A stretch of DNA of 64,000 bases from Haloarcula marismortui ATCC 43049 (GTDB taxonomy: Archaea > Halobacteriota > Halobacteria > Halobacteriales > Haloarculaceae): NCBI RefSeq assembly GCF_000011085.1, contig NC_006396.1:1674001-1738000 (forward strand), read 5' to 3'. The notes under the pieces are model-generated. The model was given only the letters and a program-made list of their open reading frames with translations, made no database searches and was not told the origin of the DNA. Shown piece by piece: positions 1 through 64,000 of the stretch; position 1 is the stretch's first letter; the number at the start of each line of letters is the position of its first letter. The position numbers and the translations under genes are program-made.

Positions 1-2
1 TT

Positions 3-101
3 GGCGGCGTCGCGTCGATGGGCTGGCTCAACGTCTCGCTGACGACGGCCGTCGAAGAGTCCCAGTCTACAGACGCTATCGAACCGGAAACGAACGACTG
101 A
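3..101 (+). CDS. C-terminal fragment of an unidentified protein
   Basis: An open frame runs in from the left edge and ends at a TGA at 99-101, giving about 32 residues that end in an acidic, Thr/Glu-rich tail. There is too little sequence to assign a family. The short hydrophobic stretch near the edge (GWLNVSL) followed by a charged tail could be the end of a membrane or soluble protein. It lies upstream of tfb on the same strand, but over 300 bases separate them, so co-transcription is doubtful. Confidence 0.5.
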   Translation, partial: GGVASMGWLNVSLTTAVEESQSTDAIEPETND

Positions 102-418
102 CCGCAGTTTTGACACGCCCTGCAACAGCGCTCTGTCATTACTGGGATTACTATAGCAATAGGAAGTGACAGCGACGGGGACGACGCTACCTATTGTCTG
201 TGATTATAACCGGGTTGTGGGAAATCAGTCAAAATACCCGACAGTCATTATATGAATGGTCATGCGACCAATGCACAAACATGGGTTTCGTGACGTGTAT
301 CGGCGGTCTCCATGACAATACCGGAATGCTTTAATGACTTTCGTTCGAATACAGTGTTACCGACTGCCTCCGGGTTCTGTGATGTCTCCCACCCGGTGAG
401 CACCCGCCTTCGCAACCA
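102..418. other. intergenic region upstream of tfb
   Basis: This 317-base gap is visibly AT-richer than its neighbours. No convincing gene is seen on either strand: an antisense frame that crosses it is only the shadow of tfb. It holds at least one plausible TATA element (CTTTAATG near 329-337) for tfb and a second AT-rich run near 246-256. Confidence 0.6.
329..337 (+). promoter_or_regulatory. putative TATA box of tfb
   Basis: CTTTAATGA lies in an AT-rich pocket about 85 bases before the tfb start. By the usual archaeal spacing, transcription would begin near 358-362 and leave a leader of about 60 nt, longer than the leaderless genes elsewhere in the window. Assigned by eye only. Confidence 0.35.
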
Positions 419-1384
419 ATGAGTGAACACACACGGACACGACAGCAGCGTGAAGAACAGACGACGGAGTCGACGGAATCGGAGAGCACAGCGTGCCCGG
501 AGTGCAGTGGCTCGCTCGTTATCGACGACGAACACGGCGAAACGGTCTGTGAGGACTGTGGCCTGGTCGTCGAGTCCGACGAAATCGACCGCGGCCCCGA
601 GTGGCGCGCGTTCGACTCCAGCGAGAAAGACGAGAAGTCCCGCGTCGGTGCGCCGACGACGAACATGATGCACGACAAGGGGCTGTCGACCAACATCGAC
701 TGGCGCGACAAGGACGCCTACGGCAACTCCCTGTCGGGCAAGCAGCGCCAGAAGATGCAGCGCCTGCGCAAGTGGAACGAGCGCTTTAGAACGCGAGACT
801 CCAAGGAACGCAACCTCAAGCAGGCCCTCGGTGAGATTGACCGGATGGCTTCTGCGCTCGGCCTCCCCGAAAACGTCCGCGAAACGGCCAGCGTCATCTA
901 CCGCCGCGCGCTCGACGAGGACCTGCTGCCCGGCCGCTCCATCGAGGGTGTCTCGACAGCTTCCGTCTACGCCGCCGCGCGACAGGCTGGCGTCCCACGC
1001 TCGCTCGACGAGATCACGGAGGTCTCCCGCGTCGAGAAGAGCGAAATCGCCCGGACCTACCGCTACGTCGTCCGCGAACTCTCGCTCGAAGTGCGCCCTG
1101 CTGACCCCGAGAGCTACGTTCCGCGCTTTGCTTCCTCGCTGGAACTGTCCGACGAGGCCGAGCACCGCGCCCGCCAGCTTCTCCAGAACGCAAAAGAGCA
1201 GGGCGTCCACTCTGGGAAGTCACCGGTCGGCCTCGCCGCCGCCGCGGTGTACGCCGCCGCACTGCTGACCAACGAGAAGACGACGCAGGCCGCCGTGTCT
1301 GAGGTCGCCGACATCTCCGAGGTCACTATCCGCAACCGGTATCACGAACTGCTGGAAGCCGAGCAGGACCTGCCTGTCGCGTAA
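419..1384 (+). CDS. tfb: transcription initiation factor TFB (TFIIB)
   Basis: General archaeal transcription factor that binds the TBP-TATA complex and recruits RNA polymerase. At 321 aa it has the full family layout. A charged N-terminal lead is followed by a zinc ribbon with cysteines at 26, 29, 44 and 47. A B-reader/linker region follows at about 58-80 (EWRAFDS...RVGAPTT), then two cyclin-like repeats at about 120-210 and 215-315, with a typical second-repeat ending (EVTIRNRYHELL). Haloarchaea carry several tfb paralogues, and which one this is cannot be told from sequence alone. It is monocistronic by context, with a repeat element downstream. Confidence 0.96.
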   Translation: MSEHTRTRQQREEQTTESTESESTACPECSGSLVIDDEHGETVCEDCGLVVESDEIDRGPEWRAFDSSEKDEKSRVGAPTTNMMHDKGLSTNIDWRDKDAYGNSLSGKQRQKMQRLRKWNERFRTRDSKERNLKQALGEIDRMASALGLPENVRETASVIYRRALDEDLLPGRSIEGVSTASVYAAARQAGVPRSLDEITEVSRVEKSEIARTYRYVVRELSLEVRPADPESYVPRFASSLELSDEAEHRARQLLQNAKEQGVHSGKSPVGLAAAAVYAAALLTNEKTTQAAVSEVADISEVTIRNRYHELLEAEQDLPVA

Positions 1385-1472
1385 GCTCCACTCTCGTCTG
1401 GTATTGCTCTGAGAACCGGGTTTTGACTGCTGTTTCCAAGCGTAGTGTCCGCTCCTGCAGCGGACAGTCTGA

Positions 1473-1795
1473 ACAGCCAGAAAGCCCCGGCCGGCTGAAC
1501 TCGGGGGACTCGCTGTGGTCCTCGTTCGCTTTGCTCACTGCGGTCCTTGCTTCGTCCGCCGTCGTTCAGCCGCCCGCCCCTTTCAGTCCCACCTCATAAC
1601 TGATTGGGCATCCGAAAACGGGTGGACTGAAAGGGGTCGACAGCGTGGCGGCATCGCCGCCACGTTATGCGGTGGTCGACAGAGCCGACCACCCACGCCC
1701 CGGGAACCCCGGCGACGTAAGCACCACAGGGAGTGCAACGACTGAGGAGCGCAACGAGCCGCGGGACCGGAGCGTGTCGGGGGCTTTCTGGCTGT
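1473..1795. repeat. composite inverted repeat element, non-coding
   Basis: A 323-base element is bounded by perfect 16-bp terminal inverted repeats, ACAGCCAGAAAGCCCC at 1473-1488 and its complement at 1780-1795. It consists of two related units head to head. The left unit ends in CCCCTTTCAGTCCCACC (1577-1593), and the right unit starts with the near-complement GGTGGACTGAAAGGGG (1621-1636). The right unit also contains hairpins such as GTGGCGGCATCGCCGCCAC and a GGTGGTCG/CGACCACC pair. No protein is encoded. From memory, sequences starting with the AGCCAGAAAGCCCC motif recur between genes in Haloarcula and related genomes, so this is probably a member of a dispersed repeat family. That identity was not checked. 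Confidence 0.75.
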
Positions 1796-1883
1796 CTATG
1801 GTCGGTAGTTCAACACTAGACGATAGCCACAGATACCGACCGATAACCGCAAGACTAGAGTCGTCTCATCTGCTGGGACCGGT

Positions 1884-2912
1884 ATGGAGACGACACACCG
1901 GGTTCGAACCGGTGACGCCCGCACGCTTGCGTGCCCCGACGACAGCGTCGAGCTGGTGATCACATCCCCACCGTACCCGATGATCGAGATGTGGGACGAC
2001 ATCTTCACTGCACTGGACCCCGACATCGGGACGGCGCTGGACAGTGACGACGGCGACCGCGCGTTCACGCTGATGCACGACGTGCTTGATGCGGTGTGGG
2101 CCGAGATAGAGCGTGTGCTGGTTCCCGGCGGCATCGCCTGCATCAACGTCGGGGACGCGACACGGTCGCTTTCGGACGGGTTCCGTTCCTACCCGAACCA
2201 CGCGGAGATAACCGACCGGCTGACCGACCACGGACTTCGCGCGTTGCCCGATATCCTGTGGCGGAAGCCAACCAACAGCGGCGCGAAGTTCATGGGCTCG
2301 GGGATGGTCCCGCCGAACGCCTATCCGACGCTTGAGCACGAACACATCCTCGTGTTCCGCAATGGGGAGCGCCGCCGCCTCGAACCCGGCGCAGACCGCC
2401 GCTACGAGAGCGCCTACTTCTGGGAGGAGCGCAACGAGTGGTTCTCCGACCTCTGGGAACTCCCCGGCGAGACGCAGGACCTCGACGACGGGCTTCGGGA
2501 CCGCTCTGGAGCCTTCCCGCTGACCGTGCCGTACCGACTTATCTCAATGTTCTCGGTGTACGGCGATACGGTGCTGGACCCGTTTCTCGGGACCGGGACG
2601 ACGACGCTGGCGGCGATGGTCGCCGGGCGGAACTCGATAGGTGTGGACCGCGACCCGGACCTGTTGTCGGCGCTCGAAGAACGGGTCGCCACCGCCCCGG
2701 AGCGTTCTCGAACCATCGCTCAGGAGCGTCTCGCTGAGCATCGCTCATGGGTGGCACAACGGCGCGCCGACGGGAAAGAACCGGGATATGAGGCCGAGCA
2801 GTACGACTTCGCCGTCAACACGAAACAGGAACAACGGATTCAGTTCTACGCAGTCGACGCCGTTACGGCGACCGATGACGGCTTCCGGGCCGTCCACGAG
2901 CCGGTCGAGTAA
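1884..2912 (+). CDS. zim: N4-cytosine DNA methyltransferase, probable CTAG methylase
   Basis: SAM-dependent DNA methyltransferase of 342 aa. The catalytic motif TSPPYP sits near residues 27-32 and the SAM-binding motif DPFLGTGTT near 232-240. This order (catalytic before SAM site) and the S-P-P-Y form point to a beta-type m4C enzyme. No restriction endonuclease gene is adjacent, so it looks like an orphan methylase. Haloarchaea share a conserved CTAG-modifying enzyme (Zim), and the placement next to the aro/trp genes agrees with my recollection of Haloferax. The family call is strong and the target site is inferred. The first codons contain a tRNA T-arm look-alike, which is coincidental. Confidence 0.85.
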   Translation: METTHRVRTGDARTLACPDDSVELVITSPPYPMIEMWDDIFTALDPDIGTALDSDDGDRAFTLMHDVLDAVWAEIERVLVPGGIACINVGDATRSLSDGFRSYPNHAEITDRLTDHGLRALPDILWRKPTNSGAKFMGSGMVPPNAYPTLEHEHILVFRNGERRRLEPGADRRYESAYFWEERNEWFSDLWELPGETQDLDDGLRDRSGAFPLTVPYRLISMFSVYGDTVLDPFLGTGTTTLAAMVAGRNSIGVDRDPDLLSALEERVATAPERSRTIAQERLAEHRSWVAQRRADGKEPGYEAEQYDFAVNTKQEQRIQFYAVDAVTATDDGFRAVHEPVE

Positions 2913-2948
2913 GCGCGGCTTTTTGTGCGGCTCCGCCGAAGCTGACCT

Positions 2949-3638
2949 ATGGACTTCGAGTCGTTCACCCTGCTCGCCGCCACCGACGACCTCGGGGTGG
3001 AACCGGCCGCCCGCGTCGATGCCGACGGACTGGAGCTACGGATGGATTTCGCCGACGAGCCGCTGGCACAGCTGGACGCCTACGACGGCGACCTCCCGAT
3101 ACTCGTCACGAACCGGCCGACGTGGGAGGGCGGCGAGGCCGCCGACACCGCGGGTCGTCTTGATGCGCTCGAAACCGCGCTCGAACACGACGCCGTGACG
3201 GCTGTCGACCTCGAACTCGCAGCGCTGGAGGGTGCTGGCGACCACGACGCTGGCCGCGTCGCCGACGCTGCCCGCGACCGCGGAGCATCCGTCGTCGTCT
3301 CGACACACAACTTCGAGTCGACGCCCGACCGTGAGGCAATCGTGAGTCGGCTCGAACGGGCCTGTGCACACGGCGACGTTGGGAAGATGGCCAGCACGGC
3401 CCAGTCGCCGGACGACGTGCTGGCGATGCTCGGGGCAACCCGCGAACTGACCGCCGAAGGCGAACAGGTCGCCACGATGTGCATGGGTGCGGCTGGCCGC
3501 CACTCCAGGGCTGTCGCCCCGGTGTACGGCTCTCGCATCGGCTACGCACCGGTCGACCCTGCTGACGCGACCGCACCGGGCCAGTACGACCTCGCGACGC
3601 TCCGGACACTGGTCGGACAGCTACAGAGCGACGCCTGA
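2949..3638 (+). CDS. aroD: 3-dehydroquinate dehydratase, type I
   Basis: Catalyses dehydration of 3-dehydroquinate to 3-dehydroshikimate through a Schiff base. The type I features are visible: the acidic DLEL segment around residues 86-89, the catalytic histidine in STHNF around 117-121, and the Schiff-base lysine in GKMAST around 145-150. Length (229 aa) suits the short archaeal type. It follows the methylase by 36 bases on the same strand, so co-transcription is possible. Together with the DHQ synthase II and ADTH synthase genes nearby it covers the first steps of the archaeal shikimate route. Confidence 0.93.
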   Translation: MDFESFTLLAATDDLGVEPAARVDADGLELRMDFADEPLAQLDAYDGDLPILVTNRPTWEGGEAADTAGRLDALETALEHDAVTAVDLELAALEGAGDHDAGRVADAARDRGASVVVSTHNFESTPDREAIVSRLERACAHGDVGKMASTAQSPDDVLAMLGATRELTAEGEQVATMCMGAAGRHSRAVAPVYGSRIGYAPVDPADATAPGQYDLATLRTLVGQLQSDA

Positions 3639-3722
3639 GCCGGTAGCCGCCCGTCAGGAGGCTTTCGTCCGGACAGTGGTCCTTCGGAAGATATACGGGT
3701 ATGCGAGATAGATTCGCCGAGT

Positions 3723-4139
3723 ATGACTGACACAGGACGCAAGCGGCCGTTGCTGGCCGTGGTGCTTGCGTTCATCTTCCCTGGATTGGGACACTTCTAC
3801 CTCCGTAAGTGGGTGCGGGGACTGCTGTGGCTCGGATTACTGTTCATGCTGTCGGTGGTGTTCGTCGTCACTGGCGCTATCGACCCTGTCACCCAGCTAA
3901 GCCTAGAGGCTATCTCGTCGTCGTATCAGTCCAGACCCACCGAGGTGACAATCGGTTCGGTCGTGATTACGACGCTCAACGTTGTCGACGCCTACTGGCT
4001 CGCAGTCAACGAGAACCAGACTCAGGAGGTCGAAGCCGGCATGACGTGTCCGAACTGCGGCAAAGAACTCGACGAAGACATCGACTTCTGTCACTGGTGT
4101 ACGACGCAACTGGAACCGGTTGAGGCGGACCAGCAGTAA
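3723..4139 (+). CDS. small membrane protein with C-terminal zinc ribbon
   Basis: A 138-aa protein with two hydrophobic segments near residues 9-25 and 33-52, the first ending in PGLGHFYLRKW, which resembles small TM2-like membrane proteins. A further weakly hydrophobic stretch lies around 78-92. The C-terminus carries a zinc ribbon of two CxxC pairs (CPNC near 109-112 and CHWC near 124-127) that should face the cytoplasm. Function is unknown. An AGATATAC TATA-like element at 3687-3694 suggests a nearly leaderless transcript. It converges with the DHQ synthase II gene. Confidence 0.8.
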   Translation: MTDTGRKRPLLAVVLAFIFPGLGHFYLRKWVRGLLWLGLLFMLSVVFVVTGAIDPVTQLSLEAISSSYQSRPTEVTIGSVVITTLNVVDAYWLAVNENQTQEVEAGMTCPNCGKELDEDIDFCHWCTTQLEPVEADQQ

Positions 4140-4174
4140 CCTGCGGGTTGCGGTCAGCCCCAAACGAAGTCAGC

Positions 4175-5341
4175 TTACTTTTCGATGATGCTCTCTTCGA
4201 TCCGTTCGCCGAAGTGCGTCGCCGTGTCCTCGTGGTGAATGAGGATTTCGTCGCCCGGTTCGAGGTCCGTGACGGCGGTTCGGCCGTCCTGAGTGTGAAC
4301 CTTGATCGTCTCGGCGTTCTGGAGCAGCGTCTCGATTCGGTCGCTGTCTTCGGTTTCAGCCTGAACGCGGAACATCGGGCGCTTCTCGATTTTCGCGCGG
4401 CCGACGATGGCCTCGCGGGTGCGTCCGTTCGCATCGACTATCTGGACCTCGTCGCCGGACTGGAGTTCAGAGAGGTACTTCGTCCCACCGTCAGGCGTTC
4501 GGACGTAGGCGTGGACCGCGCCAGCGTTGACCCGGAACGGCCGGGAGGCGACGTACGGCGACTCAGCCGTCTCGGCGTGGACGAAAAAGAGGCCGCGAGC
4601 CATCGACCCGACGAGCATTCCCTCATCGTGTTCCATCAGGCTGCCCGTGTCGATACAGACGCGGTCGGCGGAGCCGGTCTGCTCGATAGCGGTGACCTCG
4701 GCGTACTCTAGGTCGAGTGACTCCCGACCCATCTCGTCGCGGACCTCCACTGTCTTGCGGATTTCGTCGACTTCGTCGGTGTCCAGCAGGACGCCGTCAG
4801 CCCCCAGTTCCAGTGTCTCGTAGGCCGTCCGGGCGTCCTCAGCGGTCCGGACGCCGGCGATGAGGTCCGTCTCCTCGCCGACACGGGCGATGAGGTTTTC
4901 GAGCGGAATGATCTGCCAGTTCTCGCCGATGACGATCGTGAAGTCGGCTTCGGCAGCGACCGCTTCGGCGAAGGCCTCGTAGTCCTCGTCGAAGATGCGG
5001 ACGTAGCCGCCGTCAGGGGCGGCCCCGTTCTGCCGCAGCGTCGAGAGGTCCGCAGAGCCGGAAAAGTCAGACGGAAGGTCGACTGTCCCGTCGCCCTCAC
5101 CGTCTTTCCCGACGATGGTCGCATCAGCCTCTGAATCCTCCGCCTCGGCCTCCATCACGTGGACGTCGCCGTTGGTGAACGCGGCGATGTTTATCTCGCC
5201 GAGTTCGGAGACGCGATCAACGTCTTCCTCGTCGACAAGTACCCAGTCGACGCCGGCCTCGATACCGGCGGTTATCCGGCGTTTCCGTGTCTCCCAATCG
5301 CCGACCTCGCTGTCGGCTTTGAGCCAGACGCTTCGAGTCAT
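4175..5341 (-). CDS. aroB': 3-dehydroquinate synthase II
   Basis: Archaeal enzyme of the alternative early shikimate route: NAD-dependent oxidative deamination and cyclisation of the ADTH synthase product to 3-dehydroquinate. The 388-aa protein starts MTRSVWLKAD, typical of the haloarchaeal family. A longer frame upstream lacks family character, so the ATG at 5341 is preferred. The N-terminal half carries the DWVLVDEEDV and FTIVIGENWQIIPLENL segments, and the C-terminal half the conserved GMLVGSMARGLFFVHAE run. The partner ADTH synthase gene is 1.5 kb away on the same strand, with the MinD-like gene between them on the other strand. No transposition or frameshift is seen. Confidence 0.93.
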   Translation of the reverse strand: MTRSVWLKADSEVGDWETRKRRITAGIEAGVDWVLVDEEDVDRVSELGEINIAAFTNGDVHVMEAEAEDSEADATIVGKDGEGDGTVDLPSDFSGSADLSTLRQNGAAPDGGYVRIFDEDYEAFAEAVAAEADFTIVIGENWQIIPLENLIARVGEETDLIAGVRTAEDARTAYETLELGADGVLLDTDEVDEIRKTVEVRDEMGRESLDLEYAEVTAIEQTGSADRVCIDTGSLMEHDEGMLVGSMARGLFFVHAETAESPYVASRPFRVNAGAVHAYVRTPDGGTKYLSELQSGDEVQIVDANGRTREAIVGRAKIEKRPMFRVQAETEDSDRIETLLQNAETIKVHTQDGRTAVTDLEPGDEILIHHEDTATHFGERIEESIIEK

Positions 5342-5580
5342 ACGCCCACGTCCGCAACGGCGGGGCTTGAACGTGGCGGAACCCGGGTGGGTCTGTTGAG
5401 TGGCAGACAGGGAAGGGATATCCGTACGGCAGGCGACACCGGTTGGATTCCCTGAACATAGAAGCGCAGTATACAACAGTTATTATTTATTTACACCAGG
5501 TTATCGCAATTAAGTGTTGGCCAGTAGACTTATCAATGAACCTTACTAACAAGGTAGTCAATACTACGGTCCAGCTACGG
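5342..5580. promoter_or_regulatory. divergent intergenic region, AT-rich
   Basis: The gap separates the divergent DHQ synthase II and MinD-like genes. Its right half (about 5460-5560) is strongly AT-rich, with several TATA-like runs such as TTATTATTTATTTA near 5479-5492 and ACTTATCA near 5528-5535, which would suit the rightward MinD-like gene. A short CCTT-N6-AAGG inverted repeat lies near 5542-5556. No small gene was recognised. Confidence 0.45.
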
Positions 5581-6819
5581 ATGGTTACTAACCACGTCTA
5601 CACAATCGCCGGGGCGAAAGGGGGGGTCGGAAAGACGACGTCCAGCATCAACCTCGGCACACTGCTGGCGGCAGCCGGATACTCGACCGTCGTCGTGGAA
5701 ATGGACCTCGCGATGGCAAATATCGTCGACTTTCTCGATGTCGACATCGACACCGACGAGGACGCGACGTTTCACGACGTGCTCGCCGGCAACGCGTCGG
5801 TCACGGAGGCAATGTACGAAACCGACGCCGACCTGTCAATCGTGCCGAGCGGGACCACGCTTGAAGGGTACGCGGACACCGACCTCGACCGGCTGCCCGG
5901 TCTCGTCGAAACACTTCGGTGGCACCACGACATCGTCCTGTTGGATACGCCGGCGGGGCTGAGCGAGGAGACGATTCAGCCGCTCAAGCTCGCCGACGAC
6001 GTGTTGCTCGTTTCGACCCCGCGGGTAGCGTCGATCCGGAACGTTTCGAACACGAAAGAGCTCGCCGAGCGGATCGAAGCGCCGGTTCGGGGCCTCATCC
6101 TCACGAAATCCGGGACAGGGGCATCGCCGGGTGCCGACGAGATTTCGGAGTTCCTCGACGTCGAACTGCTCGGCCACGTGCCGGAAGACGACGCGGTCCC
6201 GCATTCTCAGGATAGCGGTGTGCCCGTCGTTCAGAACGCGCCCAGCAGCGGCGCCGCGATAGCCTACGAGCGGATCTCGGAACAGCTCATCGACACAGCG
6301 AAAGCATCGACTGATTCCACAGCAGATGCAACCACGGAAGCGGCCCCGGGGGACACGGTGCCAACCTCTCATCGAACGGACGACCAAGCACATGGGCGCA
6401 CAACTGAGTCCGTCGAAACAACCGACGGTGGGCGGAAGATTCACCGTCGGGATGGAATCGCCGACGATGGTGGTGACCGGCCGGCGGACGACACAGCGAC
6501 ATCGCCAGCTTCTGTTTCGGGACCGCAGCCAGCGGACTCCAAGAAGAACACCGGAACCGCGCCGGTCATCGACGGCACTGACCTCGTCGACAGCGAGCCG
6601 GGACCGGTCGACAGGCCGGATCGAGATGTTGCCCTGTCGGACTCGACCGCTGAGACATCGCAGTCCACAACTGACGGGTCGGGCCACGATGCACCGGAGT
6701 TTGCTCTCGACCCGGCCATCGACTCGTCGTCAGACTCCCAAAGCAACGATGACGCCGACGCCGGCGGCAGCGGCGCTGCTGGTCTCGGCGAGAGAATGCG
6801 GTCGCTGTTTGGCCTTTAG
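5581..6819 (+). CDS. MinD/ParA-family ATPase with long disordered tail
   Basis: A 412-aa P-loop ATPase. The start at 5581 (MVTNHVYTIAG) puts the deviant Walker A motif KGGVGKTT at about 13-20, as in MinD/ParA proteins. The Walker B region is DIVLLDTPAG near residue 120. After about residue 245 the protein becomes a 150-residue Ser/Thr/Asp-rich low-complexity tail and ends in LGERMRSLFGL, a short amphipathic helix like a membrane-targeting sequence. Haloarchaea encode several MinD paralogues, of which MinD2 and MinD4 of Haloferax position motility and chemosensory machinery. The tail recalls MinD4, but orthology is not shown. The gene converges with and overlaps the ADTH synthase gene by 4 bases. 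Confidence 0.85.
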   Translation: MVTNHVYTIAGAKGGVGKTTSSINLGTLLAAAGYSTVVVEMDLAMANIVDFLDVDIDTDEDATFHDVLAGNASVTEAMYETDADLSIVPSGTTLEGYADTDLDRLPGLVETLRWHHDIVLLDTPAGLSEETIQPLKLADDVLLVSTPRVASIRNVSNTKELAERIEAPVRGLILTKSGTGASPGADEISEFLDVELLGHVPEDDAVPHSQDSGVPVVQNAPSSGAAIAYERISEQLIDTAKASTDSTADATTEAAPGDTVPTSHRTDDQAHGRTTESVETTDGGRKIHRRDGIADDGGDRPADDTATSPASVSGPQPADSKKNTGTAPVIDGTDLVDSEPGPVDRPDRDVALSDSTAETSQSTTDGSGHDAPEFALDPAIDSSSDSQSNDDADAGGSGAAGLGERMRSLFGL

Positions 6820-7619
6820 GCCTCGACAGCCAGTCCGGCTTCGCGGAGCGCTTCCTCGGTGGTGGCGTCGTCGTGGACGACGGCGGAGACGGCGCGCGCA
6901 ATCTTCTCCGGTTCGTCGTGCTGGAAAATAGATCGGCCCATGGAAACGCCAGAGGCTCCGGCGTCCATCGTCCCGCGGACCATCCGGACGGTATCCTCGT
7001 CAGTCCCTTTCGAGCCGCCGGCGATGACCACCGGCAGCGACGTGGACTCGACAACGTGCTGGAACGTCTCGGCGGAGCCGGTGTAGCCGGTTTTGACGAT
7101 GTCCGCGCCCAGTTCCTCGGCCAGTCGGACGGCGTGGCCGACGGATTCGTTGTAGTCCTCGTTCTCGGAGTCGATGTCGGGACCGCGGGCGTAGGCCATC
7201 GCCAGCACCGGCAGGCCGTACTGGCTGGCTTCGGTCGTCAGCTCGGAGAGTTCCTCGATCTGTTCGGGTTCGTACTGGCTGCCGACGTTGATATGGAACG
7301 AGACGGCGTCGGCCCCGGCGCGGATGGCGTCTTCCACCGTCCCCGTGGTCCGCTTGTCCTGCTCGTCCGGGCCGATAGTAGTAGAGCCATTGAGATGCGT
7401 GATATAGCCCGCGTCGTTCTTGTTGGGGTGAACCCGCCCGGCGATGCCACGCTGGGTAAGGACGGCGTCCGCGCCACCGCTGGTGACCGCGTCAATCGTT
7501 GCTTCGATGTCTTTGAGGCCCTTTACAGCCCCCATTGTGATGCCGTGGTCCATCGGGATGATGACGTATGTGTCGTCTGTCCCGATACGTTCGAGTCGTG
7601 CGCGTTTTCCTGCAGTCAT
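6816..7619 (-). CDS. aroA': 2-amino-3,7-dideoxy-D-threo-hept-6-ulosonate synthase
   Basis: Class I aldolase-like enzyme of 267 aa that makes the seven-carbon precursor (ADTH) used by DHQ synthase II. The characteristic IIPMDHGITMG segment lies near residues 21-31, and the Schiff-base lysine is expected in ADIVKTGYTG near 175-184. The C-terminal phosphate-binding region IAGGSKG and GVSMGRSIFQ is intact. Paralogues of this family include fructose-bisphosphate aldolases, but the location directly after trpA (26-base gap) and near the other aro genes supports the aromatic role. It is probably the last gene of a trpC-trpB-trpA-aroA' transcript. Confidence 0.88.
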   Translation of the reverse strand: MTAGKRARLERIGTDDTYVIIPMDHGITMGAVKGLKDIEATIDAVTSGGADAVLTQRGIAGRVHPNKNDAGYITHLNGSTTIGPDEQDKRTTGTVEDAIRAGADAVSFHINVGSQYEPEQIEELSELTTEASQYGLPVLAMAYARGPDIDSENEDYNESVGHAVRLAEELGADIVKTGYTGSAETFQHVVESTSLPVVIAGGSKGTDEDTVRMVRGTMDAGASGVSMGRSIFQHDEPEKIARAVSAVVHDDATTEEALREAGLAVEA

Positions 7620-7645
7620 GTTATGAGACAGTGTGGCAAGTACGA

Positions 7646-8527
7646 TTATGTGCGTTCCGGTTGCGGTCGTTCTGCCGCTCCCCGGAGCGCCCCCTCTTTG
7701 AGTTCGCGAGCCTTCGCTTCGAGCCGGTCGGCCACAGCATCGGTCGAATCGCCGTTCTCGTGGCCCTCGGCGACGATATCGACCAGCGCGGAGCCGACGA
7801 TGATACCGTCAGCGCCGGCAGAAACGATTCGTTCGGCGTGGGCACCGGTCTTGATGCCGAACCCGACAGCCTTGGGCACGTCCCAATCGGACAGTCGGGC
7901 CAGCGAGTCCTCGGTAGCATCATCTACGTCCTCGCGCGCGCCGGTGACGCCCAGACGGGCCTGCACGTACACGTAGCCAGACACCTGTTCGAGCATCCGT
8001 TCGAGCCGGTCACCCTTCGTCGTTGGTGCGACAATGAACACCAGGTCAAGGTCGAATTCATCACAGGCCGTCCGGAGCGGGCCGGCTTCCTCTCCGGGGA
8101 GGTCCGGGACGACGAGCCCCTCGATGCCGACCGCGGCGGCCTTCTCGACGAAGGGGCGGGGTCCCTGGCTCGCGGTTTCACCGCTCGCGTTTTCCGAGTC
8201 GCTTCGCGACTCGCTATCACCCTCACCGTACTGATAGATGAGGTTGTAGTAGGTCATACACACCAGCGGCACGTCCACGTCGAGGTCCTCGACGAACTGG
8301 AAGAAGCGGTCAGGCGTCATCCCGGCTTCCAGCGAGCGGACGATAGCGTTCTGGATAGTTTTGCCCTCAGCAATCGGCTCGGAAAACGGCAGGCCGAGTT
8401 CGATGACATCCGCGCCGCCGCGGGCTAGCGCCTCGACGTATTCTAGCGACGCCTCGTAGTTCGGGTCGCCGGCCGCAAGGTACGGGACGAAAGCAGGCTC
8501 GTCGGCGAACGCGCGTTCGAGTCCCAT
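7646..8527 (-). CDS. trpA: tryptophan synthase alpha subunit, with an internal insertion
   Basis: Cleaves indole-3-glycerol phosphate to indole in the TrpA2B2 complex. At 293 aa it is longer than usual. The catalytic glutamate is E43 in [11 protein letters not shown]. The positions of E. coli Asp56 and Asp60 are both glutamate here (E50 and E54 in [10 protein letters not shown]). Between YYNLIYQYG and RPFVEKA there is an extra Ser/Asp/Glu-rich stretch at about residues 103-121 whose DNA includes a 19-bp palindrome. The start overlaps the trpB stop as TGATG, so translation is probably coupled. Confidence 0.94.
8195..8213. repeat. palindrome inside trpA
   Basis: CGAGTCGCTTCGCGACTCG is a perfect 8-3-8 inverted repeat. 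It lies inside the segment that encodes the extra residues of TrpA and is read in frame, so it may mark a small palindromic insertion. Confidence 0.7.
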
Positions 8528-9789
8528 CAGAGGCCACCCCCGCCGACGCGCTCGAAGATAGACATGTCCGGGGCGATATCGAGGTCACGTTTCGCGGTCT
8601 CCTCGATGGCGATTTCGAGGTCCTTGTCGCCGCGGCCGGAGACGTTGATGATGACAGAGTCACCGACTTCGTCGTGGTGCTCTTCGAGGTAACCGAAGGC
8701 GTGGGCTGTCTCTAGGGCCGGGATGATACCCTCGTCCTGTGAGAGGCGGTGGAACGCCTCCAGCGCGACGTCGTCGTCGACGTTGACCGGTGTGACGCGC
8801 TCCTCATCGACAAGGTGGGCGAGTTCCGGGCCGACACCGGCGTAGTCCAGCCCCGACGAAACGGAGTGGGATTCCATGATCTGGCCGTCCGAATCCTGCA
8901 GGAGCTTCGTGCGCGCGCCATGGAGCACGCCTTCGTCGCCAGTTGAAAGTGTCGCGGAGTTCGGTGCGACGCCCTTCTCCTCGTCGACCTGCAGCGAGGA
9001 GCCGCCGGCCTCGACAGCGAAGAGGTCGACTTCGGGGTCGTCGATAAACTCGGCGAACATCCCCATAGTGTTCGACCCGCCGCCAGCACAGGCCATCACG
9101 GAATCGGGCAGGCCACCGGTCGTCTCACGTATCTGTTTGCGGGCTTCTTCGGAAATGACCGCGTGGAAGTCACGCACCATCTTCGGGAACGGGTGCGGAC
9201 CGACGATACTCCCGATGACGTAGTGGGTGTTCTCGACGGTGGTCGCCCAGTCCCGCATCGTCTCGGAGATGGCTTCCTTCAGCGTGCCGCGGCCGACCGT
9301 GACGGGATTAACCTCGGAGCCGTTGATGCGCATCCGGAACACGTTGGGGCGCTGGCGTGCGATATCGCTCTCGCCCATGTAGATCTCACAGGGCATATCG
9401 AGGTGGGCCGCCGCCATCGCCGTCGCCGTGCCGTGCTGGCCCGCGCCGGTCTCGGCGATAATCCGCTCCTTGCCCATGTACTTCGCCAGCAAGACCTGTC
9501 CGAGCGCGTTGTTGAGCTTGTGTGCGCCGCCGTGAAGCAGGTCCTCGCGCTTGAGGTAGACGTCCGTGTCGTACCGGGCCGAGAGCTGGTCCGCGTACTG
9601 CAGCGGCGTCGGTCGGCCACCGAAGTCGGCCAGCCGTTCCCGGAATTCGTCCATGAAGCCGTCCTCGTTTTCGAGCACGTACCGCTGGTAGGCGTCGGTC
9701 AGCTCTTCGATAGCTGGCATCAGCGCCTCGGGCACGTACTGTCCACCGTACTCGCCGAACTTGGGGTCGTATGCGTCGTCAGTACTCAT
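8527..9789 (-). CDS. trpB: tryptophan synthase beta subunit
   Basis: PLP enzyme that joins indole with serine. The 420-aa protein has the TrpB1 type N-terminus ([16 protein letters not shown]). The PLP lysine is K91 in [11 protein letters not shown], the [12 protein letters not shown] loop follows at about residues 115-126, and the phosphate-binding [10 protein letters not shown] lies near 235-245. The partner trpA follows with a one-base overlap and trpC precedes with an ATGA overlap, so the three genes form a tight operon. Nothing is missing from the catalytic set. Confidence 0.97.
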
Positions 9790-10601
9790 GTGTCTGTAGT
9801 TGTTGTCTCAACTGCATCAGTGTTCGCGCGTGTCAGTCGCCGCGTGTTCGCTTCCACGTCCGTCGCCGCGTCGTGGTCCATGATAGCCGAGCCGATCAGC
9901 AGGGCGTCCGCACCGGCGTCGCGCATCCGCGTAACGTCGTCCGCTGTCTGTATGCCACTTTCAGCAATGAGTGTGACGTCCTCCGGGATATCTGGCGCGA
10001 CAGCTTCGAACGTTCCGAGGTCAACCGCTAGCTCGCCGAGGTCGCGGTTGTTGACGCCGATGATGTCCGCGCCGGCGTCGAGCGCCTTCTCGACCTCTGC
10101 CGCGGTGTGAGTCTCCACGAGGACCTGGAAGCCGCGCTCGCGCGCAGCCGTGAGGAGATCCGCGAGGTCGTCGGTCCCGTCCGCTTCAAGAAACCGGACG
10201 ATGAGCAGGATCACGTCCGCTTCGACGACATCCAGCTGGTTCTCGTGGAGGATGAAGTCCTTCCGCAGGACGGGCACGTCGACAGCCTCACGAACCCGTT
10301 CGAGCGTCGCCGTCGACCCGCCGAAGTGGTCCGGCTCTGTCAACACCGAGAGCGCTGCCGCACCGCCCTCGACCATCTGTTGTGCGAGGTCGACCGGGTC
10401 GTCGGCCCGCTCGCCGTCCGCGGTCGGGCTGGTCGGCTTGATTTCGGCGACAACCGGCGTCCGCCCGGCGTCTGCCGCCGCTTCAAACGCGTCAGGGAGC
10501 GACTTCGGTGTCACCGATACCCGGTCACCGCCCCCACCGCGCTCCCGCGCCGCGTCGAGAATCGATTGAACCGCTGGTGCTATCTCCTCACTGTCGTCCA
10601 T
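9786..10601 (-). CDS. trpC: indole-3-glycerol-phosphate synthase
   Basis: Closes the indole ring from CdRP in tryptophan synthesis. A TIM-barrel enzyme of 271 aa with the family segments [14 protein letters not shown] near residue 50, [28 protein letters not shown] and LIAESGI in order. The C-terminus after about residue 250 is a Thr-rich extension. It is the first gene of the trpCBA operon. trpD, trpE, trpF and trpG are not in the window, which agrees with split trp loci in haloarchaea. A TATA box and a small palindrome precede the start. Confidence 0.96.
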
Positions 10602-10615
10602 TACTGAACACTAAC

Positions 10616-10636
10616 GTACAGAAGTGTACATAAGAG
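10616..10636 (-). promoter_or_regulatory. trp operon promoter with putative operator
   Basis: Read on the minus strand, CTCTTATGT (10628-10636) is a TATA-like element about 27-35 bases before the trpC start, implying a very short or absent leader. Immediately inside it is a perfect inverted repeat GTACA-GAAG-TGTAC (10616-10629), placed where a bound regulator would block polymerase. The repressor is unknown. Confidence 0.5.
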
Positions 10637-10731
10637 TTGCCCTATTCTCTCAGAGGGGGCGGGACACGGCGGATACTGCTTGCTGTCAATAAGGCCACAG
10701 TTCTATGATGTCTCGCGTTACATGTTCACAT

Positions 10732-11229
10732 ATGTCGTTCCAGACAGCCATCCGGCCAGCCGAGTCGGTGGACATTGCGGATATCCGCCGGGTCGCCAGA
10801 GCCACGTGGCATACCGTGTACGACGACATTCTCGGGGCAGAGACAGTAGAAGAACACCTCAAAGAGGGGTATACGCCGCCGCTGTTGGAGCAGATGATCG
10901 AGCTCGACGAGGTCGGCCTGTTCGTCTCGACAGCCGACGACGACGTAGTGGCGTACATGAGCTGTGGGATGACGGACGCGACCGGCTTCGGCGACCTCGA
11001 CCTGTACGTCCACCCGGACTACTGGGGCGAAGGTATCGGGACGGAGCTGCTACACCGCGGCGAACAGCACTTGCACGACCTGTCCGTTCGGAAAATCCGC
11101 GACGAGGTGCTGGCAGAAAACGAGGTCGGCAACGCGTTCTACCGCGCTCACTTCGAGAAAGTCGGCCAGCGGACCGCAAAGGTCGGCGGACAGGAGCATC
11201 CGGTGAACGTGTACGAGCGGCGATTGTAA
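10732..11229 (+). CDS. GNAT family N-acetyltransferase
   Basis: A 165-aa acetyltransferase of the GNAT fold. The acetyl-CoA binding segment is DLYVHPDYWGEGIGTEL around residues 84-100, followed by the ENEVGNAFYRAHFEKVG signature of motif B. Two upstream ATG codons exist (10705, 10708), but MSFQTAIRPAESVD at 10732 begins exactly at the domain. The substrate is unknown. The gene diverges from the trp operon. Confidence 0.85.
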   Translation: MSFQTAIRPAESVDIADIRRVARATWHTVYDDILGAETVEEHLKEGYTPPLLEQMIELDEVGLFVSTADDDVVAYMSCGMTDATGFGDLDLYVHPDYWGEGIGTELLHRGEQHLHDLSVRKIRDEVLAENEVGNAFYRAHFEKVGQRTAKVGGQEHPVNVYERRL

Positions 11230-11329
11230 ACGCCGGCTCGCATTCGCAGCCCGCAGTACGTGTGTGACTCACACGCTCTCGTAGCTCGTGTAACAGCGTT
11301 TAAGCCGCTGAAACCGCTTCGTCGGTGCA

Positions 11330-12517
11330 ATGAGCTACAAGATCGGACTCGTCGGCAAGCCCTCTGTCGGCAAGTCCACGTTTTTCAATGCGGCGACGAT
11401 GAACGATGTGCCGGAGGGCGCGTACCCGTTCACGACAATTGACCCGTCGATGGGCGAAGCCTACGTCCGCGTCGACTGTGCGGCTCCAGAGTTCGACCAC
11501 ACCTGCACGCCCAACCACGGCTACTGCACGGAGGGCGTCCGGTTCGTCCCGACAAAACTCGTCGACGTGGCCGGCCTCGTCCCCGGCGCACACGAAGGGA
11601 AGGGGCTGGGGAACCAGTTCCTCACGGACCTCAACGAGGCCGACGTGCTCGTCCACGTCGTCGACTTCACCGGTGAGACTGATCTGGAGGGTGAACCCAC
11701 CGAGGACCACGACCCGCGCGAGGACATCGACTTCCTCGAAGACGAACTGGATATGTGGTATCTCGACATCTTAGAGAAGGGTATCGAGCGCTACCGCTCG
11801 GGCTATCACGGCGAGGACAAGGCCATTGAGGACGACCTCGCCGAGCAGATGTCGGCGTTCAAAATCAACGCCGACGAGATTAAACAGGTCGTCCTCGCGC
11901 TGGACCTGGAACTCGACCCCGACACCTGGGACGACGAGGACAGAGAGGCACTCGCTCGGGAAATTCGCATCCGGACGAAACCGATGCTCATCGCGGCAAA
12001 CAAGATGGACACCCCAGCGGCGCAAGAAAACTGGGAGCCAATCACCGAGGACCCGGAGTACGAGCATCTCACATTTGTCCCGGTCTCAGCCCACGCGGAG
12101 AAGGCACTGAAAAACGGCAACGAGCAGGGGGTACTCGACTACCGGCCGGGCGATGAGGAGTTCACCGTGACGGCAGACCTGCCAGAAGAGAAGGCCGCAG
12201 GGCTCGAACAGATCCGGGAGTTCGTCACCGACTTCGGCGGCACGGGCGTCCAGCAGGCCCTCGAAACCGCGCTGTTCGAGGAACTGGGAGCTATCGCGGT
12301 GTTCCCCGGGGCTCGCAAGCCCCAGGAAGACGGGACCTTCCTGCAGGACTGTTTCGTCCTCCCAGACGGGTCGACCGCCGAGGACTTCGCGTACTTCCTG
12401 CACACCGATATCGGCGAGGGATTCCTCCACGCCCACGACGTGCGCACCGAGCGACAGATCGGTGCTGACACTGAACTTGACCATCGGGACGTGGTCGAGA
12501 TCACGACGACGAACTGA
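11330..12517 (+). CDS. ychF: YchF/Obg-related GTPase with TGS domain
   Basis: A 395-aa translation-factor-class GTPase. G1 is GKPSVGKST (residues 9-17), G3 is DVAGLVPGAH near 80, and G4 is NKMD near 224. A helical insert separates the later G motifs, and a TGS domain forms the last 70 residues (ending in the DVVEITTT strand). Bacterial and eukaryotic YchF/OLA1 have a modified G4 and prefer ATP, while this archaeal form keeps NKxD and so should prefer GTP. A GCGTTTAAG TATA-like element about 30 bases upstream supports the start. Confidence 0.87.
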   Translation: MSYKIGLVGKPSVGKSTFFNAATMNDVPEGAYPFTTIDPSMGEAYVRVDCAAPEFDHTCTPNHGYCTEGVRFVPTKLVDVAGLVPGAHEGKGLGNQFLTDLNEADVLVHVVDFTGETDLEGEPTEDHDPREDIDFLEDELDMWYLDILEKGIERYRSGYHGEDKAIEDDLAEQMSAFKINADEIKQVVLALDLELDPDTWDDEDREALAREIRIRTKPMLIAANKMDTPAAQENWEPITEDPEYEHLTFVPVSAHAEKALKNGNEQGVLDYRPGDEEFTVTADLPEEKAAGLEQIREFVTDFGGTGVQQALETALFEELGAIAVFPGARKPQEDGTFLQDCFVLPDGSTAEDFAYFLHTDIGEGFLHAHDVRTERQIGADTELDHRDVVEITTTN

Positions 12518-12561
12518 GCGGATCGCTGTCGGCACTGCTTTCCGACCCAGCGATAGCCGGG

Positions 12562-13101
12562 CTACAACAGGAGGTGTGCCAGCAACGCAATGATAGCGAC
12601 TTTCTTGACGAGAATAACACCGATAATCAGTTGCGTCGTCGAGAGCGCCCGGACGCGTTCGATACCCCGCCGGATGAATGCAGGCGATTGGGCCAGTTCA
12701 TCGACCAGTAACCGCCACTCCGCACGGAACGTCTCGACCGCCGACCCCTCGCCGTCGGTGTAGGCGGCTTCCGGCCGTGGCAGCCATTGTGACCCCGTGT
12801 ATTCGAGTTCGACCAGCGACCCCTCTAGATGGCTGGCCTGCTCGAACTGCAGGCCGTTTGCTTCACAGAGCCGTTCGACCTTGGCGATGTCGCGGTCGCT
12901 GTTCAGGTCGTAGCGCCGCTGTATCGCGTTGGTCGCCCAGTCGAACTGGAATCGACAGACGAGTTCGCTCTCGCCGACCCACACGTCGACGATTTCGGCC
13001 AGTTCGACCGTGCCGGCCGTCTCTTTCCGCTTCCGGTGGAGGTGTTCGTACTCGGCGGGGGACTCCGTTGAGGCCGTCACCTGGGACTCCGTCTCGGGCA
13101 T
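12562..13101 (-). CDS. haloarchaeal protein with C-terminal membrane anchor
   Basis: A 179-aa protein beginning MPETESQVTAST; the frame extends further upstream but without protein-like character. Most of it is acidic and soluble, with a WVGESELVCRFQFDW strand region. The last 25 residues (LIIGVILVKKVAIIALLAHLLL) form a single membrane segment that would leave the bulk in the cytoplasm if tail-anchored. No known family was recognised. It converges with the GTPase gene. Confidence 0.65.
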   Translation of the reverse strand: MPETESQVTASTESPAEYEHLHRKRKETAGTVELAEIVDVWVGESELVCRFQFDWATNAIQRRYDLNSDRDIAKVERLCEANGLQFEQASHLEGSLVELEYTGSQWLPRPEAAYTDGEGSAVETFRAEWRLLVDELAQSPAFIRRGIERVRALSTTQLIIGVILVKKVAIIALLAHLLL

Positions 13102-13205
13102 ACTTCTCGGCAGGAGTGTTCGGCTGACGACACTATACGTTTTCTCCCGCTGGAATGGTTGGCACTCCACGACCGAAGCGAGACGAGGGCCTGCCAACGA
13201 CACGG

Positions 13206-13805
13206 TCAGAGGTCGACCGGACAGCCGTTGATTTCGCCGCCACGCATCCCCTCGGCGAGCCAGTAGACGGAAAGGGTCAACACCACGAGCGCAAGCAGCG
13301 CGAACTCCAGCCCGTCCAGCGGCAGAAACAGCAGCGAGGTCGAGACGCCGAGCAGTGACAGCAGCCCCAGCAGCACCGCCGACCCGCAGGCCGCACAGCC
13401 CGCACCGAGCGTTCCAAGGACAACGCCCGCGACGCCCGCACCGCCCTGCTGGAGGTCGAGGCCGTGCTCGCGGAAGTGGTACGTCACCAGACCGATGTCG
13501 ACGCCGGTGAGGACGGCGACGACGAGTAGCAGGATTCCCTGTGCAAGGTTGAACGACGTGCCGATGAACGGGTACAGTTCAGCGAGCACGCGCAGGCGGC
13601 TAGCAAGCGGGAGCGACCCGCCGACCACGAGGTCAAGCACCAGCGGGACGTTCAGTGAGACGACGAACAGCGTCAGCGAAACGATGGCAGCGATCACGGC
13701 GACCGCCGCATAGACCGGCAGCGTGAGCACAAGCCTGACCGTCCGACCCATGAGTCGCCAGTCGCCGCGCGTCGTCGGCAGTCGGAGCCCGCGTGCGATG
13801 CTCAT
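13206..13805 (-). CDS. polytopic membrane protein with intramembrane CxxC
   Basis: A 199-aa protein with about four or five membrane segments, near residues 29-51, 80-108, 123-152 and 158-188. The third contains GAGCAACGSA, a CxxC motif inside the bilayer, and a further cysteine lies near the C-terminus (NGCPVDL). The start overlaps the stop of the DsbA-like lipoprotein gene (ATGA), so the two are almost certainly made together. A redox partner role is plausible but unproven. The family is not recognised. Confidence 0.75.
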   Translation of the reverse strand: MSIARGLRLPTTRGDWRLMGRTVRLVLTLPVYAAVAVIAAIVSLTLFVVSLNVPLVLDLVVGGSLPLASRLRVLAELYPFIGTSFNLAQGILLLVVAVLTGVDIGLVTYHFREHGLDLQQGGAGVAGVVLGTLGAGCAACGSAVLLGLLSLLGVSTSLLFLPLDGLEFALLALVVLTLSVYWLAEGMRGGEINGCPVDL

Positions 13806-14458
13806 CCGTCGCGCTCTCCCAGCGCCTCCGCGATGAGGTCGTAACTGACGCTCCCGTTGACCTTTGTCACGAACTCGCCGTCCTCAAACAGCAGAATAAT
13901 CGGCGTCGTCTCGCCCAGTCCGGCGTCCTCGGCTGCCTGAATATCAGCCTGCACAGCGTCGTTATGTGCCTGTTCTTGCGCGTCGCGTGCGACCGCCTCG
14001 CCATCTACCGCTGTCTCCTCGGTGAGAAACATCGCCGTCCGGTCCAGGACGTTGTCCGGGTCGAACGACGACTGCTCGGCGAAGTAGTGCTCAAACAGCG
14101 CCCAGTACGCCTCGCTGTCGCGGGCGAACGTCGACTCCAGCGCCTGTGTCGCCGGCTCACCCCAGGGGTAGATGACTGGGTATGTCCGGACGACGTACGC
14201 ACCTTTGCCTGCGTCCACGATGTTCTCTCGGATATCCGGCAGTGTTTCCTCGTGGAAGCGGCGGCATGTGGGGCAGGAAGGGTCTTCGAACGCTAGAATG
14301 ACGTGACCTCCCAGTTCACCGCGGCGGGGCTGGGCGTCGAGGTCGGCGGCTGCCGGGTGGTTGTCGACGGATTCAGCGCTGTCCGCCTCGCTACTGCAGC
14401 CTGCGACTGCGCCGACGACACCCACCCCGGAAAGTGTGAGAAAGCGTCGTCTGTTCAT
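13802..14458 (-). CDS. DsbA-like thioredoxin-fold lipoprotein
   Basis: A 218-aa protein exported by the Tat route: RRRFLTLS is followed by a hydrophobic segment and a lipobox AGC with the lipidated cysteine at 21. The mature domain is a DsbA-type thioredoxin fold with active site CPTC (residues 62-65), a helical insert, and the cis-Pro segment TTPIILLF near 190. It should act outside the membrane in thiol oxidation or isomerisation. It is the first gene of a pair with the CxxC membrane protein. A DsbB homologue is encoded 11 kb away. Confidence 0.88.
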   Translation of the reverse strand: MNRRRFLTLSGVGVVGAVAGCSSEADSAESVDNHPAAADLDAQPRRGELGGHVILAFEDPSCPTCRRFHEETLPDIRENIVDAGKGAYVVRTYPVIYPWGEPATQALESTFARDSEAYWALFEHYFAEQSSFDPDNVLDRTAMFLTEETAVDGEAVARDAQEQAHNDAVQADIQAAEDAGLGETTPIILLFEDGEFVTKVNGSVSYDLIAEALGERDG

Positions 14459-14795
14459 ATACGACTGGTTGGCCCGCGTGGGTTTAGCGTTTGTTCCACT
14501 GTGTGGCCCCGATGAGTAACCGTCTTGTCGCCGGCAGCGGTAGCATCTACCGGCCGATGACGACGACTCACTGGGCCGAGCCGGGGTGACTCCCTGTTGA
14601 TGACGAGCCCTATGAGTGCCGAGGCCAGCGTTCTATCCATACATTTGCGAGGAGAAGTGAACGAACGCCAGAGAAACCAATCAAGGGATAGAGACTCTAT
14701 CTGGCATTTAACCTCAGTTGGCATCTCGTGTCTGTTAACTATCAAAAACTCACTGCTAACAAGCGAGCGGCCGACGAGATTCTAACCGCCGTGAA
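14459..14795. other. intergenic region with left copy of a duplicated motif
   Basis: This 337-base stretch shows no convincing gene. Its right half is AT-richer than the surrounding DNA. It contains TGAGTGCCGAGGCC at 14613-14626 and TTTGCGAGGAGA at 14644-14655. Both recur at 16241-16272, on the far side of the LD-carboxypeptidase gene. Confidence 0.6.
14613..14655 (+). repeat. left copy of flanking direct repeat
   Basis: TGAGTGCCGAGGCC followed after 17 bases by TTTGCGAGGAGA. The copy at 16241-16272 has the identical 14-mer, a 6-base spacer and 11 of 12 matching bases in the second block. Confidence 0.6.
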
Positions 14796-15857
14796 TCAAG
14801 GAAAGCGAATGGATTTGGTTGCGGGTTCTATTTCGACCTCACCACCGATCGGAATGGGGCACGTCGGATACGTATGTCCGAACTCGCAATTGAAGACAAC
14901 AGGTGCGTTCGGATTGTACGTTTTGAGGATGTCAGCAATCGTGTCGCGCTGGCGCTCTCGATACTCCTCTCGCCATTCTTGTGGGTTTTCTTCAGCGTGT
15001 GAGCGTGCACAGGCGCGTCCGACAAGCACACCGTCGAATCGTTCGAGAAGACCCCGTTCGCCGAGTGCCCGGAGGTTCGCACCGACGACAGCCGGGTCAG
15101 GGATCAGTTCGCTCGTCTCCAACGCAAGCACAGTACCGTTCAATGCCTCGGGATCAGGCAGGTAGCGGTCGGCGAGGAACTGCTCAACGAGGACTGCATA
15201 GCAACCGCCCCAGATTCGACCCGAGACAGTCTCTTCACCACCACGCCAGAGTCGGCCATCAGAGTGTTCGATCTCGCGCGTGGTTTTGACTGACTCCGGA
15301 TCTTCCCAGTTGCCGGACTCATCAGTGAAAACTTCCGCTTCGGTCCACTCGCCGACAGAATCCTCGAAAAGCGCACGCCGCAGGTACTCTTTGGTGTAGT
15401 CAAACATCTCGCCATCCATCGCGTATTCAAGCAGGGTGGATCCTCCGTAGTACGAAACGATCCCGTGATTCCAGAGGAACAGAGCCAGATTCGTGTTGTC
15501 TGAGTATCCGTAGAATCGAGTCGGGTGTTCGCGGAGTACGTCCCCATCGAGAAACGGGAGCATCGTGATCTGGTCGTGGCCCCCGATATTAGCGATCACG
15601 GCTGAAATGTCTGGGTCGCGGAAGGCCTTCATAATCTCTTCGGCGCGCGCCTCTGGATTGTCCGCAAGCCACTCCGGGTCGGCGGTCGCGGTCGGATACG
15701 CAACCGGATCAAGATCAAAAACCTCGCGCATTCGTTCAAGACCGAGTTCGTAGATGAACCGTGCAGACTCGGGTGCGTTTGATGCCGGTGCGACAACCGC
15801 GACCCGATCACCAGGTTCGACAGGGGGTGGAGTAAGGAAGTCGGTCACAGCTGGCAT
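14796..15857 (-). CDS. S66 family LD-carboxypeptidase/MccF-like serine peptidase
   Basis: A 353-aa serine peptidase of the S66 family. The expected triad is S119 in GYSDNT, E247 in ALETSE and H328 in FGHT, and the oxyanion region IGGHDQ lies near 91-96. In bacteria, S66 members either recycle murein tetrapeptides (LdcA) or inactivate microcin C-type peptide-nucleotides (MccF). A haloarchaeon has no murein, so a detoxifying or peptide role is more likely (inference). The gene is AT-richer than its neighbours, has its own strong TATA box, and sits between two copies of a short repeat, which suggests transfer. Confidence 0.87.
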   Translation of the reverse strand: MPAVTDFLTPPPVEPGDRVAVVAPASNAPESARFIYELGLERMREVFDLDPVAYPTATADPEWLADNPEARAEEIMKAFRDPDISAVIANIGGHDQITMLPFLDGDVLREHPTRFYGYSDNTNLALFLWNHGIVSYYGGSTLLEYAMDGEMFDYTKEYLRRALFEDSVGEWTEAEVFTDESGNWEDPESVKTTREIEHSDGRLWRGGEETVSGRIWGGCYAVLVEQFLADRYLPDPEALNGTVLALETSELIPDPAVVGANLRALGERGLLERFDGVLVGRACARSHAEENPQEWREEYRERQRDTIADILKTYNPNAPVVFNCEFGHTYPTCPIPIGGEVEIEPATKSIRFP

Positions 15858-15870
15858 CTGTAGAGCTGAT

Positions 15871-15881
15871 TATATATTTTT
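15871..15881 (-). promoter_or_regulatory. TATA box of the LD-carboxypeptidase gene
   Basis: On the minus strand AAAAATATATA lies about 14-24 bases before the start codon at 15857. Transcription should therefore begin at or just inside the start, consistent with a leaderless message. It is one of the clearest TATA boxes in the window. Confidence 0.6.
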
Positions 15882-16240
15882 TATCCAGCCCTGTACCATA
15901 GCATCAAGAGAGCTGGAGACTGGCAAGACAAGCACGAGTGCGAAGCTTGGCATCTCTTTGCAACTGTACAAATTGACCATCGAAAAGGTGCCACCCAGAT
16001 TCACACAGCAGGTCTCACCACAAACGGGTGAATGCAAGATATGCGTCTTATACCTTGCACAGCACGTCCTAACAGAACCCAGAGACGACGGCTTCACGAC
16101 CTTCGGTCAGAGCCAGCGGTGTTGTTCACTCGAATCTTATAGCATATACGAGAGGAGTAGCAAGAGGGGGTGAACGGGTTACGGATTGAAAAGCGTCTAT
16201 AGCCGCCCTAAAGCATTCACTATGGATATGTGGTGAGTCG

Positions 16241-16272
16241 TGAGTGCCGAGGCCGCTATCTTTGAGAGGAGA
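16241..16272 (+). repeat. right copy of flanking direct repeat
   Basis: TGAGTGCCGAGGCC, six bases, then TTTGAGAGGAGA. It matches the left copy at 14613-14655 apart from an indel between the blocks and one substitution. Confidence 0.6.
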
Positions 16273-16424
16273 CCACAGCTCTGACTATATCTGGCTGTGG
16301 CCAGAGTCGGCACGAGTTTCGGTCGTGTTCTCATCGGGCGGCCAGATACGGAAGGAGCAACGCGTGTCTGTCGAGCGGCTCCGATGCCACCGGTCGGTTT
16401 CGGTGCGTGAGAATTCCCAGTATG

Positions 16425-16433
16425 CCTTTATTC
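16425..16433 (+). promoter_or_regulatory. TATA box of the HTH-10 regulator gene
   Basis: CCTTTATTC is centred about 25 bases before the ATG at 16454, the spacing expected for a leaderless haloarchaeal transcript. Confidence 0.5.
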
Positions 16434-16453
16434 TGTTCGGCTGAGCAACACAC

Positions 16454-17098
16454 ATGAGCGTCATCTGTGAATTTGAGTTGCAGTCCGCAGATATGCCGCT
16501 GTGTGCGGTTGCTGCGGAACTGAACACCCGACTGATCGTCGACACCGTCGTCTCTGGCACGACCGACGAACCGGCACTCGTGTTCTCCGCGACGGGCGTC
16601 GAACCGGACGCACTTGAATCAGCATTGCTCGGCGATGAATCGGTCGTGGAGTTTGTCGCCATGGACTCGGCTATCGTCGAGTCACGGTATCGGGTCGTCC
16701 TCGATACAGACTACGTCGAAATGTACACCCAGCTCGTCGACCGGCAGACGTATCCGATGGGTGCGCTCGTGACCGAGCACGGGTGGAAGGTGAGCACGCA
16801 GTTCGCCGACCGGGCAGACCTCGAAGCGTTCCGGGACACCTGTCAGTCAAGCAGTGTCACGTTCCGCCCGCACCGGCTCTGTGAGACAGAACACGGCGGC
16901 GATGACTACGGACTCACCGCGCCACAGCGAGAGGCACTACTGGCGGCCCACCGACTGGGGTATTTCACCGTCCCCCGTGGGGCAGACCTGACGGACCTTT
17001 CAGCGGAACTCGACGCGACCACGTCCGCGATCTCGGAGCGGCTCCGTCGTGGGACGGACCGGCTGATCGACCACACGATTGCCAGCTCCGAACAGTGA
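16454..17098 (+). CDS. HTH-10 (bacterio-opsin activator type) regulator
   Basis: A 214-aa transcription regulator of the haloarchaeal Bat-like class. Residues 1-155 form a sensor-like domain of unknown ligand. Residues about 160-205 are the HTH-10 domain, recognisable by LTAPQREALLAAHRLGYF and the recognition helix region LDATTSAISERLRRG. It lies just upstream of the oleate hydratase gene on the same strand, separated by 120 bases with a strong TATA box. The hydratase is thus a candidate target (inference). A perfect palindrome CCGGCTAGCCGG follows its stop. Confidence 0.87.
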   Translation: MSVICEFELQSADMPLCAVAAELNTRLIVDTVVSGTTDEPALVFSATGVEPDALESALLGDESVVEFVAMDSAIVESRYRVVLDTDYVEMYTQLVDRQTYPMGALVTEHGWKVSTQFADRADLEAFRDTCQSSSVTFRPHRLCETEHGGDDYGLTAPQREALLAAHRLGYFTVPRGADLTDLSAELDATTSAISERLRRGTDRLIDHTIASSEQ

Positions 17099-17143
17099 CA
17101 GCCGGCTAGCCGGAACGGGGCTATTTCGGCGAGAGATCCCTCT

Positions 17144-17153
17144 CTTATAAATT
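17144..17153 (+). promoter_or_regulatory. TATA box of the oleate hydratase gene
   Basis: CTTATAAATT is a strong TATA match. With usual spacing, transcription would start near 17175, leaving a leader of about 45 bases before the ATG at 17219. Confidence 0.5.
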
Positions 17154-17218
17154 GCTGTACATATGCTGGCAACGGTTAGGGCTGAGACTTGCGTAGCACT
17201 ACATGACGGTGACCCAAT

Positions 17219-18808
17219 ATGACCATCCACCAGCACCCACACGTCACTGACCGCGACGCACACTTCGTCGGGGGCGGTATTGCCTCCCTGGCTGGCGCGG
17301 CGTTCCTCGTTCGGGACGGCAATATGCCCGGCGAAAACATCCATGTCTACGAAAAGCTGGACGTCGTCGGTGGCGCGATGGACGGCGCTGGCGACCCGGA
17401 CGAGGCGTACCTGATCCGGGGCGGTCGGATGTTCAACTACCCGGCGTATGAATGTACGTGGGACCTCTTCGAGACGATTCCGTCGCTCGAAGACGACTCG
17501 CGCTCGGTCAAGGCCGTGATGGACGAGTTCAACGAAACGCACCCCTCGTACGCGAAAACACGGCTGATGCACGAGGGCGAACGAATCGACGCTGGCGAGT
17601 ACGGACTGACGCGACAGCACCGCCAGTCGATAGCTCGGTTGCTCCTCACGCCCGAACCGCGGCTCGGTGACACGCGCATCGAGGAGTGGTTCGACGAGTC
17701 GTTCCTGGAGACGAACTTCTGGTACGTCTGGGCGACCATCTTCGCGTTCCAGCCGTGGCACAGCGTCGCCGAGGTCCGGCGATACATGTACCGGTTCCTC
17801 CACGAGTTCCCGCAACTGCACACCATGGAGGGTATCGACCGGACGAAGTACAACCAGTACGACTCGATGATCCTCCCGCTCCGACGCTGGCTCGAAGACA
17901 GGGGCGTCTCCTTCGAGTACGGCCACGAGGTGACCGATATGGATATCGTCCCGTCGCGGACGGGGCGTACCGTCGAGCGGCTCTACTGTGAGACCGACAG
18001 CGGCACCGAGACGGTCCCCGTCGAGCCGTCCGACCTCGTGTTCGTGACGAACGGGTCGATGACCGACGGCTCGTCCATCGGCGGGATGGACGAGGCCCCC
18101 GAACTGAACGAAACCGGGGCGTCGTGGGAGCTGTGGAAGTCCATCGCCGAGGACAACCCACAGTTCGGCAATCCGTCGGTGTTCGCGGACAACGTCACGG
18201 AAACGAAATGGGAGTCGTTCACCGTTACCCTGCACAACACCGACTTGTTCGACCACATCGTCGATTTCACGAACGAGGAACCGGGCAACGGGCTCGTCAC
18301 CTACCTCGGGTCGAACTGGCTGTTGTCGACAGTCGTCGCCGCCCAGCCACACTTCGCGAACCAGCCGGACGACGTGAAGGTATTCTGGGGCTACGCGCTG
18401 TTCCCGGATCGGGAAGGGAACTACGTGGAGAAGCCGATGTCCGAATGTACCGGCCGCGAGATCCTTCAGGAGCTGTGTTACCACCTGCAGTGTGAGGAAC
18501 GGCTCCCGGAGATACTTGACGACGTGACCTGCATCCCGGCGATGATGCCGTTCATCACGGCGCACTTCCAGCCCCGAGAACCCGGTGACCGGCCCGATGT
18601 CGTTCCGGACGGGTCGAACAATCTGGCGTTCCTCGGACAGTACGCCGAACAGCCACGGGATGTCGTGTTCACCGTCGAGTACTCGGTCCGGTCGGCGATG
18701 ACCGCCGTCTACGAGATGCTCGACCTCGACCGGGAAGTCCCCCCGGTGAGCAAGCACTACCGGAAGCCGGGTGTCATCGCAGACACTGTCCGTGCCGCGT
18801 ACCGCTGA
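17219..18808 (+). CDS. ohyA: oleate hydratase family FAD protein
   Basis: Member of the oleate hydratase (myosin-cross-reactive antigen) family, which adds water to the 9,10 double bond of unsaturated fatty acids using FAD structurally. At 529 aa it is somewhat shorter than most bacterial members. The FAD-binding start is FVGGGIASLAGAAFL near residues 16-30. Family hallmarks include YECTWDLFETIPSL, ETNFWYVWATIFAFQPWHS and TKYNQYDSMILPL. The usual RGGRE motif reads RGGRMF, so the glutamate considered catalytic in well-studied enzymes is methionine. Archaeal membranes contain isoprenoid ethers, not fatty acyl lipids, so the substrate is an open question. It may act on imported fatty acids. Confidence 0.9.
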   Translation: MTIHQHPHVTDRDAHFVGGGIASLAGAAFLVRDGNMPGENIHVYEKLDVVGGAMDGAGDPDEAYLIRGGRMFNYPAYECTWDLFETIPSLEDDSRSVKAVMDEFNETHPSYAKTRLMHEGERIDAGEYGLTRQHRQSIARLLLTPEPRLGDTRIEEWFDESFLETNFWYVWATIFAFQPWHSVAEVRRYMYRFLHEFPQLHTMEGIDRTKYNQYDSMILPLRRWLEDRGVSFEYGHEVTDMDIVPSRTGRTVERLYCETDSGTETVPVEPSDLVFVTNGSMTDGSSIGGMDEAPELNETGASWELWKSIAEDNPQFGNPSVFADNVTETKWESFTVTLHNTDLFDHIVDFTNEEPGNGLVTYLGSNWLLSTVVAAQPHFANQPDDVKVFWGYALFPDREGNYVEKPMSECTGREILQELCYHLQCEERLPEILDDVTCIPAMMPFITAHFQPREPGDRPDVVPDGSNNLAFLGQYAEQPRDVVFTVEYSVRSAMTAVYEMLDLDREVPPVSKHYRKPGVIADTVRAAYR

Positions 18809-18909
18809 GGGAGTCGACGGCGGTACGGGCGCGGACATTCCAGCACTTTAGTACGGTGACAGAGATGGGTGTGTATGCACACATCGACGCGCGCCGTCTG
18901 GGGGCTGCG

Positions 18910-20244
18910 ATGGTAAATCTCGCACTCTCTGCAGCACAGCTAGTACTGGCACTGGTGCTTGTAGGACTGAACGGCTTTTTCGTTGCCGCTGAGTTCGCGT
19001 TCGTTCGCGTTCGCGGCACATCGGTCGAACAGCTCGCTGACGAAGGCCGGGCCGGCGCAGGCTCGCTCCAGGCAGTGATGGCGGACCTAGATAACTATCT
19101 CGCGGTGACCCAGCTCGGGATTACACTCGCCTCACTGGGGCTGGGGTGGGTCGGGGAGCCCGCGGTCGCAGCCCTTCTGGAACCTGTTCTGGCCCCGGTA
19201 CTGCCCGAGACCCTCCTCCACGTCGTCGCGTTCGCAGTCGGGTTCACCATCATCACGTTCCTCCACGTCGTCTTCGGCGAACTCGCGCCGAAGACGTTTG
19301 CGATTGCTCGGACTGAGCGGCTCTCGCTGTTGCTTGCGCCGCCGATGAAGCTGTTTTACTACCTGTTCTATCCCGGGATCGTCGTCTTCAACGGCTCGGC
19401 CAACGCCTTCACGCAATTACTGGGTGTCCCGCCGGCATCGGAGACGGACGAGACACTCGGCGAGCGCGAGATACGCCGAGTACTGGCCCGGTCTGGCGAA
19501 GAGGGAAACATCGACGCGTCTGAGGTCGACATGATCGAGCGCGTGTTCGATCTCGACGATACGGTCGTTCGGGAGGTCATGGTCCCGCGACCTGACGTTG
19601 TGAGCGTCCCGGCCGACGCAACGATGTCGGATATCCGGGCGGTCGTTCTCGACGAAGGACACACCCGCTATCCGGTGGTCGACGCCGACGACAGCGACCA
19701 GATCGTCGGGTTCATCGACGTCAAGGACGTGCTACGGGCCGGCGAGGAAGGCAACGAAAACACGACTGCCGGCGATATCGCCCACGAGATACCGGTCGTC
19801 CCGGAGACGACAGCTATCAACGACCTCCTGTTGCAGTTCAGACAGGACCGCCGGCAGATGGCCGCGGTCATCGACGAGTGGGGGTCGCTGGAGGGCATCG
19901 CGACGATCGAGGACGTGGTCGAGGCCGTCGTCGGCGACCTGCGCGACGAGTTCGATGTCGACGGCCGCGAACACGCCATCCGCAAGCAAAGCGACGGGAG
20001 CTACGACGCCGACGGCGGCGTGCCACTGTCGACAGCGGGCGAGGCGCTCGGTGTCGACCTCGACAGGGACGCGGTCGAAACCATCGGTGGGCTGGTGCTG
20101 AGTCAGCTTGACCGCGCTCCGGAGGTCGGCGACACCGCCGAAGCGGCCGGATACGTGTTCGAGGTGACGAGCGTCGAGGGCACCCGTATCTCGACGGTTC
20201 GGATTCGAGCGAACGACGGCGACGACTCGCCGTCGACTGAGTGA
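18910..20244 (+). CDS. DUF21/CBS/CorC-HlyC domain membrane protein
   Basis: A 444-aa protein of the CNNM/CorC class, often linked to Mg2+ or other divalent cation export. An N-terminal DUF21 region of three to four membrane segments covers residues 1-145 (starting with LVLVGLNGFFVAAEFAFVR). A CBS pair spans about 190-320 (the VPRPDVVSV and VVPETTAINDLL segments), and a C-terminal CorC/HlyC domain spans about 335-425 with GGLVLSQLDRAPEVGD. The frame is open to 18856, but the TATA-like CTTTAGTA near 18846 places transcription start near 18872, and MVNLALS at 18910 is the first in-frame ATG beyond it. Confidence 0.88.
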   Translation: MVNLALSAAQLVLALVLVGLNGFFVAAEFAFVRVRGTSVEQLADEGRAGAGSLQAVMADLDNYLAVTQLGITLASLGLGWVGEPAVAALLEPVLAPVLPETLLHVVAFAVGFTIITFLHVVFGELAPKTFAIARTERLSLLLAPPMKLFYYLFYPGIVVFNGSANAFTQLLGVPPASETDETLGEREIRRVLARSGEEGNIDASEVDMIERVFDLDDTVVREVMVPRPDVVSVPADATMSDIRAVVLDEGHTRYPVVDADDSDQIVGFIDVKDVLRAGEEGNENTTAGDIAHEIPVVPETTAINDLLLQFRQDRRQMAAVIDEWGSLEGIATIEDVVEAVVGDLRDEFDVDGREHAIRKQSDGSYDADGGVPLSTAGEALGVDLDRDAVETIGGLVLSQLDRAPEVGDTAEAAGYVFEVTSVEGTRISTVRIRANDGDDSPSTE

Positions 20245-20358
20245 GCACCGTTCGGACTGTCGGCCGAGTGGGTGACTCGCACACGGTCTGCTGTCCGTCT
20301 TTCGAGAATGTCGCCATCACGGATGGCGAGTATCCCGTCGCAGTCACAGCCACCAGTC

Positions 20359-21549
20359 TCAGAAGAACTCGCCTAAGTAGACGGATTCGGGCTGGAAAAC
20401 GTCTGCAAGCGGGCCGCGGACCGAGTCGTCGAACATCTCCAGCCCGGCCAGGCGTTCAGCGGCGTCGACGCCGTGCGTCCCGACGGCCAGTTGTGAGAGC
20501 GTCGCAATGTCGACGGCCACATCGGCTTTCGAGTCGCTGGCTGGAAGCGGGTCGACCGTCGCAGTGCCGCCGTTCACTGACAGCCGGAACAGGCCGTCGT
20601 TGTGGTCAAGCAGCGGATCGTTCACCGAGAGCGTGCAGTCGAGGTCGCCCCCGGGCCAGTCGAGGCGTTCGAGGTAGTCCACGTCGGTGAGCCGAACCAT
20701 CGGCCCGGCCTCGACCGTGCAGTCGACCGCCCCGGGGTCGTCGACGCGATGGAAGAGGTCAGTATCAGGCGGTAGCTGGAGCGTGACGCGCTCTATCTGT
20801 GCGCCGTGATGCCCGAGGAACGCAAACAGCGCGCGGCGGGCCTCCTCGTCGACAGCCGCGAAGTTCGAAACCGAGAGCGTGTTGTTAGCATCATCCGCGA
20901 CGGTGTACACGACGTACCCCTGAAGTTCACCGTCGCGTTCGTAGCCGTAGCAGTACGGGACGCCGTCGTCGTCCCAGTCGGCGAGGGTCCGCTCGCGCCA
21001 CCACGCTTCCGAGCGCCGGAGCGAGAGCGCTGTCCCGGCGGCTGCAGCCGTCTCGACCCGACGGAGCCGCTCCCAGTCGTCGGCGTCGAGGCGGACCAGC
21101 TGTCCGGCGGTGGAGGGGTCCGGGAGCGCCGACGGCGGCAGGTCGAAGCGGCGATAGGTGTTCGCCGTCCCCCAGCCCAGACGGTGATAGAACGGCGTCG
21201 AGAACGGCCAGAGGGTGACGAACCCGACATCGGCTTTGCGGTACGCAGACAGTGCGTGTCGGCAGAGGTCGGCGGCGAGCCCCTGTCCGCGGTGTTCGGG
21301 TGGTGTTGCAACCGCGCCGAGGCCGCCGACCGTCGTCGCCGCGCCGCGAACAGTTGTGTCGAAGAAATACAGCTTGCAGACGGCCCGGAGGGTGCCGCCG
21401 TCATAGAGGCCTCGCTGGTCGAACAGCGACGGCGGCCAGTCACCGTCCGGGTCCGGCGGCACCGGACCTGTTTCGGGCGCGAACGCGTACTGAAGTATCC
21501 GCTGGCAGGCTTCGCGGTCAGTCGTCGGGACGGGGCGGAATTCAGACAT
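20359..21549 (-). CDS. Eis-like GNAT acetyltransferase
   Basis: A 396-aa protein built like the Eis family: an N-terminal GNAT domain with acetyl-CoA loop VATPPEHRGQGLAADLCRHAL near residues 82-102, a second GNAT-like middle domain, and a C-terminal SCP2-like sterol carrier fold (GGTATVDPLPAS to VDAAERLAG). Bacterial Eis enzymes acetylate amines such as aminoglycosides, but the haloarchaeal substrate is unknown. It converges with the CBS-domain gene and lies next to blh on the same strand, with a 78-base gap. Confidence 0.87.
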   Translation of the reverse strand: MSEFRPVPTTDREACQRILQYAFAPETGPVPPDPDGDWPPSLFDQRGLYDGGTLRAVCKLYFFDTTVRGAATTVGGLGAVATPPEHRGQGLAADLCRHALSAYRKADVGFVTLWPFSTPFYHRLGWGTANTYRRFDLPPSALPDPSTAGQLVRLDADDWERLRRVETAAAAGTALSLRRSEAWWRERTLADWDDDGVPYCYGYERDGELQGYVVYTVADDANNTLSVSNFAAVDEEARRALFAFLGHHGAQIERVTLQLPPDTDLFHRVDDPGAVDCTVEAGPMVRLTDVDYLERLDWPGGDLDCTLSVNDPLLDHNDGLFRLSVNGGTATVDPLPASDSKADVAVDIATLSQLAVGTHGVDAAERLAGLEMFDDSVRGPLADVFQPESVYLGEFF

Positions 21550-21627
21550 ACTGTCCCGGGTGTCCGCCAGCTACAGAAAGCTAGTCATCTGCGGGTCGGC
21601 GTCGCGGTCCTTCCTGGGAGTGGGGCG

Positions 21628-22692
21628 TCACGGCACGTACCAGATACCCCGGTCCCGGTCGAGGAGTGACCCGACGACGATGTGTGGGAGCGCAACAATG
21701 CTAATAAACATACTCCAGAACGCTACCGCGCCGGGGAGCAGGTCACTCGTTCCAAGCGGGTTCGGGAACGCCCAGTAGACGGCGACGAGGACGCCGAAGG
21801 TGGCCAGCGCTCCAACGACGAGGACGACCCAGGCGCGGAGTGCAACGGTCGAGGGGTCCGCGCCGCCGAGCAGGTCCCAGCGCTCGTCGCCGACCGGCTC
21901 CGTCTCGACGGACGCCGTCCGCGCCACCTGTCGGGCGGAGTACCAGAATGGGAAGTACAGGCCGACGGCGACGAGGACCGGGACAGACGCGAAGAATACC
22001 GCAAGGAGCAACGATTCTCCGGCGTCGATAAGCCAGGAACGGCCGCCGCCGCGCACGTATCCCAGCACGATATGCGCCGTTAGGGCGAGCCCGTAGCCCG
22101 ACCCGATGACGAGCCGAGTTGTGTCGAACGACCCCGCGTACGACGAGAGGGCTCCGGGTTCGACGAGGCCGACCATCAACGAACTAAACGCGTGGAACGT
22201 CTGCGGCCAGAACACGATTGGGACGAGCATCACCGCGCCGCCGCGGACGGCCGCCGCCAGCCCGCGCTGGAACCGGGTCTGCAGGTGGTCGGTACCGCTC
22301 GTGGCTTCTAGCACCTGCAGGCCACCGAGACCGCCCTTCGCCATAGCGACGGTCAGCGCCAGCGCGAGGCCGGCGACTGGCGCGGCGAGGAACAGGCCGA
22401 CGAACCCGCCGATAGCCGCCAGATACACCCCGACGTAGCGCCAGCGGAATGAGGGGCGGCGGCGGCGGAGGTTCTCGAAGTGTTCGTACCCGCCGTGAGG
22501 GAGATTGAGCGCGACCATTCCGACGAGGTACACCACCATCTGGGCCCGGAGCGGAACTCGGACTTCGGCAGCGCCGAGGAGACCGAAAGCGACAGCGAGT
22601 ACCAGCAGGCTCGCCCGCGAGAGCCAGAGCGACGGATGGCGGTCGGTGTCCCGATGCCGCTGCCAGACGGACCCCAGGCTGGTCGTGGGCAT
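21628..22692 (-). CDS. blh: Brp/Blh family beta-carotene 15,15'-dioxygenase
   Basis: Integral membrane protein of 354 aa with about nine hydrophobic segments. Members cleave beta-carotene to two retinals, the chromophore of haloarchaeal rhodopsins. The family's histidine sites can be followed: NLPHGGYEH near residue 63, AKGGLGGLQVLEATSGTDH near 118-136, FPFWYSARQ near 248 and ALPHIVVG near 338. The first motif departs from the common PHGxxDH by having glutamate. It diverges from a crtI-like gene across 149 bases, so carotenoid modification and cleavage may share control. Confidence 0.88.
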   Translation of the reverse strand: MPTTSLGSVWQRHRDTDRHPSLWLSRASLLVLAVAFGLLGAAEVRVPLRAQMVVYLVGMVALNLPHGGYEHFENLRRRRPSFRWRYVGVYLAAIGGFVGLFLAAPVAGLALALTVAMAKGGLGGLQVLEATSGTDHLQTRFQRGLAAAVRGGAVMLVPIVFWPQTFHAFSSLMVGLVEPGALSSYAGSFDTTRLVIGSGYGLALTAHIVLGYVRGGGRSWLIDAGESLLLAVFFASVPVLVAVGLYFPFWYSARQVARTASVETEPVGDERWDLLGGADPSTVALRAWVVLVVGALATFGVLVAVYWAFPNPLGTSDLLPGAVAFWSMFISIVALPHIVVGSLLDRDRGIWYVP

Positions 22693-22841
22693 ATCGCGAG
22701 CCTAGGGAAAAACTCACAATAAACGATGCAAGCGATTCCAGCGAACTGGGAACAGACCGCTGGTTTGAATCATGAGCTGTCTGTTGTGAGGTCTTGAGAA
22801 TCCAGACAACCCTTTTTCAGGCGTAGTCGTTAGCAACGGCT
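22693..22841. promoter_or_regulatory. divergent promoter region between blh and the crtI-like gene
   Basis: A 149-base gap between divergent starts. AT-rich runs sit on both sides (AAAAACTCACAATAAA near 22708-22723 for the leftward gene, CCCTTTTTCAGG near 22811 for the rightward one). No operator-like palindrome stood out. Confidence 0.35.
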
Positions 22842-24365
22842 ATGCGTGATGGCCTCCCAAGAGACCTGACGGTGACCGTCGTCGGTGGCGGCTTCGGCGG
22901 CCTCTCGGCTGCGTGCTATCTCGCTAACGCCGGGGCCGACGTGCAATTGCTCGAACGCTACGACCGCCTCGGCGGCCACGCGGGCGTCCTCGAACGCGAC
23001 GGCTTCCGCTTTGACACCGGCCCGTCGTGGTACCTGATGCCCGATGTGTTCGAGCGCTTCTTCAAGCACTTCGACCGCGAGCCCGCGGACTACTACGAAC
23101 TGGAACGGTTGGACCCCCAGTACCGGGTGTTCTGGAAGGACGGCGACCGCGTGACGATGCGGCCGAACCGCGAGAACGCCCGCGAGGTGTTCGAGTCCTA
23201 CGAGGAGGGAGCCGGCGATGCGCTGGCCGAGTACCTCGACCGGGCCGAACAGAACTACGACCTCGCAATGGACCGGGTCGTCTACGAGGGCCGCGAACGG
23301 CTCCGGGACTACGTCGACCCCGACCTGCTCCCGCTCGCACCGCGGGCCCGACTGTTCGGCTCGATGGACGACTACGTCAGCCGCTACATCGACCACCCGA
23401 AGCTCCGGCAGTTGCTCGAATACACGCTGGTGTTTCTCGGCGGCGCGCCACACAACACTCCCGCGCTGTACAGCATCATGAGCCACGTCGACCTGAACAT
23501 GAACGTGTTCTACCCCGAAGGCGGCATCGCCGGCGTCGTCGACGGCCTCGGGTCGCTGGCTCGGGAACTCGGCGTCGACATTCAGACCGGGACTGAGGTC
23601 CAGCACATCGCCGGCGAGGCGGGGGCGTTCGAACTGACCACCGAGGACGGCGTCGTCGCCTCCGATGTCGTGGTCAGCAACGCCAACCCCGCCTACACCG
23701 AGCAGCATCTGCTTGACCCCGCTGCCCGCGACCACGACCCGGACCACTGGGACGAACAGACCTACGCGCCGTCGGCATTCATGTTGTATCTCGGTGTCGA
23801 GGGCGACGTGGACCCGCTGGCCCACCACTCGCTGGTCCTGCCGACGGACTGGGACGGCCATTTCGAGCAGATATTCGACCGCCCGGGGTGGCCCGACGAC
23901 CCCGCATATTACCTCTCGGTGGCGTCGAAGACCGACGAGACGGTCGCCCCCGACGGCCACCACGCCATCGTCGTCCTTGTGCCCATCGCGCCGGGGCTGG
24001 ACGACGGCCCCGCGATTCGCGAGGAATACAGAGCGTTCGTGCTGGACGACCTCGCCGAGCAAACCGGCGTGGACCTCCGTGACCGCATCGTCGTTGAAGA
24101 GACGGCGTGTGTCAGCGAGTTTGCCGAGCGCTATGGCGACCCGCAGGGGACGGCGCTCGGGCTGGCGCATACACTGTTCCAGACCGGGCCGCTCCGTCCC
24201 AGCCACCGCGCCGGGCTTGAGGGGCTCTACTACACCGGGGCCTACACGACGCCCGGCATCGGGATGCCGATGTGTCTTATCAGCGGCGAGCACACCGCCC
24301 GGGACATCGTTGAGGACAGCCCGTTCGAAACGAAGGGGGACCGCTCGGCTTCGACGGCGGACTGA
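22842..24365 (+). CDS. crtI: phytoene desaturase family (CrtI-like) FAD oxidoreductase
   Basis: A 507-aa carotenoid desaturase or isomerase-type flavoprotein. The dinucleotide-binding VVGGGFGGLSAAC spans residues 13-25, ERYDRLGGHAG follows, and the substrate-entry FDTGPSWYLMPDVFERFF segment lies near 52-69. The C-terminal FAD-binding signature GLYYTGAYTTPGIGMPMCL is near 464-482. Haloarchaea have several such paralogues acting in bacterioruberin or carotene synthesis, so the exact step is not fixed by sequence. Being divergent from blh suggests a place in retinal supply. Confidence 0.88.
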   Translation: MRDGLPRDLTVTVVGGGFGGLSAACYLANAGADVQLLERYDRLGGHAGVLERDGFRFDTGPSWYLMPDVFERFFKHFDREPADYYELERLDPQYRVFWKDGDRVTMRPNRENAREVFESYEEGAGDALAEYLDRAEQNYDLAMDRVVYEGRERLRDYVDPDLLPLAPRARLFGSMDDYVSRYIDHPKLRQLLEYTLVFLGGAPHNTPALYSIMSHVDLNMNVFYPEGGIAGVVDGLGSLARELGVDIQTGTEVQHIAGEAGAFELTTEDGVVASDVVVSNANPAYTEQHLLDPAARDHDPDHWDEQTYAPSAFMLYLGVEGDVDPLAHHSLVLPTDWDGHFEQIFDRPGWPDDPAYYLSVASKTDETVAPDGHHAIVVLVPIAPGLDDGPAIREEYRAFVLDDLAEQTGVDLRDRIVVEETACVSEFAERYGDPQGTALGLAHTLFQTGPLRPSHRAGLEGLYYTGAYTTPGIGMPMCLISGEHTARDIVEDSPFETKGDRSASTAD

Positions 24366-24453
24366 CGCTGCCGTGCTCGATTGGCAGTTCACGCAAACCG
24401 GCTAAATCACGACGCGATAGCGTGACGCGCACACCGCAGCCCAGCCTCGAACG

Positions 24454-24460
24454 GTTTATT
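24454..24460 (+). promoter_or_regulatory. TATA-like element of hpt
   Basis: GTTTATT lies 24-30 bases before the ATG at 24484, consistent with a leaderless transcript. The GGAGG directly before the ATG is too close to work as a normal ribosome binding site. Confidence 0.4.
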
Positions 24461-24483
24461 GTCCCCCTTCAGGTAACGGAGGC

Positions 24484-25032
24484 ATGGAGAAGCTCCGCGA
24501 GTCACTGCACGAGGCCCCGATAATCGATAAGGACGGATACTCCTATCTGGTCCACCCGCTCAGCAACGGCGTGCCGATGCTGGAGCCAGAACTCCTCCGC
24601 GAGGTCGTCGTCGGCGTGACGCGGGCGGCCGACCTCGACGTGGACAAGATCGTCGCGCCGGAGGCGATGGGCATCCACATCGCAACCGCGCTCTCACTGC
24701 AGACGGATATCCCGCTTGTGGTCATCCGTAAGCGCTCCTACGGTCTCGACGACGAGGTCCCGCTGCACAAGACCACCGGTTACTCCGAATCGGAGATGTT
24801 CATCAATGACATCGAGGCGGGCGACGACCTGCTCATCGTTGACGACCTGCTCTCGACCGGCGGAACGATGGCCGCCATCTGTGAGGCGCTTGACGACATC
24901 GGGGCGGACATCTCTGATATCGTCGTCGTCTTCCGGAAACAGGGCGAGTCGGCGCTTGACGACACTGATTACGATGTGACCAGCCTGCTCGACATCTCGG
25001 TCGACCAGGACGGCGTGACTATCCACGACTGA
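24484..25032 (+). CDS. hpt: hypoxanthine/guanine phosphoribosyltransferase
   Basis: A 182-aa archaeal purine salvage enzyme that converts hypoxanthine or guanine and PRPP to the nucleotide. The PRPP-binding motif LLIVDDLLSTGGTM lies at about residues 116-129 and the IVAPEAMGIHIATALS segment near 57-72. The family also resembles adenine phosphoribosyltransferase, and archaeal members of this subgroup are usually annotated Hpt. It is a single gene by context. Confidence 0.88.
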   Translation: MEKLRESLHEAPIIDKDGYSYLVHPLSNGVPMLEPELLREVVVGVTRAADLDVDKIVAPEAMGIHIATALSLQTDIPLVVIRKRSYGLDDEVPLHKTTGYSESEMFINDIEAGDDLLIVDDLLSTGGTMAAICEALDDIGADISDIVVVFRKQGESALDDTDYDVTSLLDISVDQDGVTIHD

Positions 25033-25051
25033 GAGTGACTGCGGCCCCTGT

Positions 25052-25354
25052 TTACCCCTGCTCGACAGCGGCAGCCATGTGCTTTCGGGCTTCTTCGGGG
25101 GTCATCCCACGAACGCCACACGCACAGGAGAGCAGGTCGGGGTCGGTCAGGTCGTCGACCTCCTCGGCGCTGGCCCGATCAAGTACGTCCTCGTCGGCGT
25201 CGTAGTCGAACGTCACCCGATATGTGACCTGTGCCACGCCCTCTATCTGGTGGGACTCGTCGGGGTCGGGGTTTGCGATGGCCTCGGCGTGCTCTTCCTG
25301 CATCGCGGACTTCCACTGTTCGAGGTTCGCCTCGGGGTCCGAATCGTCGGGCAT
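25052..25354 (-). CDS. small haloarchaeal protein, unknown function
   Basis: A 100-aa acidic protein. The C-terminal part has SCACGVRGMTPEEARKHM, where two cysteines spaced CxC precede a helix, and the N-terminal half is helical and Glu-rich. The middle has a strand-rich VAQVTYRVTFDYD. I do not recognise a family. It converges with hpt and has normal haloarchaeal codon character. Confidence 0.7.
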   Translation of the reverse strand: MPDDSDPEANLEQWKSAMQEEHAEAIANPDPDESHQIEGVAQVTYRVTFDYDADEDVLDRASAEEVDDLTDPDLLSCACGVRGMTPEEARKHMAAAVEQG

Positions 25355-25471
25355 ACGCTGGCTGTCGGCGGCAGGCCTGAAAAAGCGAGCGCTGGCGCTC
25401 CGGTCAAGCGGGAGCCGAGAAAGAGGGCGACTCTCGGAACGCTTTTTCCGCCAGCAAACGCTGGCTTCCCT

Positions 25472-25900
25472 GTGGGCGATTCTCGATCCGATTCCGACCG
25501 AGCCCGGTTCCTGTTGGCCGCGGCGACTACCGTCGCCACCGTTGCGACGGCCGGCAGCCTCTATCTCTCGCTGGGCCTCGGGCTGACCCCCTGTCGGCTC
25601 TGCTGGTATCAGCGAATTCTGATGTATCCATTAGTGGTCGTTCTCGGCGTCGCTGCTGTCGAGCGCCGTCTCGGCGTCGTCCGGACAGCACTGCCGCTTG
25701 CGGTGCCGGGAGCGGCCATCGCGGCCTACCACTCCTGGCTGCAGGTGAGCCAGACGACCTGTGGCATCGGCGCGATCAGCTGTGCGCAGATTCAGTACCG
25801 GATACTCGGCCTGACCGTGCCGAATCTCTCGCTGGTGGCGTTCCTGCTGGTGACTGGGCTGGTCGTCGCGGCTGCCAGGCCTCGTGGCGGTCTGTCCTGA
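25472..25900 (+). CDS. dsbB: DsbB family disulfide bond formation protein
   Basis: A 142-aa quinone-dependent membrane oxidase of extracytoplasmic thiols. Four membrane segments carry the two cysteine pairs of the family: C41/C44 in CRLCWYQR and C97/C104 in TCGIGAISCAQIQ. The GTG at 25472 (VGDSRSDSD) is taken as the start, because the frame upstream is not protein-like. It would reoxidise a DsbA-type partner such as the lipoprotein at 13.8-14.5 kb (inference). Small hairpins, including GCCAGC-AAAC-GCTGGC, lie just before the start. Confidence 0.88.
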   Translation: MGDSRSDSDRARFLLAAATTVATVATAGSLYLSLGLGLTPCRLCWYQRILMYPLVVVLGVAAVERRLGVVRTALPLAVPGAAIAAYHSWLQVSQTTCGIGAISCAQIQYRILGLTVPNLSLVAFLLVTGLVVAAARPRGGLS

Positions 25901-26007
25901 CCGAACACGGCGGCGCGATACCTCCGCGACCGTGGCTTACCGACCGGTACCGGACAGCCTTCGCCGCGACCAAACCCCTTTTTCGGGTAGCCCCGCGTGG
26001 CTCCGGT

Positions 26008-27039
26008 ATGGAATACACCAGACTCGGTTCGACCGGAACGACGGTTTCACAGCTTTGTTTCGGCACTTGGCGGTTCGGCCGGGAGACCGGCGGCGTCGTC
26101 GAGACCGACCGCGATGAGGCCCACGACCTGCTCGATGCGGCGTGGGAGCGCGGCATCAACTTCATCGATACTGCCAACGTCTACGGCAATCCTAACGGGA
26201 CCAGCGAAGCGTACATCGGCGAGTGGCTCGACGATTACGACCGCGAGGACTTCGTCATCGCCTCGAAGGTGTACTTCCCCTTCGACGGTCGCGGCGAGCC
26301 CGGCCCCAACGACTCCGGTCTCGGCCGCAAGCACATCCGCGCACAGATCGAGGGGACGCTGGACCGCCTCGACACGGACTATCTCGACCTCTACTACATC
26401 CATCGCTGGGACGAGCACAGCGACATCGAGGAGACGCTGTCGACGCTCGACGACCTCGTCCGCGCGGGCAAGGTCCACCACCTCGGCGCGTCGACGATGG
26501 CCGCCTGGCAACTGACCAGGGCCCTCTGGAAGAGCGACGTCGAAGACTACGAGCGCTTCGAGGTGACACAGCCGCTGTTCCACGCCGGCTACCGCGACGA
26601 CGTGAAAGACTATCTCGATGTGTGTGCCGACCAAGACATCGCGGTCTGTCCGTACTCGCCGCTGGCCGGCGGCTTCCTCACGGGCAAGTACGAGCGCACG
26701 GACAACGACGACCCGACGGCCTTCGAGGGGCCGGAAGGCTCCCGAGGCTCGCTGTCCGACCGCTTCGAGGATTTCTACCTCTCCGAGCGCGGCTGGCACG
26801 TCCTTGACGAACTCCGCGCTGTCGCGGACGAACTTGACGCCACGCCCGCACAGGTCGCGCTCCGCTGGCTCATCGAACAGCCGGACTTCACCTGCGTCCC
26901 CATCGTCGGCGCTCGCACTGTCGACCAGCTCGACGAGAACGTCGGCGCGACGGACATCTCGCTGTCCGACGACCAGTTCAACCGGATTGTGAGCGCCCGC
27001 TACGCCGAGGACGGCGAGCGCTGGGGCCACCGAGCGTAA
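26008..27039 (+). CDS. aldo/keto reductase
   Basis: A 343-aa NAD(P)H-dependent reductase of the aldo-keto reductase fold, similar to the YajO/Kv-beta group. The tetrad is visible: Asp and Tyr in DTANVYG near residues 53-59, Lys in IASKVYF near 89, and His in LYYIHRWDE near 131. The cofactor end has IVGARTVDQLDEN near 301. The substrate is unknown. The gene stands alone between dsbB and the MFS gene, which converges on it. Confidence 0.92.
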   Translation: MEYTRLGSTGTTVSQLCFGTWRFGRETGGVVETDRDEAHDLLDAAWERGINFIDTANVYGNPNGTSEAYIGEWLDDYDREDFVIASKVYFPFDGRGEPGPNDSGLGRKHIRAQIEGTLDRLDTDYLDLYYIHRWDEHSDIEETLSTLDDLVRAGKVHHLGASTMAAWQLTRALWKSDVEDYERFEVTQPLFHAGYRDDVKDYLDVCADQDIAVCPYSPLAGGFLTGKYERTDNDDPTAFEGPEGSRGSLSDRFEDFYLSERGWHVLDELRAVADELDATPAQVALRWLIEQPDFTCVPIVGARTVDQLDENVGATDISLSDDQFNRIVSARYAEDGERWGHRA

Positions 27040-27150
27040 TCGGGAGACGAACTGACAGAACCGCACTGTCGTCGGGGCACGCCCTTGTCGCCCCGGAAGC
27101 GTTCGGTCTAATCGTGGCCGGGTCGGGTTTCCGGCCGACCGCTGATGGGT

Positions 27151-28464
27151 CTATGACGCTGATTTGCTGGCCCCGTCACCGGAAGCAGCCACTGTCTCAG
27201 GCGCAATCTCCCCGAACAGCCAGACTGCGCCGCCAGCGACGAGAAACAGGCCGCCAAGCGCCGCAACTGCTGTGGTCGCCGTGGTTGCATCCGCCACCAT
27301 CCCAGCAGCAAGTGCCAGCGGCGTCCGAAGAATCATATGCAGCATCGATACCGCGGAGAGCAACGTCGCCCGTCCGACCGACTCGACATGGTCGTTAATG
27401 TACCCGTTGACGATAGGCTGGACCAGCGGCTTCGCGGTTCGCATCGTCGTGAACGTCGGGAGTACGACCAGCGCGAACCACAGCGGTCCCACGAGTGCGA
27501 CAGCCGTCAGGGCTGGCACGACAACCACGGCTCTGCGGACGCCGAGACGGTCCTCAACTGCGCTGGCGTAGTAGCCGCCAGCGGATGCCACTGCTGTCAG
27601 GGCGGCGTACAGCACACCCAGTCCAAGTGCAAGTGCCGCGCCGGCCTCGCCTACTCGTGCCGCCGCGGTCGGAACACCAGCAGGAACCTGAACGCCGATA
27701 GTGGCGGCGTACGGCCCCAGCGTCTCGACCACCATCGGCTGGATGTAGGTGTGGGAAACGCCCAAAACGGCATAGAACAACCCAATGTACAGGACCAGTG
27801 CTCGGAGCGGCGGTCGAGCCAGATACGTTCGGATGACCGAGACGGTTTCCAGTGGGTCGAGACGGTCGGCGGAGCGACTGTCACTGCCCCGGTCGGCGTA
27901 CTGCCGATTCTTCGGCAGTGAGAGCAGGGCAAAGAAGCCGAGACTGTTGAAACCGACCGCAGCAACGAACGGATAGGTTGGGTGCAGCCCATACAGCAGG
28001 CCACCGGCAACCATCGAGACCGCTGCAGTCCACTTCTGCACTGCATCGCCCCGGCCACGGATACGGCTGAACTGCTCGCTATCGAGTCGTTCAGTCAGCG
28101 TATCGTATAGCCACGCATCCATGCTCCCTGAGCGTAACGTCAGCGCCAGCGCCCACAGCGCATAGAGGAAGCCGTACCAGCGGAATCCCGAAGCGAGAAC
28201 GAAGCCCGCGAGGGAGACAACGGTGAACAGCACGCTGAGAAGGAGGCTTGCGCGCCGCCCGAGCCTGTCACCGACGTAGCCTGTTGGAATCTCGCCGACG
28301 ACAGATAGCGATGCGTAGATTGCTGAGAGGGCACCGACCTGCGTGAAGGTCAGCGTTCGCAAGAGAAACAGGGTGAAGATGGGAGTGATAAATCCGACAG
28401 CGATCGTGGCACGGTACAGATAGTACCGGCGCACTAACCCGCGGCCGGATGCCGGTCGGAACAT
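27151..28464 (-). CDS. major facilitator superfamily transporter
   Basis: A 437-aa permease with about twelve membrane segments. The family motif between segments 2 and 3 reads GYVGDRLGRRASLL, near residues 62-75. The N-terminal half is typical, with RSGSMDAWLYD in the segment 4-5 region. The substrate cannot be told, and efflux of a small compound is the usual default. The ATG at 28464 begins the conserved part. Confidence 0.86.
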   Translation of the reverse strand: MFRPASGRGLVRRYYLYRATIAVGFITPIFTLFLLRTLTFTQVGALSAIYASLSVVGEIPTGYVGDRLGRRASLLLSVLFTVVSLAGFVLASGFRWYGFLYALWALALTLRSGSMDAWLYDTLTERLDSEQFSRIRGRGDAVQKWTAAVSMVAGGLLYGLHPTYPFVAAVGFNSLGFFALLSLPKNRQYADRGSDSRSADRLDPLETVSVIRTYLARPPLRALVLYIGLFYAVLGVSHTYIQPMVVETLGPYAATIGVQVPAGVPTAAARVGEAGAALALGLGVLYAALTAVASAGGYYASAVEDRLGVRRAVVVVPALTAVALVGPLWFALVVLPTFTTMRTAKPLVQPIVNGYINDHVESVGRATLLSAVSMLHMILRTPLALAAGMVADATTATTAVAALGGLFLVAGGAVWLFGEIAPETVAASGDGASKSAS

Positions 28465-28586
28465 ACGGACGCTGTCACTTTTGGGGGACTAAGGTCCTTC
28501 CAGAAACACACTTCAGTTTAATTTCTGACGGGAAGAGTTCAATACCAGCACACATCGACAGTACCGACAGTATACCGTGGAGTGCG

Positions 28587-29423
28587 TCAGGCAGTTTCGG
28601 ATGGGTCGACAACATCATCAGCGGCCGGGTACACGCCGATCTGGTCACAGTGACCCGCCAGCGGGCACGCATCGGGGTCGTCCAGACAGGCCGGCTTTCT
28701 GGCCGAGCAGTACTCCCGGCCAAACTGAATTATCGCCGTATGGCCGAAGCCGCATTTCGCCGCGGGCACGTCGCGCTCCAGATACGCACGGACGGTCTCG
28801 TGGTCGGCGTCGGCCGGGGCCAGTCCCATCCGGCGGGCGATGCGGTGGACGTGCGTATCGACGGGGAACACGCCGCCGCGACCGCCTGCGAACAGCAGGA
28901 CGCAATCAGCGGTCTTTGGCCCGACACCGTTCATGTCGAGCAGCGTCGACCGCACCGCCTCGGGGTCGCTGTCCCGAACAAACGCATCAAAGCCAGCTTC
29001 GCCGCCGTACTCCTCGCAGATGCGCTGTGCCAGTGCGATGATGCGCTCGGATTTCTGGTTGTACAGCCCGGCCGAGGAGATGGTTTCAGCGAGTTCGGGC
29101 TGGTCGGCGTCGGCCAGCGCGCGGGCGAGGTCAGTGCTGTCAATGTCTCCCTCGCTGTTCGCGTCCTCCCCGCCGCCATACCGAGCCATCAGGTCGTCGT
29201 GGGCCGGCTGGCTCGCTTTGTCGGATGTGTTCTGGCTGAGAATCGTCCGGACGAGACACTCGTAGGCGTCCCGGCCGCCGTAGGTTTTCGTCCAGTACAT
29301 CTCGCCGAGACGGTCCACGACGGTTTCTGCCCGCGTCCCCGCTGTTTCCGGGTCGAACGTTGCCGACTGGCCACCGCCAGCGGTTCCGCCGCTGATGTTC
29401 TCCGCTGGTTCCTTGTCAGTCAT
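28587..29423 (-). CDS. nth: endonuclease III family DNA glycosylase
   Basis: Base-excision repair enzyme of 278 aa, starting at MTDKEPAEN. The helix-hairpin-helix NGVGPKTADCVLLF lies near residues 166-179 with the catalytic lysine in GPKT, and the catalytic aspartate is in FPVDTHVHRI. A C-terminal [4Fe-4S] loop has four cysteines (CGF, YC, AC, AC...HC region) around 230-265. An acidic, glycine-rich N-terminal extension and an insert near residues 80-95 enlarge it, as often in haloarchaea. Confidence 0.9.
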   Translation of the reverse strand: MTDKEPAENISGGTAGGGQSATFDPETAGTRAETVVDRLGEMYWTKTYGGRDAYECLVRTILSQNTSDKASQPAHDDLMARYGGGEDANSEGDIDSTDLARALADADQPELAETISSAGLYNQKSERIIALAQRICEEYGGEAGFDAFVRDSDPEAVRSTLLDMNGVGPKTADCVLLFAGGRGGVFPVDTHVHRIARRMGLAPADADHETVRAYLERDVPAAKCGFGHTAIIQFGREYCSARKPACLDDPDACPLAGHCDQIGVYPAADDVVDPSETA

Positions 29424-29539
29424 AGCCAGTCGCAGGGCTGGCGGACTCAAAACGCCTGCCCCGAAAAACAGCTACCAGTGCGGACTCAGCGCCTGCCGGC
29501 GGCTAATCAAAAGTGGTGATTCCAGAGTGGTCCACAGTA

Positions 29540-29641
29540 AAGGACCTGAAATGGGGCGTCCTTGGGGCAGACGCCCACGGGACAGACACGAAAAGCTCGT
29601 GGCGTGCGGCGACGGGCTATGCCCACGGTGGTCGTCGCCGC
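29540..29641. ncRNA. candidate structured RNA or hairpin cluster
   Basis: Three successive stems can be drawn: GGGCGTC/GACGCCC (29554-29560 with 29570-29576), CACGA/TCGTG (29587-29591 with 29597-29601) and GCGGCGAC/GTCGCCGC (29606-29613 with 29634-29641), the last enclosing a GGGC-TAT-GCCC hairpin. An alternative stem AAGGAC/GTCCTT (29540-29545 with 29558-29563) excludes the first. No protein frame explains this. Strand and expression are unknown, so it is only a candidate. Confidence 0.3.
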
Positions 29642-29675
29642 GAAAGATGGTCGAAGCTGACAGGTCAATGTACGG

Positions 29676-29792
29676 TCACGTCCAGGCTCTCACCTCCTGT
29701 AGGGCGGCGTTTGCGCGGACGACAGGGACGGCAGCACCCGACTCGCTACGGCGACAGATGTCCCGCCTCGATGTGGCCTGTTCGTCCGGCAT
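29676..29792 (-). pseudogene. short Tat-like reading frame behind an iron box, probable gene remnant
   Basis: A 38-codon frame starts at 29792, seven bases after the iron box. It reads as a Tat-type lead: SRRDICRRSESGAAV is what a signal such as SRRDxLRxxGxGAA would become after a few changes. The frame then stops at a TGA. The promoter-to-start layout is the same as for the cupredoxin lipoprotein gene, so this may be the decayed 5' end of a second iron-regulated exported protein. It could instead be a genuine short peptide. Confidence 0.4.
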
Positions 29793-29799
29793 ACAATTG

Positions 29800-29815
29800 T
29801 TTAGGCTACCCTAAA
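29800..29815 (-). promoter_or_regulatory. DtxR/Idr-type iron box (remnant promoter)
   Basis: TTTAGG-CTAC-CCTAAA is a perfect 6-4-6 palindrome of the type bound by DtxR-family iron regulators (haloarchaeal Idr/SirR). It overlaps a TATA-like TTTTAGGG read on the minus strand and precedes the short frame at 29792. Confidence 0.6.
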
Positions 29816-29862
29816 ACACAAAAAGCCATCGGTTTCTAGGCGGGCCAAAAAAGAGAGCGTGA

Positions 29863-32334
29863 TTACTCCTCGACGATAACGGTGCCAGCCATCCCCGCAG
29901 CCTCGTGCGGAACGCAGAAGTATCCGTGCTCGCCGGCCGTCTCGAACGTGTGAACGTAACTCTGGCCGGACTGAACGGCCCCCTCACCGTTCTCCCAGCC
30001 CTCGCGTGCGGCCGACTCGCTTTCGAACCCGCCGGAAGCCCAGTAGGTCGCGTCGTCCGGGAGTTCCTCCTCGTACGCGACGACGTTGTGAGCCTCGCCA
30101 CCGGCGTGTTTCCAGGCGACTGTGTCGCCGACGCTGACGGTGAGTTCCTCGGGCGCGAACGCCACAGCCTGCATGTCGACGACGTGGTCGGCGTCCTCGG
30201 GAACGCCTTCGACGACGTTCGGGCCGCCGGACAGTGACGACTCGGTCGCCTCGGACTCCTCGCCGCCGTGGCCGCCGGAACCGCTCGGGGCGCTGTCGAC
30301 AGCGCCAACGACGGCGAAAGAAGCGGTCCGGGCGGCGTTTGCGAACGCGCTCGCGCCGTCGGTTGACCCGCTCTCCAAGTCGGCGACATAGTCGTTCAGT
30401 GCGGCCTCATAGGCTTCGTACGCCTCCGCGTCCGCGTTTTCGAGTTTGTCGTGCACCGCGGCGTTCTCGAAGGTAGCGAACACGTCGCTGACGACACTCG
30501 CGGCCCCGGCACCGGTCTCGCCACCGCCGCTCGACCCGACGATGGCCGTCACGGATTCGATGGCTGCGCCGTAGAACGTCTTCGCGGCCGCGTATACGTC
30601 ACCGCCGTCGTTCGCGGCGGAGATGACGCTCCCGAGTGCTTCGTCCTCGAAGCGGTGATACAGGTCCTCGTTCGCCTCTTCGAGTGCCTCATGGTAGCCG
30701 GCGGCCCCGGACTCGAAGAACGCCAGCGCCCCCTGAGCAGTCGACGCTGCGCGGTCGGCGTTCCCGAGAGCGTTCGTCGCCGCGGCGTCGAAGGCGAGGC
30801 CGGCCATGTAGGTCGCGCCGGACCCGCTGGCGACGGCGGCACTGTGGGCCGATTCGAACTCCAGCAGCGCCGCGAGAACGCCGTCGTGGTGGGTCCCGAC
30901 CGCGTCATCATCGCCATTCTCGTAGGCTGACTGGAGCCCCACGAGGTGTTCCTCCTCGAAGCGGTGATAGAGGTCCTCGCTGGTCTCCTCTAGCGTCTCG
31001 TGGAAGTCGAGCTGGTTCTCCTCGAACCGGGCGAACAGGTCCGAAACGAGCGTCGCTGCCTGCCCCGCCTGACCCTGGCGGTACAGCTCGCGCGCGTCGG
31101 CGAAGCGGGCTTTGAAGAAGCCCGACTGGAGAACCGGCGCGTTCCCGCCGGCCAGCGCCTCGATGCCGGCGACCAGATTGGTGTCGACCGTCTCGACGGC
31201 CGACGCGACCCCCTCGGTGTTCCCGTTCTCGATTGCTGAGGAGAGGTCCGACAAACCGGACTCGAACGCTTCGTAGGCCTCGCTGTCCGCCTCTTCGAGG
31301 GCATCGTGAGCGGCCGCGCCTTCGAAGTGGGCAAAAACGTCCTCGACCATCGTCGCCGCGGTGGCTGTCTCGCCGGCACGGGCCAGCCACCCAGCGTCGT
31401 GGACGCGGGCCCGGTACGTGTTCAGCGTCGTCGCGTGGGCGTAGTCTGCCCCGACGCCGCTGCCCGAGACGACTGCGGCCGCGTCCCAGCCACGGGCCTG
31501 CATCGTCGCAAGGTGGCCCGCACCGGCGACCGACGCCGGCTGGACCAGCGCATACGCGCCCGAAACGGTCGCATCCAGTGCGGCGCGGGCCTGTTCGGTG
31601 ACGCCGCTCGCGTCTTCACTGCCTGCGGCGGAACCGATGCCGGCCAGTGCGTTCTCAAAGGCCTCGTAGGATTCTGCGTCCGCAGCCTCTATTTTGCTGT
31701 ACACCAGCGCGTCCTCGAACGCGGTCATCGTCTCTTCCGCGATCGTGGCGGCCCCCTCGAAAGCGCCCAGCGTCCCGGCCATGGCGGCATTGCTCGCCCG
31801 ACTGCCCAGCAAGAGCAGGTCCAGCACTCTGGTGGCCTGCTGTCCGGCAGCGGCCTGCTGCGCTGTCTGGAGGTGGCCCGACGCTTTGTCCGCGGCCGAC
31901 GCGGCTTCCGATACGTTGCCCTCGGACAGCGACGACTGGACCGTCCCGAGGGCATCCTCAAAGCCCTCGTACGCTGACTCTGACGTGGACTCAAGCTGTT
32001 CGTGGGCCCCGTACTCGCCCGACGCCCCTTCGAACTGGGCAAAAATGTTCTGTGCGACGGTCGCTCCGGCACCGGGCGCACCGGCCCGACCCAGCGCGAC
32101 GGCATCGTGCAGCCGCGCCCGGTAGACGTTCCACTCGGTCGCGACAGCGGTCATCGGCCCGACCGAAACACCGCTTTCGCCGCCCTCGTCTGTTCCCGCG
32201 GTCGCTTCCTGTTCTGTCGTGTCGGTGTCCGCCGACGCCGTGTTCGATTCTGTCGACCCCTGACTGGGACACCCAGCAAGTAGTCCCGTCGCAGCGATCC
32301 CCACCGTCTTCAGCAAGTCACGTCTCTGTGGCAT
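29863..32334 (-). CDS. large iron-regulated lipoprotein with six repeats and a cupredoxin domain
   Basis: An 823-aa exported protein. The Tat motif QRRDLLKT and lipobox AGC put the lipidated cysteine at 22, followed by a Thr/Glu/Ser linker. Residues about 60-700 are helical and contain six copies of a unit of the form FAxFExA-(H)-xLExAxxEAYExFExAL. The C-terminus (about 715-823) is a blue-copper halocyanin/plastocyanin-like domain with ligands H749, C807, H810 and M815. It resembles haloarchaeal DUF5059 proteins. An iron box overlaps the promoter, so it is probably induced in iron shortage. A role in iron or copper handling at the cell surface is inferred; no transporter genes adjoin it. Confidence 0.85.
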   Translation of the reverse strand: MPQRRDLLKTVGIAATGLLAGCPSQGSTESNTASADTDTTEQEATAGTDEGGESGVSVGPMTAVATEWNVYRARLHDAVALGRAGAPGAGATVAQNIFAQFEGASGEYGAHEQLESTSESAYEGFEDALGTVQSSLSEGNVSEAASAADKASGHLQTAQQAAAGQQATRVLDLLLLGSRASNAAMAGTLGAFEGAATIAEETMTAFEDALVYSKIEAADAESYEAFENALAGIGSAAGSEDASGVTEQARAALDATVSGAYALVQPASVAGAGHLATMQARGWDAAAVVSGSGVGADYAHATTLNTYRARVHDAGWLARAGETATAATMVEDVFAHFEGAAAHDALEEADSEAYEAFESGLSDLSSAIENGNTEGVASAVETVDTNLVAGIEALAGGNAPVLQSGFFKARFADARELYRQGQAGQAATLVSDLFARFEENQLDFHETLEETSEDLYHRFEEEHLVGLQSAYENGDDDAVGTHHDGVLAALLEFESAHSAAVASGSGATYMAGLAFDAAATNALGNADRAASTAQGALAFFESGAAGYHEALEEANEDLYHRFEDEALGSVISAANDGGDVYAAAKTFYGAAIESVTAIVGSSGGGETGAGAASVVSDVFATFENAAVHDKLENADAEAYEAYEAALNDYVADLESGSTDGASAFANAARTASFAVVGAVDSAPSGSGGHGGEESEATESSLSGGPNVVEGVPEDADHVVDMQAVAFAPEELTVSVGDTVAWKHAGGEAHNVVAYEEELPDDATYWASGGFESESAAREGWENGEGAVQSGQSYVHTFETAGEHGYFCVPHEAAGMAGTVIVEE

Positions 32335-32342
32335 ACGCTCGA

Positions 32343-32356
32343 TTAGGGTTGCCTAA
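32343..32356 (-). promoter_or_regulatory. DtxR/Idr-type iron box of the cupredoxin lipoprotein gene
   Basis: TTAGG-GTTG-CCTAA is an inverted repeat of the same 5-4-5 core and spacing as the box at 29800-29815. It lies 9-22 bases before the start codon at 32334 and overlaps the TATA-like CTTTTAGG. A further half-site GAGCCTAAA occurs near 32384. Repression by an iron-loaded DtxR-type protein is the expected mode. Confidence 0.65.
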
Positions 32357-32410
32357 AAGACTTAAGACCACCGATGTTTTGGCGAGCCTAAACCGCTGTG
32401 TGGCTACACG

Positions 32411-33190
32411 TCAACACAGTGAGATGGTAACTGTGTCGCCGGTGCTGACCCCGAACGCTTCGTCGCCACGGCCGCGGTTAACGGCGAGTTCGACGTTCCC
32501 GTGACTGCCGACGGTGACGAGTCGCTGACTCTTGTCGACGGCAGCGTAGGCTCGATGGACTGGGGCCTCAACACCGTCGACCGAGACCACCTCGCCGAAC
32601 TGTCCCGCGAGGACCTCGCCGGGTATGTTCGTCACGGCGTTCCCGAAGTCATCGACGACGAGTACCTCGCCGGTCGCTCCGTCACCATCGACTGCGGCTG
32701 CCGGGAACCGGAGATCAGCGTAGTCCTCAGTTGGGTCGATTTCAGAAAGGGTTTCAATGGTATCGACGCCGGTGTCGTGGACGGCCGCCGCGGCGGGCGC
32801 AAACACGTCCCGCCCGTGGAACGTCGTACTCGCCGGGTCGTCGTAGGCCCAGGTGAACACCTCGAATGTGTCCGGGGCGTCGTTCTCGGTTTCAGCCAGT
32901 TCACGGGCGACTGGCAGGAGGACGCCGTTGTCAGGCCCCACGAGCGCGTGGTCGCCCGCGCGGACGACGATGGCGTCTCTGTCGGTTCCAACGCCCGGGT
33001 CGACGACGACACAGTGGACTGCCGGCGGAAAGTACGGGAGCGTTTGCGTGAGCCAGAACGCCGCTGCCCGCACGTCCTGCCGTGGGAAATCGTGAGCGAT
33101 ATCCTCGATACGCGCGTCGGTCGCCTGACAGATGACGCCTTTCATCGCCGCCGGATAGGGCGAGCCGAAGTCAGAACTGAGGGTTATCAT
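32411..33190 (-). CDS. SAM hydroxide adenosyltransferase (DUF62 family)
   Basis: A 259-aa protein of the family that hydrolyses S-adenosylmethionine to adenosine and methionine, related to fluorinase and chlorinase. The N-terminal ITLSSDFGSPYPAAMKG with the first catalytic Asp, VVDPGVGTDRDAI near 63-75, and FHGRDVFAPAAA with the histidine near 122-133 are all present. The C-terminal beta-barrel carries DDFGNAVTNIP. It begins within the stop codon of nadM (TGATG), so translation is coupled, which hints at a link to NAD or SAM homeostasis. Confidence 0.9.
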   Translation of the reverse strand: MITLSSDFGSPYPAAMKGVICQATDARIEDIAHDFPRQDVRAAAFWLTQTLPYFPPAVHCVVVDPGVGTDRDAIVVRAGDHALVGPDNGVLLPVARELAETENDAPDTFEVFTWAYDDPASTTFHGRDVFAPAAAAVHDTGVDTIETLSEIDPTEDYADLRFPAAAVDGDGATGEVLVVDDFGNAVTNIPGEVLAGQFGEVVSVDGVEAPVHRAYAAVDKSQRLVTVGSHGNVELAVNRGRGDEAFGVSTGDTVTISLC

Positions 33191-33756
33191 CAGTCGTCAA
33201 GGTCGTCGAGTGATTCGGGGAGCGATTCGCCCGTGGCGGCGTACCGTTCGAGCGAGTCGCTGTCTGAGACGTGCTGGAGTCGCTTGATGCCGTGGATCTC
33301 CTCGATGACTTCCACAACAGATGCCGGGACCCGGTCACGCCAGGACTCGTCGTCGATCATCCGCTGGCGGATCTCGCTGCCCTCCAGTCGGTCGCGGTCG
33401 AACATCGGCGACTGGCGGACCTCGATACCGGCCTCCTCGAACAAGCGGACGACAAGCGGATTGTTCGAGTACGCCACGTCGAAGTCCGGGCACATACTCT
33501 CGACGTGGCTCACCCAGACGGCGTTGCGGTTGATGTCCTCAAGGGGAACGACATAAGTCGTCAGGTCGTACTCTGCGACGGCCTTCGTGATCATCATGAT
33601 CCGTTCACCGGCCGTAAAGGGGTCGTGTGTGGTGTGTGAATCGTCGGCGCTCCCGATACCCAGTACAAGCTCGTCGACCTCCTCCGAGATCCGCTCGACC
33701 ATCGAGTGATGGCCATTGTGGTAGGGCTGGAAGCGACCGATGTAGAACCCACGCAT
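33190..33756 (-). CDS. nadM: nicotinamide-nucleotide adenylyltransferase
   Basis: Archaeal NadM-type enzyme of 188 aa making NAD from NMN and ATP. The nucleotidyltransferase motif GRFQPYHNGHHS (residues 7-18) contains the paired histidines, and the second motif is EGSEIRQRM near 130. The frame extends upstream, but the protein clearly starts at MRGFYIGRFQP. It is the first gene of a pair with the SAM hydroxide adenosyltransferase and is divergent from lonB across 170 bases, the arrangement I recall in Haloferax. Confidence 0.92.
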   Translation of the reverse strand: MRGFYIGRFQPYHNGHHSMVERISEEVDELVLGIGSADDSHTTHDPFTAGERIMMITKAVAEYDLTTYVVPLEDINRNAVWVSHVESMCPDFDVAYSNNPLVVRLFEEAGIEVRQSPMFDRDRLEGSEIRQRMIDDESWRDRVPASVVEVIEEIHGIKRLQHVSDSDSLERYAATGESLPESLDDLDD

Positions 33757-33926
33757 ATTCCCCAGTGGGTGTGGTGGTTTGATAAACCCGACGACGCGGT
33801 ACTGCCGGAATACAACCCCACCTAATTCGGGCGCTGTACTGCGGTTTTCGGGGTGTTGCAACAACCGACACGGGGAGAAAGTATATCAGTCGACAGGCCT
33901 TCCATGAGTATGTTAGCAACGTTTGT

Positions 33927-36056
33927 ATGAGCGACAACACCGACACCGACGCGACTCCCGACCCTGACCGGGAGGCATCCGACGCTGGGGAGGAAGAGGC
34001 GTCGACCAACGGGGCCAAACAGGACCCCAACGAACCCGCCTCTGAGCCCTCGGCAGACGAGCCATCCGACCCGTCCGAGGACCGATGGGCCGGCGAGGGA
34101 GAAACGTCCGAAACGACACTCGGAAGCGATGTCCAAGTTGACGGCGAGTCTGAACTGGACGGAGATGAGGAGAATCTCCTTGGCGGTCTCGAAATCGAAT
34201 CGACCGCCGACATCGAAGTGCCAGACCGACTCGTCGACCAGGTCATCGGGCAGGACCACGCCCGTGACGTGATCAAGAAGGCGGCCAAACAGCGCCGTCA
34301 CGTGATGATGATTGGCTCCCCCGGAACGGGGAAGTCGATGCTGGCGAAGGCGATGTCTCAGCTGCTCCCACGAGAGGAACTGCAGGACGTTCTTGTCTAT
34401 CACAATCCCGACGACGGCAATGAACCGAAAGTACGCACTGTCCCCGGCGGCAAAGGGGAACAGATTGTCGAGGCCCACAAGGAGGAGGCCCGCAAGCGAA
34501 ACCAGATGCGGACCTTCCTCATGTGGATCATCATCGCCATCGTCATCGGCTACGCCCTGATCCTCGTCCAGCAGGTCCTGCTGGGGATTCTCGCGGCCGG
34601 TGTCATCTATCTCGCATTCCGCTACGGTTCGCGCGGCAGCGACGCGATGATTCCGAACCTGCTCGTCAACAACGCCAACCAGAAGACCGCGCCGTTCGAG
34701 GACGCCACGGGTGCCCACGCCGGTGCGCTGCTGGGCGACGTTCGTCACGACCCGTTCCAGTCCGGTGGGATGGAGACGCCGAGCCACGACCGCGTCGAGC
34801 CCGGCGCGATCCACCAGGCCAACAAGGGCGTGCTGTTCGTCGACGAGATCAACACGCTCGATATCCGCAGCCAGCAGAAGCTGATGACGGCCATTCAGGA
34901 GGGCGAGTTCTCCATTACGGGCCAGTCCGAGCGGTCTTCGGGTGCGATGGTCCAGACCGAGCCCGTCCCCTGTGACTTCATCATGATCGCCGCGGGGAAC
35001 CTCGACGCGATGGAGAATATGCACCCCGCGCTGCGCTCCCGTATCAAGGGGTACGGGTACGAGGTGTACATGGACGACACCATCGAGGACGACCCCGAGA
35101 TGCGACGGAAGTACGCTCGGTTCATCGCCCAGGAGGTCGAAAACGACGGGCGGCTCCCGCACTTCACCGAGGAGGCCGTTCAGGAGCTCATCCTGGAGGC
35201 CCGGCGTCGCGCCGGCCGAAAAGGCCACCTCAGCCTGAAGTTCCGTGACCTTGGCGGACTGGTCCGCGTCGCTGGCGACATCGCCCGCGCCGAGGACCGC
35301 GACCGCACCGAGCGCGCAGATGTCCTGCAGGCCAAACGGCGCTCCCGGTCCATCGAGCAACAGCTCGCGGACAACTACATCGAGCGCCGCAAGGACTACG
35401 AGCTCACCGTCAACCAGGGCGACGTGGTCGGCCGCGTCAACGGGCTCGCCGTCATGGGCGAGGACAGCGGTATCGTCCTCCCCGTGATGGCCGAGGTCAG
35501 CCCGTCACAGGGCCCCGGTCAGGTCATCGCCACGGGACAGCTCAAGGAGATGGCCGAAGAGGCTGTCCAGAACGTCTCGGCGATCATCAAGAAGTTCTCT
35601 GACGAGGACATCTCCGAGAAGGACGTTCACATCCAGTTCGTCCAGGCCGGTGAAGGTGGCGTCGACGGCGACTCCGCCTCTATCACAGTCGCTACCGCGG
35701 TTATCTCCGCGATAGAAGACGTTCCGATCAAGCAGAACCTCGCCATGACCGGCTCACTGTCGGTCCGGGGTGACGTACTCCCGGTCGGCGGTGTCACGCA
35801 CAAGATCGAGGCGGCCGCCAAGTCCGGCCTCGATACGGTCATCATCCCCGAGGCGAACACGCAGGACGTGATGATCGAGGACGAGTACGAGGACATGATC
35901 GAGATCATTCCCGTCTCGCACATCTCAGAGGTCCTCGAGGTCGCACTCGCCGGCGAAGCCGAGAAAGACTCGCTGGTCGACCGCCTCAAGTCCATCACGG
36001 GCAAGGCACTCGACCACGAGGTCGGCCGGCAGGGCGGCAGTCCAAGTCCGCAATAA
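33927..36056 (+). CDS. lonB: membrane-bound ATP-dependent protease LonB
   Basis: A 709-aa archaeal Lon protease, essential in haloarchaea studied and known there to control carotenoid synthesis through phytoene synthase turnover. A disordered acidic N-terminus (1-95) precedes an AAA+ module with Walker A GSPGTGKS near 129-136. Within the module are two membrane spans at about 197-235, and Walker B is LFVDEIN near 305. The protease domain has the Ser-Lys dyad, with the serine near 583 in DGDSASIT and the lysine near 625 in THKIEAAAK. It is followed without any gap by a CPBP protease gene. Confidence 0.96.
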   Translation: MSDNTDTDATPDPDREASDAGEEEASTNGAKQDPNEPASEPSADEPSDPSEDRWAGEGETSETTLGSDVQVDGESELDGDEENLLGGLEIESTADIEVPDRLVDQVIGQDHARDVIKKAAKQRRHVMMIGSPGTGKSMLAKAMSQLLPREELQDVLVYHNPDDGNEPKVRTVPGGKGEQIVEAHKEEARKRNQMRTFLMWIIIAIVIGYALILVQQVLLGILAAGVIYLAFRYGSRGSDAMIPNLLVNNANQKTAPFEDATGAHAGALLGDVRHDPFQSGGMETPSHDRVEPGAIHQANKGVLFVDEINTLDIRSQQKLMTAIQEGEFSITGQSERSSGAMVQTEPVPCDFIMIAAGNLDAMENMHPALRSRIKGYGYEVYMDDTIEDDPEMRRKYARFIAQEVENDGRLPHFTEEAVQELILEARRRAGRKGHLSLKFRDLGGLVRVAGDIARAEDRDRTERADVLQAKRRSRSIEQQLADNYIERRKDYELTVNQGDVVGRVNGLAVMGEDSGIVLPVMAEVSPSQGPGQVIATGQLKEMAEEAVQNVSAIIKKFSDEDISEKDVHIQFVQAGEGGVDGDSASITVATAVISAIEDVPIKQNLAMTGSLSVRGDVLPVGGVTHKIEAAAKSGLDTVIIPEANTQDVMIEDEYEDMIEIIPVSHISEVLEVALAGEAEKDSLVDRLKSITGKALDHEVGRQGGSPSPQ

Positions 36057-36878
36057 ATGCCCGAGTGGGCCGCATTCGTCGGCCTGACGGGGTTTCTTTT
36101 AACCGCGCTTCTCGGTCTCGCACGGCTCTCGCAGGGAGCCGTACGGTCCGACGGCGGCGTCTCATCCACAGTCGACGGCGTCTCAATGGCCGACAGGGAC
36201 CCGACCATCCCACGGTTCGAAACGCAACGGGCGGCGGCCCAGCGACAACAGATGCGCGACACGCTCGCCCCGAGCGATGTCTCGACAGGGGCGTTGCTTG
36301 CCAACGTCGCGTTCACACAGGGGCTGTTCGGCGTGCTGCTAGTCGCCGGCGCGTTTTATTTCGAAATCCCCGCCAGTGCGTTTGGAGTCACCAGTGACGC
36401 ACTTTCGACAGGGTTGCCGGCAGTGGCAATCGGTATCGGCGCTGGAATCGGCTTCTGGGTCGGGAACGAGGGCGCCGCTGCGCTGGCAGACGGCTTCGGC
36501 GTCACCTTCGATGAGTCGCTACGGGAACTGCTCGCCCCGGACTCGCCCGGCGGCTGGGTCATCCTGCTGGGCGGTGTCTTGCCGGTCATCGCTATCGTCG
36601 AGGAACTGCTCTTCCGGGCAGCGGCTATCGGCGTCCCCGTGGCCGGCCTCAACGCGCCGGCGTGGGCGATGGCTATCGTCGCCTCTGTCGCCTTCGCGCT
36701 GGGCCACGGCGCACAGGGCCGGGTGGGTATCGTCGTCACCGGCACGCTGGGGTTGGCGCTCGCTGGCCTGTTCATCGCGACAAACAGCTTACTCGCCGTC
36801 GTCGTCGCCCACTACCTCGTCAACGCCCTCGAACTACTTGTCCACGAGGGGCTGGGCGTCGACCGGCTCTGGGCCTAG
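36057..36878 (+). CDS. CPBP family intramembrane protease
   Basis: A 273-aa membrane protein of the CAAX-processing/bacteriocin-processing (Abi) type. The glutamate motif EELLFRAAA lies near residues 182-190 and the histidine motif FALGHGAQG near 214-222, within about seven hydrophobic segments. Residues 45-80 form a cytoplasmic, charged loop. The ATG follows directly after the lonB stop codon with no intervening base, so the two proteases should be co-expressed. Substrates are unknown. Confidence 0.88.
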   Translation: MPEWAAFVGLTGFLLTALLGLARLSQGAVRSDGGVSSTVDGVSMADRDPTIPRFETQRAAAQRQQMRDTLAPSDVSTGALLANVAFTQGLFGVLLVAGAFYFEIPASAFGVTSDALSTGLPAVAIGIGAGIGFWVGNEGAAALADGFGVTFDESLRELLAPDSPGGWVILLGGVLPVIAIVEELLFRAAAIGVPVAGLNAPAWAMAIVASVAFALGHGAQGRVGIVVTGTLGLALAGLFIATNSLLAVVVAHYLVNALELLVHEGLGVDRLWA

Positions 36879-37345
36879 AGACCCTCGATAGCCCGGAGCT
36901 TTTGCTCGACAGGCGGCGGCGCGGCGCTTGGTCCGTCTCGAACCCGATGGTCCGGAATCAACAGCGGCACGGGGTTTGCGGCCAGTGCCTCCCGGACCTG
37001 TGCGAGGTCGTCCTCTTCGTCATCATTCAGGTCCGGCGTCATCCGCGCGACCTGCGCGACGGATGCATCTTCGCCGTACGGAATCTCCTGGACAGCTTCC
37101 AGCACTATTCGCTGGTCCGTCGGGGCCGTGAGGCCGACCGTCACATCAGCGAAGTCGTCTTCGACCCCCTGAAGGTACTCGTCGATGCGGTCAAGCAGCG
37201 CGTGGTCCTCGCCAGCGTCGGCCTCTGGCTGGGACGGAAACGACAACGAGATGATCCGGTCGCCGGCTTCTCCAAGCTGGACGTACCGGTCGAGATACGA
37301 CGACTCACGGGCGTAGATTCCTGCGTCCCCGGTCGGTGCTTCCAT
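36875..37345 (-). CDS. MGMT-like protein lacking the alkyl-acceptor cysteine
   Basis: A 156-aa protein whose C-terminal half matches the O6-alkylguanine transferase DNA-binding domain: a YGEDASVAQVARMTP-like helix, then ALAANPVPLLIPDHRV near residues 118-133. In true transferases this last motif is PCHRV with the acceptor cysteine, but here the codon is GAC, Asp. It resembles alkyltransferase-like proteins in concept, which also lack the cysteine and mark damage for repair. The N-terminal half is divergent. The start MEAPTGDAG is preferred over an upstream ATG. Its 3' end overlaps the CPBP gene by 4 bases, convergent. Confidence 0.8.
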   Translation of the reverse strand: MEAPTGDAGIYARESSYLDRYVQLGEAGDRIISLSFPSQPEADAGEDHALLDRIDEYLQGVEDDFADVTVGLTAPTDQRIVLEAVQEIPYGEDASVAQVARMTPDLNDDEEDDLAQVREALAANPVPLLIPDHRVRDGPSAAPPPVEQKLRAIEGL

Positions 37346-37394
37346 ACTATTGGTGTCGGCCGGTCGGCCCTTCAACATTCGGCATCGGCGTTCA

Positions 37395-38396
37395 TCAGTC
37401 CTGAATCGAGAGCACAGTGGGATAGTCGGAAATGAGTCCGTCGACGCCAGCCTGGACCAGTTCCCAGGCCTGATACCACGTGCCGACGGTCCAGGTGTTC
37501 AGGGCTCGGTCCTCGTCGGCAGCGATGTCGACGAGGTCGATATCGCTCAGGTCGGAGTCGATGTACTCGCTGTCGTTGAAGAAGGGCGTTCCCTGAACCA
37601 TATGCCGGGGGACGTTCATCGCGTCGCAGTCGTAGCGGCGGGTGACCTCCAGCCCCTCCTCGATGCTATCCCAGAAAAGGAAGGCGACGGGGACCGAGTC
37701 GTCGTAATCACGGACAGTCGCAAGCGCAGCTTCGTAGAACGACGAGACGAGAATATCGTTGTCGTACTCGCTGACGAGGTCGAGCGCGCGTTCGGTGTAG
37801 GGTCGCCACAGTTCTCGCTGCGTCGACAGTGTCTGGTCCGACAGCGACTCGGCGAACGCGAGGTCGTCGCTCCCGGGGTTCTTGAACTCTAGATTGACAG
37901 CGACGCTCGGTGGAATCGCGTCCATGACGGTCTCAAGCGTCGGGACCGTTTCTTCGGTCCCCAAGACAGTCGCGTTGGTCACAGTATCCGTGTCGGTCTC
38001 GAAAACGAGGCCCTCGGTGTCTGTCAGCCCGCGCTCGCCGCCGTCGCGTTCGGCCAGCCCGTTGTCGTGGAAGGTGACGAGCGTGCCATCGGCGGTCGGC
38101 ACGACATCGACTTCGACCATGTCGGCGCGCCGGTGGGCCGTCTGCGTTCCCGGTCCGCCGAACGAAGCGGCCTCGACGGCCAGTTCCGTGTTCTCCGGGT
38201 AGACGCCGGCAAACCCGCGGTGAGCGATGAGCGTCGTGTCGTCGGTCATCCCCTCGTCCTCCGTGTCGGTGGCGTCATCGGTGCCTGACTCACCACCATT
38301 GGATTCCTGTGCTGCTGTGCTCCCCGCAATCCCGGAACTCGCCAGCGTCGCCGCCGTCCCTTCGACAAATGTCCGTCGACCGATGTACTCTGACAT
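37395..38396 (-). CDS. exported glycerophosphodiester phosphodiesterase family protein
   Basis: A 333-aa GDPD-fold enzyme with a Tat signal (GRRTFVEGTAATLAS) and an acidic linker to about residue 55. Catalytic elements are LIAHRGFAGVYPENT near 56-70, the metal-binding EVDVVPTADG near 95, FHDNGL near 109 and NLEFKNPG near 165. It should release glycerol phosphate outside the cell from lipid headgroups or other diesters. There is no lipobox, so it may be secreted or held by other means. Its own TATA box lies 35-44 bases upstream. Confidence 0.9.
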   Translation of the reverse strand: MSEYIGRRTFVEGTAATLASSGIAGSTAAQESNGGESGTDDATDTEDEGMTDDTTLIAHRGFAGVYPENTELAVEAASFGGPGTQTAHRRADMVEVDVVPTADGTLVTFHDNGLAERDGGERGLTDTEGLVFETDTDTVTNATVLGTEETVPTLETVMDAIPPSVAVNLEFKNPGSDDLAFAESLSDQTLSTQRELWRPYTERALDLVSEYDNDILVSSFYEAALATVRDYDDSVPVAFLFWDSIEEGLEVTRRYDCDAMNVPRHMVQGTPFFNDSEYIDSDLSDIDLVDIAADEDRALNTWTVGTWYQAWELVQAGVDGLISDYPTVLSIQD

Positions 38397-38430
38397 GCTA
38401 GATACGGCTGCCGAGCGGTCGTGAAAGACC

Positions 38431-38440
38431 GTTTATATGT
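38431..38440 (-). promoter_or_regulatory. TATA box of the GDPD gene
   Basis: On the minus strand ACATATAAAC is a strong match. It implies a transcript start about 10 bases before the ATG at 38396. Confidence 0.5.
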
Positions 38441-38507
38441 GGAATATATGTCTCTCAGTAGATGTGTCCCACAACGGCCGGGTCTGTAGCCGCCTCCGTC
38501 GAAGTGA

Positions 38508-39521
38508 TTACGCTTCCGTACTGTGGCGCTCGCGGGCCGCGGCCACGACCAGTGGGAGTGTAATCGTCGCGTCGGCATACACCGAGACATTCCGGGCGTC
38601 CTTTTCAAGTTTCCCCCACGAGCGGGCCTCATCAAGCGTCGCGCCGGAGAGACCGCCGGTGTTCGAGGGGTCCATCGTCAACTGGACGGCGTAGTCGTAG
38701 GCGTCGGGCGAGACGAGCATCGTCTGGAGGACGTAGTTCTTCGGGACGCCGCCGCCGACAACCATCGCACCGGCGCTGTCAGCCTCGTACGCGATGTCCG
38801 TGATCTGTGTCATATCCGCCAGCGCGTCGATCGTGAACTCGCTGGTCTGAGAGTACATCCACGCTTGCAGGCCCAGCACGGAGTCCTGGAAGGCCGGGCA
38901 GTACACCGGCACGTCGTTCTCGTAGGCCGCCGCCAGCACGCCAGCGTCCTCGGGCACGTCCTCACGCTCGTTGACTTCGCTGTTGGCCCGACCGAGTTCC
39001 TCCGTCATACGCTGGATCGAAACCGGGCCTTCGTCTTCCAGCGTGGAGAACACTTCGTCCCGGAGATGGTTCTCGAACAGGACGAAATGCTCCTGTGGGA
39101 GATAGACGTTGTAGATACGGTCGACGCCCTCATCCCGGAGCGTCTCGTCGTGTTCGCGCTCCGTTTGCCCTTCAGGTGTCACCTCGCCGTGGTGGTGCTT
39201 GCCGCCGATGGCCTCGATGCTGTCGTGGGTGCAGTTCGCCCCCGTCGTGACGAGCACATCGATGTGGCCGTCGCGGATGAGTTCGCTGACGATAGCCCGC
39301 ATCCCGGTCGGGACCATCGCACCGGCGAGTCCGAAGAAGGTCGTCACGTCGTCATCGAGCATCTGGCTGTAGATATCGACGGCCTCGTGGATGTCGCTCG
39401 CGCCGATGCCGGCCTCGCCGTAGCTGTTAGCCAGTTCGCCGACCGTCATTCCGGCCCGAGCTTCCGCGTGCCCGATGGGGTCGTGATGGAACGTCTCTCG
39501 CTCGTCGGTGTGGTCGCTCAT
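38508..39521 (-). CDS. dys: deoxyhypusine synthase family protein
   Basis: Transfers an aminobutyl or related group to a lysine of aIF5A, an essential modification. The 337-aa protein has the N-terminal TFFGLAGAMVPTGMR, the TTGANCTHDSIEA segment near 91-103, and the catalytic lysine K304 in SWGKLEKDA. In Haloferax the modification is reported to use agmatine, followed by an agmatinase-type step. The aIF5A and agmatinase genes are 7 kb away in this window. The gene is divergent from azlC. Confidence 0.94.
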   Translation of the reverse strand: MSDHTDERETFHHDPIGHAEARAGMTVGELANSYGEAGIGASDIHEAVDIYSQMLDDDVTTFFGLAGAMVPTGMRAIVSELIRDGHIDVLVTTGANCTHDSIEAIGGKHHHGEVTPEGQTEREHDETLRDEGVDRIYNVYLPQEHFVLFENHLRDEVFSTLEDEGPVSIQRMTEELGRANSEVNEREDVPEDAGVLAAAYENDVPVYCPAFQDSVLGLQAWMYSQTSEFTIDALADMTQITDIAYEADSAGAMVVGGGVPKNYVLQTMLVSPDAYDYAVQLTMDPSNTGGLSGATLDEARSWGKLEKDARNVSVYADATITLPLVVAAARERHSTEA

Positions 39522-39654
39522 TGCTGTGCAGTCGAGCGCGGGCGGGTTTCAACGTCGTGGTTCGCCACGACGGGCACGGACCATGTGTCGACTTGCCGTC
39601 ACATACCGCAACTGAAACGGAGGGCTTAGACGCCCCTGCGTTGGATGGAGAGCT

Positions 39655-40347
39655 ATGGATACCGCTTCGTTTCGGCGCGGCGTTCGTGATGTTGCGCCGC
39701 TTCTGCTGGGGATTATCCCGTTTGGCCTCGTTGCCGGCATCGCGACGGTTAACGCCGGGCTGGGACTGCCAGCCGCGGTCGGATTGTCGGTGGTTGTCTT
39801 CGCCGGCGCATCACAGCTCGCGGCGCTAGAGTTGCTGGGACAGAACGCACCGCTGACGGTTGTCGTTGCAACGGCAGTCGTCATCAACCTCCGGCTTCTG
39901 ATGTACTCGGCATCAATCGCGCCGTACTTCCGGAATTTCACCGGCCGGTGGAAAGCGATGCTCGCCTACGTGTTGACCGATCAAGCGTACGCGCTGTCGG
40001 TCGCCAGCTACCGGTCCGACAGCGAGACCGACCGGAAGTGGTACTACCTTGGCGTCGCCGTGACGCTCTGGGCGGTGTGGCAGGTCACGACTATCGCGGG
40101 GGCGCTACTCGGGACCGGCGTCCCGGACGCCTGGGGTCTCGAATTCGCTATCCCGCTGGTCTTCCTCGCGATTCTGGTCCCGGCAATCGAGGACGCAGCG
40201 ACCGCTGTCGCCGCCGCCGTCGGTGGAGCCATCGCCGTGGTCGGCGCTGGGCTCCCGCTCAACCTCGGGCTGCTCGTCGCGGCCGGCGTTGGCATCACCG
40301 CTGGTGTTCTCACCGAGTCCGCCACAGGAGGCACCGATGGCGACTAA
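39655..40347 (+). CDS. azlC: AzlC family branched-chain amino acid exporter subunit
   Basis: A 230-aa membrane protein with about seven segments. The AzlC start is clear: FRRGVRDVAPLLLGIIPFGLVAG, followed by FAGASQLAALELLG and INLRLLMYSASIAPYF near 81-96. With AzlD it forms an exporter of branched-chain amino acids or analogues. The azlD start lies inside its last codons (11-base overlap), so the pair is translationally coupled. Confidence 0.92.
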   Translation: MDTASFRRGVRDVAPLLLGIIPFGLVAGIATVNAGLGLPAAVGLSVVVFAGASQLAALELLGQNAPLTVVVATAVVINLRLLMYSASIAPYFRNFTGRWKAMLAYVLTDQAYALSVASYRSDSETDRKWYYLGVAVTLWAVWQVTTIAGALLGTGVPDAWGLEFAIPLVFLAILVPAIEDAATAVAAAVGGAIAVVGAGLPLNLGLLVAAGVGITAGVLTESATGGTDGD

Positions 40348-40666
40348 CTACGGCCCAGTTGAGATCGCCGGTGTCATCGCTGTCATCGGCGTGCTGACGT
40401 ACGCCTGTCGGCTCTCCTTTATCGCGCTGTTCGGTCGGCTCGACGAGATTCCGCCGGTCGTCAAGCGGGTGTTGCGGTTCGTCCCCGCCGCCGTCCTTGC
40501 TGCGCTTGTCCTCCCGTCGTTCGTGGCCCTCGACGCCAGTAGTTTCGCCCCAGACAAGTTCATCGCCGGCGCGCTCGCAGCAGGCGTCGCCTGGCGGACT
40601 GAAGACGTGTTCGCGACGATGGTGACCGGGATGGGCGTCCTCTGGGCCATCAGGTTCCTGCTGTAG
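40337..40666 (+). CDS. azlD: AzlD family exporter subunit
   Basis: A 109-aa membrane protein with three to four segments, the small partner of AzlC. TYACRLSFIALFGRLDEIP followed by VKRVLRFVPAAVLAALVLP is the family core. The start MATNYGPVEIAG at 40337 overlaps the azlC end. The stop is immediately followed by the end of the SprT-like gene from the other strand. Confidence 0.9.
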   Translation: MATNYGPVEIAGVIAVIGVLTYACRLSFIALFGRLDEIPPVVKRVLRFVPAAVLAALVLPSFVALDASSFAPDKFIAGALAAGVAWRTEDVFATMVTGMGVLWAIRFLL

Positions 40667-41230
40667 TCAGGCCAGTTCCAGCGAGGCCCCACAGCAGTCC
40701 GACCGGTACTGCTCGCGTTGCTCGACGAGCGGACAGTCCTGATAACGACGGGCGACGAGGTCGCCACACGCCGCGCAGGTGAGGACGTGCTTCGGGTCGG
40801 TGAAGGCCGGACAGTGAATATCAGTGTCAAGCTGGTCGGCCCGCTCCCGGAAAGCCTCGCCGTGGTCGGTCGTCCCGTCGCGCTGGTACTGCTCAACGTG
40901 GATGAGTTCGTGGCGCAGCGTCGCTTCCCACGCATCCCGCTCGAAGGCCGAAAACGCGTCCCAGGTCAGCGACACCGTACACGGAAGCTGGCGGCCGTCG
41001 CTCCCCTCGACACTGTCCCAGTCGTACCGCTGGCCGACAGTGGCGGCGTCCAGTTTCGGCCGCTTGACCGCGGCGGCCCGTCGCTTGGCTCGGTGTGACA
41101 CCTCCCAGTCGACGAGGTCGAACCGAACCGAGACGCCATGCTCGCGGCGGACTCGCTTGCAGTACTGTCGTGACCAGACGATAAGGTCCGCATCCGAGTT
41201 GATGCCCTCGAACGAAACGCCCTCGTCCAT
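40667..41230 (-). CDS. SprT-like zinc metalloprotease domain protein
   Basis: A 187-aa protein with the zincin motif HELIHVEQY near residues 107-115 and a third ligand in DHGEAFRERA near 122. This is followed by a C-terminal zinc ribbon (CAACG near 148, and CP...CCG). The layout matches SprT/Spartan-like domains, which in eukaryotes degrade DNA-protein crosslinks. The archaeal role is unknown. MDEGVSFEGIN at 41230 is the start, and an upstream extension is the shadow of the Nif3 gene. It follows that gene by only 4 bases. Confidence 0.85.
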   Translation of the reverse strand: MDEGVSFEGINSDADLIVWSRQYCKRVRREHGVSVRFDLVDWEVSHRAKRRAAAVKRPKLDAATVGQRYDWDSVEGSDGRQLPCTVSLTWDAFSAFERDAWEATLRHELIHVEQYQRDGTTDHGEAFRERADQLDTDIHCPAFTDPKHVLTCAACGDLVARRYQDCPLVEQREQYRSDCCGASLELA

Positions 41231-41234
41231 CGCC

Positions 41235-41999
41235 TCAGAGCCCGGTCGGACAGTCGATGTAGGTCGTCTCCAGTCCCAAGTCCTCGACGACGGTCTGGAG
41301 CGACTGGACGCCGAACGTTTCGGTCGCGTAGTGGCCAGCGAGAACGACGTGCATCCCCTGCTCGCGCGCCTCGTGGAAGGCCTGCTGTTTCCCCTCACCG
41401 GTGATGAGCACGTCAGCGTCCGCCTCGACCGCCTCTTGCAGCCAGTCGACGCCGCTCCCAGTCACGATGGCGACGTCCTCGACAGTCGACGGGCCGAAGT
41501 CCAGAACCTGAACTGGCTGTCCGCCAGTATCTAGGCCTTCAAGCGAACCTGCGAGTTCGGAGACCGTCTGTGGCTCCGAGAGCGTTCCACGCTGGCCGAT
41601 GTACTCGCCGCCCATCGCCCCGAACGGGGCACGGTTGTTGAGGTCCAGCAGGTCAGCAACACCGGCAGCGTTACCAAGCGACTGGTGGCCGTCCAGCGGG
41701 AGGTGAGCGACGTACAGCGCGAGGTCGTTGTCGATTAGCGGCGCGACGCGGCGGTAGTTGGTTCCGGTCACGCGTTCCATCCCGCCCCAGACGATGCCGT
41801 GGTGCGTTACGAGCAGGTCAGCGCCCACCTCGTCGGCGCGGTCGATGGTCTCGACGGCCGCATCGACTGCGAAGGCGACGTGTTCGACCGGTTGGCTCGC
41901 CGGCCCGACCTGTAGACCGTTCGGACTGGCGTCGATGTCGGCGTAAGCCTCGATGTCGAGTCTATCGTCAAGACGTGCCGCAATGTCTCCGGCATTCAT
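41235..41999 (-). CDS. Nif3-like dinuclear metal centre protein
   Basis: A 254-aa member of the NIF3/YbgI family, hexameric proteins with a two-metal site and disputed function. The metal ligands are in LLVTHHGIVWGG near residues 62-73, LPLDGHQSLGN near 99-109, and the C-terminal GHYATETFG near 218-226. NGLQVG near the start is typical. It is the first gene of a pair with the SprT-like protease. A role in GTP hydrolysis, metal handling or repair has been proposed for relatives, and nothing here decides. Confidence 0.87.
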   Translation of the reverse strand: MNAGDIAARLDDRLDIEAYADIDASPNGLQVGPASQPVEHVAFAVDAAVETIDRADEVGADLLVTHHGIVWGGMERVTGTNYRRVAPLIDNDLALYVAHLPLDGHQSLGNAAGVADLLDLNNRAPFGAMGGEYIGQRGTLSEPQTVSELAGSLEGLDTGGQPVQVLDFGPSTVEDVAIVTGSGVDWLQEAVEADADVLITGEGKQQAFHEAREQGMHVVLAGHYATETFGVQSLQTVVEDLGLETTYIDCPTGL

Positions 42000-42050
42000 A
42001 ACGCGGGCTTCGAGATGGCCGGTGGTATGCTTTTCTCTACTGGCGTCTGG

Positions 42051-42848
42051 CTACCCGTCCGATTCGACTAACTGGCCGTTCGCCTGCCCGATGAGGCCCC
42101 GGTCCACCGCGGCGTCGATGATGGCGTCGAACTGCTCGCCGTCGATATCGTAGGCGTTGACCGCAACCTCGCGGATTTCCGCGCGGTCAACGGGCATCTC
42201 ACGGTTCTGGAGCAAGCGCATCACCTTGTTGTACTCCAGTTTCGTCAGCGACGGGCCGTCATCGCTGCTATCGTTGTCGTCGCTGTCCGAACCACGTTCG
42301 GTGTCTCCGCTCTCAGTTTTGGCCGCTGAGCCACTCGACGCAGTCGGCTCCGCCATTTGCCTGTCCGTGGTGTCCGCCGCTGCCACGTTCGTCGAATCGG
42401 ACTCCGCAGCCGCGTCCGCTGTCTCCGCTGACTGCGCCGACTGTTCCTGTCCCGCTGCACTCGCGCTATCGTCGCCCAACAGCGAGCCGTCATCGGCCGG
42501 CTCGACTACGCTATCGGTGGTTGTCGGTTCATCGGTCGTCTGCTCGCTGGTCGTCGGCTCATCGGTCGTCCGCCCGCCGGTCGTCGGCGTCTCGGATTCG
42601 TCCAGCAGTCCCGGCGGCTCCGTGGTCCCGGCATCGCCAGCCGTTTCCGCTGTCTCGCGGGCGTCCGCCTTCGCCGCCTCGACGGCCGGTTCGACGATAG
42701 TTGCGAGCTTCTCCCGGCAGGTCGAGCAGAGAACGACAGTCCCCTGTTTCTCAGCTTCCGGGTCCAGCGATTTCGGGATAATCGGATATTCGGAGAGCGA
42801 AACATCGAGCGCGCCGCCACAGAAGTAACACGACGATAGCTGGTTCAT
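42051..42848 (-). CDS. haloarchaeal zinc-finger protein with disordered middle and C-terminal helix-rich domain
   Basis: A 265-aa protein in three parts. Residues 1-55 contain a treble-clef-like zinc site (CYFC and later CSTC). Residues about 70-195 are a Thr/Ser/Asp/Glu-rich linker with repeated TTDEPTTSEQ-like units. Residues about 198-265 form a compact domain starting LTKLEYNKVMRLLQNREMPVDRAEIREVAVNAY. The last part could be a winged helix. No known family was identified. It follows the Nif3 gene region but has a separate start. Confidence 0.7.
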   Translation of the reverse strand: MNQLSSCYFCGGALDVSLSEYPIIPKSLDPEAEKQGTVVLCSTCREKLATIVEPAVEAAKADARETAETAGDAGTTEPPGLLDESETPTTGGRTTDEPTTSEQTTDEPTTTDSVVEPADDGSLLGDDSASAAGQEQSAQSAETADAAAESDSTNVAAADTTDRQMAEPTASSGSAAKTESGDTERGSDSDDNDSSDDGPSLTKLEYNKVMRLLQNREMPVDRAEIREVAVNAYDIDGEQFDAIIDAAVDRGLIGQANGQLVESDG

Positions 42849-43029
42849 ACCCGCTACGTGGAGATGCTGGTTACTAAAATGCTTATGCCGGTATAGCTGC
42901 TACATACACCGTGGCCATCCCGCCGGGTGTACTGTTACTGTCTGCGATAAATTGGACGCGTCGAGACTCCCCAGTCAGGCCCTTTGCTGTCCGTGTGACC
43001 ACAGAATACGCTCCGGGAGAGAATCAACC

Positions 43030-43896
43030 GTGACCCGGACAGTCGAGCTCTCGACGACTGTGTTCTGTCCGTCCGTTTCCGCGGCGCCGAGTCAGGCACA
43101 GTTCCGTCTCAACAACGCAGGTGTCGTTGTCGAAGGCGACCAGCTGGCGGAGGAAGCCGGACTAGACGAGATTTTCGACATCAGGCTGGGACAACCACCA
43201 CGGGCCGCGGTGGAAGCGCTCTCGGGAACGGTACTCACAATCGGGTTCGAACGCGGTGGACAGCGCGTCGCCCTATTCATAGGCGGGTCAGAGTCGACAT
43301 TAGACCGAGTCAGCGGGCTATTGTTCCGACAGTTGCTTGACGGCACAGAGGTAGCTGTGTGCCACCCCGCGACAATCGGCGGGCGCGTGACAGACCGGCG
43401 TTTTGAAATCGGGGAACTCCGAGTCACCCCCGGAAAAGTCGGGTGCACCGGTATCAGACAGCCGCTCAACGTCGACCTCGAAACCATCGTGGGCGTTAGT
43501 CGCAGTAAAAAGGAACTACTGGGCCGTCGGGAACTGGCTGTCGACCTTCGGTACGTCAGACAGGGAGTCGTCGTGGGTGTCGACCTGTCGCTGAACCCCC
43601 CGCGGAAGCTCAATCTGCTCGGGCGGTACCTTCGGCGCAGCTACGGCGGTCTGCGGCAGGAGCTTCGGGAACTCGCCCCGCCGCCCCCGGTCGTCAGAAC
43701 CCTGACGAGACTTTACACACACGGGGGGCGCACAGATTCCAAAAGCGTACTGTCACAGGAATCAGCTGATCCGGCGGCCCTCCTCGAGGAACTAATCGAG
43801 AACGACTTGGTAACGCTCGAAGACGGCGAAGTTCGGCTAGAAATGCTTGGCTGGGTACTCGTCGCCGAGCAAGCCGTCAGTGGGTGGGATAGCTGA
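43030..43896 (+). CDS. CheF-like (chemotaxis-archaellum adaptor family) protein
   Basis: A 288-aa protein whose middle matches haloarchaeal CheF: IGGRVTDRRFEIGELRVTPG near residues 114-133 and SLNPPRKLNLLGRYLRRSYG near 180-199, followed by a winged-helix-like end (VLSQESADPAALLEELIENDLV). CheF proteins link the Che signalling system to the archaellum switch. No che or arl genes lie nearby, so this is an isolated, diverged paralogue. The start is taken as the GTG at 43030 because earlier codons add a non-conserved Cys-rich lead. Confidence 0.75.
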   Translation: MTRTVELSTTVFCPSVSAAPSQAQFRLNNAGVVVEGDQLAEEAGLDEIFDIRLGQPPRAAVEALSGTVLTIGFERGGQRVALFIGGSESTLDRVSGLLFRQLLDGTEVAVCHPATIGGRVTDRRFEIGELRVTPGKVGCTGIRQPLNVDLETIVGVSRSKKELLGRRELAVDLRYVRQGVVVGVDLSLNPPRKLNLLGRYLRRSYGGLRQELRELAPPPPVVRTLTRLYTHGGRTDSKSVLSQESADPAALLEELIENDLVTLEDGEVRLEMLGWVLVAEQAVSGWDS

Positions 43897-43980
43897 GGTC
43901 CACCCAGATGTCAACAGACACAAAACAGACCAGTGCTGTCCACTCACCTGTCGTATACTCTGTAAGTTCTTGTATACGAG

Positions 43981-44949
43981 TCAGGCGAGAAACTCACGGA
44001 CCAGTGTCACGGCGTCGTCGTTGGGCTCCAGCCACGGCGTGTGGCCGTATCCCGGGAGTTCATGAAACTCGGCGTGTGACATCTTTTCAGTAACGGGACG
44101 GCCCACAGCTGGCGGATAGAAAGCATCCTCCGTCCCCCAGACGAACTGCGTTGGGCGGTCGATTCGCACGATTTCGTTCCGGATATCAAAGAGGGGGTGG
44201 GCGCGGCCGTACGACCCCTGTGCCGTCGCCAGCGACCGCTGGCTCTCCGGCCGGCCGGGCAAGGCCTGCCCGGCTGCGAGCAGTTCATACAGCGCTTCAG
44301 GGATGGCCGAGCCGTCGACGACATTGACCCGCTGCATCGACTGCCTCGCGTTCTCAACCGGGTCGCCGCGGTTGAGCAACCACAGCAACACGCGGTTGAG
44401 ACCGCGAACCGTCAGCAGACGAAACAGGAGCGGGAGGTCCCGCGAGACGCCGCCCGGGGCACCGACCAGTTGCAGTCGGTCCACGCGGTCGTGGTCGATT
44501 GCGAGCAGGAACGACTGGAGGCCGCCGTGGGAGTTGCCGACCATGTGGGGCCGGTCAATCCCAAGGTCATCGAGCAGTTCCAGCAGGTACGTCACCAGAA
44601 ACGACCGGAGGTCCCGGTCCCGGTAGCTCGGAGCGGCCGAAAGGCCGAGACCGGGTCGGTCGGGAGCGTACACGCGATACTCGTCGGTGAGCGCCGGGAA
44701 CAGGGGGAGCCACGTCGCTGCTGGCGTCCCAACGCCGTGCAGGAGGAGGACAGGGTCGCCGTCCGGGTTCCCACCGGTGAGATAGTGAACGCGACCCGCG
44801 GCGTCTGTCTCGGTTACTCTGGACTCGACGGCGAGGTCGTAGTGGTCGGCGAGGCGGGCCTGAGCGTCCGCGTACCGTCGCTCGGCTGGATGGGGCCAGT
44901 CGTCTGGCGACAGCGCGCGGTCCTCGGGAACTGTGGTACCGCCACTCAT
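43981..44949 (-). CDS. alpha/beta hydrolase
   Basis: A 322-aa hydrolase of the alpha/beta fold. The oxyanion HGVGTPAATW lies near residues 71-80, the nucleophile elbow GNSHGG near 139-144 (Ser 141), an acid in VWGTEDAFYPP near 272, and the histidine in LPGYGHTPWLE near 300. A cap region lies between. The substrate is unknown. MSGGTTVPED at 44949 is chosen as the start, because a longer frame upstream only shadows the divergent amidohydrolase gene. Confidence 0.88.
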   Translation of the reverse strand: MSGGTTVPEDRALSPDDWPHPAERRYADAQARLADHYDLAVESRVTETDAAGRVHYLTGGNPDGDPVLLLHGVGTPAATWLPLFPALTDEYRVYAPDRPGLGLSAAPSYRDRDLRSFLVTYLLELLDDLGIDRPHMVGNSHGGLQSFLLAIDHDRVDRLQLVGAPGGVSRDLPLLFRLLTVRGLNRVLLWLLNRGDPVENARQSMQRVNVVDGSAIPEALYELLAAGQALPGRPESQRSLATAQGSYGRAHPLFDIRNEIVRIDRPTQFVWGTEDAFYPPAVGRPVTEKMSHAEFHELPGYGHTPWLEPNDDAVTLVREFLA

Positions 44950-45054
44950 ACGTAGACTGTCCAGCGCCGGGCGTATCAGTGTACCGTGGCTCACGATGAA
45001 CAGAACAGATTGTGTCTCCATGAGACACATATAGCTCCGCTCCCTCGCTATCGC

Positions 45055-46080
45055 ATGGAGCGAATCGAGGGCACCATCCTTGCCGGGCGGTCGTTCGAAC
45101 CGGTCGACGGCAACGTTGTCGTCGAAGACGGGTACATAACGGCCATCGAGGAGACGCCGGCCCGTGAGAGCGACCACGACCGCATTGTCCTGCCGGCGTT
45201 CGTGAACGCACACACCCACGTTGGCGACTCTGTTGCGAAGGAGGCAGCCGTCGGGCTTGGGTTGGAGGAAGCAGTGGTCCCGCCAGACAGCCTGAAACAC
45301 CAGCAAATCGAAGCGGCCGACGACGAGACGCTAATTGCGGCGATGCACCGCACACTCCGGTTCATGCAGCGAACCGGTACCGCAGCGTTTCTCGACTTCC
45401 GGGAGTTCGGCATCGACGGCGCAACCGCGCTCCGCGAGGCCGCTTCGGGACTCGATATTGAGGACTTCATCTTCGGGAGCGACGACTCTGCGGTGCTGGA
45501 TGTGGCTGACGGGTTCGGTGCCAGTGGCGCGAACGACGACGATTTCACCACCGAGCGGGCCGCTGCCGAGGAGCGCGCGGTTCCGTTCGCTATCCACGCC
45601 GGCGAACCGGACGCCACCGATATCCACCCGGCGCTGGATCTGGACCCGGACCTGCTGGTCCACATGGTCCATGCCGAGGCGGAGCACCTCGAACGGGTCG
45701 CCGACCAGAACGTCCCCATCGCGGTCTGTCCCCGTGCAAACCGCGTCCTCGGGGTCGGCCGGCCACCGATTGAGACGCTGCTTGAGTACACAGACGTAGC
45801 GCTTGGGACGGACAACGTGATGCTGAATGCCCCGTCTATGTTCCGTGAGATGGAGTACACCGCGAAAACGTTTGACCTCTCTTCGCGGACGGTACTTCGA
45901 ATGGCGACGACCGCTGGAGCTGAAGCAGTCGGTCTCGATTGCGGTGTCATCGAACCCGGTCGCCGGGCCGCGCTACTGGTCCTCGATGGCGACTCGGATA
46001 ACCTCTCGGCGGTCGCTGACCCAGTTGACGCAGTTGTCCGGCGGGCATCTCCGCTAGATATCGACCGGGTCATCTGCTAA
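45055..46080 (+). CDS. amidohydrolase superfamily protein
   Basis: A 341-aa metal-dependent hydrolase resembling cytosine or S-adenosylhomocysteine/MTA deaminase relatives. The metal ligands are HTH in VNAHTHVGD near residues 54-62, His in PFAIHAGEPD near 180, and the His pair in LVHMVHAEAEH near 202-212. The Asp in LGTDNVMLNAP lies near 248. The N- and C-terminal strands form the usual small beta domain. The true substrate is unknown. An upstream ATG adds a region without conservation, so 45055 is used. Confidence 0.85.
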   Translation: MERIEGTILAGRSFEPVDGNVVVEDGYITAIEETPARESDHDRIVLPAFVNAHTHVGDSVAKEAAVGLGLEEAVVPPDSLKHQQIEAADDETLIAAMHRTLRFMQRTGTAAFLDFREFGIDGATALREAASGLDIEDFIFGSDDSAVLDVADGFGASGANDDDFTTERAAAEERAVPFAIHAGEPDATDIHPALDLDPDLLVHMVHAEAEHLERVADQNVPIAVCPRANRVLGVGRPPIETLLEYTDVALGTDNVMLNAPSMFREMEYTAKTFDLSSRTVLRMATTAGAEAVGLDCGVIEPGRRAALLVLDGDSDNLSAVADPVDAVVRRASPLDIDRVIC

Positions 46081-46115
46081 CGCGACGGCTGGAAGAGACT
46101 CGGATATCTTTTCGA

Positions 46116-46919
46116 TTAGCGCTGGTCCGCGTGGGCGAACACGAACGCCCGAAGGAGTTTCGCGGCCAGCGTCGCCGCCTGCCCGTCGTCGCGGTCGTTG
46201 ACCTCGACGACGTCGAAACCGACGGCCTGGGGTGCGACGGCCCGGACCACGTCGTGCATCTCGCGTGGGTCGAGGCCGAACGGCTCCGGCGTCCCGGTGC
46301 CCGGCGCGAACCCGGGGTCGGCGGCGTCGATGTCCACAGAGAGGTACACCCGCTCGTCGTCGAACGCGGGCGACCAGTCGGCAACGTCTTCGGGCGGAAC
46401 CACGGTCACGTCGGCTTCGCTCGCGCGGTCCCATTCGGCTTCCGAGCCAGTGCGTGCGCCCAGTACGACCGCTTCGTCGGCCACCGAGAGCGCGTGGTTG
46501 GTCACCGTCGCATGAGAGTACTCGTCGCCGGCGTAGGATTCCCGCAAGTCGAGGTGTGCGTCCAGACAGACAAACACGTCCGGAGCGAGCGCGCGCACGC
46601 CAGCGACCGAGACAGTGTGTTCGCCGCCGACGACGAGCGGGACAGCCCTGTCGCTGCTGAAATCCGAGAGGGTACCCTGAAGATACGTGAGGTACTCGGC
46701 AACGTCGGCCGTGGGACCGATGTCGCCGTGGTCGTAGACGGAACAATCAGTGAAGTGCTGGTCGGTGCGGTGGTCGTAGTCGTCGAACTGCTGGCCGAAT
46801 TTGCGGATGCGGTCGGGGCCAAAGCGTGCGCCGGGGCGAAACGATGTCGATGCGTCAAGCGGCGCGCCCACAATCGCGTAGTCGGCCGCCCCGCGGTCGG
46901 CCCCCGCACCGGGCAGCAT
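46116..46919 (-). CDS. speB: agmatinase/ureohydrolase family
   Basis: A 267-aa Mn-dependent ureohydrolase. The metal motifs are VVGGEHTVS near residues 96-104, CLDAHLDLRE near 118-127 and LSVDIDAADPGFAPG near 193-207. Members cleave agmatine to putrescine and urea. The gene starts 2 bases after the aIF5A stop on the same strand, so it is probably co-transcribed. In haloarchaea an agmatinase-like enzyme is thought to finish the agmatine-based deoxyhypusine modification, so its substrate could be modified aIF5A. Confidence 0.92.
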   Translation of the reverse strand: MLPGAGADRGAADYAIVGAPLDASTSFRPGARFGPDRIRKFGQQFDDYDHRTDQHFTDCSVYDHGDIGPTADVAEYLTYLQGTLSDFSSDRAVPLVVGGEHTVSVAGVRALAPDVFVCLDAHLDLRESYAGDEYSHATVTNHALSVADEAVVLGARTGSEAEWDRASEADVTVVPPEDVADWSPAFDDERVYLSVDIDAADPGFAPGTGTPEPFGLDPREMHDVVRAVAPQAVGFDVVEVNDRDDGQAATLAAKLLRAFVFAHADQR

Positions 46920-46921
46920 CG

Positions 46922-47302
46922 TTACGAGCGTGTGATCTTGCGCTGCTCTTCGTACTGGAGGTACTCGATCTCGTCGTCAGGCTGGAGGTCGATGTCCTCG
47001 GGGACGCGCATCGTGAACGTGTCATACGTGTCGAGGTCCATTACCTGGGCGTCGTTGCCGTCAGTGGAGACGACCTGCCCCTGCTTCCGGTTGACAATCG
47101 GGACCCAGACCTTCGCGTCGACGGGCTGTGACAGCGAGCGCTTCTTTCCGTCGAAGACGCCCTTGGCGTCGATTCGGGCCTTGGCGCTGCCGTGTTTGCC
47201 CGGCTTGGCCGTGCTGTAGGAGTTGATCTTACACGGTGTGTCTTCGATCATGACGTAGCTTCCTTCGTCGAGCTCTCGAACTTCGGTCTGCTCTCTTGCC
47301 AT
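46922..47302 (-). CDS. eif5A: translation initiation factor aIF5A
   Basis: A 126-aa hypusine-containing factor that helps ribosomes through difficult peptide sequences. The modified lysine is K36 in [10 protein letters not shown]. An N-terminal SH3-like barrel and a C-terminal OB fold are of standard length. A strong TATA box (47326-47334 on the minus strand) puts the transcript start at the ATG, so it is leaderless. It leads the aIF5A-agmatinase pair. Confidence 0.97.
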
Positions 47303-47325
47303 ACCGCCGGATTACCCCTGTTTGG

Positions 47326-47334
47326 GTATAAACG
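47326..47334 (-). promoter_or_regulatory. TATA box of aIF5A
   Basis: GTTTATACC on the minus strand is centred about 28 bases before the ATG at 47302, the spacing of a leaderless gene. Confidence 0.55.
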
Positions 47335-47499
47335 GTTTGGAATGCCGCAAGCCAGACCCGTCGTGACTCCCGCTCTGTAGCCGAGTTCGCCTGAAATGTA
47401 GGTCACACACGTCCAGAACGCCCGACAGCAGCACCGCGTACCCCGACCGTTCCCGCAGCTACCCCACAGTTCAAGTGAGCTTGCACTAACCACACAGGT

Positions 47500-48138
47500 G
47501 TGGCACTCTCGTTCGACCTGTTCGGGACGCTCGTTACGGCAGACCGGCCGTCGGAGCCGTGGGACGCCGTCGCGGAGTCGCTTGCGGCCCGGTCGGTTCG
47601 GGTCCCGGATGACTGGGAGGACGCCTATCGCTCGGCCCATCGCGACTACGACCGCGGCCGGGAAGCGCCGCTGGACGAGCACGTTCGACTGGCGCTTGCC
47701 AGCCGCGGCGTCGAGATCACTGCGGAGACGGCGACTGAGGCCGTCCTCGATGCGTTCGACAGCCCAGTAACAGTCCGTGAGGGAGCCGTCGAGGCGCTCG
47801 ATGCCGCAGCACAGCGAGGGCCGGTCGCTGTCTGTTCGAACTGCAGCGTCCCGGGGCTGGTCGAGCAGACGCTCGCCCGAGCAGATATCGAGGCCCGAAG
47901 CGACCACTCGTTCGACGCCGTCGTCACCAGCGTCGACTGCGGCTGGCGGAAACCGCACCAGCGCATCTTCGAGGTAACTGCTGACGCGCTCGACACGGAG
48001 CTTTCTGACCTCGTCCACGTCGGCGACGACGCCCGAACGGACGGCGGCGCGGGCCGCGTGGGCGCGCAGTCGATGTTACTGGAAGACCACTCGCTACCGG
48101 CGATAGCCGAAAAACTCCGGGAGGGGGAGCTGTGCTGA
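47500..48138 (+). CDS. HAD superfamily hydrolase, first gene of the cobalamin cluster
   Basis: A 212-aa HAD-type protein starting at a GTG. Motif I is SFDLFGTL near residues 4-11, motif II SNCS near 113, motif III KPHQRIF near 151-157 and motif IV HVGDDARTDGGAG near 173-185. The residue two places after the motif I aspartate is Phe rather than Asp, unlike most phosphatases. The stop overlaps the cbiB start by 7 bases. A role in nucleotide-loop dephosphorylation is attractive from context but not shown. Confidence 0.85.
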   Translation: MALSFDLFGTLVTADRPSEPWDAVAESLAARSVRVPDDWEDAYRSAHRDYDRGREAPLDEHVRLALASRGVEITAETATEAVLDAFDSPVTVREGAVEALDAAAQRGPVAVCSNCSVPGLVEQTLARADIEARSDHSFDAVVTSVDCGWRKPHQRIFEVTADALDTELSDLVHVGDDARTDGGAGRVGAQSMLLEDHSLPAIAEKLREGELC

Positions 48139-49055
48139 GCGCGCTGGCGGTGGCCGTCGCCGGGGGGCTGGAACTCGCAATCGGTGAGCCGCCGACCCGC
48201 TTGCATCCGGTTGCGTGGTTCGGACGGCTCGTCGGGGCGGTCGACCGCGAGTGGGACCACCCGCTTGCGGTCGGAGGGTTCGCCGCGGCGCTGTTGCCCG
48301 TCGGAGTTGCTGTCGTCGTCGGTGGCAGCGTCGCACTCGCCGCCACTCGCGAACCGCTGGCCGCCGTCGCGCTCGCCGGCCTCGCGCTGTTCCTGACCAC
48401 GAGCCTCCGCAGTCTCCTCTCGACCGCTCGGGGCGTCATCGCCGACACCGACGCCGCCCTTCCTGCTGCTCGGGACGGGCTGCTCGCACTCGCTGGCCGC
48501 GACGCCAGCGCGCTCTCAGCGGGCGAGGTTCGCAGCGCCGCCGTCGAGAGCGCATCTGAGAACCTCGCCGACGGCCTCGTCGCGTCGCTGGCCGCGTTCG
48601 TCCTGGGCGGGCTCGCTGCTACGGGCGTCGGCCTGCCAGCGCTTCCCGTCGCTGCCGGTGCAGCGGCGTGGGTCAAGGCTGTCAACACGATGGATTCGAT
48701 GCTGGGCTACCGCTCGAAACGCGTCGGGACACCTGCGGCGCGGCTCGACGACGCCGTGATGTGGCTCCCGGCTCGGCTGAGCGCGCTCCTGCTTGCCCTC
48801 GCCTGTGGGTCGCCGCGGTCCGTAACCCGCGCCCGAGCTTGGCTGGACGGCGTCCCCTCGCCGAACTCCGGGTGGCCGATGGGGACGGCCGCCGCGGCGC
48901 TCGACGTTCGGCTGGAGAAGCCGGGCGTGTACGTCCTGAACCCTGCGAGAGGACTCCCCGACGTGGCGACGGCCCAGCGCAGCGTGACGCGGGTCGGCGT
49001 CGCCGGGGTGCTGGCGTACGTGCTGGCCGCTCTGGGGGTGGTCGCGTGGTTCTGA
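48132..49055 (+). CDS. cbiB: adenosylcobinamide-phosphate synthase
   Basis: Integral membrane enzyme of 307 aa joining adenosylcobyric acid with aminopropanol phosphate. Family segments include LELAIGEPPTRLHPVAWFG near residues 13-31, AVESASENLADGLVASL near 137-153, KAVNTMDSMLGYRS near 179-192 and PSPNSGWPMGTAAAALDVRLE near 238-258. It starts at a GTG inside the end of the HAD gene and overlaps cobS by 10 bases. Confidence 0.93.
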   Translation: MLSALAVAVAGGLELAIGEPPTRLHPVAWFGRLVGAVDREWDHPLAVGGFAAALLPVGVAVVVGGSVALAATREPLAAVALAGLALFLTTSLRSLLSTARGVIADTDAALPAARDGLLALAGRDASALSAGEVRSAAVESASENLADGLVASLAAFVLGGLAATGVGLPALPVAAGAAAWVKAVNTMDSMLGYRSKRVGTPAARLDDAVMWLPARLSALLLALACGSPRSVTRARAWLDGVPSPNSGWPMGTAAAALDVRLEKPGVYVLNPARGLPDVATAQRSVTRVGVAGVLAYVLAALGVVAWF

Positions 49056-49849
49056 CTGCGGTCCGGGGGGCGCTCGGGTTCCTCTCACGGCTCCCGGTTG
49101 GCCACAGCCAACAGGCGTGGGACGCCTTCGTCGGGACGCCGGCAGCGTTCCCGCTTGCCGGCTACGTCGTCGGCGGCCTCGTCGCACTCCCGTTTCTCGC
49201 TGCCGGCCTGCTCCCAGCCCCGGTCGTCGCCGCGGCGTACCTCGGGAGCGTCGTCCTCGTCACCGGTGTCAACCACGCCGACGGCCTCGCTGACCTCGGA
49301 GACGCCGCCGTTGTCCATGGCGACCCCGAGACGCGCCGCGACGTGATGCGGGACACGACCATCGGCGTCGGGGCCGTCCTTGCGCTGGGGACCGCCCTCC
49401 TCGCGCTCGCACTGGCCGCGCTGGCTGTCGCCCGGCTCCCGCCGCTGGTCGCCGTTTCGCTGGTCCTCGCCGCCGAGGTAGGGGCGAAGCTGGCGATGGC
49501 GACGCTGGCCTGCATCGGCCGCCCGAGCCACGAGGGGTTCGGCGCGACGGTCATCGACGCGAACGGCCCGCGCCACCTCGTCGGCGCACTCGCCGTCTCA
49601 CTCCCGGCCGCCATTATCGCTGTTCCGGCAGCCACAGTCGTAGTTCTTACCGGCCCGCTGCTGGCGCTAGGTCTCTCAAACTGGGCCGACCAGCGACTGG
49701 GCGGCGTCAGCGGCGACGCCTTCGGCACGGCCAACGAACTCACGCGCGCCGTCGCGCTCCACGTCGGCGTCGCCGTGTGGTCGCTGTTCGGTGGCGTCTG
49801 GTCGATACCGCTCGTCGACTGGGGGGTGCTCGCGTGGACGCTCTCGTGA
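49046..49849 (+). CDS. cobS: cobalamin synthase
   Basis: A 267-aa membrane enzyme that joins adenosylcobinamide-GDP with alpha-ribazole or its phosphate. Visible marks are LGFLSRLPVG near residues 10-19, the NHADGLADLGDAAVVHGDPETRRDVMRDTTIG metal-binding region near 75-106, and GGVSGDAFGTANELTRAV near 219-236. The GTG at 49046 is chosen because it lies at the junction with cbiB. The next gene, cobY, begins inside its last codons. Confidence 0.93.
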   Translation: MVLTAVRGALGFLSRLPVGHSQQAWDAFVGTPAAFPLAGYVVGGLVALPFLAAGLLPAPVVAAAYLGSVVLVTGVNHADGLADLGDAAVVHGDPETRRDVMRDTTIGVGAVLALGTALLALALAALAVARLPPLVAVSLVLAAEVGAKLAMATLACIGRPSHEGFGATVIDANGPRHLVGALAVSLPAAIIAVPAATVVVLTGPLLALGLSNWADQRLGGVSGDAFGTANELTRAVALHVGVAVWSLFGGVWSIPLVDWGVLAWTLS

Positions 49850-50388
49850 TGTGTGGCGGTCGCGGGACGCGGCTCGACACCAAGGTCGAGAAACCGCTCT
49901 TTCGAATCGGCGGCGTCCCGATGGTCGGCCGTGTCGTCGGTGCACTCGAAGATAGTGCCGTCGAGAGAATTATCGCCGCAACGTCGCCAAACGCACCGGA
50001 AACGCAGTCCTGTCTGGACGTTCCCTGCATCGAGACGCCGGGAGAGGGGTACGTCGCAGACCTCAACGCGGCGCTGAATGACGACCGGCTCTCCCAGCCG
50101 GTGCTGACGGTCGCCGCCGACCTTCCGCTGCTTGACGGCGAGATAGTTGACCGTGTTCTCGACGAGCACAACGGGGGCTCGCTGACGGTCCTGGTCCCGG
50201 CTTCGCTGAAGCGTGCCCTCGGCGTGAGCGACGACACGACGTTCGACAACGGAGGTCGGGAGGTCGCGCCGACAGGCGTCAACGTCGTCAGCGACGGCCC
50301 CGACGACGCCTGGCTCACGCGGGACCGACGCGTCGCGGTCAACGTCAACACGCTCGCTGACGCGCGCGTGGCTGAGCAATGGCTGTAA
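49834..50388 (+). CDS. cobY: GTP:adenosylcobinamide-phosphate guanylyltransferase
   Basis: Archaeal non-orthologous replacement for bacterial CobU. The 184-aa nucleotidyltransferase has the N-terminal MCGGRGTRL (residues 6-14), the EKPLFRIGG segment and TVAADLPLL near 91-99. The start is taken as the GTG at 49834 (VDALVMCGG), overlapping cobS by 16 bases, although the ATG at 49849 is possible. It converts adenosylcobinamide phosphate to the GDP form used by CobS. Confidence 0.9.
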   Translation: MDALVMCGGRGTRLDTKVEKPLFRIGGVPMVGRVVGALEDSAVERIIAATSPNAPETQSCLDVPCIETPGEGYVADLNAALNDDRLSQPVLTVAADLPLLDGEIVDRVLDEHNGGSLTVLVPASLKRALGVSDDTTFDNGGREVAPTGVNVVSDGPDDAWLTRDRRVAVNVNTLADARVAEQWL

Positions 50389-50452
50389 CGACGTGGGGCG
50401 GAGGCCGAACGCCGCGAAACCTTCTCCACACCGCCCGCCGTAGCCCCCGTCA

Positions 50453-51511
50453 ATGGACCCTGATTCGGTCGAGGGCTTGCGGGCGAGTGGCGGCAACGGG
50501 GCCGAGGACGCCATCGGGCCGGACGGGCGCGTCCCACACGGCAGCAGCGACGACCCGGACCTGCTGGATTTCAGCGCGAACACGAACCCCCGCGTCCCGC
50601 CGGACGCCGCGAAGACGTACCGGGAAGCGTTCGAGGCCGCCCGCTCGTATCCGGCGGACGACTACCCCGAGTTCCGGGCGGCCGCGGCGTCCTTTGTCGA
50701 CTGCGAACCGGAACAGGTGATACCCACGGCCGGTGGCCTCGAAGCGATTCGCCTGGCGATCCAGACGACGGTCCGGGCCGGCGACAGCGTGCTCGTCCCG
50801 TATCCCAGTTTCGGTGAGTACGCCCGCGAGGTCCGGCTCCAGGACGGGACGCCGGAGTTCGTCCCACACAACGACCTGCTGACCGCCGACCCGGACGGTC
50901 ATGCGCTCGCCATCGTCTGCAACCCGAACAATCCGACCGGCGAAGCGGCCGACCCGTCGGCGCTCCGGGCCTTCGCCGACGACTGTCTCTCTGCTGGGAC
51001 GACACTGCTGGTCGACGAAGCCTTTCTCGGCTTTACCGACGAGCAGTCGCTGGCGGGCCGTGAGGGCGTCATCGTCGCACGCTCGCTGACGAAGCTATTC
51101 GGTCTCCCCGGCATCCGGATGGGCTATGCCGTCGGGACCGGCGACGCCGGGGACCGACTCGCCACCGCGCGACGTGCCTGGTCGATGAGCGCCGCCGCGG
51201 CTGCGGTGGGCGCACACTGCTACGGACAACACGAGTTCGTCGCGGAGACGAAAGCCCGTGTCGCCGACGAGCGAGCACGGATGCGCGAGCGTCTCGGCGA
51301 CCGCTTCGACGTGTCCCCCTCCGATGCGCCGTTCCTGTTGCTGTCAGTCAGCGAGGCCGACGAGTCCGTCGACGATATCCTCGCCTCGGCCCGCGAGGCT
51401 GGTATCGCACTCCGGGATGCCCGCACCTTCCGGGGGCTGGACTCGCACATCCGCGTCGCTGTCAGAGCCCCCGAAGAAAACGACCGGCTGCTGGATGCGC
51501 TGGATGTTTGA
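50453..51511 (+). CDS. cobD: PLP-dependent aminotransferase, CobD-like
   Basis: A 352-aa fold type I PLP enzyme of the HisC/CobD group. The substrate lead LLDFSANTNPRVPP lies near residues 37-50, NPNNPTGE near 161-168, and the PLP lysine in RSLTKLFGLPGIRMG near 210-224. HisC would be the alternative, but the place between cobY and cbiZ supports threonine-phosphate decarboxylation, which supplies aminopropanol phosphate to CbiB. The N-terminal 30 residues are a Gly/Asp-rich extension. It overlaps cbiZ by 8 bases. Confidence 0.85.
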   Translation: MDPDSVEGLRASGGNGAEDAIGPDGRVPHGSSDDPDLLDFSANTNPRVPPDAAKTYREAFEAARSYPADDYPEFRAAAASFVDCEPEQVIPTAGGLEAIRLAIQTTVRAGDSVLVPYPSFGEYAREVRLQDGTPEFVPHNDLLTADPDGHALAIVCNPNNPTGEAADPSALRAFADDCLSAGTTLLVDEAFLGFTDEQSLAGREGVIVARSLTKLFGLPGIRMGYAVGTGDAGDRLATARRAWSMSAAAAAVGAHCYGQHEFVAETKARVADERARMRERLGDRFDVSPSDAPFLLLSVSEADESVDDILASAREAGIALRDARTFRGLDSHIRVAVRAPEENDRLLDALDV

Positions 51512-52220
51512 GACGACCGTTCGGGATAGCGTCTGCCAGATTCGCCGCGAGGGTGCCCGCTGGCTCTCGACAGCGTGGGACGGCGGCTACCGGACCGCGG
51601 ACGCCGTCTACAACGTCACCGTCCCCGAGGGGTTCGAGCGGACCGACCTCGACGCCTACCGCGCCGAGCGGCTGTCTGGTGCCGGCTTCGCCGTCGGCCC
51701 GACGTTGCTCACTGGTGTTCACATGGAACACGCCCGCTGTGCCCGGAGCGGGTCGGTGTCGGTGCTGGCAACAGCGGGTCTCTCGAACCCCGCCGCGTTG
51801 CCGATGTCGGCAGCGGAGACAGCCGACGGCTCCGACGGGACTGCGTCGAATCCGGCGGACAGCCCCGACTGGCGGCCCGGGACGGTCAATCTCATCGTCG
51901 GTGTCGACCGGGCGCTGGACGAGGGCGCGCTGGCGACGCTGCTCGCCACCGCCGTCGAGGCGAAGGCTGCGACGCTGCTAGACGCGGCAAGCGTCCCCGG
52001 AACCACATCGGACGCGGCCATCGTCGGCTGTGTCCCGAGCGCCGAGCGCGCCTCTTTCGCTGGGAGTGCGACCGAAATTGGGGCCGCTACCCGCGTCTGT
52101 GTCCGCGATGCTATCAGAGCGAGTCTGGCCGCCCGCTATGGGGGCGACGCCCTGCCGACCGTCGACGGCGCGGAGTACGGCGTCGTCACCGACCAGGATA
52201 CCGAGATTTTCAAGCCGTGA
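51504..52220 (+). CDS. cbiZ: adenosylcobinamide amidohydrolase
   Basis: A 238-aa enzyme that removes aminopropanol from adenosylcobinamide to give adenosylcobyric acid, the archaeal route for cobinamide salvage shown in Halobacterium and Methanosarcina. Typical parts are WLSTAWDGGY near residues 20-29, ALLTGVHM-like LLTGVHMEHA near 70, TAGLSNPA near 91-98 and GTVNLIVGVDRAL near 127-139. The last third includes GTTSDAAIVGC. An ATG three codons upstream (51495) is an alternative start. Confidence 0.88.
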   Translation: MFETTVRDSVCQIRREGARWLSTAWDGGYRTADAVYNVTVPEGFERTDLDAYRAERLSGAGFAVGPTLLTGVHMEHARCARSGSVSVLATAGLSNPAALPMSAAETADGSDGTASNPADSPDWRPGTVNLIVGVDRALDEGALATLLATAVEAKAATLLDAASVPGTTSDAAIVGCVPSAERASFAGSATEIGAATRVCVRDAIRASLAARYGGDALPTVDGAEYGVVTDQDTEIFKP

Positions 52221-52289
52221 GAGGACAGTGTATCCCACGACGGTCCCGGAGTCCAAACGGCTAAACAGAATCCAACCGAACAAACGGAT

Positions 52290-52940
52290 ATGAGCGACAA
52301 CACGGCCGGACCGACCGCCGAGCCCATCAGTCCGAGTGTGCCCGAGGAGTTCGGGCTGGTGCAGGTCTGGTGGGGCGACGGCAAGGGCAAGACGACGGCG
52401 GCGCTGGGGATGGCGACCCGTGCCGTCGGTCACGGCTACCGCGTCCACCTCCTGCAGTTCATGAAAGGCGGGACCAGCACCGTCGAAGACGTGCGCGGCG
52501 AGTACAACGCCATCGCCGCGCTCCCAGGGTTTTCCTACGAGAACGCCGGCCACTACGGCTGGCACGGCTTCCTCGACGGGAGCGAGGACGACGAGCACGA
52601 GGCCCGTGCGAAAGGCGCACTCGACCGGGCACAGGAACTCGTTCAGGCCAGCGCCGACGCCGACCTCTCGACGCCGCGGGATGCCGACGGGCCGCCAGAG
52701 GAGGGGGTCAATATGCTCGTCCTCGACGAAGTTCTCTACGCCGCGAACCGCGGCCTCGTCGATCCGGCGGACGTGATTGGGCTCATCGAAGCCAAGCCCG
52801 ACGACCTCGAACTTGTTCTCACGGGCGGGCACGAGCGGCCGAAGTTCCTGACCGACCATGCGGACCTTATCACGGAAGTCAGCAAGGAGAAACACCCAAT
52901 CGACGCCGGTCAGGGCGCGCGGAAGGGCACGGAGTTCTGA
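52290..52940 (+). CDS. cobA: cob(I)alamin/corrinoid adenosyltransferase
   Basis: CobA/CobO-type enzyme (216 aa) that adenosylates cobalt in corrinoids. The P-loop WWGDGKGKTTAALG lies near residues 28-41. HLLQFMKGG follows, then MLVLDEVLYAANRGL near 146-160 and ELVLTGGHERP near 179-189. The first 20 residues are a low-complexity lead. It is encoded 69 bases after cbiZ on the same strand, and an AT-rich stretch before it may hold a separate promoter. Confidence 0.92.
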   Translation: MSDNTAGPTAEPISPSVPEEFGLVQVWWGDGKGKTTAALGMATRAVGHGYRVHLLQFMKGGTSTVEDVRGEYNAIAALPGFSYENAGHYGWHGFLDGSEDDEHEARAKGALDRAQELVQASADADLSTPRDADGPPEEGVNMLVLDEVLYAANRGLVDPADVIGLIEAKPDDLELVLTGGHERPKFLTDHADLITEVSKEKHPIDAGQGARKGTEF

Positions 52941-52965
52941 GCGTCCCGGCGTCCAAGAGAGGTAC

Positions 52966-53235
52966 TTACCGCTCGGCCAGCAGGGCATCAACAATCTCGC
53001 GAGCCGCTTCGACGTGGTCGTCGGCAACGGCATCGTCGGTGCTGTCGACGTGTGATAGAATGTGGTCGACCGTCGCCAGCCGCTCGGTTAGCACGTCCTC
53101 AGAGGGGTCTCCCTCAGCAATGTCGGCGGCGACGGCCTCCGCCTCCCCGAGCCAGCGGCTGGCCGTGCGTTCGACCGGCCGCTCCCCGGTTTTCGTGAGG
53201 TGTTCGTGGAGGGCTTGGAGTCGTTCGTCGGTCAC
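52966..53235 (-). CDS. small conserved-looking protein inside the cobalamin cluster
   Basis: An 89-aa acidic, largely helical protein from a GTG at 53235 (VTDERLQALHEHL). It contains RTASRWLGEAEAVAADI and ends in ARELVDALL-like AREIVDALLAER. No known family is recognised. It is transcribed against its neighbours, converging with cobA and diverging from cbiP over 75 bases. Its placement among cobalamin genes may be conserved in haloarchaea, but that is recollection, not evidence here. Confidence 0.65.
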   Translation of the reverse strand: MTDERLQALHEHLTKTGERPVERTASRWLGEAEAVAADIAEGDPSEDVLTERLATVDHILSHVDSTDDAVADDHVEAAREIVDALLAER

Positions 53236-53310
53236 GGACAAACTTCGGCAGGCCGAGACAAAGAACTCTCGCCGAACCACTGATGTTCCAGGCGGCCCCA
53301 GACCGTCGTA

Positions 53311-54789
53311 ATGGCCCACACGCTGCTGGTCGCCGGGACGGCCAGCCACGTCGGCAAGTCGACCGTCGCGGCCGGGCTCTGTCGCTATCTGGCCGACTGT
53401 GGTGTCTCGGTCGCGCCGTTCAAAGCCCAGAATATGAGCAACAACGCCCGGGCGACACCGGGCGGCGAAGTCGGTGTTTCGCAGTACGTTCAGGCCCGCG
53501 CAGCCGGCGTTGCGCCGTCGACCGACCACAATCCAGTGCTGCTGAAACCGCGGGGTGACGGCGAATCACAGCTCATTCTGGACGGCGATGCGGTCGGCCA
53601 CTTCGAGGCGCGAGGCTACTACGACGAGCACTGGGAGGACGCGCTTGAGACCGCTCGCGCTGCCCACGACCGACTCGCGCAATCCCACGACGTGATTGTC
53701 GCCGAGGGCGCGGGTTCCATCGCCGAAATCAATCTCCACGACCGCGACCTAGCAAACATCGAGACGGCGCGCTTTGCCGATGCCGACATCCTGCTCGTCG
53801 CGGACATCGAGCGCGGCGGCGTGTTCGCGTCGCTCGTTGGGACGCTGGAACTGGTCCCCGACGACATCCGCAAGCAGGTGGCCGGCGCGGTCATCACGAA
53901 GTTCCGTGGCGACCAGTCGCTGCTTGACCCGGGCATCGACGCGTTCGAGGACCGAACCGGCGTTCCCGTCCTCGGCGTGCTTCCACACGACGACCCCGGG
54001 CTTCCCGAGGAAGACAGCGTCGCGCTGCCGCCAGTCGGCGAGCGGTCTGTCGTCGGCGACGATGACGCCGTTCCCGACGCTGAGAGCGTCACCGTCGCGG
54101 TCCCGCGGCTCCCGCGCATCTCGAACTTTACCGACCTCCAGCCGCTCGCCCACGAGCCTGGCGTCAGGGTCGCGTACATCCCGCCTGATGCCGCCCTCGA
54201 CGACGCCGACGCAGTGGTCTTGCCAGGGAGTAAGAACACTGTCGACGACCTACGGGCGCTTACCGACGCTGGATTCGGCGACCGCCTCCGGTCGTTCGAC
54301 GGCCCCGTCGTCGGCCTCTGTGGCGGCTACCAGATGCTCGGCGAAGCGATCACGAACGCCACAATAGAGGGGACCGGCGATGCGGACCGTGTCGAGGGAC
54401 TGGGCTTGCTCCCGGTGACGACGGAATTCAGCGAATCGAAGACCGTGGAACACGTCCAGCGAAATATCGATGGCGTCGGCCCACTCTCCGGGGCAAGCGG
54501 AACCGTCGAGGGCTACGAGATTCACATGGGCGACTCGACGCTGACAGGTGCGGCGGCCCGTCCCTTCGACGGTGACGGCGCGGGCACCGATACCGTTCTT
54601 GGAACCTATCTCCATGACCTCTTCAGCAATGACACTGCCAGAGATGCCTTCGTGAGAAATACATTCGAGAGTGCTGGTACTGTCCTCCCGGCGGCAACCG
54701 GGCGAGCCGACGGCGACCCGTACGAACGAGCGGCTGGTCTCATCACCGACCACGTCGACCTCGGGCCGCTCGGACTGTCCGACCAATGA
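53311..54789 (+). CDS. cbiP: cobyric acid synthase
   Basis: A 492-aa glutamine-dependent amidase that amidates adenosylcobyrinic acid diamide at positions b, d, e and g. The N-terminal synthetase domain starts [21 protein letters not shown] near residues 5-25 with [11 protein letters not shown] near 37-47. The C-terminal glutaminase domain has the nucleophile in [11 protein letters not shown] near 335-345 and the late histidine in TYLHDLF near 433-439. All catalytic parts are intact. A minD-like gene follows after about 60 bases. Confidence 0.94.
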
Positions 54790-54816
54790 GTGTTTGATAC
54801 TTTCTTAGATACCGGA

Positions 54817-54825
54817 AATTTATAT
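54817..54825 (+). promoter_or_regulatory. TATA box of the minD-like gene
   Basis: ATTTATATG is centred about 28 bases before the ATG at 54850, giving the minD-like gene its own leaderless promoter separate from cbiP. Confidence 0.5.
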
Positions 54826-54849
54826 GCAGCTAGCTCGCAATATTCTCCA

Positions 54850-55617
54850 ATGGTCGAAGTGTTCGCGGTCGCCAGTGGGAAGGGCGGAACTGGCAAGACG
54901 ACGAGCACCGTCGCTCTCGGGATGGCGCTTGCCGACCGCTACGACGTGACAGTCGTCGACGCCGACACGGGCATGGCGAACCTCCTCTTTCACGCCGGCC
55001 TCTCAGATGCGGAGACGACGCTGCACGATGTACTGGCTGCTGACGCGCCCGTCGAGGCAGCCACGTACGACCGGTTCGGGATGACTGTCGTCCCCTGCGG
55101 AACGAGTCTAGACGGCTTCAGGGACGCCGACCCGGGCCGGCTTCGAGACGTGGTTGCGGCGCTTGCAGAAGACACGGATATCATTCTGCTGGACTCGCCA
55201 CCGGCGTTAGACAGCCGGACCGCAGTCCTGCCAATCGTGCTGGCCGACCGCATCGTCGTTGTCCTCCAGCCAACGATTCCAGCCATCTCGGACGGGCTGA
55301 AGGTTCAGGAGTACGCGACGACTTACGATACGGACGTTGCTGGCCTCCTGTTCAACAAGGTCCGCGAGTCCGAGTCTATCGAACAGGTCTCCGAGAAGAC
55401 CGAGCGGTACTTCGACGGGCCGACGCTCGCGTCAGTTCCCGAGAGCGAGCGCGCCCGCGAAGCACGCCGTGCTGGCCGGCCACTCCTTGCTCACGCCCCC
55501 GAATGTGAGGCGGCAACAGCCTACCGAGCGGCCGCAGAGGCGCTCACAGTCCAGAACGGGACGGCCGCCGACGCCGCCGACCGGTTCCAGAGCGCTGTCA
55601 TCCCCGAGTCACTATGA
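54850..55617 (+). CDS. minD2: MinD/ParA-family ATPase, probable MinD2
   Basis: A 255-aa P-loop ATPase of the MinD group. The deviant Walker A is GKGGTGKTTST near residues 9-19, switch I lies around DADTGMANLLFHAGL, and Walker B is DIILLDSPPALD near 112-123. Unlike the paralogue at 5.6 kb it has no long tail and no obvious membrane helix. In Haloferax the equivalent position after the cobalamin genes is, as I recall, that of MinD2, which affects motility and cell shape. The start at 54850 is set by the TATA box. Its stop overlaps the next start by 4 bases. Confidence 0.85.
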   Translation: MVEVFAVASGKGGTGKTTSTVALGMALADRYDVTVVDADTGMANLLFHAGLSDAETTLHDVLAADAPVEAATYDRFGMTVVPCGTSLDGFRDADPGRLRDVVAALAEDTDIILLDSPPALDSRTAVLPIVLADRIVVVLQPTIPAISDGLKVQEYATTYDTDVAGLLFNKVRESESIEQVSEKTERYFDGPTLASVPESERAREARRAGRPLLAHAPECEAATAYRAAAEALTVQNGTAADAADRFQSAVIPESL

Positions 55618-56168
55618 AGTTACCCCGCGGCCGACTCGACAAGTCACGCGTCGTCACGGACCCGCGGGACACACTCGCGGACGTGCTCGACCGAGAGCTG
55701 ACCGGCTACGCCGTCTTCGAGTCCCAGAAGACGCTCCTGCTCGACGGCGAGGGCCGGGGCGTCATCACGTTTACCGACGGCGTCCCGGCGCTAGCCTACC
55801 ACACTGGGACGGACCGCGGTGGCCCGCCGGCGCTTGCAGACCTCGCCATTCCCGGCCCGTATCACGTCTCACTGTACGCACTCGACGCCGCCGACCTCGA
55901 ATCGGCACACGAAGCAGCCGACCTGCGAGTCCCGCCCGGGATGCCCGCCGAACGGCTTGGTGGCGACCCGGCGCTGGCCGACAGCACGCGGCGGGCGGCC
56001 CCCGACGAGCGGCTGTCGACAACGGACGACGAGGCGACAGCAACTGAGTCCAGACCCGGAGAACAGAGCGCTGTCGAAGCGTTCCTTGACGATGCGGAGA
56101 AAATCGAGGCGATCAAACAACAGGCGCGCTCGGAGGCCCGCGAACGCGCTCAGGAGTGGGATTTCTGA
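55614..56168 (+). CDS. haloarchaeal protein coupled to the MinD2-like ATPase
   Basis: A 184-aa protein whose start overlaps the minD2-like stop (ATGA). Residues about 10-90 form a compact domain (DVLDRELTGYAVFESQKTLL, then GVITFTDGVPALAY) that resembles DUF4388/PatA-type N-terminal domains. A disordered acidic stretch follows, and the end is a long charged helix (FLDDAEKIEAIKQQARSEARERAQEW). A partner or adaptor role for the ATPase is suggested by the coupling. Function is unknown. Confidence 0.78.
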   Translation: MKLPRGRLDKSRVVTDPRDTLADVLDRELTGYAVFESQKTLLLDGEGRGVITFTDGVPALAYHTGTDRGGPPALADLAIPGPYHVSLYALDAADLESAHEAADLRVPPGMPAERLGGDPALADSTRRAAPDERLSTTDDEATATESRPGEQSAVEAFLDDAEKIEAIKQQARSEARERAQEWDF

Positions 56169-56242
56169 GGGGCTCGCCTAGCTGGAGTTCGATACACCCG
56201 CCGAGGTCGGCACTGTCCGGCCGTACTCTACACCAGTCGAGA

Positions 56243-56476
56243 TCAGTCTGCTCGGACCGGGATCCACCACACTCGCGACCGTCCGCCGACTTTCTTGCTC
56301 GTGATATCTGTCTCTGATTCGAGGTCGTGGAGTTTGTTCAGTGCGGTTCGGCGCGAGCAGCCGAGTCTGTCCGCCACCTCCGACGCCGTGAGTGGCTCCG
56401 CGTAATCGTTTCGGTGTTTGAACACCTCGATAACGTCCGATTCAGTGTACTGGATCTCTCGTCCAGGCGGAGACAT
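56243..56476 (-). CDS. small HTH transcription regulator
   Basis: A 77-aa winged-helix protein: TASEVADRLGCSRRTALNKLHDLESE near residues 31-56 is a clear helix-turn-helix, followed by a wing ending in SRVWWIPV. The ATG at 56476 is preferred to a GTG at 56497. A TATA-like AGTATAAG on the minus strand near 56501 places the transcript start at about that ATG. Targets are unknown. Confidence 0.8.
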   Translation of the reverse strand: MSPPGREIQYTESDVIEVFKHRNDYAEPLTASEVADRLGCSRRTALNKLHDLESETDITSKKVGGRSRVWWIPVRAD

Positions 56477-56771
56477 ACTTCTGTCAACGATTGCCACATA
56501 CTTATACTGTCGGCTATTATTTCATTCTGGGTGAAAGTATAGAAACACAGCCTATTGTTGTCGAAAAAGGTTCAGGAACGTCAGAGCACAGAGGCATGAA
56601 AATCAGGGCTGTTACAGGCCCTGTAACATATGTTGGCTCCCGAAACAGTTACAGCGAATAAGTATAGACACCCCCCAGCTATATTCTATTCCGGGGATAC
56701 GCCATCCCGCCCTCCAGTAAGTGCTGGAGCGCGACCAGTGCTCCCTTCGGCCCTTCCATACCAGCGCGTTA
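56477..56771. other. intergenic region with GTTACAG operator-like sites
   Basis: No gene is recognised in these 295 AT-rich bases between the start of the small HTH gene and the end of the next regulator gene. They contain GTTACAG-GCC-CTGTAAC (56611-56627), a third GTTACAG at 56648-56654 and several TATA-like runs, including AATAAGTATAG near 56657. Confidence 0.5.
56611..56627. promoter_or_regulatory. palindromic operator-like site
   Basis: GTTACAG-GCC-CTGTAAC is a perfect 7-3-7 inverted repeat, and a further GTTACAG half-site follows at 56648-56654. The ligand protein and the regulated gene are unknown. The small HTH protein encoded at 56243-56476 is one candidate. Confidence 0.45.
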
Positions 56772-57584
56772 TCAGTTCTTTTCCTGTACAGACAGAACTG
56801 CCGCGAGCGGTTGTGAACGCTCCCGGTATCGGTCGAACACTGTCTCAGCCCAGTGATACACTGCTGTAGCGTCAGATTCCGCTATCGCTCGGAGGTTGTT
56901 CCGGTCGTCGTAGGCCGCCAGACAGACCCGCGAGCGGTCCAGTGCGAGACCGATATCGAGCGTGGTGTCGTGGACGTACGTGTCGATGTTCTCGTGTTCG
57001 AGGCCTCGATCCAGTGCATCTGAGAAGTCGGACGCGGACCGTTCGAGGACACTGTGGTCAATAATGAACTCGATATGTGTCCCCGTTTCGAGCAGCTCCA
57101 CCGCGGCATCGTTGAACACCGACGTTACGATAGGCGAGATGGCTCGAACGTCGCCATTGACCTCGTGCAGCCAGTCCGTGAACCGATCAATCGCGGCCAG
57201 GGGGTTCTGTTCGGAACTCGTCGTGAGACACTCAGGGTCTAGCAGCTCCGGCGGGAGGTCTGCTGCGATAGCGCCGAGATGGGCAGCCAGCGGGCCGACT
57301 GTCCGTGCCTGGTCGATTTCGCTGAGAAGCGTGTTATACTGGTCGAATACTCGCTGCCCAGTCACCGTGAGTTGATACTCGCCGTCCCGCTTGACGACCC
57401 ACTGCCGCTCGGTGCAGCCCGCGAGTATCCGCTGAATTGTGGTTCGCGTCGCATCCACTGTATCACACAGGTCGGTGGGCCGTGCCGGTCGCTCCCGGAG
57501 CTGGGCCAACACCGCGAACCGCTGTGGTGACCCAGTAAGGAACTGGCAGTCCTCGAAACCGGTGTCGTCTAGACCCTCCGCCAT
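56772..57584 (-). CDS. winged-helix regulator with C-terminal DUF1724-like domain
   Basis: A 270-aa protein. Residues about 10-85 are a winged helix (FLTGSPQRFAVLAQLRERPARPTDLCDTVDATRTTIQRIL). The C-terminal part from about 150 has the AISPIVTSVFNDAAVELLETGTHIEFIID core common in archaeal regulators of this class and a later segment with VHDTTLDIGLALDRSRVCLAAYD. The ligand is unknown. The ATG at 57584 is used, since an upstream TTG is unlikely. It lies 68 bases downstream of the photolyase gene on the same strand. Confidence 0.85.
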   Translation of the reverse strand: MAEGLDDTGFEDCQFLTGSPQRFAVLAQLRERPARPTDLCDTVDATRTTIQRILAGCTERQWVVKRDGEYQLTVTGQRVFDQYNTLLSEIDQARTVGPLAAHLGAIAADLPPELLDPECLTTSSEQNPLAAIDRFTDWLHEVNGDVRAISPIVTSVFNDAAVELLETGTHIEFIIDHSVLERSASDFSDALDRGLEHENIDTYVHDTTLDIGLALDRSRVCLAAYDDRNNLRAIAESDATAVYHWAETVFDRYRERSQPLAAVLSVQEKN

Positions 57585-57652
57585 TGGATACGTCTGTGTG
57601 GGCAATCATCTTAGCCTCTTTGGCGTTTGGCAACACTGCCCGAATAGTAGGC

Positions 57653-59257
57653 CTACTCGTCGCCGAACGAGTCGAGACTGGCCTGTGTCCTGCTGTTTTC
57701 CGTGCCGTTCGAGGCATCCGTCCCGTGTTCCGCGGCGATGCGTGCAGCGGCTTCGCGACCACCGGAAAACGAGACGCGACGTGCAATCGTTGGGTCATGC
57801 AGGGCATCAGCCGCATCAGGACGTACTGCCTCGTACCGCCTGTGGAACGCCTGTCGGGCCGCGTCATAGTCGACGACTGGGTGCGGATAATCATCGCCAA
57901 TGTCGACGCCACAGGACGCCTGTACGTGGACTGGCGTCTGCTCGGGCCGGTCGAGGTACTCGTCAGGGAGCGACTCGAGTTCGGGCACCCACTGGCGAAT
58001 GAACTCGCCGTCCGGATCCTGGTCGCGGACCTGCTTGCGGGGGTTGTACAGCCGAAGGGCCGGTTTGCCGACCAGCCCACACTGGGACTGCCACTGCGTG
58101 TAGTTGATCGCCGCCGAGGCGTCGATGAGATGGTGGTAAAACCAGTCCGCGCCGATCCGCCACGGCTGCTGGAGGAGGTGGTAGTAGACTGAGGCGGACA
58201 TCGATCGCATCCGAAAGTTGAGCCAACCCGTTTGTCTGAGACACCGCATCGAGGCGTCGACCATCGGAAACCCGGTCTGTCCGTGTTTCCAGGCAGCCAC
58301 CAGATCGGGGTCGTACTGCTCCGCGTTGAACCCCTCGAGAACCGGGTTTACCGCCGTCTCAAGCCAGCCGGGCCAGTCTTCGAGCTTCTGCTCGTAGTGT
58401 TTGTTCCAGAACAACCGCGAGACGAACATCTCTTTCCCGCGGCCGTCGGGCGCGTGCTCGTCGATGTACTGGATGACCTGCCGCACAGAGAGACAGCCAA
58501 AGGCGAGATACGGCGAGAGCCCGCTGGTCCCGTCGCGTGCGTCCACCGGGGCCGAAATGTTTCCCGGGTAGTCGTCGATCCGCTCGGCGAACGCCGACAG
58601 ACGCTCGCGGGCGGGGCCGGTCCCGCCACGGGGAACGTCGGATTTCGACGGCGCGATGTCGTAGTGGTCCTCAATCGTGCTGATGTCGATGCCGCTATCG
58701 AAGCTCCGAGAGGTGACCGTGCTTGGGTCCCAGTCGTGCTGGTCGGCAGCGAACCACGCCGACACGTCGTCCTGCCACCCGTCGCGGGTAGCAGCTCGGT
58801 CCCGCACCAGGCCGTCGCCGTCGACGAAGGTGACGTCACACTGTTCCCGCACGCGACGGTCCCGCTCTCGGCCGTACCGTCCTGTGGGAGCGGCCATCGT
58901 CACGATGTCCCAGCCGGCCTCACGGAACCGCCCCAGCACGTCTACCGGGTCCCCGTGGGCGTAGGTGAGCCCGCAACCAGTGGCGGTGTGATACTGGTCT
59001 GAGAGGTCGGCGAGACAGTCGTGCAGGAACCGGATGCGGCTGTCACAGGCGAGACCGTCCGCGCCGTAGAACGCCGGGTCGAACACGAACAGCGGGAGCA
59101 CGTACTCGGATGCTGCAGCCCTCGCGACTGCTCCTTGGTCACGAATCCGAAGGTGTTCACGGTGCCAGACGACCGTGCCGGCTTCGTCGTCGGCAAGCGT
59201 CGGAATCGCCTCTTGCTGTGGTGCGTCCAGCATCTCTGCCGACTCCAGTCTCGCCAT
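57653..59257 (-). CDS. phr: cryptochrome/photolyase family protein
   Basis: A 534-aa flavoprotein that probably repairs UV-induced cyclobutane dimers using light. The antenna domain starts at VVWHREHLRIRDQGA after a lead of about 28 residues that is longer than usual. The FAD domain has SGLSPYLAFGCLSVRQV near 245, TGFPMVDASMRCLRQTGWLNFRMR near 330, and AINYTQWQSQCGLVG near 385. The C-terminal tail is Asn/Thr/Ser-rich. The alternative is a photoreceptor cryptochrome. A winged-helix regulator gene follows it. Confidence 0.9.
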   Translation of the reverse strand: MARLESAEMLDAPQQEAIPTLADDEAGTVVWHREHLRIRDQGAVARAAASEYVLPLFVFDPAFYGADGLACDSRIRFLHDCLADLSDQYHTATGCGLTYAHGDPVDVLGRFREAGWDIVTMAAPTGRYGRERDRRVREQCDVTFVDGDGLVRDRAATRDGWQDDVSAWFAADQHDWDPSTVTSRSFDSGIDISTIEDHYDIAPSKSDVPRGGTGPARERLSAFAERIDDYPGNISAPVDARDGTSGLSPYLAFGCLSVRQVIQYIDEHAPDGRGKEMFVSRLFWNKHYEQKLEDWPGWLETAVNPVLEGFNAEQYDPDLVAAWKHGQTGFPMVDASMRCLRQTGWLNFRMRSMSASVYYHLLQQPWRIGADWFYHHLIDASAAINYTQWQSQCGLVGKPALRLYNPRKQVRDQDPDGEFIRQWVPELESLPDEYLDRPEQTPVHVQASCGVDIGDDYPHPVVDYDAARQAFHRRYEAVRPDAADALHDPTIARRVSFSGGREAAARIAAEHGTDASNGTENSRTQASLDSFGDE

Positions 59258-59408
59258 GCGCGCTATTGGTTCAGTATTGGACCACAGACACCACTGTCTT
59301 TCGTCTCTCAGAGCCTCATCGCTTGGGATAGTGATCGTGATCGCCAGAGCCGAAAAACCGTATCTGGCTACCAGAAGGATTACACCGCGAGACCCGCGCT
59401 AGTCGATA

Positions 59409-59921
59409 ATGGAATTCGAGTCCACACGCCGCCGATTCATGCAACTCGCCGGAACAGGCGCGACAGTGTCACTTGCCGGCTGTAACGCTCTTCAGGGAGG
59501 CGACAGCGACGGGGCGAACACGGGTACAGGGCCACAAAGCCAGAGCGCGGGCGGGGAGCCCGCGACGGTGACGGTCGGAGTCGAACCGGACCAGACGCAG
59601 TTGCGGGAACGACAGCAGGAAATCCAGTCCGAGCTTCAGGCGGGGAATCTCACGCAAAGCGAGGCGCAGTCGGAGTACCGCACTGCACAGGAGAGCCTGA
59701 TCGAAGACGCAATCAATTCTTTCGAGGAGCGCGCAACATCTGACCTCGGCCTCACTGTCGACGATTCAATTTCCCAGGCGGGTGCGCTGTTGGTTACTGG
59801 CCCACCAGCCGGCCTCATCGAAACGCTCTCAGTCGACAGTGTCACCGGGCTCTTCCCGCAAACAGCGTTCGAAGAGATCCGGTCGCAGGTTCGAACCGAA
59901 ACGCCGGGCGCGACGGAGTAA
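59409..59921 (+). CDS. Tat-exported lipoprotein, unknown function
   Basis: A 170-aa protein with twin-arginine lead STRRRFMQLAG and lipobox LAGC, lipidated cysteine near residue 22, then a Gly/Ser/Asp linker. The mature part has a charged helix (LRERQQEIQSELQAGNLTQSEAQSEYRTAQ) and a small folded end with GALLVTGPPAGLIETLSVDSV. No known family is recognised. A TATA-like run precedes it, and it diverges from the photolyase gene. Confidence 0.75.
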   Translation: MEFESTRRRFMQLAGTGATVSLAGCNALQGGDSDGANTGTGPQSQSAGGEPATVTVGVEPDQTQLRERQQEIQSELQAGNLTQSEAQSEYRTAQESLIEDAINSFEERATSDLGLTVDDSISQAGALLVTGPPAGLIETLSVDSVTGLFPQTAFEEIRSQVRTETPGATE

Positions 59922-59980
59922 CGAACGCTACGGACCGGCTCCTGATTTGCGGCGAGGGGTGCAGCTTTTGCTCCGGACTC

Positions 59981-60514
59981 TCACCGCGAGGACCGACCAC
60001 TGGTTTCCAGAACCACGGTGACGTCGGTTTCGCCGCGTTCGGTCGTCGTCGCCACGTCGAAGCCGACTGCAAGAACGTGTGTGCGGCCCACGCGGTCCTG
60101 TGCGACGACGCCGCGGTCGGCGGTGCAGTCCCCGAACTGGCGGTCCGGCCCCGACGGACAATTCGCGTCTTTCCACTGCTGTGTCGCAGTACCGTTGTAG
60201 GTTATGTTATAGTGGATGCCGTCCTCGATGCGGGACGTCTGGAGTCGGTCAAGCCGAGGTCCTAGTCCAGTGCGAAGGGCCGTCACTGCCGAATCGTTCA
60301 CGGCCCAGGCGTACTGACTCGGGATAGATGCGCTCTCGGTTGCGACGGCTCGCTCAAGGACCCGAAGCGCGTCAACAGACGGGTCATCATCGTAGTCTGC
60401 TGTCGCGCGAACGTCGTCATGATACCCCAGTTGCAGGGACGCAAAGAGAATCGGGACAAGTGCGACAGCCACGACTGTGGCCGCAACGAGGACTAGCTGT
60501 CCGCGCCGGGTCAT
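59981..60514 (-). CDS. pilin-like membrane-anchored protein, last gene of pilus operon
   Basis: A 177-aa protein: MTRRGQLVLVAATVVAVALVP is a short basic lead and one N-terminal membrane helix, followed by an extracellular domain with a likely disulfide (CPSG...DC). The GxxL pattern is reminiscent of type IV pilin-like leads. Its ATG overlaps the stop of the preceding gene (ATGA), so it belongs to the operon that starts beyond the right edge. The family is known only from haloarchaea as far as I can tell. Confidence 0.75.
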   Translation of the reverse strand: MTRRGQLVLVAATVVAVALVPILFASLQLGYHDDVRATADYDDDPSVDALRVLERAVATESASIPSQYAWAVNDSAVTALRTGLGPRLDRLQTSRIEDGIHYNITYNGTATQQWKDANCPSGPDRQFGDCTADRGVVAQDRVGRTHVLAVGFDVATTTERGETDVTVVLETSGRSSR

Positions 60515-60915
60515 GCGTACCACACGATAATTTGGACACTCCCGTGGCCCGTCGGCACAGTTGCGGTCCCGGTGCTGACACCCTGTGGCGTCGGCGTACC
60601 GACCGCGCCGTGCGGTGTTTCGACCCGAAAGAGGACATTGTCAGGCAGGATGCGGGCGACCCGGTTCGAAAGCGCGTCCCGTTCGCGGTCGAACGCCGTC
60701 GGACTCGACACGATCTCCTGCAGCCGCGTCGCTCCGCTGTGTCGCGGCGGGTCGTTAGCGAGGAGTGCTGCCGTATCCGAGGCGTACGCATCAAGTTGCG
60801 GCCCCTGCCGGTCCGGCGCTGGTGTCCCCAGCGCAAACCCGAGCGCGACGCCGAGAATCAGCACTGTCCCGAGGGCAACTTCCACGAGCGACAGCGGCAG
60901 TTGGGCCCTACGCAT
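60511..60915 (-). CDS. small pilin-like protein
   Basis: A 134-aa protein with one N-terminal membrane helix (LSLVEVALGTVLILGVALGFAL) preceded by MRRAQLP, then a small extracellular domain ending in VQIIVWYA. The ALSLVE-like LPLSLVEV echoes bacterial pseudopilin leads, with a glutamate early in the helix. It overlaps both neighbours (8 bases upstream, 4 downstream). Probably a minor component of a pilus-like apparatus. Confidence 0.75.
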   Translation of the reverse strand: MRRAQLPLSLVEVALGTVLILGVALGFALGTPAPDRQGPQLDAYASDTAALLANDPPRHSGATRLQEIVSSPTAFDRERDALSNRVARILPDNVLFRVETPHGAVGTPTPQGVSTGTATVPTGHGSVQIIVWYA

Positions 60916-61612
60916 CGACGGTCACCACAAGCGTTTCTTTCGTCGACCGCGGGGCATCGTAGCCGATGGTTACGTTCCCGGGTTCGAGTCGGCCGGCGCG
61001 CTGGAAGCGCAGTTCCGTCGTCTCGTAGGGCACCAGCGGGACCTCGTAGCTGCCATGCAGCCCGCTTCTGTTATGGAGGACGACCCGGTCATTAGCGCGG
61101 ACCGTCCAGACTGTCGTGCCGGCCGGCGGGTCGATAGTTACGGTGGCCTGTGCGCTCCGGCGAGGGAGCGTTACCGCGTCGGTCGTCGTCAGGTCGGGGG
61201 TGAGTGTTCGTCGTTCCCGAGCCTCGACTACGACGAGACGGCTGATCCGCGTGCCGCCCTGCACTGTGCCGCTGCGTGCAATCTCCTCGTCAGCCAGTTC
61301 GACGCTGACCGCATACTCACTGGCTGGCGGTGCGCTCCGCTCCAGCGCCGCCCGGTCGAAGTTGTCCACCCGGGATTGATTGAGCACGTTGCTCCGGGCG
61401 GCTAGCGGTCCGTCCGCCGCAACGAGTTGGTCGGCAGTCGCGGCGGCGACCCGTCGTTCGTCAGGAGTTCTGTCCGCACCAGCAATCGCCGTGTCGGCAA
61501 TCGCAATCCCCAGACTAGTGACAACGGTCAACAGCACGAGCGCGATGCCGAGCGCCGCGAGCGATGTCTGGGCACGCAGACTGTTGGCAGGGACGCAACA
61601 CCGTTCGGTCAT
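60908..61612 (-). CDS. pilin-like protein with beta-rich ectodomain
   Basis: A 234-aa protein with lead MTERCCVPANSLRAQTSLAALG and a single membrane helix to about residue 40. A long extracellular part follows, with strand-rich YAVSVELADEEI and RLVVVEARERRTLTPD segments and a C-terminal Ig-like portion (GNVTIGYDAPRSTKETLVVTV). The RAQTSLAALG lead looks like a type IV pilin-like start. It is coupled to the next gene by an 8-base overlap. Confidence 0.75.
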   Translation of the reverse strand: MTERCCVPANSLRAQTSLAALGIALVLLTVVTSLGIAIADTAIAGADRTPDERRVAAATADQLVAADGPLAARSNVLNQSRVDNFDRAALERSAPPASEYAVSVELADEEIARSGTVQGGTRISRLVVVEARERRTLTPDLTTTDAVTLPRRSAQATVTIDPPAGTTVWTVRANDRVVLHNRSGLHGSYEVPLVPYETTELRFQRAGRLEPGNVTIGYDAPRSTKETLVVTVDA

Positions 61613-62055
61613 CGCTCTGCCTCCAGCGTCACTGTCACGCTCCCCCGTGTTCCAGAGACAGCGACCACGGTCGGACTACCGCTCTGCCATTCACCTTCGA
61701 GGGTATCGACTCTGTCGGGCAACAACGGCTGTGTTCGGCCGCCGATTTCGGGGTCAGGATGGTCGAGGACGAGAGCATCTCCGTCAGTCCGGACGCTGTA
61801 TCCTGCACCGTCAATGGTGGCCGGCAGCGACACCCGAACAGTTGTAGAGACGGCCCGAGCATCCGGCGGGACAGCCTGCTCGACGCGAGCCGTCGCTTCG
61901 GCAAGTGTTCGGTCGCCGAGTTCTGTCCCGACGGCGGATTGGTACGCCGGGACAGTGCCACCGTACAGCGTGGTCGTCACTAATCCGAGGTACAGCAGCA
62001 CTATCCCCATGCTCAGCAGTTTCTCGACGACCGTGCTGAGCGCGCGGTTATCCAT
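61609..62055 (-). CDS. pilin-like protein
   Basis: A 148-aa protein starting MDNRALSTVVEKLLSMGI, where RALSTVVE is close to haloarchaeal pilin leads, followed by one hydrophobic helix and an ectodomain containing LVLDHPDPEIGG. A longer frame upstream is a shadow of the previous gene, so the ATG at 62055 is used. It overlaps the upstream gene by 8 bases and the downstream gene by 4. Confidence 0.77.
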   Translation of the reverse strand: MDNRALSTVVEKLLSMGIVLLYLGLVTTTLYGGTVPAYQSAVGTELGDRTLAEATARVEQAVPPDARAVSTTVRVSLPATIDGAGYSVRTDGDALVLDHPDPEIGGRTQPLLPDRVDTLEGEWQSGSPTVVAVSGTRGSVTVTLEAER

Positions 62056-62773
62056 GTCCCACCTCTGTCCGCATATCGTGGCGGACCAGATACAGCGTCC
62101 GCCGGCCGGGGAAGGTCGCCACGACGCTCTGGACGCCGTCGCCGTCAATATCCCTGACTCGCGTGGTTGCACCGACACGCTGGAAGTACTCAGTGAACGG
62201 CCGGGGTGTCTCCGTCTCGATAGCCACGCTGTAGTTGTCGGTCGGGAGCCGTTCGCGCTCGTGGCTGACGTTCTGTCGGATGCCTGCAGACACACCGCCG
62301 GTTCCGGACACTGTGCCGCCGCTGGCGTTGACCAGCGGTGCGCCGACGATGACCGCTGTGTCGTCCCGCGTCGCCGTCACCGGCGGGTCAGTTTCGAGCC
62401 ACGCGTTCCCCGCTGTCCCGCGCACAACGCTGCCAGCGAGAAACCGAACGGGGGTATCCCCGGACTCGTACACCACCGCATCGACAGGGACCGTTCGCCG
62501 GACCCCGGAGTCGTTGAGAACGCGCAGTTCCCGCTCCGCTGTGGTCAGCCGCCCCTCCGTGAACCGGACGCGAGCGGTCTGATGGCCCGTCTGCTCGACC
62601 GGCCGGAACGCCGTCTCGAACGTGTCGGCAACGCGGGCCTCGTCGGCAGTCGTCGTGTGTCCGTCGACGACACTCCCGACGACAGCCGTTAGCCCACCGA
62701 GCGCGACGACGGTCAGCCCCAGCAACAGCACCACGCCGACGACGTGTGACTGGGCGCTGGTGTCGGGATTCAA
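62048..62773 (-). CDS. type IV pilin-like protein with TTG start
   Basis: A 241-aa protein with the haloarchaeal pilin-type lead AQSHVVGVVLLLGLTVVALGGLTAVVG, one membrane helix, and a large ectodomain (VRFTEGRLTTAERELRVLNDSG, then TRDDTAVIVGAPLVNASGG). Its only sensible start is a TTG at 62773 overlapping the upstream stop as TTGA, so initiation probably depends on coupling. It resembles major or anchoring pilins of this kind of cluster. Confidence 0.77.
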   Translation of the reverse strand: MNPDTSAQSHVVGVVLLLGLTVVALGGLTAVVGSVVDGHTTTADEARVADTFETAFRPVEQTGHQTARVRFTEGRLTTAERELRVLNDSGVRRTVPVDAVVYESGDTPVRFLAGSVVRGTAGNAWLETDPPVTATRDDTAVIVGAPLVNASGGTVSGTGGVSAGIRQNVSHERERLPTDNYSVAIETETPRPFTEYFQRVGATTRVRDIDGDGVQSVVATFPGRRTLYLVRHDMRTEVGHG

Positions 62774-64000
62774 ATCAGACCAGCCCCCGCGAAGACGACG
62801 TAAGCGACGAGTACCAGCCCCGAGGAGTGCAACAGCGCTTCGTACACACCGCGACTCGCCGTACCGGCGAACCAGCCACAGGCCAGCATCGTCGCCTGCG
62901 TGACGACGTAGAACCGGTGTTGCTCCCGGGCCGGCTTGATCGCAGTCGGGTCGAAGGCGATGTTCGCGCCGCCCGAGACGGCGGATAGTTGCGCGAAGCT
63001 ATCAAGGACGTATATGTTGACGGCGACAGTGATGCCGATGACGAGCAGCGCCGTCGTCCAACCGACGGCAACGTAGACGAGCAGGGCTGAGCGGATTGAT
63101 TTGCGCAGATGGTAGAGTTGTCCTATCTCTGTCTGGAGCGTTTCGAACACGTCCTCCGCATCACTCCCCGTATCCAGCGCACCGACGACCAGCCCGATGG
63201 TCTGTTCAGCCATCGGCGTGCCGACGCGGTCGACGAACTGGTCCAGTGCCGCGGCACGGCGGTCGGCCGCGGCGTCACCGGGGCTATCACCGAGCGAGAG
63301 CGTGAACGCGAGTGACTGAACATCGCTAGCGAGCGCACCGAGTTCCACATCGTCTGCGACACGTCGGACCGCTTCGGGAAACGGGCGGCCCAGCGCAACG
63401 TGGCCGGCCACCGCGTGAACGAAGTCCTGAATCTCCCGGTCCTTCGCGTCGTCTGCTCTGGCCCGGCGGACCGTTACCACACCGACGGGGACGCCGACGG
63501 TGGCATACGAGAGGAGCGCGACGTTGACCGGCCGGTAGCCCAGTGACCAGAGGCCTGCCGCGACGACCGCACCCAGCGGCGCGCAGGCGAGAAGCGCGCT
63601 CGCAGGGTTCGATGGAATCGTCGCGAGTATCGCGACGGGGCTGTCCGGCAGGCTGTAGCTCGGGGCGGCCGTGTTCCGCGGGCGGAGCGTAGCAACGACG
63701 AAGGCTGCCAGCAGGCCGGCAGCCATCACGAACGCCGCACTCCCGTAGACGACGATGGCACGGACGGTCGTCTCGCCCAGCGGCGTCGCGACCGGGTCGG
63801 AGAGGCCGGGCGCAAGAATGCCCATCACGGTGACGATGAGTACCACGAGCGCGGGCAACACCAGCAACACGACGAACAGTTCCGCGAGCAATTCGAGATA
63901 GCCGGTCGCCCGTTCGTGCTGTCGGCTCTGCTCGTGTGACAGCAAGCGCCCCTCCATCTCCAGATATCCTTCCAGGGCCTCGGCGCTCTGGTTCGCGTGT
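62770..64000 (-). CDS. type II/IV secretion system F protein (PilC/TadC-like), 5' end outside window
   Basis: At least 410 aa of an integral membrane platform protein. The frame stays open to the window edge, reading ANQSAEALEGYLEMEGRLLSHEQ upstream of an internal ATG at 63957, so the true start lies beyond 64000. The T2SF domain core appears as VHAVAGHVALGRPFPEAVRRVADD, with ALDTGSDAEDVFETLQTEIGQLYHLRKSIRSALLVYVAVGWTTAL later, and about seven membrane segments. It would work with a secretion ATPase, presumably encoded just outside. It heads the five pilin-like genes downstream. Confidence 0.88.
   Translation of the reverse strand, partial: HANQSAEALEGYLEMEGRLLSHEQSRQHERATGYLELLAELFVVLLVLPALVVLIVTVMGILAPGLSDPVATPLGETTVRAIVVYGSAAFVMAAGLLAAFVVATLRPRNTAAPSYSLPDSPVAILATIPSNPASALLACAPLGAVVAAGLWSLGYRPVNVALLSYATVGVPVGVVTVRRARADDAKDREIQDFVHAVAGHVALGRPFPEAVRRVADDVELGALASDVQSLAFTLSLGDSPGDAAADRRAAALDQFVDRVGTPMAEQTIGLVVGALDTGSDAEDVFETLQTEIGQLYHLRKSIRSALLVYVAVGWTTALLVIGITVAVNIYVLDSFAQLSAVSGGANIAFDPTAIKPAREQHRFYVVTQATMLACGWFAGTASRGVYEALLHSSGLVLVAYVVFAGAGLI

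Follow-up and report, generated by a model that had tools for sequence, protein, structure and literature searches.

Among described systems, two invite comparison with the locus analysed here. EfeO of the EfeUOB system has an N-terminal cupredoxin domain, believed to act on iron, followed by C-terminal M75/imelysin helical bundles (PMC9174327, PMC3143127). FtrB and P19 are periplasmic copper proteins of Fe2+ transport whose cupredoxin has been suggested to act on the iron being taken up; in vitro, FtrB oxidises Fe2+ (PMC11966278). Surface iron acquisition by haloarchaea is poorly known, and we found an FTR1 permease (PF03239) neither in the Haloarcula marismortui genome nor in any of the 391 haloarchaeal genomes sampled, with positive results for the controls.

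The window (the whole 64-kb stretch of H. marismortui DNA that we analysed) contains a gene whose 823-residue product combines the signals of a Tat lipoprotein with helical repeats and a type-1 copper domain (Table 1). The PF16502 (DUF5059) profile matches it from end to end (984.9 bits against a cut-off of 25; model positions 1-619 of 619), and by sequence the protein is a typical member of a DUF5059 plus cupredoxin family that includes HVO_1228 of Haloferax volcanii, called 'hcpE', a name that we use here for the H. marismortui gene as well. A reading made from the sequence only had put the locus forward as an undescribed system; the family is in fact catalogued, although without an assigned function in the literature that we found, and HVO_1228/hcpE has appeared in print. 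What is new in the present analysis, and apparently undescribed, is a second box-controlled element directly downstream, a less expected outcome than hcpE itself.

Table 1. Features of hcpE and of the downstream element, by position in the window
Feature	Position	Strand	Basis or detail
hcpE family gene, DUF5059-cupredoxin lipoprotein	29863..32334	-	PF16502 E 2.5e-296, residues 63-683
Tat signal and lipobox (MPQRRDLLKTVGIAATGLLAGC), residues 1-22	32269..32334	-	RR and AGC invariant, orthologue alignment
Helical repeat 1, residues 62-163, full Glu/His motif	31846..32151	-	Repeat alignment, model
Helical repeat 2, residues 165-265, degenerate, motif His lost	31540..31842	-	Repeat alignment, model
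Helical repeat 3, residues 295-399, full motif	31138..31452	-	Repeat alignment, model
Helical repeat 4, residues 402-496, full motif; extra invariant His463, His482	30847..31131	-	
Helical repeat 5, residues 499-602, full motif	30529..30840	-	Repeat alignment, model
Helical repeat 6, residues 603-681, full motif, shorter	30292..30528	-	Repeat alignment, model
Type-1 blue-copper (cupredoxin) domain, residues 704-823; ligands H749, C807, H810, M815	29866..30225	-	
Inner iron box TTAGGCAACCCTAA, -22 to -9 from ATG	32343..32356	.	Pattern search, orthologue loci
BRE/TATA-like core promoter (ATCGGTGG..CTTAAG) between both boxes	32357..32377	-	Predicted from sequence; layout conserved in orthologues
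Outer iron box TTAGGCTCGCCAAA, 1 mismatch, 35 bp from inner box	32378..32391	.	Pattern search
Outer degenerate iron box of downstream promoter, TTTGGCCCGCCTAG	29836..29849	.	Same 35-bp spacing
Inner iron box of downstream promoter, TTAGGGTAGCCTAA on - strand	29801..29814	.	Pattern search, 48 bases past hcpE stop codon
Candidate iron-controlled small RNA, ends estimated	29579..29798	-	Conservation; no Rfam match
Weak sORF in downstream element	29676-29792	-	
GGAGGTG in downstream element	29691-29697	-	Conserved
Conserved hairpin core of downstream element	29579-29643	-	

Anchor, repeats and copper domain of the hcpE product

The N terminus carries the twin-arginine motif RRDLL and the lipobox LLAGC, the combination that marks a Tat lipoprotein, with Cys22 as the predicted lipidated residue. 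We evaluated conservation in an orthologue alignment of 26 sequences (46-84% identical to the query; the nearest orthologues, at 70-83% identity, are all from Haloarcula). R4, R5 and A20-G21-C22 are invariant in it, in agreement with the lipid anchor proposed in the sequence-only reading, and the Glu, His and Tyr positions of the repeat motif described below also fall among its 135 invariant columns.

Residues 62-681 form six internal repeats of about 100 residues each, and every pairwise alignment between repeats scores above shuffled sequences (Z 3.6-22), in support of the six helical repeats of the sequence-only reading. Five of the six carry FE..H[DE]..E..Y..[FY]E, starting at residues 101, 337, 437, 540 and 622 (consensus FE-x(2-6)-H-[DE]-x-[LVA]-E-x-[AT]-x(4)-Y-x-x-[FY]-E), with Glu, His and Tyr invariant or nearly so across the 26 orthologues. 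The second repeat of the long form has no His (its motif region, residues 206-227, reads FEDALVYSKIEAADAESYEAFE); the earlier claim of a conserved Glu/His in each repeat therefore holds for five repeats and fails for repeat 2. The surface proteins of haloarchaea are all rich in acidic residues, a point against reading metal binding into the repeats, although such general acidity leaves the invariance of specific acidic residues in the hcpE product unexplained.

Structure prediction of the repeat units, which the sequence-only reading had recommended, returned an all-helical array (AlphaFold2 on the 26-sequence alignment, mean pLDDT 85.8; repeats 4 and 5 alone, pLDDT 95.3 and pTM 0.88). The predicted architecture of a single repeat is an up-down bundle consisting of helix 1, helix 2 with the FE at its end, a short HxxxE helix and a last helix, the short HxxxE helix being kinked into the helix that carries Y..FE. 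In such a model the Glu and His of one repeat may meet in one site, and we infer that the repeats bind iron; metal binding by the repeats is plausible, as is a coupling of copper redox chemistry to the uptake of iron. We found no convincing distant relative of the fold: Foldseek gave no match with E <0.5 in the PDB or the viral set, the repeat profile had no significant match among solved chains, and the best VIA-align 2 match (a PsbQ-type bundle, Z 12.2) is within the range of common helical arrangements. The repeat structure searches returned generic four-helix bundles alone (PsbQ, alpha-catenin, cytochrome c'), and this is also what they returned when a likeness to imelysin bundles was looked for.

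At the C terminus, residues 719-822 match Copper-bind (PF00127, E 9e-17), and the modelled fold superposes on plastocyanin (2plt) with Z 14.5 and an rmsd of 1.1 A over 91 residues. The ligands His749, Cys807, His810 and Met815, in the His, Cys-x2-His-x4-Met arrangement of a type-1 cupredoxin, are invariant in the long forms of the 26-sequence alignment, which bears out the blue-copper domain noticed at the outset; we infer electron transfer by the copper centre.

The family scores above the cut-off in 98 of the 391 genomes. Nine of the sampled genomes encode short forms (L057-L065) of about 500 residues, in which the PF16502 match is limited to model positions ~1-235 and 541-619 and three repeats accompany the same copper domain; these three-repeat forms show the repeat to be a modular unit. 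The second repeat keeps its His in most of them. Their axial copper ligand is Met in three, His in four and Gln in two, and its replacement in six of nine suggests a different redox potential. Four of these genomes have a separate cupredoxin gene 1-3 kb from the short-form hcpE (L058:2968-3417, L065:7221-7670, L059:1323-1769 and L060:7357-8169).

The genes around the hcpE orthologues are not conserved between most genera. The neighbours in the window (nth, SAM hydrolase, NadM-like and Lon-like genes) look housekeeping and are conserved in Haloarcula and one Halorientalis only; we therefore rejected an operon with an iron partner, and hcpE is probably transcribed alone. We also rejected the idea of an obligate partner of aerobactin/schizokinen-type siderophore synthesis, because IucA/IucC-type siderophore synthesis genes are absent from the H. 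marismortui genome and their co-occurrence with hcpE is weak (37/98 against 74/293 genomes, P 0.02 ignoring phylogeny). This weak association, together with occurrence in a subset of the sampled genomes, marks hcpE as an accessory capacity outside any one siderophore pathway. A PADLOC search for a defence function gave no match.

Iron boxes at hcpE and across the genome

We searched the window for the pattern TTAGGN4CCTAA with at most one mismatch and found three matches against 0.23 expected, a count never reached in 100 shuffles. Two of the three bracket the core promoter of hcpE, lending firm support to the DtxR-type iron box of the sequence-only reading, which had named the inner box alone and left the outer box and the one downstream of the gene unmentioned. 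Among the 25 long orthologues the inner box is exact in 22 and has at most one mismatch in all 25, with the same layout across genera, and the outer box is present in 22 at a spacing of 34-37 bp; the three-repeat relatives have a perfect box in 9/9. The box is thus conserved at the orthologues, and its absence there had been among the refuting conditions named in that reading. The rest of the orthologue loci (420 kb) contains 12 exact boxes, eight at the neighbouring downstream element and three <=190 bp upstream of hcpE.

On a genome-wide basis the extended box pattern gave 31 strand matches, against one for the reversed control. Boxes precede Peripla_BP_2 (siderophore-type) genes and a Fe_dep_repress gene (a DtxR regulator), and they head an SBP_bac_8-permease-ATPase iron ABC operon and a FAD reductase-permease-ATPase operon; by comparison of positions, eight of the ten PF01497 siderophore-type binding-protein genes are in box-headed units. 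Because the same box heads siderophore and iron ABC genes and is conserved at the orthologues, the comparative evidence identifies it as an iron-regulon operator of H. marismortui, and hcpE has this conserved promoter operator in common with the iron-uptake genes of its genome. The box before siderophore ABC genes is that of the described haloarchaeal DtxR-family iron regulon (Idr/SirR/TroR; FerR boxes), in which the fhu genes of H. volcanii are reportedly preceded by a ferR signal (PMC11349517), and the hcpE box may already stand in published Idr/FerR regulon predictions.

At three further sites in the same genome, boxes lie by genes of other kinds. One site, a near-consensus pair, lies upstream of an IMP-dehydrogenase-like gene at a distance of about 100 bp (L097:3059-3106; genome position C7:147056-147106); in H. 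volcanii, iron starvation lowers no protein more strongly than the IMP dehydrogenase HVO_A0584 (PMC11349517). Another precedes a 'reversibly glycosylated polypeptide' (PF03214) gene (L101:6633-7824; C8:779130-780324), an unexpected regulon member that itself precedes the iron ABC operon. A perfect box lies between FAD-dependent dehydrogenase-like and PAS histidine-kinase genes (L102:3064-3077; C8:1326062).

The orthologue HVO_1228 already figures in published H. volcanii expression tables. In an endA knock-down it is listed at log2 +4.2 alongside siderophore, iuc and iron ABC genes (PMC7714728), and in a cas1/fen1 mutant at log2 -2.92, again with iuc genes (PMC9051519). The passages of these two papers that contain it do not discuss its function, and the paper on the H. 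volcanii iron-starvation proteome (PMC11349517) leaves it unmentioned in its main text. The co-movement with the iuc genes indirectly supports binding by the regulator and a response to iron.

A candidate small RNA downstream of hcpE

On the same strand as hcpE, directly downstream, a second promoter has a box pair equal to that of hcpE (29579-29849, minus strand, including the element that it precedes). The box is present at all Haloarcula loci read. Past it come an ATG with a frame of 36-42 codons, then GGAGGTG and finally a pair of hairpin sequences, strongly conserved, that end in TCTGTCCC near 29579. The heptamer is perfectly Shine-Dalgarno-like, and no clear reading frame comes after it. 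A real protein from the preceding short frame is disfavoured, since its codons lack protein-type constraint (variable sites by codon position 9/5/8; 12 codons with non-synonymous changes against three with synonymous changes only).

With a covariance model built from the 65-nt core we found the apparently non-coding element in 22 of the 24 sampled Haloarcula genomes, and all 22 copies have a box upstream, at 147-236 bases in those measured. Seventeen adjoin hcpE, one lies 619 kb from it and four are in genomes without hcpE; this independent occurrence argues that the downstream box serves the element and not hcpE. Matches outside Haloarcula (L127-L131) have no box and were set aside as chance, and they were left out of the covariation count (16 distinct Haloarcula sequences) because their inclusion inflated the pair counts. 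The helices are mostly invariant, with one double change; single-sequence folding of the whole stretch is no better than that of shuffles (z -0.76), and Rfam has no match for the element at E <= 1. We consider it likely that the element is a structured RNA, and a candidate iron-starvation small RNA; if confirmed, it would be an archaeal iron-controlled RNA discovered via its operator.

Proposed role of hcpE and comparison with described systems

We propose that the hcpE product is made in response to iron starvation, exported by Tat and held at the surface by a lipid anchor, where it would capture iron and control its redox state, a reading that in our judgement could go either way. With plentiful iron, a DtxR-family repressor would sit on both boxes around the BRE/TATA-like core and block transcription, as is known behaviour of that family, and starvation would release it. 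The folded protein would then leave through the Tat pathway and be held at the surface by Cys22. Each canonical repeat, with its three Glu and single His near the junction between the end of helix 2 and the start of the kinked helix 3, would bind iron ions or take iron from weak chelates. The copper centre would exchange electrons with the bound iron (oxidising Fe2+ for ferric carriers, or supplying electrons for reduction) and also with the respiratory chain at its halocyanin/terminal-oxidase part. Because no FTR1 permease was found in the 391 genomes, the iron would be handed to the box-controlled ABC importers. Against this explanation stand the generic bundles returned by the fold searches, the missing HVO_1228 in the main text of the iron-starvation proteome, and the weak IucA/IucC co-occurrence.

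The full ligand set of the plastocyanin-type domain would also suit an extra membrane-anchored blue-copper carrier that keeps respiration going as iron-containing carriers fall, with the repeats as a stalk or docking scaffold only; halocyanin serves haloarchaea as the one-electron carrier, and iron starvation lowers respiratory subunits (PMC8305020, PMC11349517). Such an iron-sparing carrier, however, has no need of a 620-residue array with invariant Glu and His in each canonical repeat, and with halocyanin already the default carrier nothing iron-containing is obviously replaced; we think this explanation unlikely. A receptor for haem or ferric siderophores, each repeat binding haem or chelate via its conserved His/Tyr and the copper domain reducing or releasing the ligand, would account for co-regulation with siderophore binding-protein genes, for the single conserved His and Tyr that each canonical repeat has and for weak structural matches to cytochrome c' bundles (Z 8.8). 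These matches are within the range of common four-helix arrangements, the three conserved Glu of each repeat favour a non-haem metal and H. marismortui has no IucA/IucC-type synthesis genes, which makes a receptor of this kind quite unlikely. That the repeats are a reservoir of iron or other metal, or limit copper/iron redox cycling, feeding no particular transporter, strikes us as very improbable: a natural repeat number of three to six is expected of a capacity-type protein and no neighbour is conserved across genera, but published transcriptomes show hcpE changing together with uptake genes, and hcpE shares its boxes with such genes.

Returning to the iron-capture reading, the two parts of the locus could together form an iron-starvation unit. 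In it, serial Glu/His repeats would load iron and the fused blue-copper domain set its redox state for ABC uptake, as a convergent, FTR1-independent counterpart of EfeO. Its partner would be a structured RNA of ~0.2 kb, transcribed from an iron-box promoter of its own and kept across Haloarcula whether or not hcpE is present, as an archaeal counterpart of iron-sparing RNAs like RyhB. We advance this combined picture tentatively and regard it as rather unlikely. For the protein, the link to iron is robust and the mechanism is a testable hypothesis: a copper protein switched on by iron hunger, with countable candidate iron sites, makes an archaeal connection between copper and iron uptake testable in H. 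volcanii. The original observation is confirmed, and its interpretation is partly supported.

Compared with described systems, the hcpE product resembles EfeO in being exported and iron-regulated and in joining a cupredoxin to an all-helical carboxylate/His domain with a putative role in metal binding. The order of the domains is reversed, however; EfeO has one HxxE in a two-bundle fold whereas the hcpE product has HxxxE in serial repeats of ~100 residues, and the copper domain is Cup-I in EfeO and of plastocyanin type here. M75/imelysin (PF09375) has no match in the hcpE product or elsewhere in the same genome. We rejected membership of EfeUOB on the lack of both an M75 domain and FTR1, the absence of FTR1 from all 391 genomes arguing against any such system here. 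Halocyanin is likewise a lipid-anchored haloarchaeal blue-copper domain, but the hcpE product scores below the cut-off of the halocyanin model (TIGR03102; 41.3 against 93.8 bits) and carries the repeat array in addition. FtrB and P19, in contrast to the hcpE product, have no fused repeat array and work with FTR1-type permeases. At most, then, the hcpE product may function like EfeO or FtrB/P19 while standing outside those families.
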